In this document: positions 1-64,000 of the stretch, piece by piece
Layout: every line of letters starts with the position of its first letter
How positions within the stretch are numbered: the stretch's first letter is position 1
Source of the DNA: Xestospongia muta
Taxonomy: Eukaryota; Porifera; Demospongiae; Haplosclerida; Petrosiidae
Assembly (NCBI GenBank): GCA_963693285.1
Contig: OY848920.1
Location: 4,105,135 to 4,169,134, forward strand
Direction of reading: 5' to 3'
Length of the DNA stretch: 64,000 nucleotides
Position numbers and translations under genes: made by a program
The notes under the pieces: model-generated
What the model was told of the DNA's origin: nothing
Databases searched by the model: none
What the model saw: the letters and a program-made list of their open reading frames with translations, nothing else

Positions 1-1734
1 GTAATAAAAAAAAACTAGAAAAAACCGAAAAATTTTTCATTTGATTGAATCTACTGTATGGTCAATGAAGATGTGTTTTCAGTCTAACTTTAACTACAAC
101 AGTAACTGTGAGTTAAACAGATAAGGATTACTATCAAGTCAATGTGTTGGTATGGTATGTTCTATGTGTGTACATGTTACATGTTATGAGATCATTTTGT
201 GAGTGAAGGCTGGTTCACATAACAACACAAAGCCTTGCGTCACATTGCGTCATGTTGTGTAGTGTGTACATATGTCAATTTATGAACACAGTGTGTGCAT
301 GACCTACAAATGTGACGTGTCGTAACACGAGGATAAGATCAAGTTTCAAGCAATGCGTTCATCCGATCAAATTTCAATAACCACATGTTTTGAGTTTTGA
401 CAGACGAGAAACTTATTGAGACTGTTCGTTGTTTCCCTTGTTTGTGGAAAGTATCTAGCAAAAGCTACAAGGATACAAGAGCAAGAGAAAACACATGGAA
501 GGAAGTGGTAAGCTAGGTAACTGAATAAACAACAAACAGAAATTATACATAGCTGTTGAGTAAATATAGGATACACCTACATTGTTCACTTCAGTCTCCA
601 TTTTGTACTAGTAATAGAGTTTATAATGATGAGGATGGAGTTTTGTTCACATGTATCCTCTTTTTTTAACAGCATTGATGCTACACTACACAATGCGACA
701 CCAAAAGTGAAAAGTGACCCATATACAAGTGTAGTTTGTTGAACCCATCTTTAGACACATCCAAACACATTACAAGTTCATTCTTAATATAAGTACTACA
801 TACTATACGTACGTTATAACTCATTGACACAATACTGTAATTATTCTAAAATTTTGTGCCTCTAATTTGAATAATACTTATTGTTTGTAAACATTCTATA
901 ATTTTTCTCTCTGATATTCCTTTGTAAAATTTAAAGCTCCGCAATTTATAATTTTGCCATTTACCTCCTTATTTGGCAAGGTATACAATGGAAAAGATGG
1001 TGGGGTGATTTGAACATTAAAGAAAGCAAAGAGGACAGCATTTTACTGTAATGATTATCATTGTTATTCATTTTAATACCATAATAGTAGATCAGTTTGG
1101 AATATTCTCATGACACATGTTCTACTATTCTTCTATTTATTGTGATCACTACTGTGTATCTATCATGACTATTCATTTCTTCTATTTCTCCTGAAACTTG
1201 TCTCCTACCTCAGGACTCCATTCAACTTTGTAAATGTGATAACCTCTGTACCATATTGGACAAATTGGCTCCTAGAACTTAGTCTGTTGTCTCTTTATTT
1301 TTAATTAGTCTGTCCTTGTTACTGTACATTGTTACTTTGGTACAGTGTATTGACAGTGACATTAGGTGTGGTTTATATTTAATTTAATTCAATAAAGTTT
1401 ACATCTATAAACTGACTTAATTCCATTCAAAAAGGATTGTTATTGACCTTCATTATATGGAAAGGTCAGAACAAGACATGACTACCTACAAACTGATCAC
1501 AATTATTCATAACATGTACAAAACATTCCTGTGTTCAAATTATAACTGATACAATCAACATCAAACCACTTTGAAGTGGATTGAGACTAAATTGATTTTT
1601 CAATCACATTCAACTGATGTACATTGTGTGTGAACAATGTTGATTATAACTGAATTGAATACACTTTACAGTAGTAGTCTGAACACCACTATTAATAACC
1701 TCATTACTTAATAATAATAACTTATTACTTTTAC

Positions 1735-2025
1735 CTCTAAGATATTGACGTATTAGATCAGCTGTTTCCTTGTCATTAACAGTAGGACTCTCAATAGCAG
1801 TAACCACTGTTTCCCATTTAATAGGGGATGGTTGACTAGTTGGAAAGTTCTGAATGACTGCAAAGAGTTTATAATCATTGCCACTCTGATCGTGTTTCAA
1901 ATCATCCAAAACACTGCGACGTACTTGTAATGATAATCCAATATCATACCATTTGTCACTGATATCATATAATAGATGAAATAGTTCATATTTTGAAAGA
2001 GTCTCCTTTAATACACTGGTAATAT
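1735..2025 (-). CDS. Death-domain exon (left duplicate)
   Basis: This 291-bp exon encodes about 97 residues of a Death-fold domain, a helical bundle used for homotypic protein interactions in immune and apoptotic signalling. Diagnostic stretches are KWYDIGLSLQVRRSVLDDL in helices 2-3 and the conserved W of KWETVVTAIESP in helix 5. The reading frame is intact. The acceptor is a pyrimidine-rich tract ending ATCTCAG just above 2025. The donor is GTAAAAG directly below 1735. The exon begins after the first base of a Gly/Asp codon and ends one base into a codon, so both flanking introns are phase 1 and the domain is a symmetrical, shufflable module. The 47339-47632 exon is its near-identical duplicate. 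Partner exons on the 3' side lie outside the window. Confidence 0.85.
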
Positions 2026-2379
2026 CTGAGATAAGACAAAACAATTATTATAACAAACTGTCATATTATAAATTAATTAATGTCTTAAATTTATCATTTT
2101 AAATATATGTGGTATTGATGAAGTGTTGACAAATGAAAACTTCAATTATCAATAAATGGACATGGAATTTAATACAGAAACTTGGAATATAAAATTGTAA
2201 TTATATTTATACAATTAACTAGGACATCTACATGTACTACTATTCTTCTACTGTTAATAACATTTACTGTTTATCATTCAATGACTTCACTCACACTGAT
2301 CTAACAAATTTACTACTTATAATACAATGGTTTGTGGTTGGGCTTTAAATAGAATATGTGGTATGTCAAACAAATACTA

Positions 2380-3166
2380 TACTCTGTCCAAGTTGAGAAG
2401 AGCTCATCATTAAAAAAGGTGTTTTATGCATGGAATGTAAGGTGAGGTATTTCCTCACTTATTATATACATTTATTACTGCAGTACATTTTAATGTTACT
2501 CATTATTTGGTCACATGGATGTCATGTGAACACACCATGTTTTCAATCATGTTTGTTAAGATGCCAAAGCAAAGAGACAGACGTCACAAACAAAAGAGGT
2601 TGTTACAAATGTCTATGACTATTTTGAGAAAACTCAACAGGTGTAAACAGACTCAAGGATATCATAAACGAACATCTGATGCCACAGGAGTTTCATGGTA
2701 ACAGTATTAAGAGGTTATGAAAAGAGAAAGTTCTAGGCATTCTCAGTCTTCCTTCTTTGTAAAAAGGTTTTTTCAGAACCACTGTGGCTTTATAGCTGCC
2801 TTAAATCGTAAAAGACAATACCTGATTACCATTTTAATAATAAAAATTGTTATAATAGAACATCTGTTCATATGATTATAACTGTAATTTTGAATTGCCA
2901 TGTGACACATGGCTGACTTCTCAAGGTGAAAAGTGTTATTCGTTAAATCCTCAAAGGCACATAATTTACAGTATGACAAAGGTATGCCATTGAAAATGTA
3001 TGAAGTTTTATAGTTTGCTACTTTCTCATAGTACTAGAGAGCCACATTTTATATATAAAAGCATGTTTGCAAGCTAAATCCATTGGTGAAAGTCCCATGT
3101 AGATAGCATGTAAAACATCAAAGTTATTTACATGTCTGGGTGGCCCAACTCAAGTTGGACAGAGTA
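2380..3166 (+). mobile_element. Non-autonomous Tc1/mariner-type element with TA target duplication
   Basis: The element is 787 bp. It starts TACTCTGTCCAAGTTGAG and ends with the near-perfect inverse CTCAAGTTGGACAGAGTA (one mismatch in 18). TA dinucleotides flank it at 2378-2379 and 3167-3168. The duplicated copy of this locus has the empty site with a single TA at 47987-47988, so the boundaries are directly visible. Inside, about 2563-2700 (plus) is a decayed start of a transposase-like frame (MPKQRDRRHKQKRL...). It aligns with the more typical helix-turn-helix start in the related element at about 3505. No DDE catalytic domain is present, so mobility would need a transposase supplied in trans. 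Confidence 0.88.
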
Positions 3167-3444
3167 TAAATAAAGTAGACATTGAACACATTAGGGTGGG
3201 GCTAATTATTAACTAGGAATACATGGACAGTTATCTTTGTTACTGTCTATAATTATCATGATCATTTACCTGCTGCCATTTTCATGTAAATATACTCTCT
3301 CAGTACTACTTCACAGTGTAGTCAGGAGTCACCTGACTTGTTAACAAGTGTCAGGCTAGGCCTGACGTTTCTTCTAAAGTACCAATTTACAGATCTAAAA
3401 GATATAAAATTTATCATTAACTAATTTTAAAATGTATACTTAAT

Positions 3445-4087
3445 AATAATTTTTGAGTGAATGTCATGCGAACAGACCACGTTTTCTCTCGTGTTACTGA
3501 AGATGCCAACAGGAAAGAGACTGAAGTCTCAAACAAAGGAGGTTGTTGCAAATGTGTATGACTATTTTGAGCAACTAAGCAGGTGTAAACGGACTTAAGT
3601 ACCTCTTCAAAGAAAAGCTGAGGCTACAGGACTTTCACGTGCCAGCATCAAGAAGCTTTGAAAAGAGAAAGTCGACACTGGTTTTCCTTATTTGTAAAAA
3701 CGTTTTTTCAAAACCACGATGGCTTTATAGCTGCCCAAAATTCACAAAAGACAATACCTGATTATTATTTTTATAATAATAGAACATCTGTTCATATAAT
3801 TATAAATGTAATTGTGAATTGCCACATGACATACAGCTGATTTCTCAAGGCGAAAATTGTTGTTTATTAAAATTGAATGTGTTGAATTTGAAGTATGACG
3901 AAGGTATGCCATTGAAAATGTATGGAGTTGTTTAGTTTGCTACTTTCTCATAGCACTAGAGAGCCAAATTTTATATATAAAATGCGGGTTTGCAAGCTGA
4001 ATCGATTGGTGCAAGTTCCATGTAGATAGCACGTAAAACGGCAAAGTTATTTACATGTCTGGGTGGTTCTTCTCAACTCAGACATAC
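3445..4087 (+). mobile_element. Related Tc1/mariner-type element, 5' end truncated
   Basis: The body is about 85% similar by eye to the 2380-3166 element. The right terminus near 4066-4086 (TTCTTCTCAACTCAGACATA) is the inverse of the left end of the first element, but no left terminal repeat can be found, so the 5' end is missing. From about 3505 the plus strand reads MPTGKRLKSQTKEVVANVYD, followed after a stop by AEATGLSRASIKKL. This is the helix-turn-helix start typical of a class of animal Tc1/mariner transposases. Several stops follow and there is no catalytic core. The left boundary is uncertain by about 20 bases. Confidence 0.72.
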
Positions 4088-4734
4088 TATAGATTGCCTT
4101 TACATTAGCCAATATATAACTAAGATGCATTGTCTTTTAATGCATAAAAACTTAATTGCTTACACCTTTTTCTTAGAATACCTAGTTTGTATCAGCCACA
4201 AAGGAATATTAATGACTTTTCAATCTTCCAAATTCCATTTTAAACATACATCACATATTGAAGTTAACACATTATTTTAAACTTGATTAGGACTAAGTAA
4301 TCCCTCTCATAACAAGCTTTGTTTTGTACAACAACCTTTTCCTCATAATATGTGTGATGTGGGAGACTAAGTCTTTATCTTTCACTTCAATAAACAATTC
4401 TTAAAAGGGGCGTGACCCATGCAATACACAACATATACAAGATAAACTATCAATAGATTTATACCTTTTTATTACTTCCAAGTACAACTAGCACAACGAA
4501 TTAACTGCAACTATTTACAAATTTGGAACTTTTATTGAGTGACCGAGTACAGCCTTTCTTCTGGTATTCAACTAGATAGCGCGGTTATTGCATACACCCA
4601 TACATACCGGAAATATCTGTAATTCGTAAAATTGGAATAATTGAATATTAGGTGACCTGTCACAACGTAAGTGCACTGTTTTTGTCCTCCCCCAACAAAT
4701 TACACAACTCCCACATAATATTTTTAACAAGATA

Positions 4735-4965
4735 TCACTTCCTGTATAGTCAGTATAGTCAGTATAAAGGAGGTTGTATGATTAGTTGTCATTCTAGAGT
4801 GCAGTAGTACATATACACACATTGTCTTATTTACTGTAAGTTTTGTTCTAAATCATGACTGACAGGGAGAACATACTTATTAATTATCAAATAACTAATG
4901 ATCTAATAACTCAAGCTCAGTTCTTGCTGTTAATAGATACAATCATATCTTCAAAATAGTCTATA
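4735..4965 (+). pseudogene. TATA-type promoter with broken short frame (left copy)
   Basis: A stretch with a TATA-like site (GTATAAAGGAGG, near 4762) precedes an ATG at about 4856. The frame reads MTDRENILINYQITNDLITQ and continues to a stop after about 34 codons. The same arrangement occurs at 49990-50590, and the promoter part recurs at 51383-51470. The protein family is not recognised. In this copy the frame is broken early and most of the downstream part seen in the other copy is deleted. The duplicated TATA spacing suggests a gene family with core promoters that has decayed here. Confidence 0.45.
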
Positions 4966-5059
4966 GAGGGGAATCCTTGAAATTTAAAGATAAAGCAACT
5001 GAACAACTCATTAAAAGATTCTAGAGAGAGGAGCTGTAGAATTTTCAAAAAACAATCTA

Positions 5060-6230
5060 ATATAATAATAATAATGATAATGATGGTAACAAGTATCCTA
5101 TTGAATTACTATTTGAATTAAATTTTGCTGGTGTTGACAATTTTTACTAGTCTAATTACAAGGTGTGGTAGTGCTAGCTCTTCAATCAGGTACAGGATGT
5201 TATGGCTGGATGTTTGTGTGATGTAGCTTTATCTTATTATTGTCTTTTTCTGTAATTTTTATTGTTCAGTGTTAATTTTGTTCTCATTAGTCTTTTTTGA
5301 GGTGTTTCAATGGATTTTCTCCTGGCATAATATTTTATTTAAAGACTGTAACATTCCTCAAAGTCCATTTTATTGTTTTGCACCAACCTATCATCTTATT
5401 TGTATATCAGTCCTTTCTCTACATAGTTTATATTTTGTTAATTATTATTAGTGTGTGCCCAACCAGCACAAATCCAATACTATTATAGGATTATTAGTGG
5501 TGTGTGAGTGTGTGTTTGAGAGGTGTCTGATTTGAGAACTTCAATGTACATGATACATTGCATTTGAAGCCACAACCTAGAAGTTTAAAAGTGATTATTA
5601 ATCTTATGCAGTATACAGGCAGTAAACTAAAAATAATGAGATGGGATAACTGATTGTGGTCTGTACTCACTATATAACATTTATTACAGATCCATCTGAT
5701 CTTTATTGCAAACAAATTATGATAAATCATATCTAGTTTGAAGACATGAAGTGATCATATCTCTTAGATAGTGTCATAACAAAGCAACTTATTATATAAT
5801 TCTCTAATAAAGAAAATGAACTTTATGAGCACTAAAATTGGAAGTATTCCATATTTGTCAACAATGATACTATGTTGATTACATGATGAATGACTTGATA
5901 TCATTATAGGTTATAGGCTGGATAAGAAGGGTTAGGAGTAGAGTATAATGTAAGGGATTGAGGAGTTCAATATGGGGGATATCCAGAATAAAGAGATTGT
6001 GCATCTATAATTTTACAAGAAATATCAAAACTAATATTTTAATGGCTTCAAAATGCATCATAAATATGTAGCACAAAGGAGTAACTGGTAATGACACAAA
6101 CACAGTTACTTCTAAAACCAGCTGCAGAGAGGACTTGACTTTATTTATCAATGTAGTGTAATGTCAATAATTACAAATGTTTGGTCTTATAAATGTGTGT
6201 TTTTGTACTTGGTAATCAAGGGTTAAAACA
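5060..6230. other. No gene seen (5.06-6.23 kb)
   Basis: AT-rich non-coding sequence. Patches 5096-5240 and 5451-5515 match 51880-52020 and 51252-51300 of the right-hand duplicate, but in swapped order, which points to local rearrangement. Short open frames here lack start context, splice sites and similarity to anything recognised. Confidence 0.5.
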
Positions 6231-6231
6231 A

Positions 6232-6237
6232 TTTTAT
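6232..6237 (-). terminator. Polyadenylation signal AATAAA (minus strand)
   Basis: The minus strand reads AATAAA here, 33 bases after the stop codon of the terminal exon 6270-6471. That spacing is ordinary for an animal polyadenylation hexamer and supports this as the 3' end of the minus-strand gene. Confidence 0.5.
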
Positions 6238-6269
6238 TAATAATATTATTAAAAATGCTCAGAGTAAGG

Positions 6270-6471
6270 TCATATAATTAGGAAACTACAAATACAAGTA
6301 TTAGAAACACTAATCCTAAAATTAAATCTATTGTTGCCTGATGTTAGACTATTAGTAACTCCAATATCTTCAATTGTTATAGGATGTTCTAGATCATTTA
6401 CAAAGATATTCATTCTTGGATTAGCAGATACTTGTACAGGAATATTAGGAGGATCAAGACTCAATGACTGA
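6270..6471 (-). CDS. Terminal exon of an unrecognised minus-strand gene
   Basis: The acceptor is GACTTTTAG just above 6471. The frame reads QSLSLDPPNIPVQVSANPRM, then NDLEHPITIEDIG, and runs to a TGA at 6270. The exon joins 6538-6662 in phase 2 with the frame maintained. A partly decayed paralogue of the first ~40 codons sits inside the satellite at 15497-15612. That conservation argues that this is real coding sequence. The protein family is not recognised. The last ~30 codons (after ITIED) are not shared with the paralogue and could be read-through of a missed donor. Confidence 0.55.
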
Positions 6472-6537
6472 CTAAAAGTCATCAACATATTTCATAATAT
6501 CAAAGAAATTGATCACAAAAATACAAATAACTTTAAC

Positions 6538-6662
6538 ATCTTTTCTGTTTCAATACTTCTTGCTTCCTCCTCCTGTTCACTTAATGGAAATGTCTTAGTA
6601 GCAAAATGAAATGGAAGGTTGAATTCTTCCTTACAAAACTTAGATATCACTTTTAGAATTGC
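6538..6662 (-). CDS. Internal exon of the same minus-strand gene
   Basis: This 125-bp exon has acceptor TTCTTATATAG and donor GAT|GTTAAAG. It encodes AILKVISKFCKEEFNLPFHF followed by an acidic EQEEEARSIE segment. Joining it to 6270-6471 keeps one open frame across the junction (…ETEKI|QSLSL…), which is the best evidence that both exons are real. The helix-like LKVISKFCKEEF resembles the central helix of ubiquitin-like folds, but the similarity is too short for a family call. Confidence 0.55.
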
Positions 6663-6948
6663 CTATATAAGAAATATTGATGATTAAATAATGACTTAAC
6701 TTTATTACCTTGCATGGAATACAGATCTTGAACAACAGTGAATCGCATCATCCATGTTCTTATATTTATTACTTTGTATAAGATATGAGATCAATAGTTG
6801 TAGTCAGGAAGATAAGTATCTGTATTAATTATATTTTGGAGTTTAATTCAAAGCTATGATTTATGTTACACAACAAACAATTGCTGGCTCAACAACACTG
6901 TTCTAAACATTTATTTCATTTATATGTAAGTGATCAGTATATACACAC

Positions 6949-7186
6949 TAGTAGCATAATGATATCCAATGTCACTGCCACCTTCACTTCCTAGAACTAC
7001 TCTAGTTCCTCCATGACTCAGTGTGGCACTACCAACTGCATCTTCAAATTCTAGAACTACTCCTCTTAGATTAAATGTGGCACCACCAACTGCAGTACAA
7101 TGTACTATATCTAGAAATGAAAATTCTTGGAGATTTATAGTGCTATATTGTGAACCAGGCCAAAATGATCCTCCTGGTATATAGGA
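6949..7186 (-). CDS. Candidate exon with glycine-rich beta-like repeat
   Basis: The minus strand is open for about 80 codons. It contains two related segments, CTAVGGATFNLRGVVLEFED and AVGSATLSHGGTRVVLGSEG, which look like an internal duplication. A possible donor, CTA|GTGTGT, lies at 6949. No clear start is present and the acceptor is weak (several AG options between 7165 and 7190). It lies on the same strand and between other exons of this gene, but phases could not be tied together. The family is unknown. Confidence 0.35.
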
Positions 7187-7737
7187 TCAAGCTAAGATGA
7201 TAAAAGATAATGTATATACAAGTACAACAAGGTTAATAATGAGATCAGTTTCATTCAATGTACAATAATAATTAAAACTAGACTGGAGTCTAACACCAAA
7301 GAAATTATAACAAATTATAGGCTCAAGAGTAGTAACTATGAAGCCAAACATAGATAGGGAAGGGTTTTCTAAAGCAAAGGGAAAATTGAAAAATTAGTTA
7401 CCAGCTTCTAGCTAATGAGAATACTTGAAGTCAAAATATATATTCTGAAGTGTAAAGTGCATGATTTATTTTACTCATTGATCTATTTGATAGCAGCTAT
7501 CAACTTTATAATGAAAAGGAGTGTCTATACTTGAACAAACAATGTATATATGTGTACTTTGCCATCAAAAAACTTTAACTGAAATAAATTAATGTTAAGT
7601 TTGACTTGACATTACCATTTCTTTCTATTTAAAAACAATATATGAAAGTATCACATGTATTATTATCTTAAATTAGCTTTAATATGAAAGACAACTAATT
7701 CAAATTATGTTAAACATAACTAAATTCAATTGCTGAC

Positions 7738-7805
7738 TTGAGGTAGTAGTAGATTCCCTTTTTGGTAGTGTTATTTCCTCCATCTGACTGGGTAGTTCAT
7801 GACAC
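7738..7805 (-). CDS. Candidate short exon, same minus-strand gene
   Basis: The acceptor CTTTTAG just above 7805 is good and a possible donor is CAA|GTCAGC. One frame reads CHELPSQMEEITLPKRESTT. Splicing from the 8094-8327 exon in phase 1 would instead give VMNYPVRWRK and a stop. Which frame is used cannot be decided from sequence alone. Confidence 0.35.
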
Positions 7806-8093
7806 CTAAAAGAACAACATGACAAACTAAACGCCTAATGGATTACATTATACTAGTTAATATAAATTATCAATATTATGATTGATGTTAAATGTTTAAT
7901 ATAAGTTGCACTTGCAACAGACTAAAAACTGTTAACATCTTATACAATGATCTATGTAAAACATACATAATATAATATAATAACAATATGCCATTGAAAT
8001 TAATCAAAACTATTGTCTACAACTATCTCTCTATTGTGTGCCTAATGTCAATCAGTAAAATATCTTCACTACATGTCAGTAAATAGACTATAC

Positions 8094-8327
8094 TTTTATG
8101 TTCCATTGGTATTCTTATGGATGGTAATGAAGGTGTGATTTTGTGAGATATTCTATTCTTCTTGTAAGGTCTTTCATAAACTGGTTCCTTACCACGTTTA
8201 CTTGATATGTCATATGATTCTAAGTCATTGTCAGATGATATATAATGAGATCTTTGTTTACTACAAGGTATATCTTCATCAGACTCTGATTGATCAAAAT
8301 GCAGTTCTTCTAATCTCAGTTTCTTTC
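8094..8327 (-). CDS. Internal exon, acidic/basic low-complexity protein segment
   Basis: This is a 234-bp open segment with acceptor TTTATCACAG and donor AAAA|GTATAG, phase 1 at both ends. It encodes a hydrophilic stretch including LRLEELHFDQSESDEDIPCS and KRGKEPVYERPYKKNRISHK, probably a disordered linker with a possible basic nuclear-targeting patch. It lies upstream of 7738-7805 on the same strand. The family is not recognised. Confidence 0.45.
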
Positions 8328-8579
8328 CTGTGATAAATTAAATATTATTAGTGGTTTTGACATGTATAGTGAATGCATCACATTTCTAGTATTAGAGGCT
8401 GTACATTATGCTACAATATCATTTCATTAAGTTTATATGTTTTGTCAACACTTTCTAAGTCTACATATGGTATCACTTGTTCAATGTGACATAATTAACA
8501 TAGTTACATGTGTATCAGGAATTGAAAATTACATGCTTAAAAAAAGGTGGAGGAGCATGAACCGCATATTAAAATGGTT

Positions 8580-8600
8580 AATATATATATATATATATAT
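8580..8600. repeat. (TA)n microsatellite
   Basis: An uninterrupted alternating TA run of about 21 bases. The surrounding 8.35-9.05 kb is AT-rich with no gene seen. Confidence 0.9.
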
Positions 8601-9059
8601 GAAATTATAGTGTAGATGGAGAATGTTTGTGGTTATTTTATAACCACCAAACGTTTATATTCTTAGAGCCATTCCCATTATTAAAATTATAATGTATTGG
8701 CATTTTATCAATTATTTTTGCACTTGTTAAAAATGCTAACATGTAATTAATGGTAGACCTAATGTATTACAAATGTAACAATAATATAACTAATTAAGAT
8801 TATCCTAAGATAATTTTGATGGTAGTGTTCCTGTAATGGCTGGATTATATAGGCTACAGAGTTGACAGAAGTTATAGAGCTGCTTGAAGACATTTCTCAA
8901 GCAACAGACTCAGAAGCATTGATAAGTCACACTGATTCAAAGCACTTGCAGTAAAAGTAATAATATTCATTGGCTGCTATACGTGTATGTGTGTCAGCAG
9001 TTACTGTATGTAGGTTATTTTATTTGTCACTCTCAAATATTGCATGCAACAATATATTA

Positions 9060-12000
9060 AAATGATGTACAAAGATACTTGAATGTGTCATTTACAATAC
9101 AATAGGAGGTACGTGTGATATGATGTAGTATAAATTCTAAGTGTATTTCAATGAAATGTTTCATTTTGTTTACATTATTAGTTTTCTTTCGATGTTTTTG
9201 ATGCTATGATTATTTACTCTATTGTTTTTCTTTCTATATTTATGATGCTGTCATTACTAGCAATCTGAATGTGTCACTTATGATATAATAGTTGTTAAGT
9301 GTGATATAATGTAGTATAAATTCTAAGTGTATTTCAATCCAATGTTTTGATTTTATTTACTATATTGTTTTTTCCATATTTATGATGCAGTGATTACTTG
9401 TGATGTGAATGTGTTATTTATAATAATAATATTTGGTAAGTGTGATATAATGCAGTATAAATTCTAAGTGTATTTCTATCTAATGTTTTTATTTCATTTA
9501 CTCTATTGTTTTTCTTTCCATATTTATAATGCTGTGATGACTTGTGATTTAAATGTGTCCTTTACAATACAAAAGTCAGTAAGTGTGATATAATATAGTA
9601 TAAATTCTAAGTGCATTTCAATCCAATGTTTTTATTTTATTTACTCTATTGTTTCCTTTCCATGTTTATGATGCTGTGACTACTAGTGATCTGAATGTGT
9701 CCTTTACCATATAATAGTTGGTAGGTGTGATAAAATTTAGTGTAAATTCTAAGCGTATTTGTATTCATTTTTTCATTTTATTAACCTCGCTGTGCGTGGG
9801 CGAGGGTACTGTAGTCTGTCAGTGTGTGTGCGTGTGTGTGTACTACTGGGGTTGTTTTTGAACTGCTGGAACTTGGCAACCGAAGCGTTAGCAGCTATCA
9901 ACGTTTAGCAACGAATAGAAAAACATGTGGACTTTACAAGAGTAGTATTAAGAACATCGTCTAGAAAAACAGAAGCTTAAAACTCGCAAAAGAATTTTCA
10001 GGCTGCAGAGGTCAAGTGCCGTTTCTCGAAAAGTAAAAAACTTAACGTGGAGATTATTTAGTATGCTATAGAGAATCTTAAAGGAATACGGATCAGCAAG
10101 ACAGAAGGCCGTTGGTCCAAGCAATCGTTAGAAAAGGTCTGAAAAGTGTTTTGTGGACTTGGAGCGAAGTAACGCATTCAGGAAACGTCTCCAAGCACTG
10201 AAAAGACTGCTACTAATAGATAATATATCGATTTATATTTGTACTACGGGACGTTTCCAACGAACGCTTCATTTTCAAGTTACAATTTGACCACACCTTG
10301 TGCAATCTTAAATGTACATGTTACATGCACTCTGCAGTATAGTTTTACACTGGGCACCACAGTGAGGTTAAGCACTTAAGTGCATTTTTATTTTCTTTGT
10401 TATTATTCTATTCTTATCTATGATGCAGTGATTACTTGTGATGTGAATGTGTCATTTACAATATAATATTTGGTAAGTATGATATAATGCAGTATAAATT
10501 CTAAGTGTATTTCTATTAAAGGTGTTCATTTTATTTTATCTATTATTTTTCTTTTAAAATTAATGATGCTGTGATTACTTGTGATCTGAATGTGTCATTT
10601 ACAATATAATAGTTGGTAAGTGTGATATAATGCAGTATAAATTCTAAGTGTATTAAAACCAATCTTTTCATTTTTACTCTATTGTTTTTTTCCATGTTTA
10701 AAACGCTGTGATTTCTTGTGATTTGAATGTGTCCTTTACAATACAATAGTTGGTAAGTGTGATAAAATGTAGTGCTTATTCTAAACGTATTTCAACCCAA
10801 CTGTTTTCATTTTAATTAATCTATTTTTTTCATATTTATGCTACTATAACTGCTTGTGATCTTAATGTGTCCTTTACAATATAATAGTTTGTAAGTGTAA
10901 TATAATGTAGTATAAATTCTAAGTGTGTTTCTATCTAATGTTTTGATTTATTTACTCTATTGTTTCCTTTCCATGTTTATGATGCTGTGACTAGTATTGA
11001 TCTGAATGTGTCATTTACAATACAATAGGAAGTACGTGTGATAAATTGTAGTATAAATTCTAAGTGTATTTCAATCAAATGTTTTCATTTTATATTAGCA
11101 TTATTATTTTTCTTACAATCTTTATGATGATATGATTATTTACTCTATTGTTGTTCTTTCTATATTTATGATGCTGACATAACTTGTGATCTGAATCTGT
11201 CATTTACAATATGATAGTTCGTAAGTGTAATATAATTTAGTATAAATTCTAACTGTATTTCAATCCATTGTTTTGATTTTATTTACTATATTGTTTTTTC
11301 TGTACTTATGATGGTGTGATTACTTGCCGTCTGAATGTGTTATTTACAATATGATAGTTGGTAAGTGTAATATTATGTAGTATAAATTCTAAATGTATTT
11401 CTATCCAATGTTTTTATTTCATATACTTTATTTTTTTTCTTTCCATATTTATAATGCTGTGATGACTTGTGATTTAAATGTGTCCTTTTCAAAACAATAA
11501 TCACCAAGTGTGATATTATATAATATAAATTCTAAATGCATTTTAATGCAATGTTTTTATTTTATTTACTCTATTGTTTCCTTTCCATGTTTATGATGCT
11601 GTGATTACTACTGACCTGAATGTGTCCTTTACCATATAATAGTTGGTAAGTTTGATAAAATGTAGTGTAAATTCTAACCGTATTTCTTTTCAATTTTTTT
11701 CATTTTATTTACTTTGTTATTATTCTTTTCTTATCTATGATGCAGTGATTACTTGTGATGTGAATGTGTTATTTATAATAATAATATTTGGTAAGTGTGA
11801 TATAATGCAGTATAAATTGTAAGTGTGTATAATGTAGTATAAATTCTAAGTATATTTTTATCGAAGGTTTTCATTTTATTTAATCTATTATTTTTCTTTC
11901 GAAATTTACAATATAATAGTTGGTAAGTGTGATATAATGTAGTATAAATTCTAAGTATATTTTAAACCAATTTTTTCATTTTTACTCTATTGTTTTTTTC

Positions 12001-14730
12001 ATGTTTATAACGCTGTGATTACTTGTGATCTGAATGTGTCCTTAACAATACAATAGTTGGTAAGGGTGATAAAATGTAGTATAAATTCTAAACGTATTTC
12101 AACCCAATGTTTTCATTTTAATTAGTCTATTTTTTTTCTTTTCATATTTATGCTAATGTGACTACTTGTGATCTAAATGTGTCCTTTACAATATAATAGT
12201 TGTTAAGTGTGATATAATGTAGTATAAATTCTAAATGCATTTCAAACCAATATTTTCATTTCATTTCATTTATTATTTTTCTTTTGAAATTAATGATGCT
12301 GTGATTACTTGTGATCTGAATGTGTCATTTACAATATAATAGTTGTTAAGTGTGATATAATGTAGTATAAATTCTAAGTGTATTTCAATCCAATGTTTTG
12401 ATTTTATTTACTATATTGTTTTTTTCCCATACTTTTGATGGTGTGATTACTTGCCGTCTGAATGTGTTATTTACAATATTATAGTTGGTATGTGTAATAT
12501 AATGTAGTAAAAATTGTAAGTGTATTTCTATCTAATGTTTTTATTTCATTTACTCTATTGTTTTTCTTTCCATATTGTTAATGCTGTGATGACTTGTGAT
12601 TTAAATGTGTCCTTTACAATACAATTATCAGTAAGTGTGATATAATGTAGTATAAATTCCAAGTGTATTTTAAACCAATCTTTCCATTTTTACTCTATTA
12701 TTTATTTTCTTCCATGTTTATAATGCTGTGACTACGATTGACCTTAATGTGTCCTTTGCCATATAATAGTTGGTAAGTGTGATATAATGTAGTGTAAATT
12801 CTAAGTGTGTATAATGTAGTATAAATTGTAAGTGTATTTTTATCAAAGGTTTTCATTTTTTTTAATCTATTATTTTTCTTTCGAAATTAATGATGCTGTG
12901 ATTACTTGTGATCTGAATGTGCCATTACAATATAATAGTTGGTAAGTGTTATATAATGTAGTATAAATTCTAAATGTGTATAATGTAATATATATTGTAA
13001 GTGTATTTTTATTGAAGGTTTTCATTTTATTTAATCTATTATTTTTCTTTCGAAATTAATGATACTGTGATTACTTGTGATCTGAATGTGTCATTTACAA
13101 TATAATAGTTGGTAAGTGTGATATAATGTAGTGTAAATTCTAAGTATATTTTAAACCAGTCTTTTCATTTTTATTCTATTGTTTTTTTTCCATGTTTATA
13201 ATATTGTGATTACTTGTGATCTGAATGTGTCCTATATAATACAATAGTTGGTAAGTGTGATAAAATGTAGTGTAAATTATAAACATATTTCAACCTAATG
13301 TTTTCATTTTTATTAATCTATTTTATTCTTTTCATATTTATGCTACTGTGACTGCTTGTGATCTAAATGATCTAATATTTTCTTTCCATATGTATAATGC
13401 TGTGACTACTTATGATCTGAATGTGTCCTTTACAATATAATAATTAAGTGTGAAATAATCTAGTATAAATTCTATGTGTATTTCAATGCAATGTTTTTAT
13501 TTTAATTAATTTATTTTTTTCTTTTCATATTTATGCTACTGTGACTGCTTGTGATCTAAATGTGTCCTTTACACTATAATAGTTGGTAAGTGTGATATAA
13601 TGTAGTATAAATTCTAAGTGTGTTACTATCCAATGTTTTGATTTTATTTACTCTATTGTTTCCTTTCCATGTTTATGATGCTGTGATTAGTATTGATCTG
13701 AATATGTCATTTACAATACAATAGGAGGTACTTGTGATAGATGTAGTATAAATTCTAAGTGTATTTCAATCGAATGTTTTCATTTTATTTACATACTATT
13801 TTTCTTTTGTTCTTTATGATGCTATGATTATTTACTCTATTGTTTTTCTTTTTATATTTATGATGCTGTCATTACTTGCAATTTAAATGTGTCATTTATG
13901 ATATATTTCTGTATTTATGATGGTGTGATTACTTGTGTCTGAATGTGTTATTTACAATATGATAGTTGGTAAGTGTAATATTGTGTAGTATAAATTCTAA
14001 GTATAAATTCTATCCAATGTTTTTATTTCATTTACTCATTTTTATTCTTTCCATATTTATAATGCTGAGATGACTTGTGATTTAAATGTGTCCTTTATAA
14101 TACAATAGTCAGTAAGTGTGATATTATATAGTATAAATTCTAAGTGCATTTCAATCCAATGTTTTTATTTTATTTACTCTATTGTTTCCTTTCCATGTTT
14201 ATGATGCTGTGACTAGTATTGATCTAAATGTGTCATTTACAATATAATAGGAGGTACATGTGATATGATGTAGTATAAATTCTAAGTGTGTTTCTATCCA
14301 ATGTTTTGATTTTATTTACTCTATTGTTTTCTTTCCATGTTTATGATGCTGTGACTACTAGTGATCTGATTGTGTCCTTTACCATATAATAGTTGGTAAG
14401 TGTAATATTGTTTAGTATAAATTCTAAGTGTATTTCTATCCAATGTTTTTATTTTATTTACTTTATTGTTTTTCTTTCCATATTTATGATGCTGAGATGA
14501 CTTGTGATTTAAATGCGTCCTTTATAATACAATAGTCAGTAAGTGTGATATTATATAGTATAAATTCTAAGTGCATTGCAATCCAATGTTTTTAATTTAT
14601 CTACTCTATTGTTTCCTTTCCATGTTTATAATGCTGTGACTACTAGTGATCTGAATGTGTCCTTTACCATATAATAGTTGGTAAGTGTGATAAAATGTAG
14701 TGTAAATTGTAACCGTATTTCTATTCAGAT
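9060..14730 (+). repeat. Satellite array, ~142-bp monomer, forward block
   Basis: Degenerate tandem monomers run through this block. Two successive spacings of the conserved CTGAATGTG motif are 142 bases each (12316 to 12458; 14224 to 14366). Each monomer contains a TGATGCTGTGATTACTTGTG motif, a GTGTGATATAATGTAGTATA motif and a pyrimidine-rich TTTACTCTATTGTTTTTC stretch. I estimate about 36 copies in this block. Some neighbouring units look like higher-order repeats, for example those with an extra GTGTATAATGTAGTATAAATTG partial unit near 11.8, 12.8 and 13.0 kb. One transposon (9783-10383) interrupts it. Short frames within it are by-products of the repeat. Confidence 0.93.
9783..10383 (+). 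mobile_element. AACCTCGCTGT-family element, copy 1, inside the satellite
   Basis: The copy starts AACCTCGCTGTGCGTGGGCG. It ends with AGTGAGGTT, the inverse of the start with one mismatch, and then a GCACTTAAGTGC hairpin. Flanks CATTTTATT and ATTTTTATT, compared with the uninterrupted monomer at about 11700, suggest a target duplication of about 8-9 bases. Copies at 41921-42756 and 52190-52967 share the termini, a GT-rich tract and an internal stretch (CAGGCTGCAGAGGTCAAGTG). This copy is the shortest. No transposase is seen, and the superfamily is not determined. Confidence 0.78.
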
Positions 14731-14734
14731 AACA

Positions 14735-14945
14735 AGTAATCACAGCATCATAAATTTCGAATAAAAAATAATAGATTAAATACAATGAAAACCTTTGATA
14801 GAAATATACTTAGAATTTATACTACATTATACACACTTAGAATTTATATACTGATTTATATCACACTTACCAAATATTATATAGTAAATGACACATTCAT
14901 ATCACAAGTAATCACTGCATCATAGATAAGAAAAAAAGAATAAAG
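14735..14945 (-). repeat. Satellite array, inverted block of ~1.5 monomers
   Basis: At about 14725-14735 the monomers flip: from here the reverse complement of the 142-bp unit is read (ACAAGTAATCACAGCATCAT). Within 215 bases the orientation returns to forward at about 14950. Two orientation switches this close indicate a small inversion or a gene-conversion-like rearrangement within the array. Confidence 0.85.
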
Positions 14946-14949
14946 TAAA

Positions 14950-15485
14950 TATGTGTCATTTACAATATAATAATCTGTAAGTGTGATATAATGTAGTATA
15001 AAATTCTAAGTATATTTTAAACCAATCTTTCATTTCTACTCTAATGTTTTTCTTTCCATGTTTATAATGCTGTGATTACTTGTGATCTGAATGTGTCCTT
15101 TACAATACAATAGTCAATAAGTGTGATATGATATAGTATAAATTATAAGTGTATTTCAATCAAATGTTTTCATTTTATTTACATTACTATTTTTCTTTCT
15201 ATATTTATGATGCTATGATTATTTACTTTATTGTTTCCTTTTCATGTTTATGATGCTGTGACTACTAGTGATCTGAATGTGTCCTTCACAATATAATAGT
15301 TGGTAAGTGTGATAAAATGTAGTGTAAATTCTAAGTGTATTTCAACCCAATGTTTTCATTTTTATTTTTATTATTTTCCTTTTTATATTTATGATGCAAT
15401 GTTTACTTGTGATCTGAATGTGACATTTACAAATTAATAGTTGTAAGTGTGATATAATGCAATATAAATTCTAAGTGTGATATAA
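14950..15485 (+). repeat. Satellite array, second forward block
   Basis: About four forward monomers, ending where the non-satellite gene fragment begins at about 15490. Confidence 0.85.
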
Positions 15486-15496
15486 TATACTATAAG

Positions 15497-15612
15497 TTCT
15501 AATAAATTCAATTGTTATAGGATGTTTGAGATCATTTATAAAGTCACTTATACTAGGATTAGTAGATACTTGTACTGGGATGTTTGGGGAATTTAAGACA
15601 ATGACTGATCAA
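15497..15612 (-). pseudogene. Broken paralogue of the 6270-6471 exon
   Basis: The minus strand matches the start of the 6270-6471 exon (QSLS..., IPVQVSTNPS, INDLKHPITIE) but needs a frameshift in the first codons. Similarity stops at ITIE, where satellite-like sequence resumes. It is a captured gene fragment between oppositely oriented satellite blocks. Confidence 0.6.
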
Positions 15613-15768
15613 AATTATCAGCATCTTTCTTGTCAATATATATCAGATTAAATGCAAAAATAGATAAATTATACGTAGTTTACAATTATTTCTTTATCCG
15701 TGTTTTATTTAAGTCTATGACTATAACTAAATTAAAATACATGACAAGAGAGCTTTAATGAACTATAC

Positions 15769-15957
15769 CTGAGATTGAGAACACATCTGTATAGTTGACA
15801 TGATGTGTTGCTTCCACTATGCAGGCTGTTGTCAGTATGTTTGTTAGTACCACCAGTATATTTCCAATTATACTATAATTCATAAAATATGAAGTGTTTG
15901 AGACAAACCTAATATTTACTTTATATAAGGTTATTGTGAAGTTCACTGGCCGTGGCT
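15769..15957 (-). CDS. Candidate exon upstream of the broken paralogue
   Basis: The minus strand is open with a strong donor (CTCAG|GTATAG) at 15769. It encodes PVNFTITLYKVNIR, then NILVVLTNILTTACIVEATH and HVNYTDVFSIS. The left limit abuts inverted satellite at about 15960, so the start was lost or lies in the array. The protein is not recognised. The hydrophobic middle could be a membrane or core strand segment. It may belong to the same gene fragment as 15497-15612. Confidence 0.35.
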
Positions 15958-15962
15958 GGATC

Positions 15963-18098
15963 ACACTTACCAACTATTATATTGTAAATGACACATTCAG
16001 ATCATAAGTAATCACAGCATCATTAATTTCGAAAGAAAATAGATTAAATAAAATGAAAACCTTCGATAAAAATACACTTACAATTTATACTACATTATAC
16101 ACACTTAGAATTTACACTACATTTTATCACACCTACCAACTATTTTTGGGAAAGGACACATTAAGATCACTAGTAGTCACAGCATCATGAATATGGAAAG
16201 AAAAAAATTAATAATAGAGTAAAAATGGAAAGATTGGTTTAAAATACACTTGGAATTTATACTACATTATATCAAACTTACTGATTATTTTATTGTAAAG
16301 GACACATTTAAATCACAAGTCATCACAGCATTATCAAAATGGAAAGAAAAACAATAGAGTAAATGAAATAAAAACATTAGATAGAAATACACTTACAATT
16401 TATACTACATTATATTACACATACCAACTATCATATTGTAAATAACACATTCAGACGGCAAGTAATCACACCATCAAAAGTATGGGAAAAAAACAATATA
16501 GTAAATAAAATCAAAACATTGGATTGAAATACACTTAGAATTTATACTACATTATATCACACTTAACAACTATTATATTGTAAATGACACATTCAGATCG
16601 CAAGTAATGACAGGAACATAATTATAGAAAGAAAAACAATAGAGTAATAATCATAGCATCATAAAGAGCGAAAGAAAAATAATAATGTAAATAAAATGAA
16701 AACATTCGATTGAAATACACTTAGAATTTATACTACATCATATCACATGTACCTCCAATTGTATTGTAAATGATGCATTCAGATCAATACTAGTCACAGC
16801 ATCATAAACATGGAAAGGAAACAATAGAGTAAATAAAATAAAAACATTGGATAGAAACACACTTAGAATTTATACTACATTATATCACACTTACCAACTA
16901 TTATAGTGTAAAGGACACATAGATCACAAGCAGTCACAGTAGCATAGATATGAAAAGAAAAAAATAGATTAATTAAAATAAAAACATTGCATTGAAATAC
17001 ACATAGAATTTATACTAGATTATTTCACACTTAATTATTATATTGTAAAAGACACATTCAGATCATAAGTAGTCACAGCATTATACATATGGAAAGAAAA
17101 TATTAGAGTAAAAGTGAAAAGATTGGTTTAAAATACACTTGGAATTTATAATACATTATATTACCCTTACCAACTATTATATTGTAAATGACACATTTAG
17201 ATCATAAGTAATCACAGCATCATAAATATGAAAAAAAGTAAATAAAATGAAAACATTGGATTGAAATATGTTTTTGAATTTATACTACATTATATCACAT
17301 ACACTAACTATTATATTGTAAATGAACATTCAACACAAGTAATCACAGCATCATAAATTTCGAAAGAAAAATAATAGATTAAATAAAACGAAAACCTTCG
17401 ATAAAAATACACTTACAATTTATACTACATTATACACACTTACAATTTATACTGCATTATATCAGACTTACCAAATATTAATTTATAAACGACACATTCA
17501 CATCACAAGTAATCACTTCAACATAGATAAGAAAATAATAATAACAAAGTAAACAAAATGAAAACATTTAATAGAAATAGGCTTAGAATTTATAGCTACA
17601 TTTTATCACACTTACATACTATCATATTGTAAATAACACATTCATACGTCAAGTAATCACACCATCATAAATATGAAAAAAGAATATAGTAAATAAAATC
17701 AAAACATCTGATTGAAATACACTTAGAATTTATACTACATCATATCACAAGTACCTCCTATTGTACTGTAAATAACACATTCAGATCAATACTAGTCACG
17801 GCATCATAAACATGGAAAGGAAACAATAGAGTAAATAAAATAAAAACATTGGATTGAAATGTATTTAGAATTTATACCACATTTTATCACACTTACCAAC
17901 TATTATATGGTAAAGGACACATTCAGATCACTAATAGTCACAGGATTATAAATATGGAAAGATAAAAATTGATAATAGAGTAAAAATGGAAAGATTGGTT
18001 TAAAATCCATATGGAATTTTTACTACATTATATCACACTTACTGATTATTGTATTGTAAAGGACACATTTAAATCACAAGTCATCACAGCATTATCTA
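15963..18098 (-). repeat. Satellite array, long inverted block
   Basis: Around 15 monomers in reverse orientation relative to 9060-14730, with the same consensus motifs read on the other strand. The block ends abruptly at CATCACAGCATTATC near 18098. Together with the forward arm it forms a large inverted structure whose centre is the gene fragment at 15.49-15.96 kb. Confidence 0.92.
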
Positions 18099-18393
18099 AT
18101 CAGTGTGGCAAGGGTTCAGCACTTTTGTTCTTTCATAGCTGTTGGTCAAGGGAGGTCTGCTTTCAAAAGCCTCCAGTGACACTTTCAAAGATTATTGGCT
18201 GGTTCTATTACATAGCTGTCAAGAAGTCAAAATTATTTACATGTGTTGGTATCTTATTGCAAACATTTATCACAAAAACAATTTGACAAAGTAATCACCA
18301 AATTTGTACCTCAAACCTTCTGTACTATAATTGTATTAACTGTGTCAACATGTTTATTATTAATAATACAATTATTTAATACTAATCACTTAC

Positions 18394-18684
18394 CATATTT
18401 AAGATTTTGACGTATGCCATTAGCTATCTCTTTTTTGTTAACAATAGGACTCTCAATAGCAGTTATCACTGTTTCCCAGGTAAGAGGTGATGCTTCAGTC
18501 TCTTTGCAGGTTTGAATAACTTTCTTGAGAGTGTGGTATGAGTAGCCTCAGCTATCATGCAAGTTTTCAAAACATGGCGATGCACATTTAAAGATAATCC
18601 TATCTCATACCACATGTAATCAATATGTATTAGGATGGCATAATTTGTCAGTATCAGGAGTCTCCTTTAAGATACCAGTAATAT
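18394..18684 (-). pseudogene. Decayed Death-domain exon
   Basis: The exon length is 291 bp with donor ATG|GTAAGTGA and acceptor ATCTCAG, identical in layout to 1735-2025. The start (ITGILKETPDTDKL) and end (the WETVITAIESPIVNKKEIAN equivalent) are recognisable. The middle contains a stop after the first ~20 codons and at least one frame change, so no intact domain can be made. It lies about 1.8 kb downstream, on the same strand, of the 2A-encoding exon at 20518-20697. Confidence 0.75.
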
Positions 18685-19048
18685 CTGAGATAATAACAAA
18701 ATAATATAGACTGTCATATCCTTAATTATTCAATATTTTAAAAATTTCTGTTTCAATTGCATGTGGTATTAACTGATGCATTAATGTAATGTTACTGTAC
18801 CATTAATAATATTCATAGTTTAATTTCTTTTATCATATCTTTGATAATTTGTCAGTATCAGGAGTCTCCTTTAAGATACCAGTAATATCTGAGATAATAA
18901 CAAAATAATATAGACTGTCATATCCTTAATTATTCAATATTTTAAAAATTTCTATTTCAATTGCATGTGGTATTAACTGATGCATTAATATAGTGTTACT
19001 GTACCATTAATAATATTCATAGTATAATTTCTTTTATCATATCTTTGA
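18641..19048. repeat. Tandem duplication, 204-bp period, two copies
   Basis: The sequence from TAATTTGTCAGTATCAGGAG at 18641 repeats almost exactly from 18845 with a 204-base period and runs to about 19048. The unit includes the Death-exon acceptor and the first ~40 bases of the exon, so the broken gene has two candidate acceptors in a row. Few substitutions separate the copies, so the event is recent. Confidence 0.88.
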
Positions 19049-19049
19049 C

Positions 19050-20500
19050 ATTTGTTCACCATTCTCGGACGATTTATTATGTACACACACAGACACATAT
19101 GTATATATTACATTGATGATATGTTTGTTTCTTCATTGCTTAATCTTATTGATTTAATGATTTTTGAATAAAAACAAAGTGTAATACAGAAACTCTTTAA
19201 TAACAAAAAGAGCTACTATATCACTATATAATTTTGTTTTTAATTAGAGAAATAAATTCATGTTTTGTTATTTTCTATAGTATATACAAACAGACAATAC
19301 CAACATCAGAAAGACAAAGAATGTTTTAAACTTAATTATTCTCATATCCAGCGATTTGCTGAAGGGAAGGAGGGCCTGGTAACTTCTGTGGATTTGTAGA
19401 TTTGCCATTAATTATTGAATGTTGAAATTGTTGATGAAGTCATTTGCAGACTAAGCTTTTAACAAATGATGTCATCATAAATAAACTTAAATAATGAATC
19501 AAAAATTGTGACAATACATATTCATATCATGACCTTTAATTAAATCCAAAGTTCACACAAATTATATGGAAGCTATTACTACAGAAATCCATTGCTCTTA
19601 CTTTATACTGACAATTGACAGTAGGTTCTACCAACTCAAAAATTTACTAGTACCAGTATCACTTAAAAGAAATCTTACAATAATTTGCAATTTTAGTCTC
19701 TATATAAGACACATTAGTCCTGTTGCCTTTACAGACTTATAGCTATAGGCTATGAACAGTGTCTGATCATATATGAAATTTAAAATTGTACCATTCTGTG
19801 TGTGTCTAAAACAGAGCAAACTTGACGCTATCTGTTGTAGAAAGACAGTCCAACACTTGCCATAGGCAGCCCCAAAACATATCTACTTCTCATAGGAAAT
19901 TGAACATAAAGAAGCAACTACAATGTTTAAAAAACAAGCAGGACTGGCTTATGTAGCTGCTACAAATGAATATGGAAAAATTTAATCTGTTCATGTCAAT
20001 CTTGAAGTCAATACAGTATTGACATTATCATTGTAAATAAATATTCAATGGACATATGACATAAAAAGTTACTGAACTGAATTAATATGGTTATAAATGT
20101 CTAATTCTGGATGAAACACTTTACCTATAATAAGGCAATTTAACTCACCATTAGTGGCTAATAGATAAGTATAAAATACAAAGAGTATGCCCATTTTAAT
20201 AAGTTTCCTGAAATAACTTTTTGCATATTCATTCCAAACTAATTTGTATAACTACAAGTAACAATAATAATACCCTATGTGAGTGCTTAAAGTAGTTAGT
20301 GAACTATTTCATCAAGTAATCTCAACTAAGCTGACACTAATTAAGTTCATCCAAGTTTGATATTGTTTATGTAATTGTCAACTATTATTGACCTGATTAA
20401 TGTCAATTTGTTTTGCAAATTCTAATTCACGAGAATACTTTTTAATTGTAATAAGGCAATCAAATTCATTATAAGTGACTATTACATAATGTACAGGTCA
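19050..20500. other. No gene seen (19.05-20.5 kb)
   Basis: AT-rich sequence, presumably intronic between the 2A exon and the Death exon. The stretch 20120-20215 resembles 20440-20520, a partial local duplication of the sequence just 3' of the 2A exon. A short open minus frame near 19330-19430 (LPGPPSLQQIAGYENN) is proline-rich, but I could not support it as an exon. Confidence 0.45.
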
Positions 20501-20517
20501 TCTTTTTAATAAGTTAC

Positions 20518-20697
20518 CTGTAGAGGTCCAGGGTTGAGTTCAACATCTCCTGATAAAAGAAGAAATAAAAGAAAGACTACTAAAGAGAAAGAATAATGTG
20601 TGGTCTTTCTGATTATAGTCACTCCTCCTATCCTACTACTGATCCCAGTGTTTGGAATCTTTTTAATGCGAATTTTGTAAGATATCTGATGACATTC
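20518..20697 (-). CDS. Exon with hydrophobic leader and 2A ribosome-skipping motif
   Basis: On the minus strand the open frame runs from after a TAG at 20700-20698 to a consensus donor (CTACAG|GTAACT) at 20518. It encodes a hydrophobic run (SLVVFLLFLLLS) directly followed by GDVELNPGP (codons at 20550-20524) and LQ. The motif D-V/I-E-x-N-P-G-P is the 2A sequence, at which ribosomes skip the Gly-Pro bond and release the upstream peptide. In animals it is known at the N-termini of NLR-type immune proteins (sea urchin), where the leader can act as a signal peptide, and in some non-LTR retrotransposons. No in-frame Met precedes it here, so the exon may start at an internal acceptor (several AGs between 20697 and 20585). 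The nearest same-strand coding sequence downstream is the broken Death exon at 18394-18684. The donor is phase 0 while that exon needs phase 1, so at least one exon lies between, if they are one gene. Confidence 0.68.
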
Positions 20698-21309
20698 CTA
20701 CAATCCAATACCTGCTCTTCATTGAGAGATATTAATCATTACCATAATGAGAGAATGATAGGTTAATAGATGAGTAGTGTCATTGCCATTTCATAAATAA
20801 AGAAATTTTGACAAACCATTTAGCTAATGTTTTAATCACATTCACTCGGACACATGAGTCAATTCATTTAATCAGACCTATATTGTATTAAGATATGTTG
20901 AACACTCAATGTTATCTGTTCTATTATATAATCATGAAAACTATGGATTCCTTATAAACGCCATACTTACAACTTTCACTATAATTATGTTCATAATTAT
21001 CATTATTATTAAACCAAACATTACTCTTTATCTATAACAATAGTAACTAATTGACTGTTGTAGTTCTTGAATGCCTCAATACAAGGTTACGTGATATAGC
21101 ATACTACATTCATACAATATATATCATACCTATGATATCATAACCAACTGTATAAGTGTACATAAAATCATGAGAAGGTTTCAATGTTCATTTTAAATTA
21201 CAATATCAATTGGCAATAATAATTATTGTTTTATTGACTCTTCTAGAAATTGCTATTAATAGATAGTTCTAGACTCTTTAGTTGTTATATAATTTGACTG
21301 ATTTTTGTA

Positions 21310-22195
21310 CCTTCTGTTTTTCTCTGATTCAACCTAACATTACATATTTTGGACCACATGTTCTGTATGTATTACATAACTCTGATGTATCAGTAACTTG
21401 TACCATGCTATGGCTTAATTAACCAATCAGATTTCTCCATTTCAGTTCAATAAATAACTTCCATACTTCCCATAGATGTGTATAACCTCCAAGAGAGATG
21501 CATAAGTTCTTATACAATCTTTTTTTGAGGCTATGATTTCCAAGGTTATAACAATCAATTTTAATGAAATTGTTGCCTTATGTTTATATTTTATACAAAT
21601 CAGTAAATTTATTATAACAAATATTGTGAAAATTTGAAGTGGTTAGTAATAAATTGGTTAGCAATATCAAAATTATATAACTCAAGTCAAGATTTAAAGA
21701 ATGAACTTGACGAACACTGAGTAGACTGATAGTAAATTACAATGGTAGTCTGGTGAGACCTTCCCCTCTAAGCAAAGGGGGCTGTCATAATGAGATTAAG
21801 TGGTTCAATTTTGCAATTAAATAGAAAAAGACTTTTCCATAAGCTTAAACATTATTGTTCATTTTGGATTATAATCCTCGGTTTAGAAGTAACAACTATT
21901 GCTATCAAGCCAAGTTGGAATCTCCAGTTAATCACTACAATGCTTGACTGAACATCAAAGTAGAGGATAGGGCTAATAGAGGTTTAAAACAAGCAGAATA
22001 CCTTTGTCATGTACTGTAAACAAAAATATAAATAATAAAGTCAATTTCTTCTACTACAAGTAAAATGGTAAGTGTTCCTTTGTTAGCTAAAGCTAAACAG
22101 TAGATATGACACACTGTATCCAAAGCAGCAGATGCATAGTATCTCATATAGCAATTGAAATGAAGCAATCTGATTGGTCAACCTGGTTCAAGTCC
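21310..22195 (+). repeat. Left arm of a large inverted repeat
   Basis: The sequence is the reverse complement, with indels, of 23335-24450. Examples are TTGTTAGCTAAAGCTAA near 22083 against TTAGCTTTAGCTAACAA near 23389, and TAACATTACATATTTTGGAC near 21338 against its inverse near 24410. It is also a direct match to 41810-41915 and 42757-44000, where a transposon (41921-42756) interrupts the partner. The direct match to 43865-44360 continues to about 22600. I see no coding sequence in the arm. Confidence 0.88.
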
Positions 22196-22199
22196 TTTA

Positions 22200-23335
22200 T
22201 ACAACGTAATAAATAATTGTTTAAAAATTTTATTCTGACTTTGTCTCTAACAATTTACTATTAAAATTAATTTCTTTAAGTATATTATTATGATGCATCA
22301 CTCTATACTTGACAAGTATGTTCACATGTCATATCATGAAGAAATACAAGCTCTACATCTACCTTTAACTTTGTCAAAAATGATTGTTGTTTCGATAAAC
22401 ATCATAATTTACCATTAATAATTCATCATCAAAATTATTTTACACAATCTAATTTGCTGACTTTTAAGAAACTTTATTGTTATTAATGATAGGTGTGTCT
22501 AGAATATTATGGGGACTACTATGATCATCATATATAAGTCTAGACTCAGAGACATTTATACAGTGTTTAGGTTCTGTACATAATAGTATAGTGCAGATGG
22601 ATCAACCAATTATTCATGAAGTCCACTCATTTTGAATCCCAATTGTACTGAACAAGTGTAACGCTCTTTTGCTTGCACTTTAAATCTCTGCACTAGTGAC
22701 AAGCTTAACGTAACTTCTACATGCTGTGTCTGAACTTTACATAGAGCAGCATAATAGTGATATAAACAATGGATTGTATATTTAAATGTATCATTTCAGT
22801 TGCAATCAATCACTTGTAATTCATGGCAGAGTTCAGTGATATGTTTATATATATGTATAATATAGGGATAGTGGAAGGCTAAATTTATCAGCTCATTGAT
22901 TGCGAATATTAAATTCCTTTCCAATTTTACAAATTACTGTTATTTCCGGTATTTTTGGGCATTCAAGAGGTTATCTTCCATAAAGACTAACACTGTACAG
23001 ACTGTGCTTACTGCTTATTAAACGCTCCAGTTTTCTGATAATTGATTTGTCGTATTGTTATCCATTGCAATAAGGTATAATCCTATTGATAGTTTATGTA
23101 TTCACAACTAAACTAAATCTGAGACTTTGGTGTTATATTATAATCAATAAAGAGGACATAAGTTTTGTTTAACTAATACACACTGTTCATTATGTGTTTA
23201 AGTTAGTGTATACATTTTCCTTGTTTTTATTGCTTAAAATATAGTACCTATCATGAGCTACTACCTGGTATAAGCTTGCTACATTAAACTTGTCGCTGTT
23301 AACCATTGTATCAGATTGCTTCAGTTCAATTGCTG
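22200..23335. other. Centre of the inverted repeat; no gene seen
   Basis: About 1.1 kb of unique or singly duplicated sequence lies between the arms. Its first 400 bases match 43980-44360. Minus-strand exons lie to its left (20.5 kb) and a plus-strand exon to its right (24.6 kb), so it could hold divergent promoters, but I see no convincing core-promoter element. Confidence 0.4.
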
Positions 23336-24450
23336 TATGAGATACTCTGCATCTTCTGTTTTGGATAAATGTATGTCAAATCTGCTTGTTAGCTTTAGCT
23401 AACAAAGGAACACTTACCATTTTACTTGTAGTAGAAGAAATTGACTTTATTATTTATATTTTTGTTTACAGTACATGACAAAGGTATTCTGCTTGAGTGT
23501 TAAACCTTTATTAGTCCCACCTCCTACATTGATGTTCAGTCAAACATTGTACTGATTAACTGGAGATTCCATCTTGGCTTGGTAACAATAGTTATTACTT
23601 CTAAATAGAGGATTATACTCCAAAAATGAAGAAAATTTTAAGCTTATGGAAAAGTCTTGTTTTCAGTATTATGCTCTATTTAATTGCAAAATTCAACCAC
23701 TGAATTAGTCTCATTATGAGAGCCTCCTTTGTTTGAGAGTAAGGTCTCATCAGACTACCACTACAATTTACCATCAGTCCACTCAGCATTCATCAAGTTT
23801 ACTCTTTAAAACTCAGTCTTTGTTTGTTCATACTTTCAGAAACATTGTCTTCCGTGTACAAACAGTCTTGAGTTGTTTAAATTTTGTTTTTAGTATTAGA
23901 CTCTATTAATTGTAATGGCAAAGTTGAACCACTGAATTGGTCTCATTACGACAGCCCCTTTTGATTAGAGAGGAAGGCCTCGCAAGACTACCACTGTAAT
24001 TTCCCATAACCCTTTCAGCATTCATCATGTCTTTCTTTAAATCTCAGTCTTTGTTTCATATTTTCATGAGCGTTGTCTTCCATTTACAAACAGTCTTGAG
24101 TTGTGTAAATTTTAATATTACTGACCTATTTATTATTAACCATTTTAACTTTTCACAATGTTTGTATTATACATTCATTGATTTGTAGATAATACAAAAA
24201 GAAGAATGCAATTTCAACCAAACTGATTGCTATAACCTTGGAAATTATAGTCTCAAAGAAGATTTTATTAGAACTTATACACCTCTCTTAGAGATATATA
24301 GGTTATGCATTGACCTGAAATGGATCAATATGATTGGTCCATTAAGGCATAGTATGGTACAAGTTACTGATACATCAGAGTTATGTAAAACATACAGAAC
24401 ATGTGATCCAAAATATGTAATGTTAGGTTTGAGTGAAAGAACTGACAGTT
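23335..24450 (-). repeat. Right arm of the large inverted repeat
   Basis: Inverse of 21310-22195, and also the inverse of 41810 onward. It continues without a break into 24450-26935, which is the inverse of 39280-41810. The right arm is therefore part of a longer inverted copy of the GTPase gene locus. Confidence 0.88.
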
Positions 24451-24601
24451 CAGTTAATTATAATTTATTAATTTATACAATTTTGACAACAACATATCTA
24501 ATAACTGTATTAACTTGTAGTTAGTATATCCAAACATTAGGTCATTATTAATTAATTCATCATTATTATTGATATTATCTATAATTTGTTTGTTCTTGTA
24601 G

Positions 24602-24658
24602 AAGTAATTCACAGACTTTTATTTAATTGTAATCCTGATCTCAAAATATCTGATTCAG
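24602..24658 (+). CDS. 57-bp linker exon, inverted duplicate
   Basis: The acceptor is TGTTCTTGTAG and the donor is TCAG|GTAATA. The exon is open in the expected frame (VIHRLLFNCNPDLKISDS) and matches the 41578-41634 exon in length, splice sites and phase (1-1). It belongs to the inverted copy whose next recognisable exon, 26497-26935, is broken, so this exon is probably not used in a functional gene. Confidence 0.6.
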
Positions 24659-24899
24659 GTAATAATTTAATTTCTATATAATATGTCAATACATTATGTT
24701 AACTGTTACACTGGACATTTACTGTAGTATTATAATTATAGTTTCTTCCCAGGAGTAAGTGATATTTTTATATTATCATAGTAAACAACGTGAATAATAA
24801 CAAAGGTCCTATAAGACTATTAGACTTAGATTTGAAACAAATACTCATATGAGATCCTGTATATTATGTAATATAATTAATTAGTATACGAGGCAGTCC

Positions 24900-25800
24900 T
24901 AAAAGTTTTTTAAAGAAGTAATATTTCTTTCATTTGTTCTCAACTTTAGCCTCAAAAACGAGTGATATCCAATACTACAACATATTGTCCTTTGTATTAA
25001 CTAGTAATCCTATATATCCCAGGATACTAAGTAGTCCCTAAGACTGGAACAATGTCAACACTGAGTATCCTTAAGCTTGATACTGGCTGTGTTTAGTACA
25101 TGTATGTTCCTTCATACCAAGTGTCACTGGTACATCTTGATTCTTTGATATGACCCCAACTCGAGATATACGCATTTCTTAGTACTAAGTATTCATACTA
25201 ACTGTAGTACATCCTGTAATGGTCAATTCATGAGTCCAGTACATACATATCTCTAAACACCATATCACTAGATAGTTTATTACATCTTGGGATGGTGAGT
25301 CTTAGGCACCCAGTGCATATATATACACTATAAAAATTGATTATAGCTAATTTAACCATTGTTAGGTTATACAGGCTACAATTGTAAATCTACTTTTGGC
25401 AAAAAGCAAGCATACTATGTTTTTATTACTAATGTACTACTGTTTATGTAGCCACATAAACAATAGTACATCAGCAACAAAAACAATATTATGATTACTT
25501 TTTGACAAAAATAAGTTTGTAATTACAACCTGTATAGCCAAATAATGGTTAAATCAACCAATCAATGTTTACACTGTGTGCATGTATCCATTACTATATG
25601 TTCTTGATACTTTGGGATGGTGTTCAGTAGCCCCATGAATGTGTATGTTTCTGTATACCAATACCATATACTATATGGTTTCTGTATACCAATACCATAA
25701 TACCAAGTATACTTTACCACTTATTCCATCTTGGGATGGTTCATTTAGGCATTCATTTTGGAGCCCAGAGCATATATATATATATATGTTAATTCTAAGT
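24900..25800 (-). repeat. Degenerate minisatellite, inverted copy
   Basis: Repeated motifs such as GGATACTAAGTA, ATCTTGGGATGGT and CATATATATACACT recur at spacings of roughly 80 bases. The whole is the inverse of 40640-41280. A short TA run occurs at about 25772-25788. The open frames here come from the repeat. Confidence 0.65.
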
Positions 25801-26496
25801 AATCCTTATTTTGGATTCTCACCATTGTCACTAGAGATAATGTTTAGTGTATGTATAACTCTACAAGGACAATTACTGATAACATCCTCACTTATACCCC
25901 TAAGACAATGTTTCCAAGTTGTTTCAGTGATTTTCCTTCCTAACCACAAGACCTTATAACTTTACTGTGCTTATATAAATTATTAATCAATATACTAGTG
26001 GCTTATTATCACAACAATTATCACAAGATTACACCCACTGATTTAATAAAAAAGTGATTAATAAAAACAAAGTACACTTGTCACCTTAATGTGAACACTC
26101 TTGTATAAGCTTTTGTGAACTTTATATATAACAATGAAAGTTCAAACATTACATACCTTACTACTGTAAACATGTTGTTTGTAATTGTTACTGAAATTGT
26201 GACTCCAATCAACTGTACATGTGTCCATTTTATAGATGCCATATAAATTTATATCCTATTGTAACCACACCCACAAGTCTTATCCCTTTCCTTTACTCTA
26301 TTATCTATTGTACATGTACACAAAGAGTTATGTACTTGTACTTGTTAAACTGGACAATAGGAACTATAATTATATCCTAGCTAGTACTAAAAGACTGAAT
26401 CTGCAATTTGAAATATGTACAATTTATAGCTACCAAATTTAGTAGTCTAATCAGTATAATGTGTTATGTAATCCTTCTTAACATTAAGAGATAATT

Positions 26497-26935
26497 CAGT
26501 GTGGAGAAAAATAGACCACAAGTCTCTTAATTAAAGCAATAATTACTCAAGGAGTTAAACATACCATCTGACCTCATAAACCAAAAGAGTCATTAGAGGA
26601 ATCAGTTGATCATCCAACAGAAGAAACACCAAACAGTGCCGACTATGAATCATCAACCACAATACGCCATCATATGGTTGATTAGAGTTCTTGTTTTACT
26701 AAACCTATTGTAACTCAGGAAATTATTAAGCTCTTATCTCATGCATAGAAGTCTGAAGAGCTTTATCAATCTCATTGAATATATGATGTTGATACTGGTG
26801 GTCAGGTTGCCTTTATAGACATTGCTCTGGCATTTTTATGATACCACTCTGTTAATATTCTTACATACAAGTTAGATGAAAAGCGTAATGAGGACTTTCA
26901 TCAAAGTATTAGAATGCCCATGTTTTGATAATTAT
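26497..26935 (+). pseudogene. Broken inverted copy of the GTPase exon
   Basis: The plus strand matches the 39280-39710 part of the GTPase exon: SVWRKIDHKSL, a LEESVDHPTEE stretch and DVDTGGQVAFIDIA, the G3-like motif. Several stops and frameshifts interrupt it. Just upstream, sequence equivalent to the intron jumps straight into the post-P-loop region, so roughly 250 bases including the whole Walker A motif are deleted. Similarity fades after about 26935. Confidence 0.82.
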
Positions 26936-27085
26936 CATTTGCTCACAAGATTAAAGGATGGTGTAAAGTTTACAAATCAAGAATTATTGGAACAAAATAA
27001 AGGGAATGTTTTCTATTAAACAAAATTAGGTCTAACAATAAACAAAATGAACATTAGTGCCACTACTGTTTTTTGTTCAATTTTT

Positions 27086-27943
27086 CTAATGAGTTATTTT
27101 CAAATCTTTACTTCCTGCTAAAATGCTCCACAGCAGTGCAAAGTAACCACCTTCATTATGATCATCATTATTAGGTGGAGTTGGAATTGTAGGATTTTTT
27201 GAAGGAGGTGGTGCTTTAGTAGTTGGTTGATTTAAAGGAAGTTGAGTAGATGGATGATGGGTCGGTAAAGTTTTAGGTGGAGCATGATCACTTGGATAGA
27301 TAGGTGATTGACCACTTCCCTCTTCAATAAAAATATAGCTTGTTTTACTTATTTTATTATAAATGCGACTATCAACTGTTAATGGTCCTTTACCTATTAA
27401 ATATTGATATATTATACATCTCACCCACCAACCATCTGTTGCTTTTGTGCCATAGATACGTAATGTTGTATTCTGATAATAAAATGTAGAATAGTCTTTA
27501 ATTGAGGGATGGTTTGAAGGATAGTAAACATTTCTAACATACCATTTTGTATATTGACCATTTCCATGACAATGGAATGTTATTTTTGTTCCATCTTGAA
27601 CTGTTTGGTTACTTGTTAAGTAAAAACGTCTTGGTTCTTTATATACACAATTTACTTGAACTGTTTTTTGATACATTATTTGGTATAAATTTCTCATTAT
27701 ACAAGAAACACTTGTGTTGAGATAATCTTCTGAAATAATAATTGCTTTCCACTGGTATGACGAATTCGAAAAATCTCTGACATAAGTATGACCTTTTAGT
27801 GTCATACTTGATCCCACTCCTTTACATGTGACTATGCCATATGTACCACATTTTACCAATTGATTAGGACTGACGTAATCGAACCATTGAGAATGAGCTG
27901 CAGCAGCTGCAATTAAAGTAATAACAAATATGAGGAGCTTCAT
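27086..27943 (-). CDS. Secreted or surface Ig-like protein, single exon
   Basis: A 285-residue open frame starts at an ATG downstream of a TATA box. Residues 1-17 form a classic signal peptide (KLLIFVITLIAAAAAHS, cleavage after about Ser18). Two Ig-like regions follow. The first has Cys32/Cys40, Trp65, Cys81 and Cys99. The second has Cys125 and Cys176 with Trp134, and DGWWVRC replacing the usual D-x-x-Y-x-C motif. N-glycosylation sequons occur at about N60, N76, N112 and N158. Residues ~212-262 form a Pro/Thr/Ser-rich stalk. The end (YFALLWSILAG, then a charged tail) is too short for a normal membrane span. A possible donor (GGAA|GTAAAG) near the end suggests a further exon could complete one. 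No homologue can be named. The gene lies between the two inverted GTPase copies and is not itself duplicated in the window. Confidence 0.75.
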   Translation of the reverse strand: MKLLIFVITLIAAAAAHSQWFDYVSPNQLVKCGTYGIVTCKGVGSSMTLKGHTYVRDFSNSSYQWKAIIISEDYLNTSVSCIMRNLYQIMYQKTVQVNCVYKEPRRFYLTSNQTVQDGTKITFHCHGNGQYTKWYVRNVYYPSNHPSIKDYSTFYYQNTTLRIYGTKATDGWWVRCIIYQYLIGKGPLTVDSRIYNKISKTSYIFIEEGSGQSPIYPSDHAPPKTLPTHHPSTQLPLNQPTTKAPPPSKNPTIPTPPNNDDHNEGGYFALLWSILAGSKDLKITH

Positions 27944-27979
27944 CTTCTATAGTAGTAGACCTGAAGTTAGACTGTACTA

Positions 27980-28006
27980 GACTGAGCTGGGTCTTCTTGT
28001 TTTATA
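27980..28006 (-). promoter_or_regulatory. TATA box and initiator for the Ig-like gene
   Basis: The minus strand reads CTATAAAAC (TATA at 28006-28000), followed about 20 bases later by an initiator-like CTCAGT at about 27985-27980. The ATG follows about 40 bases further on. This layout fits a TATA-driven core promoter with a short 5' leader. Confidence 0.55.
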
Positions 28007-28019
28007 GTATTTTAGATAG

Positions 28020-30440
28020 GTGTGTCTTTTATTATATTTACCAATCAGATTGGTTTATAATGAAAGCTAACAATAAATGTTTACAGTATTCTGACCTATC
28101 ACATTAAAGCATACTATTCATGGTCATGCTACCGATCCTAAGGATATATAAAGTTAATCATCATGTATTTTAAATCATCAAGCTTATAAATCATGTATAT
28201 ATATTCAAGATCATATAGCATAATCATTTATATAACAGTAAAACTTTAAAAATACAGTTTAACAAGAAGTTACCAAATTCTCAAATACTTACAAAAATGG
28301 ATTAGACTTCTAAACACCTCCAACGTCAATAAAACAGGAATAAAACCCAAAACCAAACAAAAGAAACATGCTTATCACCTCAGGGCAAAATAATTTGGCA
28401 TGTAAAGGGTTAATCTATTGCCAACCAATCAAATTAACATTCGATGTTATTGTATATAAAGGTTGCTTGAATCTAATTGGTTGGCATACTTATTGACACT
28501 CTCCTTTTAAAATCTGTATACGCAAAGGTTAGAGTGCAGTTGCAGAGCTGTTGGAAAGCCAAGAAATCTCTTCAATAGAAAAGGCAATGGAACAGATTCT
28601 CTCAAAAATTTTCTTTGTGAATGTAAGATATTAATTGAAACATCCAAGCCTTAGTACTGACTGAAGCTCTAATCAACATGGTATATGAAGTGGATATCTT
28701 CAAAAAGGGACAATAATTATTAAAGGAGGAGCTTTTAAAAGAAAGGGAACAATGCTAGAAACAGATAAATGTTTTAAAATAAGAAATGCTTATCTATAAA
28801 AAAAAGAGTTTGTGTTATGAAGAGAATATCTACTAAAAATTTAACAATATAGAAGATTTAAAAAAGGATGTTAAACATTCTTTTTGTGTTGTAGAAGTTG
28901 TTAAAGAGGAAGCAATGGAAACCAAAAAATACAATATTAAAATAGACTAACATTTGAAGAAAAGGTAATGAAATTATTAATAAACTAAATGAATTTTTTT
29001 TAAAGTTAGACATATTGAACATTTGTATAATTATTATTGTTAATTGTTAATTAAAAACCTAATAACTTTAAAGAAGTATTTTGATTTACATCAGACATTG
29101 ATGCATTTCCTGTTTGTAGATCAGCTGCATACCCTAGAGCTGTTCTATATAGATTTTCTGAATCTATGAGGGCATAATGGGATGGTTTGGCATATTCTAC
29201 CATATAATAAAATATATGAAATCATTGGTACAACCCAATGACATATATACAGTTTTGCTTGATAACCAGTTTGATTGTTATATACTACTGGTTGTCTTTT
29301 AGCTACTGTTATTACAGTACCTTATTAATTATGTTGTTACAATGTCTTTGTAATAGAAGTATGAGTAAGTAGTGCTTATATCTTCAAGGTAACATGAAAA
29401 TATCTTCAAACTATATAATAATAATATCCCTACATAATGTGGAATTTCATATTGTAATCAATGTGGTTATACCCTATTTTTAACAGTTTACTTAAGAAAG
29501 TCTTAAATAGACACTAAGCACAAAAGATGGAGTATCTATGGCTTATGTAAGTTAATAAACTGCATAGCTCTCTTTGGTCTAACTAATTTCAGAGTACATA
29601 ACAATGTTGTCACTTAAAGGCCAATCAGTTATTTGAGAGTTTGAATGTTCAGTGAGCATACCAGTGTTAAAGATATCCTATGTGTATAATATTATCAGTA
29701 GCTATCACAGCTGCTATATCATATCCATTTGATGTATATGATCAATATACCACTATCTGTCATATCTGTATCATATCTAGTAAATGTATATGACAATGTA
29801 TGGCTAGTACTCTTATATGTATCATAATCTGGAAATATATGATATGTGTTTGAGGTTATATAAATGTTATCATATACAATGTACTACAGGTATGGTGTAA
29901 ATTAATCTGTGTTTATAACTAGTGAGCTAGAGACATTAATATTATCTTCAATAATCTACATCCAACATATAACAACTAGACTTGTCAATGTGTACAACCA
30001 ATTGTCATTACTAAAATACATAATATTTTAGTGTAGCTAGCAGTCTTTGAATAAACAATTTAACAAAGCTATTTTGTAAGTGATTATCATCTTGCTGTGA
30101 AAAAACCATTAGTGTGAAGATTTATTAATATTAACATTTCCTGGACAAGGTGTTAGAAGATATTTTATATGTGATTACGTATTTTTAGCTGACCAATCAG
30201 ATTATTACATCATTTAAATTTTATAAAGTCTAAAGATAATACTTAATATACATGAAAGTGACCTATATTTACTATTTGGATTTGTTACAATAACATCTTA
30301 TGTAGTGTCTTTATATGATTATATTTAGTCACTCCTATATATAAACTCTTACCATAACTAAATGACACACACAATATAAATATATCATAGTTTAATTCAA
30401 AGTACATACAGTAATAGTCACATTAGTATATAGTTAATAA
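28020..30440. other. No gene supported (28.0-30.4 kb)
   Basis: AT-rich sequence. A TATA-like GTATATAAAGG at about 28452 precedes a region (28530-28960) whose plus-strand frames contain many short Lys/Glu-rich segments broken by stops. It could be a decayed coiled-coil gene, but nothing aligns. The stretch 29690-29870 has degenerate ATATGATATGT-like repeats. Nothing else is recognisable. Confidence 0.4.
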
Positions 30441-30447
30441 AACTCAC

Positions 30448-30768
30448 CTAATGCTTCTTTGTTGGAAACTTTTCCAAGACATTTTAGCACCTGTTGCTTT
30501 AACCCATGTCTGTCGTTCATTCATTGTTGTTATAAAAAGCTCTTTAAGAACTCTCCTCTTAGGTTTTTGCTTAGACCATTCATCTTGTAAGGTGGAATAT
30601 GCATCTTCATAAGATAGCTCATTATCATCATTAGGTGATGGAGAGTTATGAAGGCACTGACACTTCCTTTTTTTAGGAAGTTGCTCTAAAGAATCATTTT
30701 CTTTATCAATTTTGTTGCGAGGCCTGACAGATTTTAAATTTCCTCATAAGTTTTTTCCTCCAAGATCC
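30448..30768 (-). CDS. Second exon of SWK-domain-like gene, with a frame break
   Basis: The acceptor is GTTTTATAG and the donor is TTAG|GTGAGT. It continues exon 30818-30997 in phase 0: the junction reads ...KGVKI|GSWRKKLMRKFK. After about 13 codons the open frame shifts by one base (an extra A in TTTAAAATC). Past that point a second frame is open for about 90 codons, with a basic KIDKENDSLEQLPKKRKC segment, SYEDAYSTLQDEWSKQKPKR and TMNERQTWVKATGAKM. The order YP-x-L-x-D, SWK-like block, charged linker, then an RR/Q-x-W segment matches a large uncharacterised family seen in cnidarians, sponges and fish. Either the gene is freshly broken or one base is an assembly error. Confidence 0.6.
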
Positions 30769-30817
30769 CTATAAAACACAAACACAACATACTTTGTATT
30801 ATTCATGGTTAACTTAC

Positions 30818-30997
30818 AATTTTAACGCCTTTATTTCCATACTTATCTTTTAAAATAGGATATGTTTCTACCAATTTTGTGCAGATGAAAGTATATTGTT
30901 GGGGTGATGGTTCCATTGTGTACTTCAATATACTGGCAGCAGAATTTAAAGGAATTTCATCCCGAACACAATCACTAGTACCTTCATTTCGTGCTAT
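30818..30997 (-). CDS. First readable exon of SWK-domain-like gene
   Basis: A 180-bp exon with acceptor GATTTTATACAG and donor ATT|GTAAGTT, open throughout. It encodes YTMEPSPQQYTFICTKLVET followed by YPILKDKYGNKGVKI, the YP-x-L-x-D-x-x-G block of the family, immediately before the SWK-like block of the next exon. The molecular function of the family is not established. The upstream start is not found. The best candidate is the short ATG exon at 31346-31400, but its phase does not fit directly. Confidence 0.62.
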
Positions 30998-31345
30998 CTG
31001 TATAAAATCATTAATACATTTAACTACAATGCTATAGCTATAGTTACATTTAATTATTTTGGAAAACTCATCCAGTAATGATTAAGTCTTAACAAAATTA
31101 TTAATAATATCATAACTATAATTTGAATTGAATGATATGCCATGTGTAGATCTAATATCTTCAGTACACATACTCCTGTGTTACAATAACAATTTATGGT
31201 TGCTTTTAATATTGTTTTTAATTTGAAATTTACACCTTAAATATCTTATCTAATTTGTACATTCACAAATCATTGTTAATTGAAGAAATTCTAAGTTTGT
31301 ACAATCATATTTTAGCAAATATTAAGAGCTCAACCAAATTCATAC

Positions 31346-31400
31346 CATTTCTTGTCAATATCAGTGAATAGTTAAAGTAATTATGTTCATTGGGTGTCAT
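31346..31400 (-). CDS. Possible short upstream exon (weak)
   Basis: The minus strand shows TTTGCAG followed by an ATG frame, MTPNEHNYFNYSLILTRN, and a donor-like G|GTATGA. It could be a 5' exon of the 30.4-31.0 kb gene, but its phase 1 end does not match the phase 0 start of 30997, so an intervening exon would be needed. Confidence 0.22.
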
Positions 31401-31633
31401 CTGCAAAGTACAAAGGATTAAAATAACACCTGTTCAGTACAATACATTTATACACATGATAGTTTTAGTAATTTCACGCATTTAATAACCAAGCAAATAC
31501 AAATAACAAAATCAGTGAAATGATTATGCTAACAAAACTGCTCTTTAATTTAGTGACATTTTGTTAGCAAAGTGTATAATACAAGATGCCAACATTGTCT
31601 AATGAGTTCATACAGATTTATGGAATCCTAATG

Positions 31634-31716
31634 ATACAGTTTGACCCTTGAACATGACTCAGTGATACAGTTTGACCATAAGTCATGGCCCAGTGATACA
31701 GTTGGGCATGGTACAG
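31634..31716 (+). repeat. Short minisatellite, ~35-bp unit, about 2.5 copies
   Basis: The unit GTGATACAGTTTGACC plus a CATG-containing spacer is repeated three times with substitutions. The surrounding 31.4-32.1 kb contains no gene that I can see. Confidence 0.7.
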
Positions 31717-32144
31717 TGCTTTAATGCTTAATGTTTAAGAGTTTAGGAAATAGGAATCAGTATTAAAATTTGCAAATCTCAGACTGCTCCACTGGGCCTC
31801 CATAGACCTCAACAATATAAAACATAGTCAGATGACAGTGTCTATGTTGAATATAGACTGACTATTAATGTTACCATCATGGTAACTCTAGAGGACTAAC
31901 AAATTGTTTTCAGATTTCCATGCATGGCTAAAATCTTATTAAAATATTACCTCTACATTTAGGTTTCTATGTTAGTTGCCTTTCAAAGAAGAAAGCAACT
32001 ATGATACCTACAATACATATTATTTTGTTAAAGTAAACAAGACTATAAATGATATATGCATTTAATGACTTGTATTATAACTGAAGGACATTACACTCAG
32101 TCAGTAAGATACATCTATCTATATACTAGAGCAGGCTATGCGGA

Positions 32145-33735
32145 GGTACATGATAAATACAATTTTCAATCACAAGTGAATATTTAGCTCACATAATTGA
32201 CAGCACAAGCTTACATCCATCACCTGCTAAAGTTCAGACAATCCAGAAGGCACCTGATCCTACCAATATCACAGAACTAAGAGCTTTTCTAGGTCTCGTC
32301 AACTATTATCACAAATTTCTACCAAACATATCATCTATATTGTCTCCACTTCATATATTGCTATGTAAAGGGTTTAGACTCAGAGCCAACAAGCTGCTTT
32401 TGACAAAGTTAAAGAACTCCTACAATCAGATGCGCTGTTAATTTATTTTGATAGTACAAAACCAATATTAGTATATGCTGATGCTTCTCCATATGGAGTT
32501 AGAGCTATACTGGCTCATAAGATGCCAGACAACTCAGAAAAACCAATAGCATTCGCCTCTCGTACTCTCACTCCAGCAGAACATAATTACTCTCAACTAG
32601 AAAAAGAAGCTTTAGCTATCATCTACACTGTCAAATGTTTCCAACAATATTTGTATGGTACTCATTTCAAGTTATACTCAGACCACAAACCATTAGAAAG
32701 ACTTTTAGGTGAATTTTAGCAATTTCCTTCATTGGCTACAGCAAGAATCCAATGTTGGGTACTTACTCTTGCTGCATATCAGTACACTATTAAGTACAAA
32801 CCAGGGAAAAGTATGTCCACAGCTGATGCCCTCATCAGTAGGTTACCTCTTCAAACTACTCTGAATGATTCTCAAGTTCTCCTACCAGGTGACCTTTGTC
32901 ATCTACTCAATCATTTAGACCAGGCCATTCTTACAGCATCTCAAATAAAAGTCTGGACAGACAAGGATCCTCTATTGTCTCGTGTCAGAAAACTAGTACA
33001 GTGTGGCTGGAATATTACCAACCCAACAGCTGATATCCTTCCATTTCATACAAGGTACACAGAATTCAGTGTTTTAGACGGATGTATATTATTAGGTTGT
33101 CGTGTCATTATCTCTGCAGCAGGAGAGGACATTGTTCTAAATCAACTTCATGAAACCCATGTAGGGATTACTAAAATGAAAATGTTAGCTCGCTCTTACA
33201 TATGGTGGCCAGGTATTGACTCTGATATTCAACAAAATGTTCAAGGCTGTTTTACCTGTCAATCAAATCATCCAGTGCCAGCAAAAGCACCTCTTCACTT
33301 TTGGGAATTTCCACAGAAACCATGGTGTCATCTTCATATTGACCATGCAGGACCATTTCTAGGTAAATATTTTTTCATACTAATCGACGCTTATTCAAAG
33401 TGGCTCAAAATTCATATTGTTAACTCAACCTCATCTGAAGTTACCATTCAAAAGCTACAGCAAATTTTTTCCGCTCATGGTCTCCCAGAACAAATAGTTT
33501 CTGACAATGGACCACCTTTCACTAGCCACGAATTTAAGGACTATATGAAGCAATGTGGTATTCATCATATACATACTTCACCATACCATCCAAGTTCCAA
33601 TGGTCTAACTCCTGATGGCAAGGAAGTTATGAACAACATTGGATTTGATGCAGCCTGATGTATCTCTTAAAGTGACTACTAAACTAACTTCTAGTTCATC
33701 AAGAAAACCACCCCGCAATTTCAGTGTTGGTGATA
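32145..33735 (+). mobile_element. Gypsy-type retroelement fragment, copy A (RT end, RNase H, integrase)
   Basis: The copy is 5'-truncated. It opens in the C-terminal part of reverse transcriptase (HPSPAKVQ, then LRAFLGLVNYYHKFLP). RNase H (PIAFASRTLTPAEHNYSQLE, then YSDHKPLERLL) runs to a stop at 32717. The integrase region (32732-33658) has the H-x-x-x-H zinc-binding start region, then HVGITKMKMLARSYIWWPGI and CFTCQ. The first two acidic catalytic residues lie in HIDHAGP and SDNGPPF. The third, the Glu expected just after HPSSNGL, is missing because sequence jumps directly to TPDGKEV. Similarity to copy B ends at about 33735 before the C-terminal domain. It is non-functional as it stands. 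Confidence 0.9.
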
Positions 33736-34058
33736 AATACATTCACATGTTCTCAATACAAGTATCAAAAAATAGTTTAGTCAATGGAACAAGGATCATT
33801 GAGATAATTAAGTATTTTATTAAATTATTGACATATCTTTAAAAAATTGCTATCTAGCAGTGGCCATTTTGTTATTGAATTATACTCTCCTCCCTGCTAT
33901 ACTCCAAATTTTAATGATATAATTCCAACAAAAAATTAAATGCAGCAAGTAGGGAAGTTACATAATATTTGTATCATGTAACAAATGTTTCAAGCTATAA
34001 TGTAATAACAGTCCATATAAGGTAGTTTAGTTAGCTAACTATTGACATCTGGGGAGCC

Positions 34059-34312
34059 CTAGATGGTCATGTATTTCATTAGCTTTTGCTAAGTTACCAA
34101 TGAATCTTCTCTCAATAACAGAGATCACTGAGTAGTCAACCAGGTATGGATTACTTGAATGAGTTTAACTTTATTTTGTTCTGGACTGGTTTGTAAATCA
34201 CTTAAAACATTGTAGAAGATGTTTAAAGCTGAACCACTGACAAACCACTGGTAATCAATATCAGCTAATAATTCAAGTAGATTGTGTTCATCAAGGGTAG
34301 TATTTAAAATAT
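34059..34312 (-). pseudogene. Decayed Death-like exon at the 3' side of the GTPase gene
   Basis: The acceptor is TACTCCAG. The frame begins in the same position as the other Death exons (one base into a codon), reads ILNTTLDEHNLLELLADIDY, then WFVSGSALNI and LSDLQTSPEQNKVKLIQVIH. A frame change near the domain's central Trp leads into SVISVIERRF and NLAKANEIHD. The expected donor GT reads GG. Phase and orientation fit a 3' exon of the gene at 37.2-47.6 kb, making a GTPase followed by Death-like architecture, now broken. Confidence 0.6.
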
Positions 34313-34319
34313 CTGGAGT

Positions 34320-37160
34320 ACCTTCATTGAAAATAAAGTTTTAAACACAGTACATAGAGTTATTGTAACATCAGTATTTTTTATTCTTATATGTAGACTA
34401 TGTATTAGCTTGTGTGCCTGACAATTTTAACCAAGCTGACATTTAAAAATTGAATATAATAATAAAGAAAACCTTGTGTAAGCTAAAAATAATTGTTTAG
34501 GATATGTATATAGATTATATTTAATATGTTACATACGTTTAGATGACTTAACAAATGAGAATGTTAAAAAAACAGTTAATAATTCAAAGTACCAAATACA
34601 AACGTAAATTAATAGTTGATGATGTCTATGAATAGAAGTCCATACATCAATAAGAAATTAATACTAAACCATAGACCCTACATTCTAAATATTAGAACCT
34701 AACAGTATTAATTTTATATGGGAGTATCCACTTCCTGTTCCTTACAAACAACCACTACATTCCTAATTACATTTTAAAATATCAACAGATAAGAAGGAAA
34801 CTATTAACTATGAACAAAATCTTCAAATATTGTCACCTCCCATGGCAAAAGAATCACATTGTTAAGTTGTTACAACAATTGTGGAAGAATTTTTGCCTGG
34901 TCTACATTACAAATATGTATACCTCAAGTTTAAACAGACTCTTTAAATCAGACATATAATCCTATTGTTCCTGAATATTTACATGGCAGAACAAAAGCAA
35001 CTATTCTCCATTGTCTATATCGTAAAGTATGTAGCAACAAATACACTTCCAATGATGTAAGAGTTGTTAATGATTGTTCAGGAGTCTTAAACAGTACCTA
35101 TACAATCAGCTTATCTGAACATTGATGTACCTGCAATAAAATGTTTTCTTAACATCAAGACTATTTCAACTGACAAATACATTCTGATGTCATCAAGAGC
35201 TATAAGAAAAAACTATCTCTCAATAAAATTAGTGCTCTCTCTAAGAAAAGAATGAGTGGTCGAAAGTGTACTAGTTCCTTGTTTTGTAACAGGGTTGGAG
35301 CTAAAGCATCAAGACTTAGAAATTACTGTAATCTCTATACCTTTTTATATTATGCATATATTTAATATCTAGGAAGTTTCAACAACAAATGCCATTGTGA
35401 GTGTGAATCAAAGTCTCACTATACCAGCATTAGTAAGCAAAAAGTCCAAAAGTTGTGGTAGTTGTTCTGACTGTTTAGCTGAGATTGCTTAATTTGAAAA
35501 TTCTGTAAATGGACATAAAAAACAAAGCTGTAGCCGTCGTAAATGTCTCTCTCTTCAGTTGAAACTCTGAACGCTATGATTCAATCATTTACAATGTAAG
35601 AAGGCTGGAATTAATTATATTCTTAGATTAATGTTTGAAAATTTTAAGCATATTCATTCCTATTATGTGAGGAGGGCATGAGTGTTGTGAAAGTATTACA
35701 AACCATTAGAGAACACAATTGCATATTACAGTATTCTGTAATGCCCACTATTTAATTATTATCGCTAAATACAACAAAATAATTTTAAAGACCAAACACT
35801 ATTCTACAGATGTATAGTGATGTACATAGTCATAGGTAGTTAATTAAAGTAGTATAATTAGCTTCATTTCTTGGTTTAAACAAATATAGAGCAGTTACAA
35901 GGATCTCTCTTCTAGGATATTGAGGTATGTATCTGTGGAATTAATAGATAATAATTATGTACAGTAATTACAAAATCCAACTACCAATATAATGATATTA
36001 ATTAGAGGATGGCTGGGTTACTAAACTATAGTTTGTTGTTCAGGTTCAATTATGTACTACATAACCTTTAACACCAATAAGTAGGATGTGAGGAACAAAG
36101 TCTAAGATGGTATGAAGGTTCTTAGTACAAAGCTATTATAGAAACAGCAAATTTTCCAACACTAGTCACATTACTATTTTTAGACACAAGCTTACAACAC
36201 GTATATCTCTGATATAAACATAGACGAAAATCCACCAATTAAAATGACTAGTATGGGAGACATTGTAATTATTTGTGTAGGAAGTTACATTCCTCACTCT
36301 TTCGACTTTTTTTGTAGTTATGAACTTAGTCCTAAACATGTAGTGGAACTTGTCTAAAGTGGCAATATCTGAATGTAAAATATTGACCACAAATAATTCA
36401 ATTATTTCCAATAGTTCAAATGAACTATCATTTACATGTATACATAAACATATGCACATACCATGTACATATATACTTGTATTAAGGTAACTAGTATACT
36501 TACTATATTGTACTTGTTGATATACATAACATCACTTATATAGATTGAGCACTCTCATTATTTCTCACCTACAAAAATGAGGAAATGAGTTAGTAATAGT
36601 AATTTGTAGTCACAAGTTATTAAGATCAAGATAAATGTATGCACTTAACAAACAGTATGTACTTAATAACCATATGCACCTAACAACCAGCAAATACAGT
36701 AGGCTTGAAAGTAGTTGGTTCTAAACAACAAAAGGTGAGCTTGTGTGTTGATATTGTTAGGACAGGATACATAATGTACAAACTTATGTATGTAGTATAG
36801 TATTATAACAAACCTTGAGTGATATGTGGTCTTAATTAATGCTATTTAGATAGTAAATATTTCTTAAATCACTCTTAAATAGATATTGATAGATGTGTTC
36901 ACATGTACCATCATATTATGTCTGATAATAACTAAAACAAAGTCTAGTTATCATTTTTTTCATTTAAAAGCAATTACATAAGCAGAGCAACAACAAGCTT
37001 TCCAACAATAGCTTTGTCGGTTTTGAAGTCACTACCATGTCCTGTCTGACTCCTCAGAATGTTGATTAATGTCAACAATTAGTGTACTGTAATACAAATA
37101 TGCTTTATATAGAATAAGTTACACTACAGGTTAACAAAGTAGAAGAAATGTTCATTGACA
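34320..37160. other. Mostly non-coding; remnant of a Cys-rich protein at ~34.98-35.56 kb
   Basis: Probable intron sequence of the minus-strand gene. On the plus strand, 34980-35130 reads EYLHGRTKATILHCLYRKVC and a further ~30 codons. Then 35235-35330 reads KKRMSGRKCTSSLFCNRVGA, and 35430-35555 reads KKSKSCGSCSDC and, after a stop, NGHKKQSCSRRKC. The last piece resembles the ends of CXXC-type zinc fingers (CGxCxxC ... KQxCxxRxC) but lacks the middle cysteines. It looks like a scattered pseudogene, with low certainty. Confidence 0.3.
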
Positions 37161-37163
37161 TAC

Positions 37164-37214
37164 CAACTAGTTTAGGATCTTGACTAGCAGGATGAGGAGA
37201 TGAAGGTAGTGTAG
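37164..37214 (-). CDS. 51-bp exon of the GTPase gene
   Basis: The acceptor is TTCTATAG and the donor is GTTG|GTATGTC. It encodes TLPSSPHPASQDPKLV, a Pro/Ser-rich linker. Both ends are phase 1, matching the donor that ends the large exon at 37859 (GAG G|GTGAGT) and the phase of the Death-like exon further on. The short length and fitting phases are the only evidence. Confidence 0.5.
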
Positions 37215-37858
37215 CTATAGAATAAATAAGGATAATAATTAGAGATAAAAAGCACAATATTATATATTTAATGTAATATAAACAAATAACTAGTAATGAT
37301 ATAATACTAACATAATAATATAAAGCTATTTTTGAAACATCTAGCAAAATCCTTGACTTGATTTTTTAATGTGTTATAATGTCAATATAGTATTAGTATG
37401 TTATATGAACATATATTCCCAAAGTAAATTTAAACATTTGTTTGTTTACACATCAGGCAAAGCTCAGCTTGTTGAATCCAAGGAAATCAAAAAAATTATA
37501 ATTCCAAGATTGTCCACTGTGTAAATATTTTTAAGTAAAAATATTGTTATTTCATTTTTCATTGTTTCTTAACTAAAATCTCATCACATTATCATTGACA
37601 ACCACATCATGTACAAGTGAAAAGATATCTAATTTATTCTTTGATCTAGCTGTAACGACAAATTTAAATTGCTATTTAAAAAGGTTTTGAATTACTGATG
37701 TTGCCTTAAAAAGTAATTAACTTGAAACAAACAAATAACGACTAAGAAACACCTCCTGTTCATTATCAATTTAATATGACCAATAATGTAAAGGCAATAT
37801 TTTTAATGTACCTACACATCAAACAATAATACTATATATTAGACTACTTTAAACTCAC

Positions 37859-39916
37859 CCTCCACAGTGAACCAAGGTAGTTGACAAGATTCATTGATGC
37901 AAGCAGTTGTATGGTTGTCACAACAGGTGACTGTTTTCTGGTCATCATTTAAATAACAGAAATGTTCTCGAGATTCATTGGAGCATATCTTACAATAAAA
38001 ATATTCTTCGAGGCTTTTAAAGTTAGCCATACATTGGAAGTTGCTGATGACTTCACGGATACCAGAATGGACAGCTTCACGTAAAACACAGCATCTTTTT
38101 AATGGGTCAGTACTGTATATTGCCATCCAGTAAATCCCATCGACTAAGAGAATGTCACCATAATCAGTACGTAAAGTAATAGCATTACGATAACGTGGAG
38201 TGGAATGTGAAGGACATCTAAGTTGAAACTTTGGTGAATGATTACAATGTAGAAGGTTGACAACTAATGCAGGGAATACACCTCGAGGAAGAGGATTCAT
38301 ATGCCAAGACAGGATGAGAGGGTCTACATGTTCCTTAAAAGGAGGTGATATAGACTTATATTCAGTGGATGATCTAGTAGGAAGGACAGTTGGTAGAAAG
38401 TATTTTCCTTTCTCAGGTAGAGAGGCTATTATAAATAAACTTGTCATTAACTTGAGAAAATCTTGTGGTGTAAACTCAGGACAGAATCCTTGTGATAAAT
38501 GTGAATTGGGTGATGTCAACAAGTCTTCTTTAAATGTTCCTTCATCTTTTAGTTCTTCATGAGCAGCATAACTATGTATAGGGATACCTTCTTCCTCCAA
38601 GTAATCAACAACACCAGGAAAAGAGATACTGATTAAATCAGAGAGTTTATTGAAAAGTGGTTGTGGATGATAGAACACTACATTAGGTAAGATTTTAGGA
38701 AAGTACAGAAAGATAGTCAGATCATGGTAGTAGTTTAGAGCTGCTTTGATGTCATTAGCACTCATTTGTAAGGTCATACCAATCTCTAAACAATTAGACA
38801 GACTTACAATGTTGGATTTAGAAAACTTTTGGAGCTCAAGTTGAAACAAAAACCATCGAATAGGAATTTCTGCCTCAATGTAATATTGGCAGATTTTCTT
38901 CCGAATTCTAGTAGCCATTTTCATCTCATCATCACCTCTGCCAATAGTATTGACTGGAAAAATTACTTCATTTCCAGCTCTGCGATGCATAATTGTGATT
39001 TGCCGATATTTATTCAAAGCTGACGAGAGAATTTCATTTTTCTTTTGGAGAGACTCATAAGATTCTAGCATTTTATCCAAGAATGTCCCTAGTACTATGT
39101 AGAAGTGTTCTTGAACATGCTTGATGCAAATGTTTGGTAATTCAGGAAAATCTACTGACAATACTGAACGAAATGATGATTCAAGAAGTTGTATATTTGT
39201 GATCTGTTTTTCTACTGGCACACCAATTAGTTTTCCCTCGACACTATAGAAGAATTTAGCTTTGTCCTCAAGCTTCTCAGTTAGTTTGTGTGTAAGAATA
39301 TTGACAGAGTGATATCGTAACAATGTTGGAGCAATGTCTATAAATGCAGCCTGACCACCAGTATCAACACCATATATCCAATGAGATTGATAAAGTTCTT
39401 CAGATTTCTCTACACAGGCTAAGAGGTCAATGATTTCCTGAATTATAGTAGGTTTTGGTAAAGAGTTCTGATCAACTGTTTGATCATGTCCTGCTGTGGT
39501 TGATGATTCAGAATCGTCACTATCTGATGTTTCTTCTTGTTGATCTGTTGGATGATCAACTGATTCTTCTAATGGCTGGTTTATTGGCTTGTTTTCTGAT
39601 GAGCCAGTTTTCTCTACTTCATCTGGTTTGAGAGGTCGAATGCTATGTTTAACTCCTTGAGTAATTATTTCTTTAAGAGACTCATGGTCTACTTTATTCC
39701 ACATGGAATCATCACCTACAGTGGCAGATATGATCCTTGCATCTTTTGCTGCAATTACTGGGGTACTGTTATGGCAATTTGGAGGATGTTCATTATAAAG
39801 TAGGTTTTAAAAGGATGGCTTGCCAGTTCCAGGTGCACCTGAGACAGAAAACTTGGTCCACTTAGCAGTGACATAGCCCTCCTTCATAGCTTTGTCCAGT
39901 AACTTCTTGTTAGCAC
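37859..39916 (-). pseudogene. P-loop GTPase/COR-like large exon, Walker A damaged and in-frame stop
   Basis: This is a 2,058-bp exon with acceptor ATATATTAG and donor GAGG|GTGAGT. After GANKKLLDKAMKEGYVTAKW comes SVSGAPGTGKP: a Walker A/G1 loop in which the Mg-binding Ser/Thr is replaced by Pro. A TAA stop (39807-39809) follows three codons past the loop Lys. Beyond it the frame is open for more than 640 codons, with a first Met at 39704. It contains an acidic linker (residues ~35-75 from that Met), the G3-like DTGGQAAFIDIAP, a helical region, and a COR-like segment (LTIFLYFPKILPNVVFYHPQ, as in Roco proteins: low-energy 'YFP...V..PQ'). The C-terminal module is Cys/His-rich (YFYCKICSN ... FCYLNDD ... 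CCDNHTTACINESC). Proteins of this type are abundant in sponges and are likely cytosolic signalling switches coupled to Death domains. A product from the internal Met would lack nucleotide binding. If the donor at 37859 is not used, the frame stops at 37839. Confidence 0.8.
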
Positions 39917-40639
39917 CTAATATATAATAGAAACAAAATTTAAAACTTTGATTTAAGTAAACAATGTTAACAAGGATTACATAATAATATTATAATGATT
40001 AGACTTCTAAATGTGGTAGCTATAAAATATAAATATTTTAAATTTCCAATTCAATCCTTTAGTACTAGCTAGAATATAGTCAGTTCCTATTGTCCAGTTT
40101 AACAAGTACAAGTATATAACTCTTTGTGTACATGTACAATAGATAATAGAGTAAAGGAAAGAGATAAGACTTGTGGGTGTGGTTACAATAGGACATAAAT
40201 TTACATAGCTATCATAATAATGGACACATGTACAGTTGACTGGAGTCATAATTTCAGTAACAATTACAAACAACATGTTTACAGTAGTAAGGTATGTAAT
40301 GTTTCAACTTTCATTGTTATATATAAAGTTCACAAAAGCTTATACAATAGTGTTCACATTAAGGTGACAAGTGTACTTGGTTTATATGAATTACTTTTTA
40401 TTAAATCAGTGGGTGTAATGTTGTGATAATTGTTGTGATAATAAGCCACTAGTATATTGATTAATAATTTATATTAGCACAGTAAAGTTATAAGGTCTTG
40501 TGGTTAGGAATCACTGAAACAACTTGAAAACCTTCACGAGTTGTCCTAGATATATTGACAAGTGAGTATGAGAAGCAAAAACAACTATTTGTTGAGTATA
40601 TTATCAGTAATGGTCCTGGTAGAGATACACACTAAACTT

Positions 40640-41280
40640 TTCTCTAGTGACAATGGTGAGAATCCATACCAGGAATACTTAGTATTAAGGGACATATATG
40701 CACTGGGCTCCAAAATGACCCCCTGAATAAACCATCCCAGTACATAATGAGTATCAAGGGATACTTGGTATTAATGGTTACATACACATGTACTGGACTA
40801 CTATAAGGACCATCCCGGGATGTACTAAGTATCAAGAACATAGTGTTAAGGGATACATATATACACTGGGTTCCAAAATGAACCCCTAAATGAACTATCT
40901 TAGGATAAAATAAGTACTAAAGGATACTCAGTATTAAATAATACATAGGAATGAACTAGGCTCCTGATACTCATCACCCCAGGATGTACTAAGTATCTAG
41001 TGATACCACCATTTAGGGATATGTATACACTGGCCTCATGAATAGACCATCCCATGATGTATTAGAGTAGTTAGTAAATATGAATACATAGCACTAAGTA
41101 ATGTGTATATGTCTTGAATTGGGATCATATCAAGATGCACCAGTAATACTTGGTATTGAGGAACATACATGTACTAAACACAGCCAGTATCAATTTAAGG
41201 ATATTCAGTGTTGACATTGGTCCAGTCTTAGTAGGATTGTTAGTTAATACAAAGGAAAACATGTGGTAGTACTGGGCATC
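40640..41280 (+). repeat. Degenerate minisatellite in the intron, ~80-bp unit
   Basis: Repeated blocks contain CTGGGCTCCAAAATGA, CCATCCCAGGATGTACTAAG and GGATACTTGGTATTAA-like motifs. The first block recurs at about 40706 and 40866, with a weaker unit between. The inverse copy is at 24900-25800. Confidence 0.65.
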
Positions 41281-41577
41281 ACTATTTATTGAAACTAAAG
41301 ATCAGAACAAGTGAGCGAAAACTGTTTGTTTAAAACAATTATAGGACTGTCTGGTATGTCAAGTAAATTAAGTAATATACAACCTCTCACATGAACATTT
41401 GTTTCTAATCTAAGACTAATAGTCTTATAGGACCTTTGTTATTACTCACATTGTTTACTATGATAATATAAAACTATCAGTTAGTCCTGGGAAGAAGCTA
41501 TAATTATAATACTACTGTAAATGTCCAGTGTAACAGTTAACATAATGTATTGACATATTATATAGAAATTAAATTAC

Positions 41578-41634
41578 CTGAATTAGATATTTCAGTGTCA
41601 GGAGTAAGATTAGATCGAAGTCTCTCAATTACTT
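41578..41634 (-). CDS. 57-bp linker exon of the GTPase gene
   Basis: The acceptor is GTTCATGTAG and the donor is TTCAG|GTAATT. It encodes VIERLRSNLTPDTEISNS in phase 1-1. Splicing to 39916 gives ...ISNS|GANKKLLDK with the frame kept. It connects Death exons to the P-loop exon and is conserved in the inverted copy at 24602-24658, which strengthens both calls. Confidence 0.65.
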
Positions 41635-41920
41635 CTACATGAACAAACAAATTATAGATAATATCAATAATAATAATGAATTAATTAATAATGACCTAAT
41701 GTTTGGATATACTAACTACAAGTTAATACAGTTATTAGTTATGTTGTTGTCAAAATTGTATAAATTAATAAACTATAATTAACTGAACTGTCAATTCTTT
41801 CACTCAAACCTAACATTACATATTTTGGACGACATGTTCTGTATGTATTACATAACTCTGATGTATCAGTAACTTATACTATGCTATGCATTAATTAACC
41901 AATCAAGTTTCTCCATTTTT

Positions 41921-42756
41921 AACCTCGCTGTGCGTGGGCGCATAGCGAGGGTACTGTAGTCTGTTTGTGTGTGTGTGTGTCTGTTACCAGAGTTGTTTTT
42001 TTTGAACTGCTATAACTTGGCAACCGAAGCATTAGCAGCTACCAACGTTTAGCAACGAATAGAAAAGCATGTGGACTTTACAACAGTAGTGTCAAGAACA
42101 TCGTCAAGGAAAACAGAAGCTTAAAATTCGCAAAAGAATTTTCAGGCTGCAGAGGTCAAGTGCCGTTTCTCGAAAAGTAAAAAACTTAACGTGGAGATTT
42201 TTTAGTATGTTGTAAACAATCTCAGAGGAATACGGATCAGCAAGATAGAAGGCCGTTGGTGGAAGTAATCGTTAGAAAAGTTCTGAAAAATGTTTTTTGG
42301 ACTTGGAGCGAAGTAACGCATTCAGGAAACGTCTCCAAGCACTGAAAAGACTGCTACTAATAGATAATATATCGATTTATATTTGTACCACGGGACGTTT
42401 CCAAAGAAGGTTTCATCTTCAAGTTACAATAAATTTTGTATATGAAATATTGATAGATTTTAAAGGGTCATGTATAGACTCAGAGAAACTTTTCATCACG
42501 AAAGTAGCACTTAATCTTGCTTGGGAATTGAATGATACTATCACTTATTCAGTTACTGCTTCACAAACATGGCAAAGCTAGAAATCAAGCAACAATTAAT
42601 GAGCATATACAGAATGACAAAGCTTGCCATTTTATAACCACACCTTCTGGAATGTTAATAAATTTTCTTGCAATAACAACATCATAGCTGGGCCTAAGCT
42701 GGCATAGAATTTATAAATAACTTAGAAACTACAGCGAGGTTCGGCACTTTAGTGCC
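41921..42756 (+). mobile_element. AACCTCGCTGT-family element, copy 2 (longest)
   Basis: The copy starts AACCTCGCTGTGCGTGGGCG and is followed by an AGCGAGG that can pair with CCTCGCT in a terminal hairpin. It ends ACAGCGAGGTT, the exact 11-base inverse of the start, then the GGCACTTTAGTGCC hairpin. The uninserted paralogue at about 21430-21470 runs straight through the site, which fixes the limits to within a few bases. Inside, 42297-42581 is an open frame of 94 codons (ERSNAFRKRLQALKRLLLID) also traceable in the other copies. It is not recognised as a transposase. Confidence 0.82.
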
Positions 42757-44360
42757 TTTCATTTTCTCAATAAATAACTTCCACACCTCCCATAGAGGTA
42801 TATAAGTTCTAATACAATCTTTGTTACAACTCTTACATCAATATGATGCAAGCCCAAATTTAAGTTGCTAAAAGGTCTAAACTACTGTAACTCAATATAT
42901 GCATAAAGCCAACTAGTTACATTTACAACCACATTGTTGTTACATTCATTTTGCTATAGTAATTGAATCATGGCTTTAATTGAAGCTATAAGTGGATATT
43001 GTTTAAGTGAACTAACCCAGTTAATTTAGTTGAAATAGTATCTATCTGTCACTCATAGTTTCAGTTATTGGACATAAACTATAAAGAGTAATTTTTGACT
43101 TCTAGTCAGCTTTATACATATTGAATTGTACCAGTTTTGGCTTTGTTGGGCCTACATCATATTGATAAGATTCTGGTAACCAAGACAACAGTTGAAATGA
43201 TAAAATGCTATTTTAAGTAATATATATAGTTACAAGGTGTTTCCTCCCTGAACTCTAAACTGGACAGATGACAAAAGAAAAGTCACAAGATGTTATTAAG
43301 CATTTAGTGTATCTAGTTTTATATATAATATGATAAATTGTTAAACAAATTAGTGAACAAGACTATAATTTATAACATTATAATTACAAAACTCATCGTA
43401 AGATTCTTTAATAGTGACGCTAGTGATGTAAACTAGAAAAGTTATAATTTGATTGAATCTACTGTATGGTCCTTGTAAAAACTTTAAGAAGTACTTTCAG
43501 TCTAACTTTAACTACAACAGTAACTGTGAGTTAAACAGATAAGGATTACTATAATGTTGATGTCACACCATCAACAATTCTTTCATACTTTTAGTAATGG
43601 CAAGGAAGCATTTGAATACTTTTTCATGTTAAGGAATGATTATCTGGGGATGAGACTAGGAACATTGGTGACACTTAGATTGTTCAATATTAAAGATATC
43701 TGTTTTCTTTATAAAATAATCTTGTGGTTATGAAGGATTAAGCTATTGCACTGACAAAACATTTGACTCTCCAGTTTACAATGGCTTCCTCATAAGATGA
43801 CAAAAGATTTGATTTGACAAAACAATTCAACTTATTATCTACTTACTACTATTGATATTAGAACTTAGCTAAAGCTAACAAGTAGATTTGACACACATGT
43901 ATCCAAAGCAGCAGATGCTGAGTATCCAATATAGCAATTGAAATGAAGCAATCTGATTAGTCAACATGGTCCAAGTCTGTTATACAAAAATTCAACACTC
44001 TAATTTCTAAATAACTAATTATGTAGATATTTTTCTGACTTTATTTCTAATAATTCATCATTAAAATTATTCCTTAAGTATTCTAATTCTAACACATCCC
44101 TCTATACCTGACAAGTGTGTTCACATGTGATATCATAGAGATGTACAAGCTCTACATCTACCTCTAACTTTGTCAAAAATAATTGTTGTTAAAGAAACAT
44201 CAAATTTTACCTCTAAACAAATCTAATTTGATGAATTTTTAGAAACTTTATTGCTATTAATGTTGGGTGTGTCTAGAATATTATGGGGACTGCTATGATC
44301 ATCATAAGTCTAGATTTAGGGACATTTACACAGTGTACAGCTTCTGTACATAATAGTATA
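42757..44360 (+). repeat. Intergenic or intronic sequence, partly duplicated at 21.45-22.6 kb
   Basis: The ends match the left arm of the inverted repeat. The middle (about 42.9-43.85 kb) is mostly unique. A patch at 43430-43560 matches 30-140 and 45760-45870, a third copy of the sequence that begins the large direct duplication. No gene seen. Confidence 0.6.
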
Positions 44361-44801
44361 CCGTATAGCACTTTATTTTCGAGGAGCTAAAATTTAGAGG
44401 ATTGCTAAAACTGAATTATTTTGCGGAATAAATTTCGAGGTTACTGCAATTATTAAACTCCGCCCCTAGCTGGCAAGAGTAGTGCACGTGGGCCTATTGC
44501 AATGGCTACTTTTAGTGTTGAAGCAATGTTTCATGGCTACCATGTATACCAGTGCGTTTGGACTCCTATTGTTGGGAAAGAACTGCCATGCAGAAAGGAA
44601 TACGGAAATACTCAAGATCCCTTCGCTGTGACTGTGCTTTACTGAACTACTACTTATCACATGTGTGGGGATGTGGCTAAAATCGACCCCCATAGCTGAC
44701 CTTAATTATACCATATAATTCGAGGGCACAATTTTCACGTCTAAGACCAAATACGCGAAAACCTTGAAATTTAAGCTCCTCGAAAATAAAGTGCTATACG
44801 G
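44361..44801 (+). mobile_element. 441-bp element with perfect 28-bp inverted termini carrying a HIRAN-like frame
   Basis: The termini, CCGTATAGCACTTTATTTTC plus GAGGAGCT and its inverse, are identical over 28 bases and similar over about 40. They are flanked by TA at 44359-44360 and 44802-44803. From 44502 to 44645 the plus strand encodes 47 residues, MATFSVEAMFHGYHVYQCVW then GKELPCRKE and NTQDPFAVTV. This is the start of a HIRAN-like domain that is frequent in cnidarian and sponge proteins (GYHVYQ..W.P..GE.L...E..N..DPFAV). The frame stops where the second half of the domain should begin. It could be a captured host fragment or the remnant of an accessory transposon gene. Confidence 0.75.
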
Positions 44802-45115
44802 TAGTTATCTATAACATCTTTAACTAAACAGATAAGAATTACTATCAAGTCAATATGTTGGTTCCATGTGTGTATATGTTATGAGACATATTATAACATA
44901 GACACATCCTAAAAACACAATAAAGTTCATTCTAAATACCAGTATTACATACTACATGTATGTTGTGATGTATAGAAGTAGTTAATAAAAAACTATATCA
45001 AAGTCTTTGACAACAGAATGATAACATTTTGTAATTCAAAAAGTTTGTACTATACAGTTTATTGACAGTGACACTATTAAAAAAACAACCTCATTACTTA
45101 ATAGTAATAACTTAC

Positions 45116-45409
45116 TTAATTTAAGATATTGACATGTCCTATCAGCTATTTCCTTGTTGTTAATAACAGGACTCTCCACAGCAGTAATTATTGTTTCCCA
45201 AGTGGTAGAGGATGATTTTGTATCTTTCCAGATGTTGATTACTTTCTTGAGTTTGGTTTCATCGTTGTCCTCACTTTGTTTTATCTCATCCAAAACATTG
45301 TGACGTACTTGTAATGATAATCCAATATCATACCATTGGTCACTGATTAAAATAAATACATCTAATAGTTCATTTTCATCAGGAGTCTCCTTTAATATAC
45401 TGATAATAT
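45116..45409 (-). CDS. Death-domain exon 2 of the GTPase gene
   Basis: This 294-bp exon has acceptor GTTATCTCAG and donor TTAA|GTAAGT, phase 1-1, and an intact frame. It contains ISILKETPDENELLDVFILI, QWYDIGLSLQVRHNVLDEIK and WETIITAVESPVINNKEIAD. It differs from the 47.3-kb exon at many residues of helices 3-4 (acidic, Lys-rich here), so the two Death domains have diverged. The introns on both sides share sequence with those around the 47.3-kb exon, which shows exon duplication in tandem. It is the last Death exon before the linker and GTPase exons. Confidence 0.83.
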
Positions 45410-47338
45410 CTGAGATAACAACAAAATAATTATTATAACAAACTGTCATATTAGAAAATAATTAATGTCTTAAAAATTATCATTTTAAATGTATGTGGTA
45501 TTGATTAATTGTTGACAAGTGAAAACTTCAATTATCAATAAATGGACATGGAATTTAATACAGAAACTTGGAATATAAAATTGTAATTATATTTATACAA
45601 TTAACTAGGACATCTACATGTACTACTATTCTTCTACTCTTAATATCAGATGAAATCAGTCACTGTTCATATCATATGAGTCATCAAATCAAGTGTAGGT
45701 AGATAGACATGTAATACATTGTATTGTAATGAAAAAAAACAGAAAAAACTGGAAAATTTTTATTTATCATTTGATTAAATCTACTGTATGGTAAATGAAA
45801 ATGTGTTTTCAGTCTAACTTTAACTACAACAGTAACTGTGAGTTAAACAGATAAGGATTACTATCAAGTCAATATGTTAGTATGGTATGTTCTATGTGTA
45901 TACATGTTACATGTTACATGTTATGAGATCATCTTGTGAGTGAAGGCTGGTTCACATAACAACACAAACCTTTGCATCACATTGCGTCATGTTGTGTAGT
46001 GTGTACACACATCAATTTATGAACACAGTATGTGCACGATGTACAAATGTGACGTGTCACAACGCGAAGATAGAATTAAGTTTCAAGCAATGTGTTTGTC
46101 CAATCAAATTTCAATAACCACGTGTTTTGAGTTTTTGCAAACAAGAAACTTATTGAGACTGTTTGTTGTTTCCCTTGCTTGTGGAAAGTATCTAGCAAAA
46201 GCTACAAGGATACAAGAGCAAGAGAAAACACATGGAAGGAAGTGGCAAGCTAGGTAACTGAATAAACAACAAACAGAAATACATAGCTGTTGAGTAAATA
46301 TAGGATACACCTACATTGTCTCCATTTTGCACTAGTAATAGAGTTTATAATGATGAGAATGGAGTTTTGTTCACATGTATCCTCTTTTTATATTAACAGC
46401 ATTGATGCTACACTACACAATGTGACACCAAGAGTGAAAAGTGACCTATATACAAGTGTAGTTTGTTGAACCCATCTTTAGACACATCCAAACACATTAG
46501 AAGTTCATTCTTAATATAAGTACTACATACTATACTTACGTTATAACTCCTTGACACAATACTGTAATTATTCTAAAATTTTGTGCCTCTAATTCGAATA
46601 ATAACTAATTGTTTGTAAACTTTCTACAATTTTTCTCTCTAGTATTCCTTTGTAAAATTTAAAGCTCCACATATTTATAATTTTGCCATTTACCTCCTTA
46701 TTTGGCAAGGTATACAATGGAAAAGAGGGTGATTTGAACATTAAAGAAAGCAAAGAGGACAGCATTTTACTGTAATGATTATCATTGTTATTCATTTTAA
46801 TACCATAATAGTAGATCAGTTTTGGAATATTCTCATAACACATGTTCTACTATTCTTCTATTTATTATGATCACTATTGTGTATCTATCATGACTATTCA
46901 TTTCTTCTATTTCTCCTGAAACTTGTCTCCTACCTCAGGACTCCATTCAACTTTGTAAATGTAATAACCTCTGAACCATATTGGACATATTGGCTCCTAG
47001 AACTTAGTATGTTGTCTCTTTATTTTTAATTAGTCTGTCTTTGTTACTGTACATTGTTACTTTGGTACAGTGTATTGACACTAACATTAGGTGTGGTTTA
47101 TATTTAATTTAATTCAATAAAGCTTACATCTATAAACTGACTTAATTCCATTCAAAAAGGATTGTTAATGACCTTCATTATATGGAAAGGTCAGAACAAG
47201 ACATGACTACCTACAAACTGATCACAATTATTCATAACATGTACAAAACATTCCTGTGTTCAAATTATAACTGATACAATCAACATCAAACCACTTTGAA
47301 GTGGATATTACTTAATAATAATAACTTATTACTCTTAC

Positions 47339-47632
47339 CTGTATTAAGATATTGATATATTAGATCAGCTGTCTCCATGTCATTAAGAGTAGGACTCTCG
47401 ATGGCAGCAATCACTGTTTCCCAGTTAATAGTGGATGATCGACTAGTTAGAAAGTTCTGAATGACTGCAAAGAGTTTATAATCATTGTCCCTCTGATCGT
47501 GTTTCAAATCATCCAAAACACTGCGACGTACTTGTAATGATAATCCAATATCATACCATTTGTCACTGATACTATGTAATAGACTGAATAGTTCATATTT
47601 TGAAGGAGTCTCCTTTAATATACTGGTAATAT
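47339..47632 (-). CDS. Death-domain exon 1 of the GTPase gene
   Basis: This 294-bp exon has acceptor TATCTCAG and donor ACAG|GTAAGAG, phase 1-1, and an intact frame. It reads ITSILKETPSKYELFSLLHS, KWYDIGLSLQVRRSVLDDLK, the helix-5 INWETVIAAIESP and DLIYQYLNTG. It is very close to 1735-2025, its segmental duplicate. The upstream exons and start of the gene are not identified. Confidence 0.85.
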
Positions 47633-49989
47633 CTGAGATAAAAACAAAACAATTATTATAACAAACTGTCATATTATAAATTAATTAATGTTTTAAAAAT
47701 TATCATTTTAAATGTATGTGGTATTGATTAAGTGTTGACAAATGAAAACTTCAATTATCAATAAATGGACATGGAATTTAATACACAAACTTGGAATATA
47801 AAATTGGAATTATATTTATACAATTAACTAGGACATCTACATGTGCTACTATTCTTCTACTGTTAATAACATTTACTGTTTATCATTCAATAACTTCACT
47901 CACACTGATCTAACAAATTTACTACTTATAATACAATGGTTTGTGGTTGGGTTATAAATAGAATATGTGGTATGTCAAACAAATACTAAATAAAGTAGAC
48001 ATTGAACACATTAGGGTGGAGCTAATTATTAACTAGTAATACATGGACAGTTATCTTTGTTACTGTCTACAATTATAATGATCATTTACCTGCTGCCATT
48101 TTCATGTAAATATACTCTCTCAGTACTACTTCACAGTGTAGTCAGGAGTCACCTGACTTGTTAACAAGTGTTAGGTCAGGCCTGATGTTTCTTAAAGTAC
48201 CAATTTACAGATCTGAAAGATACAAAATTTATCATTAACTAATTTTAAATTATATACATAATATAATTAAATTAAAATATTTGATGATCATATATTCTTA
48301 TAGACTGTTATATTTACAGTTACTATAATAACTAACCTCATTAATATTAATAGTTAGAAACAGAATTATTATCAAAGTAATCTTAGAGTAATTACTATAA
48401 TTATTACATGTATAATCTTGTTTTTGTATACAATAATTATAATCTTTTATTTACAATTTGCATATTAACTTTAATATCCAGTTATTAATAGACATATACA
48501 TATAAGGTGGGCTAGTGGTCGGTGAACCGTCTATTTGTAGAGTGTCCAGTTACAAAACTAGACAGTTAGAATGGTAATTACATTATCACAGATGTACATG
48601 AGGTTCATATGTTTTTTTTTTAAAGGGGGTTTACATTTTTAGCATACAGTGAGTTACAAAGAAAAATCCTTGTCACAAATATTCATTAAGGGCACAGCTA
48701 TATAGCTATTTTTATCAGTGATATTCATGTATTAATTATTATTGATAGCTATGCTCAATGATTTAAGGACATAGAAATTAATATTTATCAACTCAACACT
48801 TTATAATCACATTTAACAATAACTATACTACCACATGCACAGATAATTCTAAAAATTTTTGAGGTACCGGTAAGTAAATTTAACATCCACAAAAGAGGGT
48901 TCCTATAACCACCCAAACATCACCTGTGTACAGATCAGTACATGTAACAACTAATTACATGTAAACTTACTCATAATTAATCATATTCATTGTTGATTAA
49001 TTATGTGAAAGTTAACATCATTCATCTAGTGATATCTCCATTGAGTGTCATCACAAGATGTGTCATATTACAGTCCAAAAAATAATGAATATTACTATTT
49101 TTAATATAGTAGTTGAAGATTGGCTAGGAGGGTCCACTTTACTGGACTATAAGTAGTATACACCAGGTATATATAGGGATATAGCTTAACTTATATACAT
49201 AAAGGACAATGTCATTTAGACTGACCAGTCTTGTTTAGTCTAGTATATCACACACACATTTTGAATAGGATTTGGTTAAGCATTTGTACTTGAAGTCATT
49301 CAATTAAGCACATACAGATATGATCTTACATATTAGAATGTTATTAGCCAATATATGACTAAGATGTTTTTTTTAATAGAGCATTGTCTTTTTATTGAAG
49401 AAATAACACAATTACTTACACTTCTTTGTCTTAGAATACCTACCTTGTATCAGCCACAAAGGAACACTAATGACTTTTCAATCTTCCAAATTCCATTTTA
49501 AACATACATCACATATTGAAGGCAGCTCATTATCTTAAATTTGATTTGGACTAAGCAATCCCTCTCATTACAAGCTTTATTTTGTACAAGCAACCTTTCT
49601 CTTTTAATAGATGTGGTGTGGGAGACTAAGTCTTTATCTTTTACTTCAATAAACAATACTTAAAGGGGGCGTGACCCATTCAGTCTCAATACACAACATA
49701 TACAAGATAAACTATCAATAGATTAATACCTTTTTATTATTTCCAAGTGCAACTAGCACAACGAATTAACTGCCACTATTTACAAACTGGAGCTTTTATT
49801 CAGTGAGTGAGTACAGCCTCTCTTTTCGTAGTCAGCTAAGTAGCGAGGTTATTGCATATACCCATACATACCGGAAATAGCTGTAATTCGTAAAATCGGA
49901 AGAATTGAATATGCCTTAGCTGCGCCCGGACCACTGTTTTGGTCCTCCTCAACAGTTACGAATAATCAACTCCCACAGAATGTTTTTAG

Positions 49990-50085
49990 AAAGACATCAC
50001 TTCCTGTATAGTCAGTGTGTATATAAAGGAGGTTGTATGATTAGTTGTTATTCTAGATTGCAATATAGTGCACATACTCACATTC
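49990..50085 (+). promoter_or_regulatory. TATA-type core promoter, repeated three times in the window
   Basis: CATCACTTCCTGTATAGTCA is followed by GTATATAAAGGAGGTTGTAT and then ATTCTAGATTGCA about 25 bases on, a plausible initiator. The same block occurs at 4735-4830 and 51383-51470. Conservation of the TATA element and its spacing to the initiator-like site suggests a shared promoter of a decayed multicopy gene. Confidence 0.5.
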
Positions 50086-50115
50086 TCTTATTTACTGTTT
50101 AGTTTTGTTCTGAAT

Positions 50116-50590
50116 CATGACTGACAGAGAGAACATTCCTATTAATTATCCAATAACTAATGATCTAGTAACTCAAGCTCAGTTTTTGCTGTTAATAGAT
50201 ACAATCATATCTTCAAAAAGTCTATAAAGAGAAATCTTTGAAATTTAAAGATAAAGCACTTGAACAAGTCATTAAAAGATCCTAGAGAGAGAAGCTGTTA
50301 GAGTTTTCCAAAAAATGGAATAAAAACACGTTCAATTTCGTTGAAGAGGATCATGTCAAAAAAACTTTGGATGTTGTACAAGCAGTGTTGGAAAAAGTAA
50401 GAGCAGTGGACAGCACAAGAGAAGTTTTATACTGACTGTTAGAGTCAATAGATGTGTATGACATGACTGAAGTCTATGATTGTGTTACTGACACTGGTGT
50501 TGTCTGTGATGGTTTAGAACAGTTAGACATTCTGACTTGCACTACCATCTGCTGTAAACAGACAATAACTGTTCCAGGTACAATGAATGT
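50116..50590 (+). pseudogene. Broken gene of unknown family downstream of the TATA promoter
   Basis: An ATG frame reads MTDRENIPINYPITNDLVTQ and continues to SSKSL. After a frame change it continues as KSLKFKDKALEQVIKRS, EEDHVKKTLDVVQAVLEKVR and ESIDVYDMTEVYDCVTDTGV, with two stops. The pieces are helical and charged and end in a Cys-containing segment. No family recognised. The left duplicate (4856-4965) keeps only the beginning. Confidence 0.5.
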
Positions 50591-50739
50591 TAAGGGAGTT
50601 TGACACATGCCATTTTATTCTTAACAGACATAGTGAATGAAAGCACCTAGTTCTGTTTTGAACATAATTAAAGATGGAAAATATATATCACCTTTAACAT
50701 CAGTTCAAGACTGTTAGGAGAGTTCATTGATATATATCT

Positions 50740-51020
50740 TTCTTGCTTCAATATATGTTCATTATTGTACACTTTAGTAAGATGAACCAATATCGACATG
50801 ACAATCAGGTTCTTGTAGTTAAGTTGGGTTTGTCCACTTGTCCTGTGACAATGTTAGTGAAGTATAATGAAGTGCCTCATTTGAGTACTAGATTCTCATC
50901 TCAGATTATTCATAGTATAGTCAACTGTAAGAATGAACAAATTAAGGAAAAGTAGTGCAATTAGAGTTAGAGAGCTGGTTAAGTGAAAACTGAAAAATCA
51001 ATAGTTTTGGTTATGAACAT
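50740..51020 (+). pseudogene. Tyrosine-recombinase remnant
   Basis: The frame includes MNQYRHDNQVLVVKLGLSTC followed by PVTMLVKY, then SSAIRVRELVK after a frame change. The order R-x-D-N/GD...V.......TCPV.ML..Y...RVREL matches the catalytic-half spacing of phage-integrase-like recombinases carried by Crypton-type or DIRS-type elements in corals and sponges. The Arg-His-Arg-Tyr catalytic residues cannot be assembled, because stops and frame changes interrupt. Absent from the left duplicate. Confidence 0.5.
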
Positions 51021-52190
51021 TCTGAATATGTTCTTCAGAGTTTTAGAGCATTCAGCTGAAGCTATACAGCAGCTACTAATACCAGGTAAAACACAGTCAG
51101 AAGGATGTCCTCAATAAATCCATGGATGGATACATTGAGATCTCATAGGAAGTTATGAGTCAAATAATGTATATAGTTAGTTTTGATCTTAAACTCTGTC
51201 TTTGCCTGGCCCACTCTTTTTATCTCTAGATTGATAATTATTATCATTGTGTGTACACAACCAGCACAAAACCTTATTAGGGATGTGTGAGTATGTCAGT
51301 GTGATGTATGATTTTGGGGATGTATTCAGTTGAATGAAATAAATTAGACAGAAAACAATCTCAATTGATGTGCTTTAAACATGACATCACTTCCTGTGTA
51401 GTCTGTGTATATAAAGGAGGTTGCATGATTAGTTGTCATTCTAGAGTGCAGTATGCACATACACATATTCCATTATTTTTGTCACTTTATTTAATATGCC
51501 CTCACAATCTCTCACTAGTTATGAACCTTAACTTTTCTGTTCAGGTAGTCTTTAATTTTTGCTCTATGGGACTTTGATTTAGCTGATTTCATAGTTATTT
51601 AAATGATCTTTTTGTTGTGTAATCATATTTGACCTAACTAATCCATAGTCATTCAGTTGTATAAAATATATCATGAGATGTTTCAAAGTAGTAAAGATAA
51701 CACTGCTGCCATTAGTTAAAATACACTGATGGACAGTCATATTCAATTAATTATCAGACCAATCAAAATTATCTCATTGGTTGGACAAATGCTGTTTGAG
51801 CTGTCATTATATGTATTCTGAGTAAGTTGAGTGACTATGAAGTAGTCAACACAACCAATTTAATTTAACAATAATTGCATGACTATTTGAATTGAATTTT
51901 TGCTCGTTGTAAAATTTTTTACTAGTCTAGCAAGGTGTGGAAGTGCTAGCTCAGATCCAGGATGTTATGGCTGAATGTTTGTGTGATACAGCTTTATCTT
52001 AGACTCTGACTACATTAATTTATCTATTCTCCATTTTCTTTGATATAGCATTCATAAAAAAAGTTCCTGTTGCCGTGATGACTTTATATGCAATTATTGT
52101 AAAGTTTTCATATTTGGTACTCTCTTGACTTAGTTCAACTACTCATTTATGTTTGCCATTAATTATAAAATATTATAATATTAGTAATTA
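51020..52190 (+). other. No gene seen; third copy of the TATA block at 51383-51470
   Basis: Non-coding. CATCACTTCCTGTGTAGTCT and TATATAAAGGAGGTTGCATG repeat the promoter block described at 49990. The patch 51880-52020 matches 5096-5240. An open frame of about 70 codons at 51365-51577 overlaps the promoter repeat and is not supported as a gene. Confidence 0.45.
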
Positions 52191-52967
52191 ACCTAGCTGT
52201 GCGTGGGAGCATAGCGAGGGTACTGTAGTCTGTCAGTGTATGTTTGTGTGTGTGTGTGTGTGTGTGTGTCTGTTACCGGGGTTGTTTTTTGAACTGCTAT
52301 AATTTTCAAGTTACAATAAATTTTGTACATGAAATATTGAAACATTTTAACAGGCTGCAGATGTCAAGTGCCGTTTTTCGAAAAGTAAAAAACCTAACAT
52401 GGAGATTATTTAGTATGTTGTAGAGAATTTTAAAGGAATACGGATCAGCAAGACAGAAGGCCGTTGGTCGAAACAATCGTCAGAAAAGTTCTGAAAAGTT
52501 TTTCAATATTCTACATGGACTTGGAGCGAAGTAACTCATTCAGGAAACGTCTCAAAGCACTGAAAAAACTGCTACGAATAGTTAATATATCGATTTATAT
52601 TTGTACTACGGGATGTTTCCAAAGAACGTTTCATGTTCAAGTTACAATAAATTTGTATATGAAATATTGAAAGACTTTAAAGCGTCATGTAAAGGCTCAG
52701 AGAAACATTCATCATGAATCTAGCACTTAATCTTGCTTGGCAATTGAATGATACTATTACTTACTCAGTTACTTCTTCACAGACATGTCAATCATAGTGC
52801 AAAGTACCCAGTAAACGACAAAACTCTTTTTCCCTTTGATTGAAGAGAAATGCTGAGTCATCAAACAACAGTTTGTAATATGCATGACGTGATCTCATCA
52901 ATAATTTGACCACACCTTGTCCAATTTTAAATGTGTACATGCACTCTGCAGTATAGATTTACATTGG
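52190..52967 (+). mobile_element. AACCTCGCTGT-family element, copy 3, 3' truncated
   Basis: The start AACCTAGCTGTGCGTGGGAG has one or two changes from the other copies, followed by AGCGAGGGTACTGTAGTCTG and a long (GT)n run near 52243-52268. Internal blocks are shared with 9783-10383 and 41921-42756, but one segment is rearranged near 52300-52340. It stops at 52967, where a MITE begins, so the 3' hairpin and terminal repeat are missing. Confidence 0.75.
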
Positions 52968-52969
52968 TA

Positions 52970-53251
52970 CGGAAGTCGAAGGCGGACATCCAATTCTATT
53001 TCTAATTTCATATAATCTGCTTTGAAGTTTGCCGACTATATGCAATTCTACTTTGCAGCTTTCCAAAAATATTCCAATTCAAATTCTATTTTCTATCCTT
53101 CGATGGAAATTTAACAACTAAATTCTATAGCCCCACCCTAACCGGAAACATGTCGCTTCGCTCCATTCTAAGAGACAGCTCGCGGTCCGCGTTTTAATTC
53201 AATGAGCGATAGAAAGTAGAATTGTAATTGGATGTCCGCCTTTGGCTTCCG
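52970..53251. mobile_element. 282-bp MITE with TA target duplication
   Basis: The left terminus CGGAAGTCGAAGGCGGACAT and right terminus ATGTCCGCCTTTGGCTTCCG are inverse with two mismatches. TA flanks both sides (52968-52969, 53252-53253). No coding capacity. It sits exactly between the truncated AACCTCGCTGT element and the middle of a Gypsy gag frame. Confidence 0.82.
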
Positions 53252-53253
53252 TA

Positions 53254-56200
53254 GTAGCTACATACGTGGCAGAACTCCAACCTTTAGGTAAACCCTGCGA
53301 ACTCGGTGACAAATTGAATGAAATAGTCGGAGATCGTCTAGTGTGTGGTGTTAACGACATCTGCATACAAAATCGTTTACTTCAAGAATCAAGACTAACT
53401 TATGACAAGGCATTCGAGCTTGCTCAGTCAAAAGTTGCTGCTAAAAATGCTACTGATCTGCTCAAAGTGTCATCCACCCAAAACACTACAGCAGTTCAAC
53501 ACCTGCACAGCAGATTATCACTTAGTACTACATTCAGATGCCATGTTAGCTGTTACCGCTGTGGAGGTAATCATTTAGCTAATGTGTGTAGCATTCAGAC
53601 AGCAGAATGCAGACCCTGTGGCATGATTGGACGTATTGCCAAAGTCTGCAGGAGTAACAATAGACAACCTCCAAGACATCCTCCTGGTGGGACTTTGAAA
53701 CCTCAAGCCAGACCTGCTAGCGTACACACCTTAACCACAGACCGTGCCTCTTCCCAGATCTCTGAAACCTCTGACCCTCTTAACACTTTAAATGGGCTGG
53801 AACACACTTACAACCTATTTACTTTACCTGGGAAAGTCAAACCTATTTTTATTACAGTTAATGTCATTGGTAGAGATATTTAATGGAGGTAGACACTGGT
53901 GCCTCACTTTCAATCATTAGTGAACAAACCTTTCGAGCCATAGCAAGTCCAACAGACAAGTTACAACTGACAAGCATTACATTCACCACTTATACAGGTG
54001 ACAATCTCCATATCATGGGAACCTATGACGTTCAAGTGTTATATATATGTCAGTCACAGACACTTCAATTAGTAGTAGTACAAGGCCATGGACCAAGTCT
54101 ATTTGGGAGAAATTGGTTAGAGAAGATCAAGATAGACTGGAACTCTATCTACTCAGTTCAGGAACAGTCATTATCCCCTCTTATTAGTAAATATAATTCT
54201 TTGTTTATTGATTCTCTAGGTTTGTTACAAGATGCCACTGCTAAATTGTATGTCAATACAGAGGTTGCATCTAAATTTTTTAGAGCCAGGCATGTTCCCT
54301 ATTGACTAAAGGATAAGATAGAAGTCAAACTCAGATGATTACAAGATGTAAGTATAATTACTTCAGTTCAACACTCTAAATGGACAGCACCTATTGTTCC
54401 TATTATGAAGCAATACAACTCAGTACGTCTCTGTGGTGATTATAAAGTCACTGTCAACAGACTCCTCACTCCAGATAATTATCCATTAATACAAATCGAA
54501 GATATTTTTGCTGCATTACAAGGAGGAATGTTGTTTTCTAAATTAGACCTCAGTCAAGCATATCAACAGTTACCTTTAGATCCAGACTCCAAAAAGTTCA
54601 CTACTATCAATACTCATAAAGGTCTATTTCAGTTTGAGCGTTTACCATTTGGGGTTTCAACAGCTCCTAGTATTTTTTAACATCTCATTTAGAACCTCCT
54701 CCAGGGCTTTCCAAATGTCTGTGTTTACATAGACAACATTCTAGTTTCTGGTATTAGTGAAGCAGATCACATGCAAAAACTAGAACAAGTTTTGTCTCGC
54801 CTATCATTAGCTGGAATTACCCTGAAACGATCCAAATGCACCTTTGCCACCACTTCAGTGGAGTTTTTAGGTCACATAATTGACAGCACAGGCTTACATC
54901 CATCACCTGCTAAAGTTCAGGCAATCCAGAAAGCATCTGCTCCTACCAATATCACAGAACTAAGAGCCTTTCTAGGTCTCGTCAACTATTATCACAAATT
55001 TCTGCCAAACTTATCATCTATATTGTCTCATCTACATATTGCAATGTAAAGGTACTAAGTGGAATTGGACTCAGAGCCAGCAAGCTGCTTTTGACAAAGT
55101 TAAAGAACTCCTACAATCAGATGCGCTGTTAATTCATTTCGACAGTACGAAACCATTATTAATATTTGATGATGCTTCTCCATATGAAGTTGGAGCTGTA
55201 CTGGCTCATAAGATGCCAGACAATTCAGAAAAACCAATAGCATTTGCCTCTCGTACTCTCACTCCAGCAGAACATAACTACTCTTGTGATATCATTGATA
55301 TCTTTTGCTTGCAGTTGCAAGTATAATAATAGAACTTTAAACAAAACTAATTCTCTTCTACTTTAACCAAAACAAAATGAACTATTTATACAAGAAATGA
55401 AACCAAAAAGGAAACAGTTAAGTAACACCAAGGAAATAACACCAAATTACAGTTACATTCACAGTGATAAAGGAGATAATAATAAAACAACTAAAGTGTA
55501 AATTTATGCTAAATACCACAACTCTCAACTAAAAAAGAAGCTTTAGCTATCATCTTCGCTGTCAAACGTTTCCACCAATATTTGCATGGTACTAATTTCA
55601 CATTATACTCAGACCACAAACCATTAGAACGACTTTTAGGCGAATTTTAGCAAATTCCTCCATTGGCCTCAGCAAGACGCCAACGTTGGGCACTCACTCT
55701 CGCTGCATATCAGTACACAATTAAGTACAAACCAGAGAAACGTATGTCCACAGCTGATGATGCCCTTGGTAGGTTACCTCTTTAAACTAGTCTGAATGAT
55801 TCTTAAGTTTCCCTACCAGGTGACCTTTGTCATCTACTCAATCATTTAGACCAGGCCATTGTACAGCTTCTCAAATAAAAGTCTGGACAGACAAGGATCC
55901 TCTATTGTCTTGTGTCAGAAAATGTGTACAGTGTGGCTGGAATATAACCAACCCAACAGCTGATATCCTTTCATTTCATACAAGGTACACAGAATTGAGT
56001 GTTTTAGACAGATGTGTATTATTAGGTTGTCGTGTCATTATCCCTACAGCAGGACAGGACATTCTTCTAAATCAACTTCATAGAACCCATGTAGGGATTA
56101 CTAAAATGAAAATGTTAGCTTGCTCTTACGTATGGTGGCCAGGTATTGACTCAGATATTCAACAAAAAGTTCAAGGCTGTTTTACCTGTCAATCAAATCA

Positions 56201-57021
56201 TCCAGTGCCAGCAAAAGAACATCTTCACTTTTTGGAATTTCCACAGAGACCATGGTGTCGTCTTCATATTGACCATGCAGAACCATTCTAGATAATTTTT
56301 TTTCATACTAATTGACGCTTATTCAAAGTGGCTCGAAGTTCATATTATTAACTCAACCTCATCTGAAGTTACCATTCAAAAGCTACAACAATTTTTTTTC
56401 ACTCTATTGTCCCTCAGAGCAAATAGTTTCTGACAATGGACCAGCTTTCACTAGTCACGAATTTAAGGACTATATGAAGCAATGTGGTATTCATCAATTA
56501 CATACTTCACCATACCATCCAAGTTCCAGTGGTCTAACTCCTGATGGGAAGGAAGTTACGAACAACATTGGATTTGATGCATCTGATGTATCTCATAAAG
56601 TGACTACTAAACTAACTTATAGTTCATCAAGAAAACCACCCTGCAATTTCAGTGTTGATGACAAAGTCTTTGCTCGCAACTATCATGGAACAAAAATGTG
56701 TTTGCCTGTTTAAATAGTTGAAGTGGCAGGTCCAGTCTCTTATAAAGTTAAAACGTCATCAAACTTGATTCTACAACATCATATTGACCAGTTACGCACA
56801 TGTTATGGACACTCAAATGAAGATACTGTTACTGATAATGATTTGGATAATTGGACTTTTCCATCATCTATAGATAGTAATACATTTACTCCTACAACTA
56901 CTTTATCTACTAACTCTACACCAGCTCAATCTCAGCCAGTATATTGTTTCTCATTCCTCTCGAGTTCGTAGAGCTATTGACAGATATGGTCCATATGTTT
57001 CTTAGCTAGATGGGGAAGAGT
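53254..57021 (+). mobile_element. Gypsy-type retroelement, copy B (partial gag to integrase C-terminus)
   Basis: The gag end (53254-53883) has VAELQPLGKPCELG, a CCHC knuckle CYRCGGNHLANVC, and a second knuckle whose His is Arg (CRPCGMIGRIAKVC). Protease starts at 53883 (MEVDTGASLSIIS), with a 1-base overlap to the gag stop. Reverse transcriptase (about 54345-55050) has LCGDYKVTVNRLL and FSKLDLSQAYQQLPLD. The catalytic box reads YIDN at 54726-54737 instead of Y-x-D-D, and two stops lie near 54680. RNase H is split by an insertion at 55285-55520. Integrase (55860-56700) shares copy A's jump from HPSSSGL to TPDGKEV, so it lacks the third catalytic acid. It ends with VAGPVSYKVK...HIDQLR and a GATGGGGAAGAG purine tract. 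Dead copy. Confidence 0.9.
55285..55520 (+). mobile_element. Solo-LTR-like insertion inside the Gypsy RNase H
   Basis: A 236-bp insertion starts TGTGATATC and ends TACCACA, with ACTCT duplicated on both sides (55280-55284, 55521-55525). The interrupted RNase H frame resumes cleanly after the second ACTCT (AEHNYS | QLKKEAL). TG...CA ends plus a 5-base target duplication are the hallmarks of an integrated LTR. The lack of internal retroelement sequence suggests a solo LTR left by recombination. Copy A (32145-33735) has the uninterrupted site. Confidence 0.8.
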
Positions 57022-57250
57022 GTGGTAAACTGTATACATATTCGTTTTGAGTTATTACTTCTGTTAGCCCCTTTTTACTTAATTTCCGGTGAAACCTAAT
57101 GTGTATATGTAATATATAGTGCTGTAAAACCGTTTTAGTTTTAGTTCGTTATAGTTCTGTTATAGTGCTGTTAGTTCAAGTAGTTCTGCTATCAAAAAGT
57201 TCTGTCAAAGGTTTTTTCATTGTGTGCTCGGCAACAACAACTGGTAAAAA
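57022..57250 (+). other. Possible 3' LTR start of Gypsy copy B
   Basis: Directly after the purine tract the sequence begins TGTGGTAAACTGTATACATA, as expected for the start of a 3' LTR. A later stretch has repeated AGTTCTGTTATAGTGCTGTT motifs. Its end cannot be fixed and no matching 5' LTR is present in the window. Confidence 0.35.
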
Positions 57251-57970
57251 TTGAAATTTGTGTAATGATGTCATACCAACTTGGTATACTAGGAATCTAG
57301 AGGCTTAAGAATTAAATACAGTACTTAGCAACGTATATAGTTAGTCTAAGGACACGCGTTCACTTACTATTTGCAAATAAATTACAAAACATTCTATGAT
57401 CAGAAACTAAACATTAACTATGTCAGAACAAGGAGTTCAAGAGTTAGACAGTTCTGTATATGGCCACACCCCTTAGCAAATTAAAAGTATATTTCTTCTA
57501 CACACGTGAGACAACAAAAACTACAACCCTGTTAGTAACTAGACAATTATATCTGTCAATGTACACATACATAGTTATACCACTCACATCAGAAAATGGT
57601 GACTTCTTTATTGTGTATTACAAGTTACAACAACTCAACAAAACAGCTATGAATGGCAATCCAGTCTTATATTTAAAGAGATGTATACTCTATCTATATT
57701 AACAGAATAACAGAATGACAACATAATTTGATAATATTATTTCATAACTTAAAATGTCAGGTAATCACATTTGAAACCTATATCTGCAAACACTGTGACG
57801 TACACTGATTTAGAACCTTTCATCAGCTACATAGTGTTGATCAAAAACAATACAATTATATTTTTAAAAGCTATTTTTACTAACATTTCATGTAACATCA
57901 AAGGAATATGACAATGATATATCTCTTGGTAGCAATTCTCATTGTGGGAGTGACAACATAAAACCACATC
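57250..57970. other. No gene supported
   Basis: Contains a plus-strand open stretch 57460-57702 of 80 codons with no recognisable motif, and a short ATG frame at 57421 (MSEQGVQELDSSVYGHTP). Neither can be supported as a gene. Confidence 0.35.
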
Positions 57971-57973
57971 CCT

Positions 57974-58240
57974 CTACATCATCTGACAAAACATGGCCTG
58001 GAAAAGGGCTAATAAGGTGGTCAACTTCATTGATAAAAACAATAATGATGTATTGGACGTCGTTTCACTACTAATCCAATCCAAAACAGTAGAAATCTTC
58101 CAGGTACTTTTATAACGCAGTTGAGGTGGTCTTGAATTAAATACACCTCGTAACTTAATACCCTCTGAGCAAAGCACTTCTGTAAACCAAATCTACATTC
58201 CATTTTGACAAGTAATATATATGCTAGTGTCACTATAGAT
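57974..58240 (-). pseudogene. Tyrosine-recombinase N-terminal remnant
   Basis: The frame reads EGIKLRGVFNSRPPQLRYKS then TWKISTVLDWISS and LSMKLTTLLALFQ. The string G-V/I-F-N-x-R-P-P-Q-P-R-Y...W(D)V..VL.....L..KL..LLAL is the core-binding region typical of integrase-like recombinases in animal Crypton-type elements. The upstream part is in another frame and the catalytic half does not follow. It is on the opposite strand to the 50.7-kb remnant and 7 kb away. Confidence 0.6.
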
Positions 58241-60770
58241 CCTTCCTTTCTCTTAGTGAAGGGTTAGCAATACAAGACTAGTCTGGATGTCTTTTTGGTC
58301 ATTGTCACAAAATTCAGTAATGAGTAATTTTTTCATCTGAGCATAGATAATTTGTGAAATCAGTATGAAAGTATATATCAATCACCTTAGAAGTAAGAGG
58401 ACATATGTGACTTGTTCTTTTATTATTTCAACATTTCAATGAGATATCTGAATTTACATTGAAGTACATGTAAAGTGTATATGTACATGTATTGGTTTAT
58501 CCATTTGTTGTTTTAAAATAATGGTTTTATTTTTATAGAAACTAATGCAAGATTCACTAGCTCTCTCTGGTTTTATTAATAACCCTACCATCAGAAAACA
58601 ACTGAAATGAAGTAAGTAATAAAGATAAGTCTTCTTTCAACACTTATTCATCTGTAGCTGCTCTTAACGATGTTTTAAAAGAGAATAATATTTAATATTC
58701 TTCTACATTTTTATGTAGTTATGGCTATAGTGATTTTTCTATTGGAAAAGAAAAGTAATCTATGATTTCATTGGTCAAGCAAGGTCAGTACAAAGTGTTT
58801 ATACTAAATGTATGTAGAAGTGTATTCCAAATGTATGTATCAATTTTGCATGTACATTCTTATATAGGTGTCATATGGCCAAGCTACAAGCAGTTATTTG
58901 CAAGTATCATTTAAAACGTATTTTCACTCATAAATCCCAACCAACTTTCATTAGTTCATTGTAAGTTTATTCATTTATTTTGGCAATTAATATTGTAATA
59001 TTGTGTTATTACTGTTAGAATGAGGCATATTACAAGAGAGCAGTAAATGCATAAATAAATATACTTACTTTTAATCAAGAAGATATACGGCATGCAAATG
59101 AAGCAACATGTATCTACAATTACCATAAAACTTTAATTCAGTTTCTAGTTGCAAATTAAGATGCTTTAATATGATGCTTAATAATTATTATAATTGAAGA
59201 CCAAGATAATAACTTGTATACAACATAACCTTATGATCCATTAATATTGTTATTTAATTGCCTAAACTTTTCTTTGTATCAGGATTTAGTATTTTTCTTT
59301 GTATCAGGATTCTTAATGTCCCACTTGTTGATATAAGGAAAGAACCATTATGATCATTGTGATGTTACATGTTTTAAAGATAAAGTAGAAAAACATATTA
59401 TAAAGAAACAATACCTACTTAATTCTTCAAGTTATTGTTATATATTATGATCATTGCATATACTCATGTATCAAAATTAATTTGTGACAATCATTATGAT
59501 ATTTCATTGATAATAAAATTATTGAAAATGTTAATACCGCCTTACACTTTTCTGACATGTTGAGTACTAGGTATATATTCAGTGATAGAATAATAAAAAG
59601 AAAAGTAATATTTAACAATGGTAATGGCATATGTGAACTATCTGTGTTCAGCTTCTTTGATTGTTACTATACTGATTACTATGCTCTTAAACTGAAATCA
59701 TTTTCTACCTACAACTTTCTATCAAACCTCATCAACACTACTGTGTGAGCTCAAAGCCTAATTTTTTTATTCTGTGCATAAATATGTTAACACTTAGCTT
59801 GTCAATCCACACAGTTTAACAGTGGTTAAAAAATGAACACACAAAAAAGTAAAGTAAAAGTGATTATATACCACTTATGCAGTGTAATTGTTAACGATTT
59901 TATTATCACCATAGTGGAAAATGAAGCTGGTGTGAGTATTTCACCTTTATGGTAACATTAGTCCACCTAAATTTTTATGTTCTATTTTCTTGATGATAAT
60001 ATGATGACATGTCCACAGCGACAAAGATCAAAAGAATTCAGTCAATGCAAAAAAGATTGTAGACAACTATACTATAATATTTTTTATTAGACACCCAATC
60101 AATAAATTAGTCTTTTAAATATCTTCTTTTTAGAATGACTGCAAGTCTGTACAGCTTTGGTAAAGCTATGTAATCTGGACTCTACTTGACACACATATGA
60201 CACAGATATCCTGTAATTAATAATAACAGTTAATTTGGTAGTCTATAAGATGAATCACTTCTGATGATATCTAGATACACAATGTTTATTCATTCCCAAT
60301 TTGCATTTTTTAGTGTTTCAGTTATAATTACATAATTTAATTCACACTACCGATTGATCTAAGAGACTAGTGGTAGCCATTGGTAGAACTTAAGCCTCAC
60401 ACCCTATGAACACCATCTATTAAAGAATCTTTCTCCCTTACAAGGAGTCCTAGACACCTATTTTAGACTTAAGTTATGCATGATTACATAACATTTTATC
60501 AGTTCACAATGTACACTCTATATATCATTAAAACAGATATACTCCATTAATGAGGCAATGGACTATGCAATAAGAAACCAAACTTAATCACTTGAAGAAA
60601 CTTGTACAGAACACAGTCAACTAAATTAATGTACCATTCACAAAACCACAATTTATTCACAACAGTTGCATATAACTTACCTTCAGCATTAATTACTATT
60701 TGTAGGTACTGCCATTATAGTAGTTGGTATTCAACAGCATAGTTGGAGGGACAGGGTGGCTGGGAGAGTA
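58240..60770. other. No gene seen (58.2-60.8 kb)
   Basis: AT-rich sequence with only short open frames (for example 59557-59748) lacking splice or start support. A short local repeat, CTTTGTATCAGGATT, occurs twice near 59272 and 59298. Confidence 0.45.
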
Positions 60771-60773
60771 AAG

Positions 60774-60789
60774 CCCCCCCCCCCCCCCC
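60774..60789. repeat. Poly-C run
   Basis: Sixteen consecutive C followed by ACCCC, unusual in this AT-rich window and prone to length error in sequencing. The next 300 bases (60.9-61.1 kb) are less AT-rich and contain several CG-containing motifs, but no gene. Confidence 0.9.
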
Positions 60790-61239
60790 ACCCCAATAAA
60801 TAAAGTGGTAGGACTTATTCCCCCAAATCTTGTTCAAACTCTTTTTTTTAAATTGATCATTAATATGATTCATGATCAACTAAATAAAAACTATAATAAA
60901 AAAATAACTTGGCTGATTGGCTTTCACTTCGTGAAAAAACGAATGAATTTTTGACTGCGTCATGCTTATTCACATGTTAGATCAATCAATTAAGTATGAT
61001 GGCACCGCCTCTCGTGAAAGTCATTAGTTGAATTTTTCTAGCACGTTTCGCGCGCTATTTTTTGTCTTCAGCCACCCAAATATTGTTTTCGTTCCGCCGC
61101 CTATGTTAAACAGACACACAATTTTATGAATATGACTTAAAGTCTTCTCAGTATCAAAACAATAGTGAGATACATGTTCACCATATAATTATTATCATTC
61201 TGTAGTATGTTGAAAAGTCTTATGGGAAGGGGTAATAGA

Positions 61240-61530
61240 TGTGAAAGGACATTTCCGACTTTATATTTGTATGCATAACCAATACTAAAAATCAATAAAC
61301 AAAACCAAGCTATATATACAGTACAACAACCAATCAAAATACATCTAAGGAGTCCATTGTGATCTGTCAAGGACTCTATTCCAGCTAACCATTGGCTGTT
61401 GCTATGGACTCCTTAGATGTATTTTGATGGGTTGTTGTACTGTATATATAGCTTGGTTTTGTTTATTGTTTTTTAGTATTGGTTGTCCAGTCAAATATAA
61501 AGTCTGAAATGTCCGTTCACATTCTGTAGT
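61240..61530. repeat. Fold-back inverted repeat with ~47-bp loop
   Basis: The arm 61240-61363 (ACATTTCCGACTTTATATTT ... AAGGAGTCCA) is mirrored by 61411-61530 (TGGACTCCTTAGATGTATTT ... GACTTTATA.. inverse). Sequence ATTCTGTAGTATGTT occurs directly repeated at both outer sides (about 61198 and 61522). The element could form a long hairpin. Spurious frames such as 61137-61370 come from the arm. Confidence 0.8.
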
Positions 61531-61778
61531 ATGTTAACTAAAATACATATATGATTTTTGTAGACTTGCTAATTAACATTATTAACAATTAGGCATTTGT
61601 GGTTCAGTTGTTTTAATTAGGTCAATCCTTTTAGCAAAAATAGCTGTTAACAAATGTTTATTCTCATGTCTTTTGTTACTTGATTTGTATTTAAGTGACT
61701 CTCTGATGTTATTGAAACATGTTAAAAAAATATACACAATTTCAATTGATATCTACGAGAAGTTGACAAGATATCACA

Positions 61779-64000
61779 ACTGGTGATGAGGGATCGTGGA
61801 TACGACAAGGTCTATTTTGGTCAACTTCAGGAGTTTCAACCTGAATCAGAAACAATTGCTGCCTATTTGGAATACGCAAGTGTCTACTTCCAGGCTAACT
61901 CTATTGCTGAAGAGAAACAAGTAGCAGTGTTCCTCAGTGTTATTGGAGCTAAGATATTACTCCTTACTATACAACCTTACGGCACGAGACAGACCACAGG
62001 ACAAAGTCCTAAAGGACCTTGTAGGCGCACTCAAAGAACTTTTTCAGCCAAAGCCGATCATTATTGCAGAATGGTTTCACTTTTATCATCAACATCAAGC
62101 AGTAGGAGAATCGCTAGCCTAACATATAACAAAACTACAATGATTAGCTACCCACTGTGACTTTGGAAACAATTAAAAATGATGCACAATGGGATACATT
62201 TGTATGTGGACTGAGGAGTGAAAGTATTCAAAAAAGGTTGCTAACAGTTGACAACTATCGTTTGCTAAAGCTTATGATCTTGCCCAGGAATGGAAGATGC
62301 AGACAAGAACTCAAAGTCTCAACAAGGAGCAGAAGGAATAGTACAAAAGATAACATGGCCCTCCTCGAAGCGCAAGACAAAAGGGGAAGAGAGACCTTCT
62401 ATCGGTGTGATAAACAAAATCACACAGCAAAAAATGTAAGTTTCTAGATGCCAAATACCACAATTGTGGCAAGAAAGGGCACATTGCAACAGTTTGCCTA
62501 TGGAAAACGTCTAAACCAGGTAGGCATGGACACAAAGTATGTAAACTTGAATGGCAGCAATGCAGAGGAGCACAGCTGTTAACAATTGGTAAAGAGTTTA
62601 CGCGACCAATTACAGTAGAGCTGCTGAAAAATTAAAGCATTTATATTTGTCTAGATTAGAAAGGATTGCTGCAGTAACAGCAGTACAAAGAACTGTTCTA
62701 CAGAGCCTGCTGGACTGTTATAACCAAACTGTTTAAAGAAGACTTAGGAACTATCACTTTTTATCAGGCAAAGCTTCACATTAGAAAGGATGCAAATCCA
62801 TGACTTTTCAAACCATAAACGTTCCTTTTGCCATTACAATGGCTATTGAGAAAGAGTTAAACTAACTTGAAGCCATCAGTGCCATTGTTAAGGTAGAAGA
62901 CAGTGATGGGCATCACGGATAGTCTCATAACCAAAAAAGATCAGAAGTACCGCATCTGTAGTGACTACAAAGCCACAACCAACCAAGTGATGGAAGTGGA
63001 CCAGTATCCACTCCCTAAACCAGAAGATTTAATTGCTACATTGGCTGGCGGAAAGAAATTTACAAAACATGATATGTCTCAAACATACCAACAACTTACA
63101 CTCGACTACAAATCCAGACAGTATGTGACTATTAACAGCCACAAAGGGTTATATCAGTATAATCGCCTATAGTTTGAGGTGACATCACTACCAGCTATTT
63201 TTCAAAGGCTCATAGATACCATCCTTCAAAATATACTTAATGTCACATACTACATTGATGACATTCTAGTAAATGGTAACAATGATGAGGAATGCTTGCC
63301 ACAATCTTGTATATGTATTCAAAACAGCTACAGAAGTACAACATCCACATCAAGAAGGCTAATGGTGAATTTTCTATAGGATTCTATGGAATATTTAGGT
63401 CACAAGATTGATACCGAGGGTTTGTATACACCAATAGCAAGCAATTGTGCAAGTCCCAGAGCCAAGAAACATTCAAGAGCTCCGACTCTTTTCTCGGACT
63501 GTTAAACTATTACAGGAAGTCATGCCCAATTAATTACTATCATCCACCCACTTAATAACCTACTACACCACAGTTACAAGTGGCAGTGGACGCCTGAATG
63601 CTCAAATGCTTTTTAATAAGCAAAGAATATATTAACTATATCTCAGGTATTAGTCCAGTATGACCCCACTTTAGCTCTTTCACTTTCAGGAGATGTTTAA
63701 GCATGGCATTCGAGCTGTCATTTCTCATACATTTCCTAATGAAAGTGAACAACCAATTGCATTTGCTTCGAAGACACTTTTATTAAGTGAGAAACTATGC
63801 AAATTAGAGAAAGAAGCCCCCTGTCTCTCATCTATGGAGTAAAAAAGTTCCATCAATACCTCTATGGTTGCAAGCTCAATTTGTATACAGATGACAAACC
63901 ACTTACAGTAATATTTGGAGCTAAAAAGGGAATTCCTCCACTAGCAGCAGGATGCCTACAACGATGGGCAATTCTCTTATCAGCCTAATAGTTCAACATT
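61779..64000 (+). mobile_element. Gypsy-type retroelement, copy C, a different lineage, running off the window
   Basis: ACTGGTGATGAGGGATCG after a ...CACA at 61778 looks like the LTR end and primer-site region. Gag starts at about 61783-61786 (YDKVYFGQLQEFQPESE, then EEKQVAVFLSVIGAK) and shifts frame into VLKDLVGALKELFQPKPIII. A CCHC knuckle near 62460 has Tyr for the first Cys (YHNCGKKGHIATVC). RT (62903-63400) has ICSDYKATTNQVMEVDQYPL, KFTKHDMSQTYQQLTLDYKS and an intact YIDDILV box at about 63253-63273, with a stop at 63171. RNase H (63797-63988) has YGVKKFHQYLYGCKLNLYTD and DKPLT. Sequence divergence from copies A and B, and the KHDMSQTYQQ variant, mark another family. Frame breaks make it non-functional. 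Confidence 0.85.

Follow-up and report, generated by a model that had tools for sequence, protein, structure and literature searches.

A relic 2A leader exon in the sponge Xestospongia muta and the family of putative N-terminal exons to which it probably belongs

We analysed a 64,000-nucleotide stretch of the Xestospongia muta genome (hereafter the window; positions 4105135-4169134 of contig C4, in a 158-Mb genome of 28 contigs). The 2A motif found on its minus strand probably belongs to a decayed N-terminal exon of a large sponge gene family, in which a 2A leader would be followed by Death-fold exons and then by varied immune bodies. The copy in the window appears to be a pseudogene fragment of that exon. 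It is very probably not a working gene, because it combines two in-frame stops, a shifted donor and a broken Death exon. The features of the window that bear on this reading are the following.

20518-20739, minus strand: relic 2A leader exon, from the conserved ATG at 20739 to the donor at 20518 (alignment with 21 other copies from 20 loci)
20719-20721, minus strand: in-frame TGA at codon 7, W in most aligned copies (common to the sister copy L057)
20698-20700, minus strand: in-frame TAG at codon 14, W in most aligned copies (common to L057 and L058)
20551-20604, minus strand: hydrophobic run TTHYSFSLVVFLLFLLLS adjoining the 2A motif (direct read)
20524-20550, minus strand: 2A/StopGo motif GDVELNPGP (direct read and genome-wide pattern)
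20516-20517, minus strand: GT splice donor, its phase altered by the loss of 1 nt relative to stop-free copies (alignment)
18392-18688, minus strand: relic Death-fold exon of type B, which compared with the L021 copy has lost 2 nt at one place and 1 nt at another and contains in-frame stops
45141-45413, minus strand: type-B Death-fold exon with an open frame, located upstream of the relic and probably belonging to a neighbouring gene (Pfam Death match with E 4.4e-4, which does not reach the curated cut-off)
47337-47636, minus strand: another type-B Death-fold exon with an open frame, probably from a neighbouring gene (Pfam negative at 1e-3)
1736-2029, minus strand: open type-B Death-fold exon, far downstream of the relic (no Pfam Death match at 0.01)
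34057-34313, minus strand: broken type-B Death-fold exon, matched in two frames

Copies of the leader across the genome

Direct reading of the minus strand placed GDVELNPGP at 20550-20524, coded by GGAGATGTTGAACTCAACCCTGGACCT and immediately preceded by HYSFSLVVFLLFLLLS. The exon ends at 20518 and is followed by GT at 20517-20516 (CTACAG/GTAACT, the slash marking the exon end). A preliminary description of this DNA had proposed precisely this succession of hydrophobic residues, 2A motif and splice donor, and had placed it in a frame that we also found open, from 20506 to 20697. The perfect match to the 2A consensus on which it relied is not a chance occurrence. Exact matches to back-translated GDVELNPGP occur at 55 genomic sites and matches to the wider D(V/I)ExNPGP pattern at 147, while the reversed-pattern controls returned 0 in both cases.

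Alignment of 22 copies (20 loci, one of them with two copies, and the window) revealed a shared upstream ATG and a shared downstream donor, beyond which conservation is slight. The family leader can be written as MID(I/V/T).QWR.SIGLW.CHQI, a variable linker, a hydrophobic run (typically FSLVLFLLLLLILS) and GD(V/I)ELNPGP-KT. Its donor is in phase 1 (AAAACAG/GT), and the leader exon of stop-free copies codes for approximately 73 residues. The preliminary description had suggested a genome-wide search for other copies of leader plus motif. Our leader protein search yielded 150 scored matches among 178 candidates, all with E <=1.3e-6, on contigs C4 (44), C12 (35), C14 (33), C3 (14), C1 (10), C6 (7), C9 (4), C2 (2) and C5 (1). 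Internal stops are absent from 132 of them.

The D(V/I)ExNPGP core is present in at least 121 of the 150 family copies. It is kept in at least 119 of the 132 stop-free leaders. Among the 18 stop-bearing ones it is intact in 2 (at most 5), of which the window copy is one. These motif counts are lower bounds, as they rest on 141 of the 147 pattern sites and one site outside the pattern. Three more stop-free motif copies (L040, L048 and L055) were read and no more than three sites remained unseen, hence the upper figure of 5 among 18. The stop-bearing copies do not represent independent events, since nine of them form one tandem series on C14 and three belong to the window's own lineage. In that tandem series (G000:C14:5105791-5215603, minus strand), stop-bearing and stop-free leaders mostly alternate, nine having stops.

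For the estimation of dN/dS we started from 52 motif-like places. Six had no in-frame ATG by our rule, and from the remaining 46 we dropped L027 and the window copy, which have stops, and L042, whose start had been picked too far upstream. In the resulting 43 stop-free copies, dN/dS is 0.17 over the first 16 columns (the N-terminus), 0.93 in the linker and 0.19 in the hydrophobic stretch. By these ratios, the leader is under selection. The value for the 2A sequence itself, 0.10, is biased, because copies entered the set by a motif rule; the motif counts in leaders with and without stops are less affected by such bias. In the same 43 copies, the best 19-residue hydropathy window has a mean of 2.42 and ends at most 4 residues from the motif, and the hydrophobic stretch starts at residue 49 (median).

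These data bear on the most serious alternative to a skipping leader, namely that it is a plain signal or membrane anchor whose NPGP end is inactive as a skipping site in sponges. Some leaders do keep the hydrophobic run with NPGP lost (e.g. L043, P0012 and P0024), as this alternative would have it. Nevertheless, we consider it unlikely, given the retention of the full motif in nearly all stop-free copies. Furthermore, the leader has 140 matching database proteins, and the motif is intact in 110 of the 120 that were listed, the query having itself contained it. The sequence context of the motif also argues against a plain anchor. D-type viral elements are described as having an L-rich upstream context and (A/S/C)G before the D, with a preference for S before NPGP (PMC12846837, as far as the consulted part of that article goes). 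The FLLFLLLSG that precedes DVELNPGP in the window copy fits the L-rich, (A/S/C)G rule. We retain the reading of the leader as a putative skipping sequence.

Several variants of the leader deserve mention. NPGP is lost and the hydrophobic run kept in L043 (G000:C12:4634708-4635171) and in P0012, P0024, P0074 and P0084, with endings such as ...SGDIELEIKKE; such leaders could possibly head receptors fixed to the membrane route. On C4, L023 and L026 display the variant GDVELNPGPR(A/T)EDQ with no donor at the usual place, and the frame of L026 continues for 222 nt from the motif. Two sites on C9 (G000:C9:3767257 and 3787040) share the motif codon pattern of this variant.

Gene bodies and splicing downstream of the leaders

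We read 24 loci at 10 kb (L009-L032) and, using local domain probes, searched as much as 8 kb downstream of the leader in 23 of them. A match was found in 22 of these 23 loci, and in 21 the first one is a Death-type exon. It starts between 79 nt and 2.3 kb past the motif, and at 6 kb in L026; this nearness is a plain count in a genome where Death exons are common (150 scored of 1488 candidates). The sole match in L014 corresponds to the region that follows the second Death domain of L016, and L023 gave no domain match over the scanned distance of up to 8 kb. L013, which the motif rule missed in the scan, has two Death-type exons.

Further downstream the bodies diversify. NACHT bodies were found in L009, L029 and L031, ankyrin repeats in L011 and L030, two MATH domains in L015 and L016, and a COR-like match followed by Death and ZU5-like matches in L010. 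The COR-like matches of L012 and L028 lie more than 7 kb away and perhaps belong to a neighbour. Pfam assignments above the cut-offs were obtained for NACHT in L029 (9.6e-23) and L031 (2.2e-21), ankyrin in L030 (5.6e-257) and MATH in L015 (1.6e-48). The COR-A (4e-6) and ZU5 (4.6e-4) matches of L010 are below the curated cut-offs.

The junctions between leaders and Death exons were examined for their splice phases. With the strict pattern, the first type of Death exon (type A) lies within 400 nt of 10 of the 33 motif places in 41 loci. Nine of these ten loci have a phase-1 donor and a phase-matched acceptor (TTCAATAG or a close form) that are 48-57 nt apart, and in the tenth, L009, no donor was found by the donor rule. 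By tblastn, 12 of the 33 short loci examined, which mostly extend approximately 200 nt past the motif, contain the start of the type-A exon. In L031 the type-A exon contains a stop and the intron is approximately 180 nt long. For the second Death type, an acceptor fitting phase 1, the only phase looked for, is present in six of nine loci.

Two loci yielded longer gene models. L029 gives an uninterrupted frame of 1354 residues in four exons, coding successively for leader-2A, Death, an unassigned part, and NACHT with a C-terminal part. The third exon has only weak, unrelated Pfam matches; in P0233, the NACHT domain is preceded by a weak match to CARD (E 0.036). The NACHT region of L029 best matches NLRP3 chains and structures (E 9.7e-17). 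No Pfam leucine-rich repeat was detected at E <=1 in the C-terminal part of L029, in P0192 or in P0233, where the region is repeat-like by eye, and a search for such repeats with NCBIfam at E <=0.1 was also negative. We thus call the product a NACHT receptor and not an NLR in the strict sense, as no leucine-rich repeat was recognised. In L032, leader-2A, a Death exon and a Death-containing exon form one frame of 520 residues, in a model that uses one of five frame-keeping acceptors and has no 3' end. A search with this leader-Death-Death model collected 73 proteins of 321 to 412 residues at <=68% query coverage, none of them named, and thus yielded no annotated fusion other than those of the NACHT proteins.

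Genomic neighbourhoods of NACHT exons

We compared the positions of NACHT exons (96 matches, from 102 scored of 155 candidates) with those of the 150 leaders and of 18 additional motif sites. A leader or 2A site lies within 5 kb upstream of 45 of the 96 NACHT exons on the same strand and of 2 on the opposite strand. Downstream, the corresponding numbers are 11, which reflect tandem arrays, and 0. The association varies between contigs, with a leader within 8 kb of 27 of 30 NACHT exons on C12, 0 of 16 on C2 and 0 of 4 on C13. Approximately half of the NACHT exons lack a leader within 8 kb, among them every one of the 16 on C2. In contrast with C12, the NACHT clusters at G000:C2:12294000-12417049, G000:C3:1314270-1382001 and G000:C13:4808246-4823369 have no listed 2A leader within 8 kb upstream.

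Searching UniRef with the L029 model retrieved NACHT proteins of Amphimedon queenslandica, and nine among the 120 matches listed were fetched. Seven of the nine begin with MIDVSQWRASIGLW and contain D(V/I)ELNPGP, and the leader is absent from the other two (P0219 and P0222). In six of the seven the motif reads GD(V/I)ELNPGP; P0238 has R and not G before the D. The leader-NACHT fusion therefore stands in the annotation of a second sponge, with the proviso that these protein models are database annotations for which the underlying evidence is not stated. Proteins such as P0192, P0227 and P0233 have the same leader start, 2A and NACHT body as those of X. muta, whereas the leader sequence differs and identity is 44-50% over the aligned parts. 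P0192 and P0238 differ just before the motif. In P0205, P0226, P0227, P0231 and P0233, the 2A lies approximately 55 residues later than in P0192, after what looks by eye like a second hydrophobic run.

An alternative is that the leader exon encodes a small protein or 5' peptide of its own and is not spliced to the Death exons. It would agree with the observation that in most copies examined the frame runs only a few codons past the donor before a stop. The phase match across a 48-57 nt intron at nine type-A loci, the complete 1354-residue frame of L029 and the annotated fusions of A. queenslandica make it very unlikely. At the level of the family, these phase-matched donors, NACHT receptors and fusions uphold the earlier proposal that leader and 2A head Death-domain immune genes. 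Phase-1 exons such as those at the leader junctions are what exon shuffling would use. Tentatively, and with slightly less than even confidence, we propose that a phase-1 exon for targeting and skipping was brought by shuffling to the front of sponge immune proteins with Death domains, in at least four kinds of them (NACHT, ankyrin, COR/ZU5-like and MATH).

Structure prediction of the Death-type exons

We resorted to fold prediction because Pfam found nothing at E <=0.01 for the Death exon equivalents of L021 and L022. The AlphaFold2 model of type B (L021 and 19 relatives) has a pLDDT of 90.2. Its Foldseek matches in the PDB at ranks 1 to 24 are all death domains, with TM scores to the query of 0.44-0.71 and weak E values (from 0.24). 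For type A, with a pLDDT of 70.9, the top match is the FADD death domain (TM 0.74, E 0.028). Neither type has a Foldseek match at E <=0.001. Searching PDB sequences with the type-B profile gave 14 matches at E <=1, all of them FADD or THOC1 (best 0.0096). Four of the 20 type-B exons match Pfam Death at E <=0.05 (best 2e-4), L021 not being among them. Both types are predicted to adopt the six-helix death fold. In the window, 1613-2044 has a weak, unrelated Pfam match.

Decay of the copy in the window

From the ATG at 20739 the window copy reads MINISQ-stop-RAGIGL-stop-ECHQI..., and its leader is 84.7% identical in amino acids to that of L021, the closest relative read at length, which has no stops; the stops of the window copy are at codons 7 and 14. 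The preliminary description had noted the lack of an in-frame Met. In fact, the Met exists at 20739-20737, cut off from the rest of the leader by TGA (20721-20719) and TAG (20700-20698). No Met follows the second stop up to the motif, and with two stops intervening the 2A motif lies outside any translated frame that starts at the conserved ATG. The phase 0 previously assigned to the donor proved to go with the loss of 1 nt just before it (CCT-CTACAG in the window versus CCTAAAACAG in stop-free copies), the donor of stop-free relatives being in phase 1. The TAG and the 1-nt loss of the window copy recur in both L057 and L058. L057 additionally shares the TGA, and it reads NSGP instead of NPGP.

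The Death exon that had been reported as the next module on the same strand is indeed present at 18392-18688 and is 62% alike to the exon of L021; as a coding module it fails, owing to its two small deletions and in-frame stops. The genome-wide NACHT search listed no NACHT body in the window, and no similar DNA was found among plasmids. The window also contains, at 37842-39806 on the minus strand, an open frame of 655 residues without a Pfam match at 1e-3; it includes HWIYGVDTGGQAAF, which by eye resembles the COR-side segment of L010.

The open frame between 20697 and the donor, together with the intact 2A motif, could be taken to mean that the window copy still works as a gene, with its start at a non-AUG codon or in an exon further upstream. 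We find this hardly credible: no ATG lies between the TAG and the motif, the 1-nt loss and at least one of the stops are also present in two relatives, one of them reading NSGP, and the Death exon is frameshifted. Decay of a former N-terminal exon remains our reading of this copy.

Relation to retrotransposon 2A sequences

Non-LTR retrotransposons with 2A motifs are known (PMC4981915), and in the sea urchin genome both retrotransposon and host-leader 2A sequences have been reported, according to the consulted part of the same article. We looked for reverse transcriptase (RT) and endonuclease matches around the leaders, scoring 150 of 966 RT candidates; of the RT places on C1, 13 were compared by script and the rest by eye. 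This neighbourhood test lent no support to a retrotransposon origin of the leader family. The idea that a non-LTR retrotransposon with the motif in its 5' part has spread through the genome is scarcely tenable. In its favour are the many dispersed copies and two leaderless sites, C3:6007149 and C1:19554023, that lie 1.8 and 5.9 kb from an endonuclease domain. Against it, no scored match to RT or endonuclease lies on the same strand in the 6 kb downstream of any of the 150 leaders, and 22 of the 23 scanned loci continue with Death, NACHT, ankyrin, COR-like or MATH exons, with matching splice phases where read. The preliminary description had likewise disfavoured this origin. It had set against its own reading the prospect of many dispersed copies followed by endonuclease or RT sequence: the many dispersed copies exist, and no scored leader is followed by such sequence within 6 kb.

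The 2A elements of APE-type non-LTR retrotransposons were reportedly described by Odon et al. in 2013. They have D(V/I)ExNPGP in common with the sponge leaders, which differ in having no scored endonuclease or RT within 6 kb downstream. The two leaderless sites (G000:C3:6007149, minus strand, and G000:C1:19554023, plus strand) are probable non-LTR retrotransposons with 2A. As they are near endonuclease domains, the sponge genome seems to hold both kinds of 2A, host-leader and retrotransposon. Separately, the window contains LTR-retrotransposon-like fragments in several frames (RVT_1, integrase core and H2C2 zinc finger) at 32378-33655 and 53206-56710 on the plus strand.

Proposed function and comparison with known 2A systems

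In our proposal, as a ribosome makes the leader, the 2A sequence would let the Gly-Pro bond be skipped part of the time. Skipping would set the leader free as a peptide and leave in the cytosol a receptor whose first residue is Pro. Without skipping, the leader would stay on and take the receptor to the membrane or lumen of the endoplasmic reticulum. For the sponge copies, we infer skipping, membrane targeting and their degree from known 2A systems. The hydrophobic stretch may be a signal anchor, or may not target at all; an anchor rather than a secreted unskipped form is possible because the hydrophobic part starts near residue 49 and not at the extreme N-terminus. The dual targeting put forward in the preliminary description is thereby supported by analogy with sea urchin for the family, and not for the broken copy of the window.

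The closest known system is that of the Strongylocentrotus purpuratus SpNLR2A leaders (Roulston et al. 2016, PMC4981915; the comparisons below draw on the consulted part of that article). There, a 26-residue leader both recodes and targets: the skipped product is cytoplasmic and the unskipped one enters the exocytic pathway. Both activities are described for SpNLR2A6. Like the sponge leaders, those of sea urchin are hydrophobic and end in D(V/I)ExNPGP before NACHT-type receptors. They are also carried by a large share of the genes, approximately 35% of S. purpuratus NLRs (85/241) and 14 of 87 NCBI entries, as compared with 45 of 96 sponge NACHT exons judged by position. Unlike the SpNLR2A leader, located at the extreme N-terminus, the sponge leader has approximately 73 residues, with a long conserved N-terminus (MID.QWR.SIGLW) and a hydrophobic part that starts only around residue 49. 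Furthermore, it forms a separate phase-1 exon and is also found before Death-domain genes other than NACHT ones.

With viral 2A/StopGo sequences, as presented in the consulted part of PMC12846837, the sponge leader has the core octapeptide and the L-rich upstream context in common. In contrast with them, it belongs to a host gene family, is N-terminal and is fused to a stretch that resembles a membrane-targeting sequence. The residue before NPGP is mostly L in the sponge, whereas D-type viral elements prefer S. The same source describes cellular use of 2A as rare and gives the sea urchin NLRs as an example.

The principle is thus known from sea urchin NLRs; what we claim as new is a longer and different leader, its modular phase-1 exon, its many copies and its several architectures. 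A literature search retrieved no description of a sponge 2A leader family and gave no confirmation that such leaders had already been reported from sponges, as the preliminary description states; an earlier description is possible. In the consulted part of a sponge NLR paper (PMC12909245), the terms 'signal peptide' and 'skipping' do not occur.

If the shuffled-exon proposal is true, co-translational splitting between cytosol and membrane would be a genome-wide layer of control of the innate immune repertoire. The device would be either ancient in animals or invented twice, in sponge and sea urchin, and copies without NPGP in which the hydrophobic run is retained would correspond to receptors committed to the membrane route. 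We know of no larger cellular use of 2A than a shuffled sponge leader exon would represent. With approximately 150 leaders in one sponge, others in the proteins of a second sponge, and several architectures, StopGo would become a routine part of an animal immune system. Gene models that ignore the leader would misplace sponge receptors. The leader family suggests how a targeting module can spread by exon shuffling.
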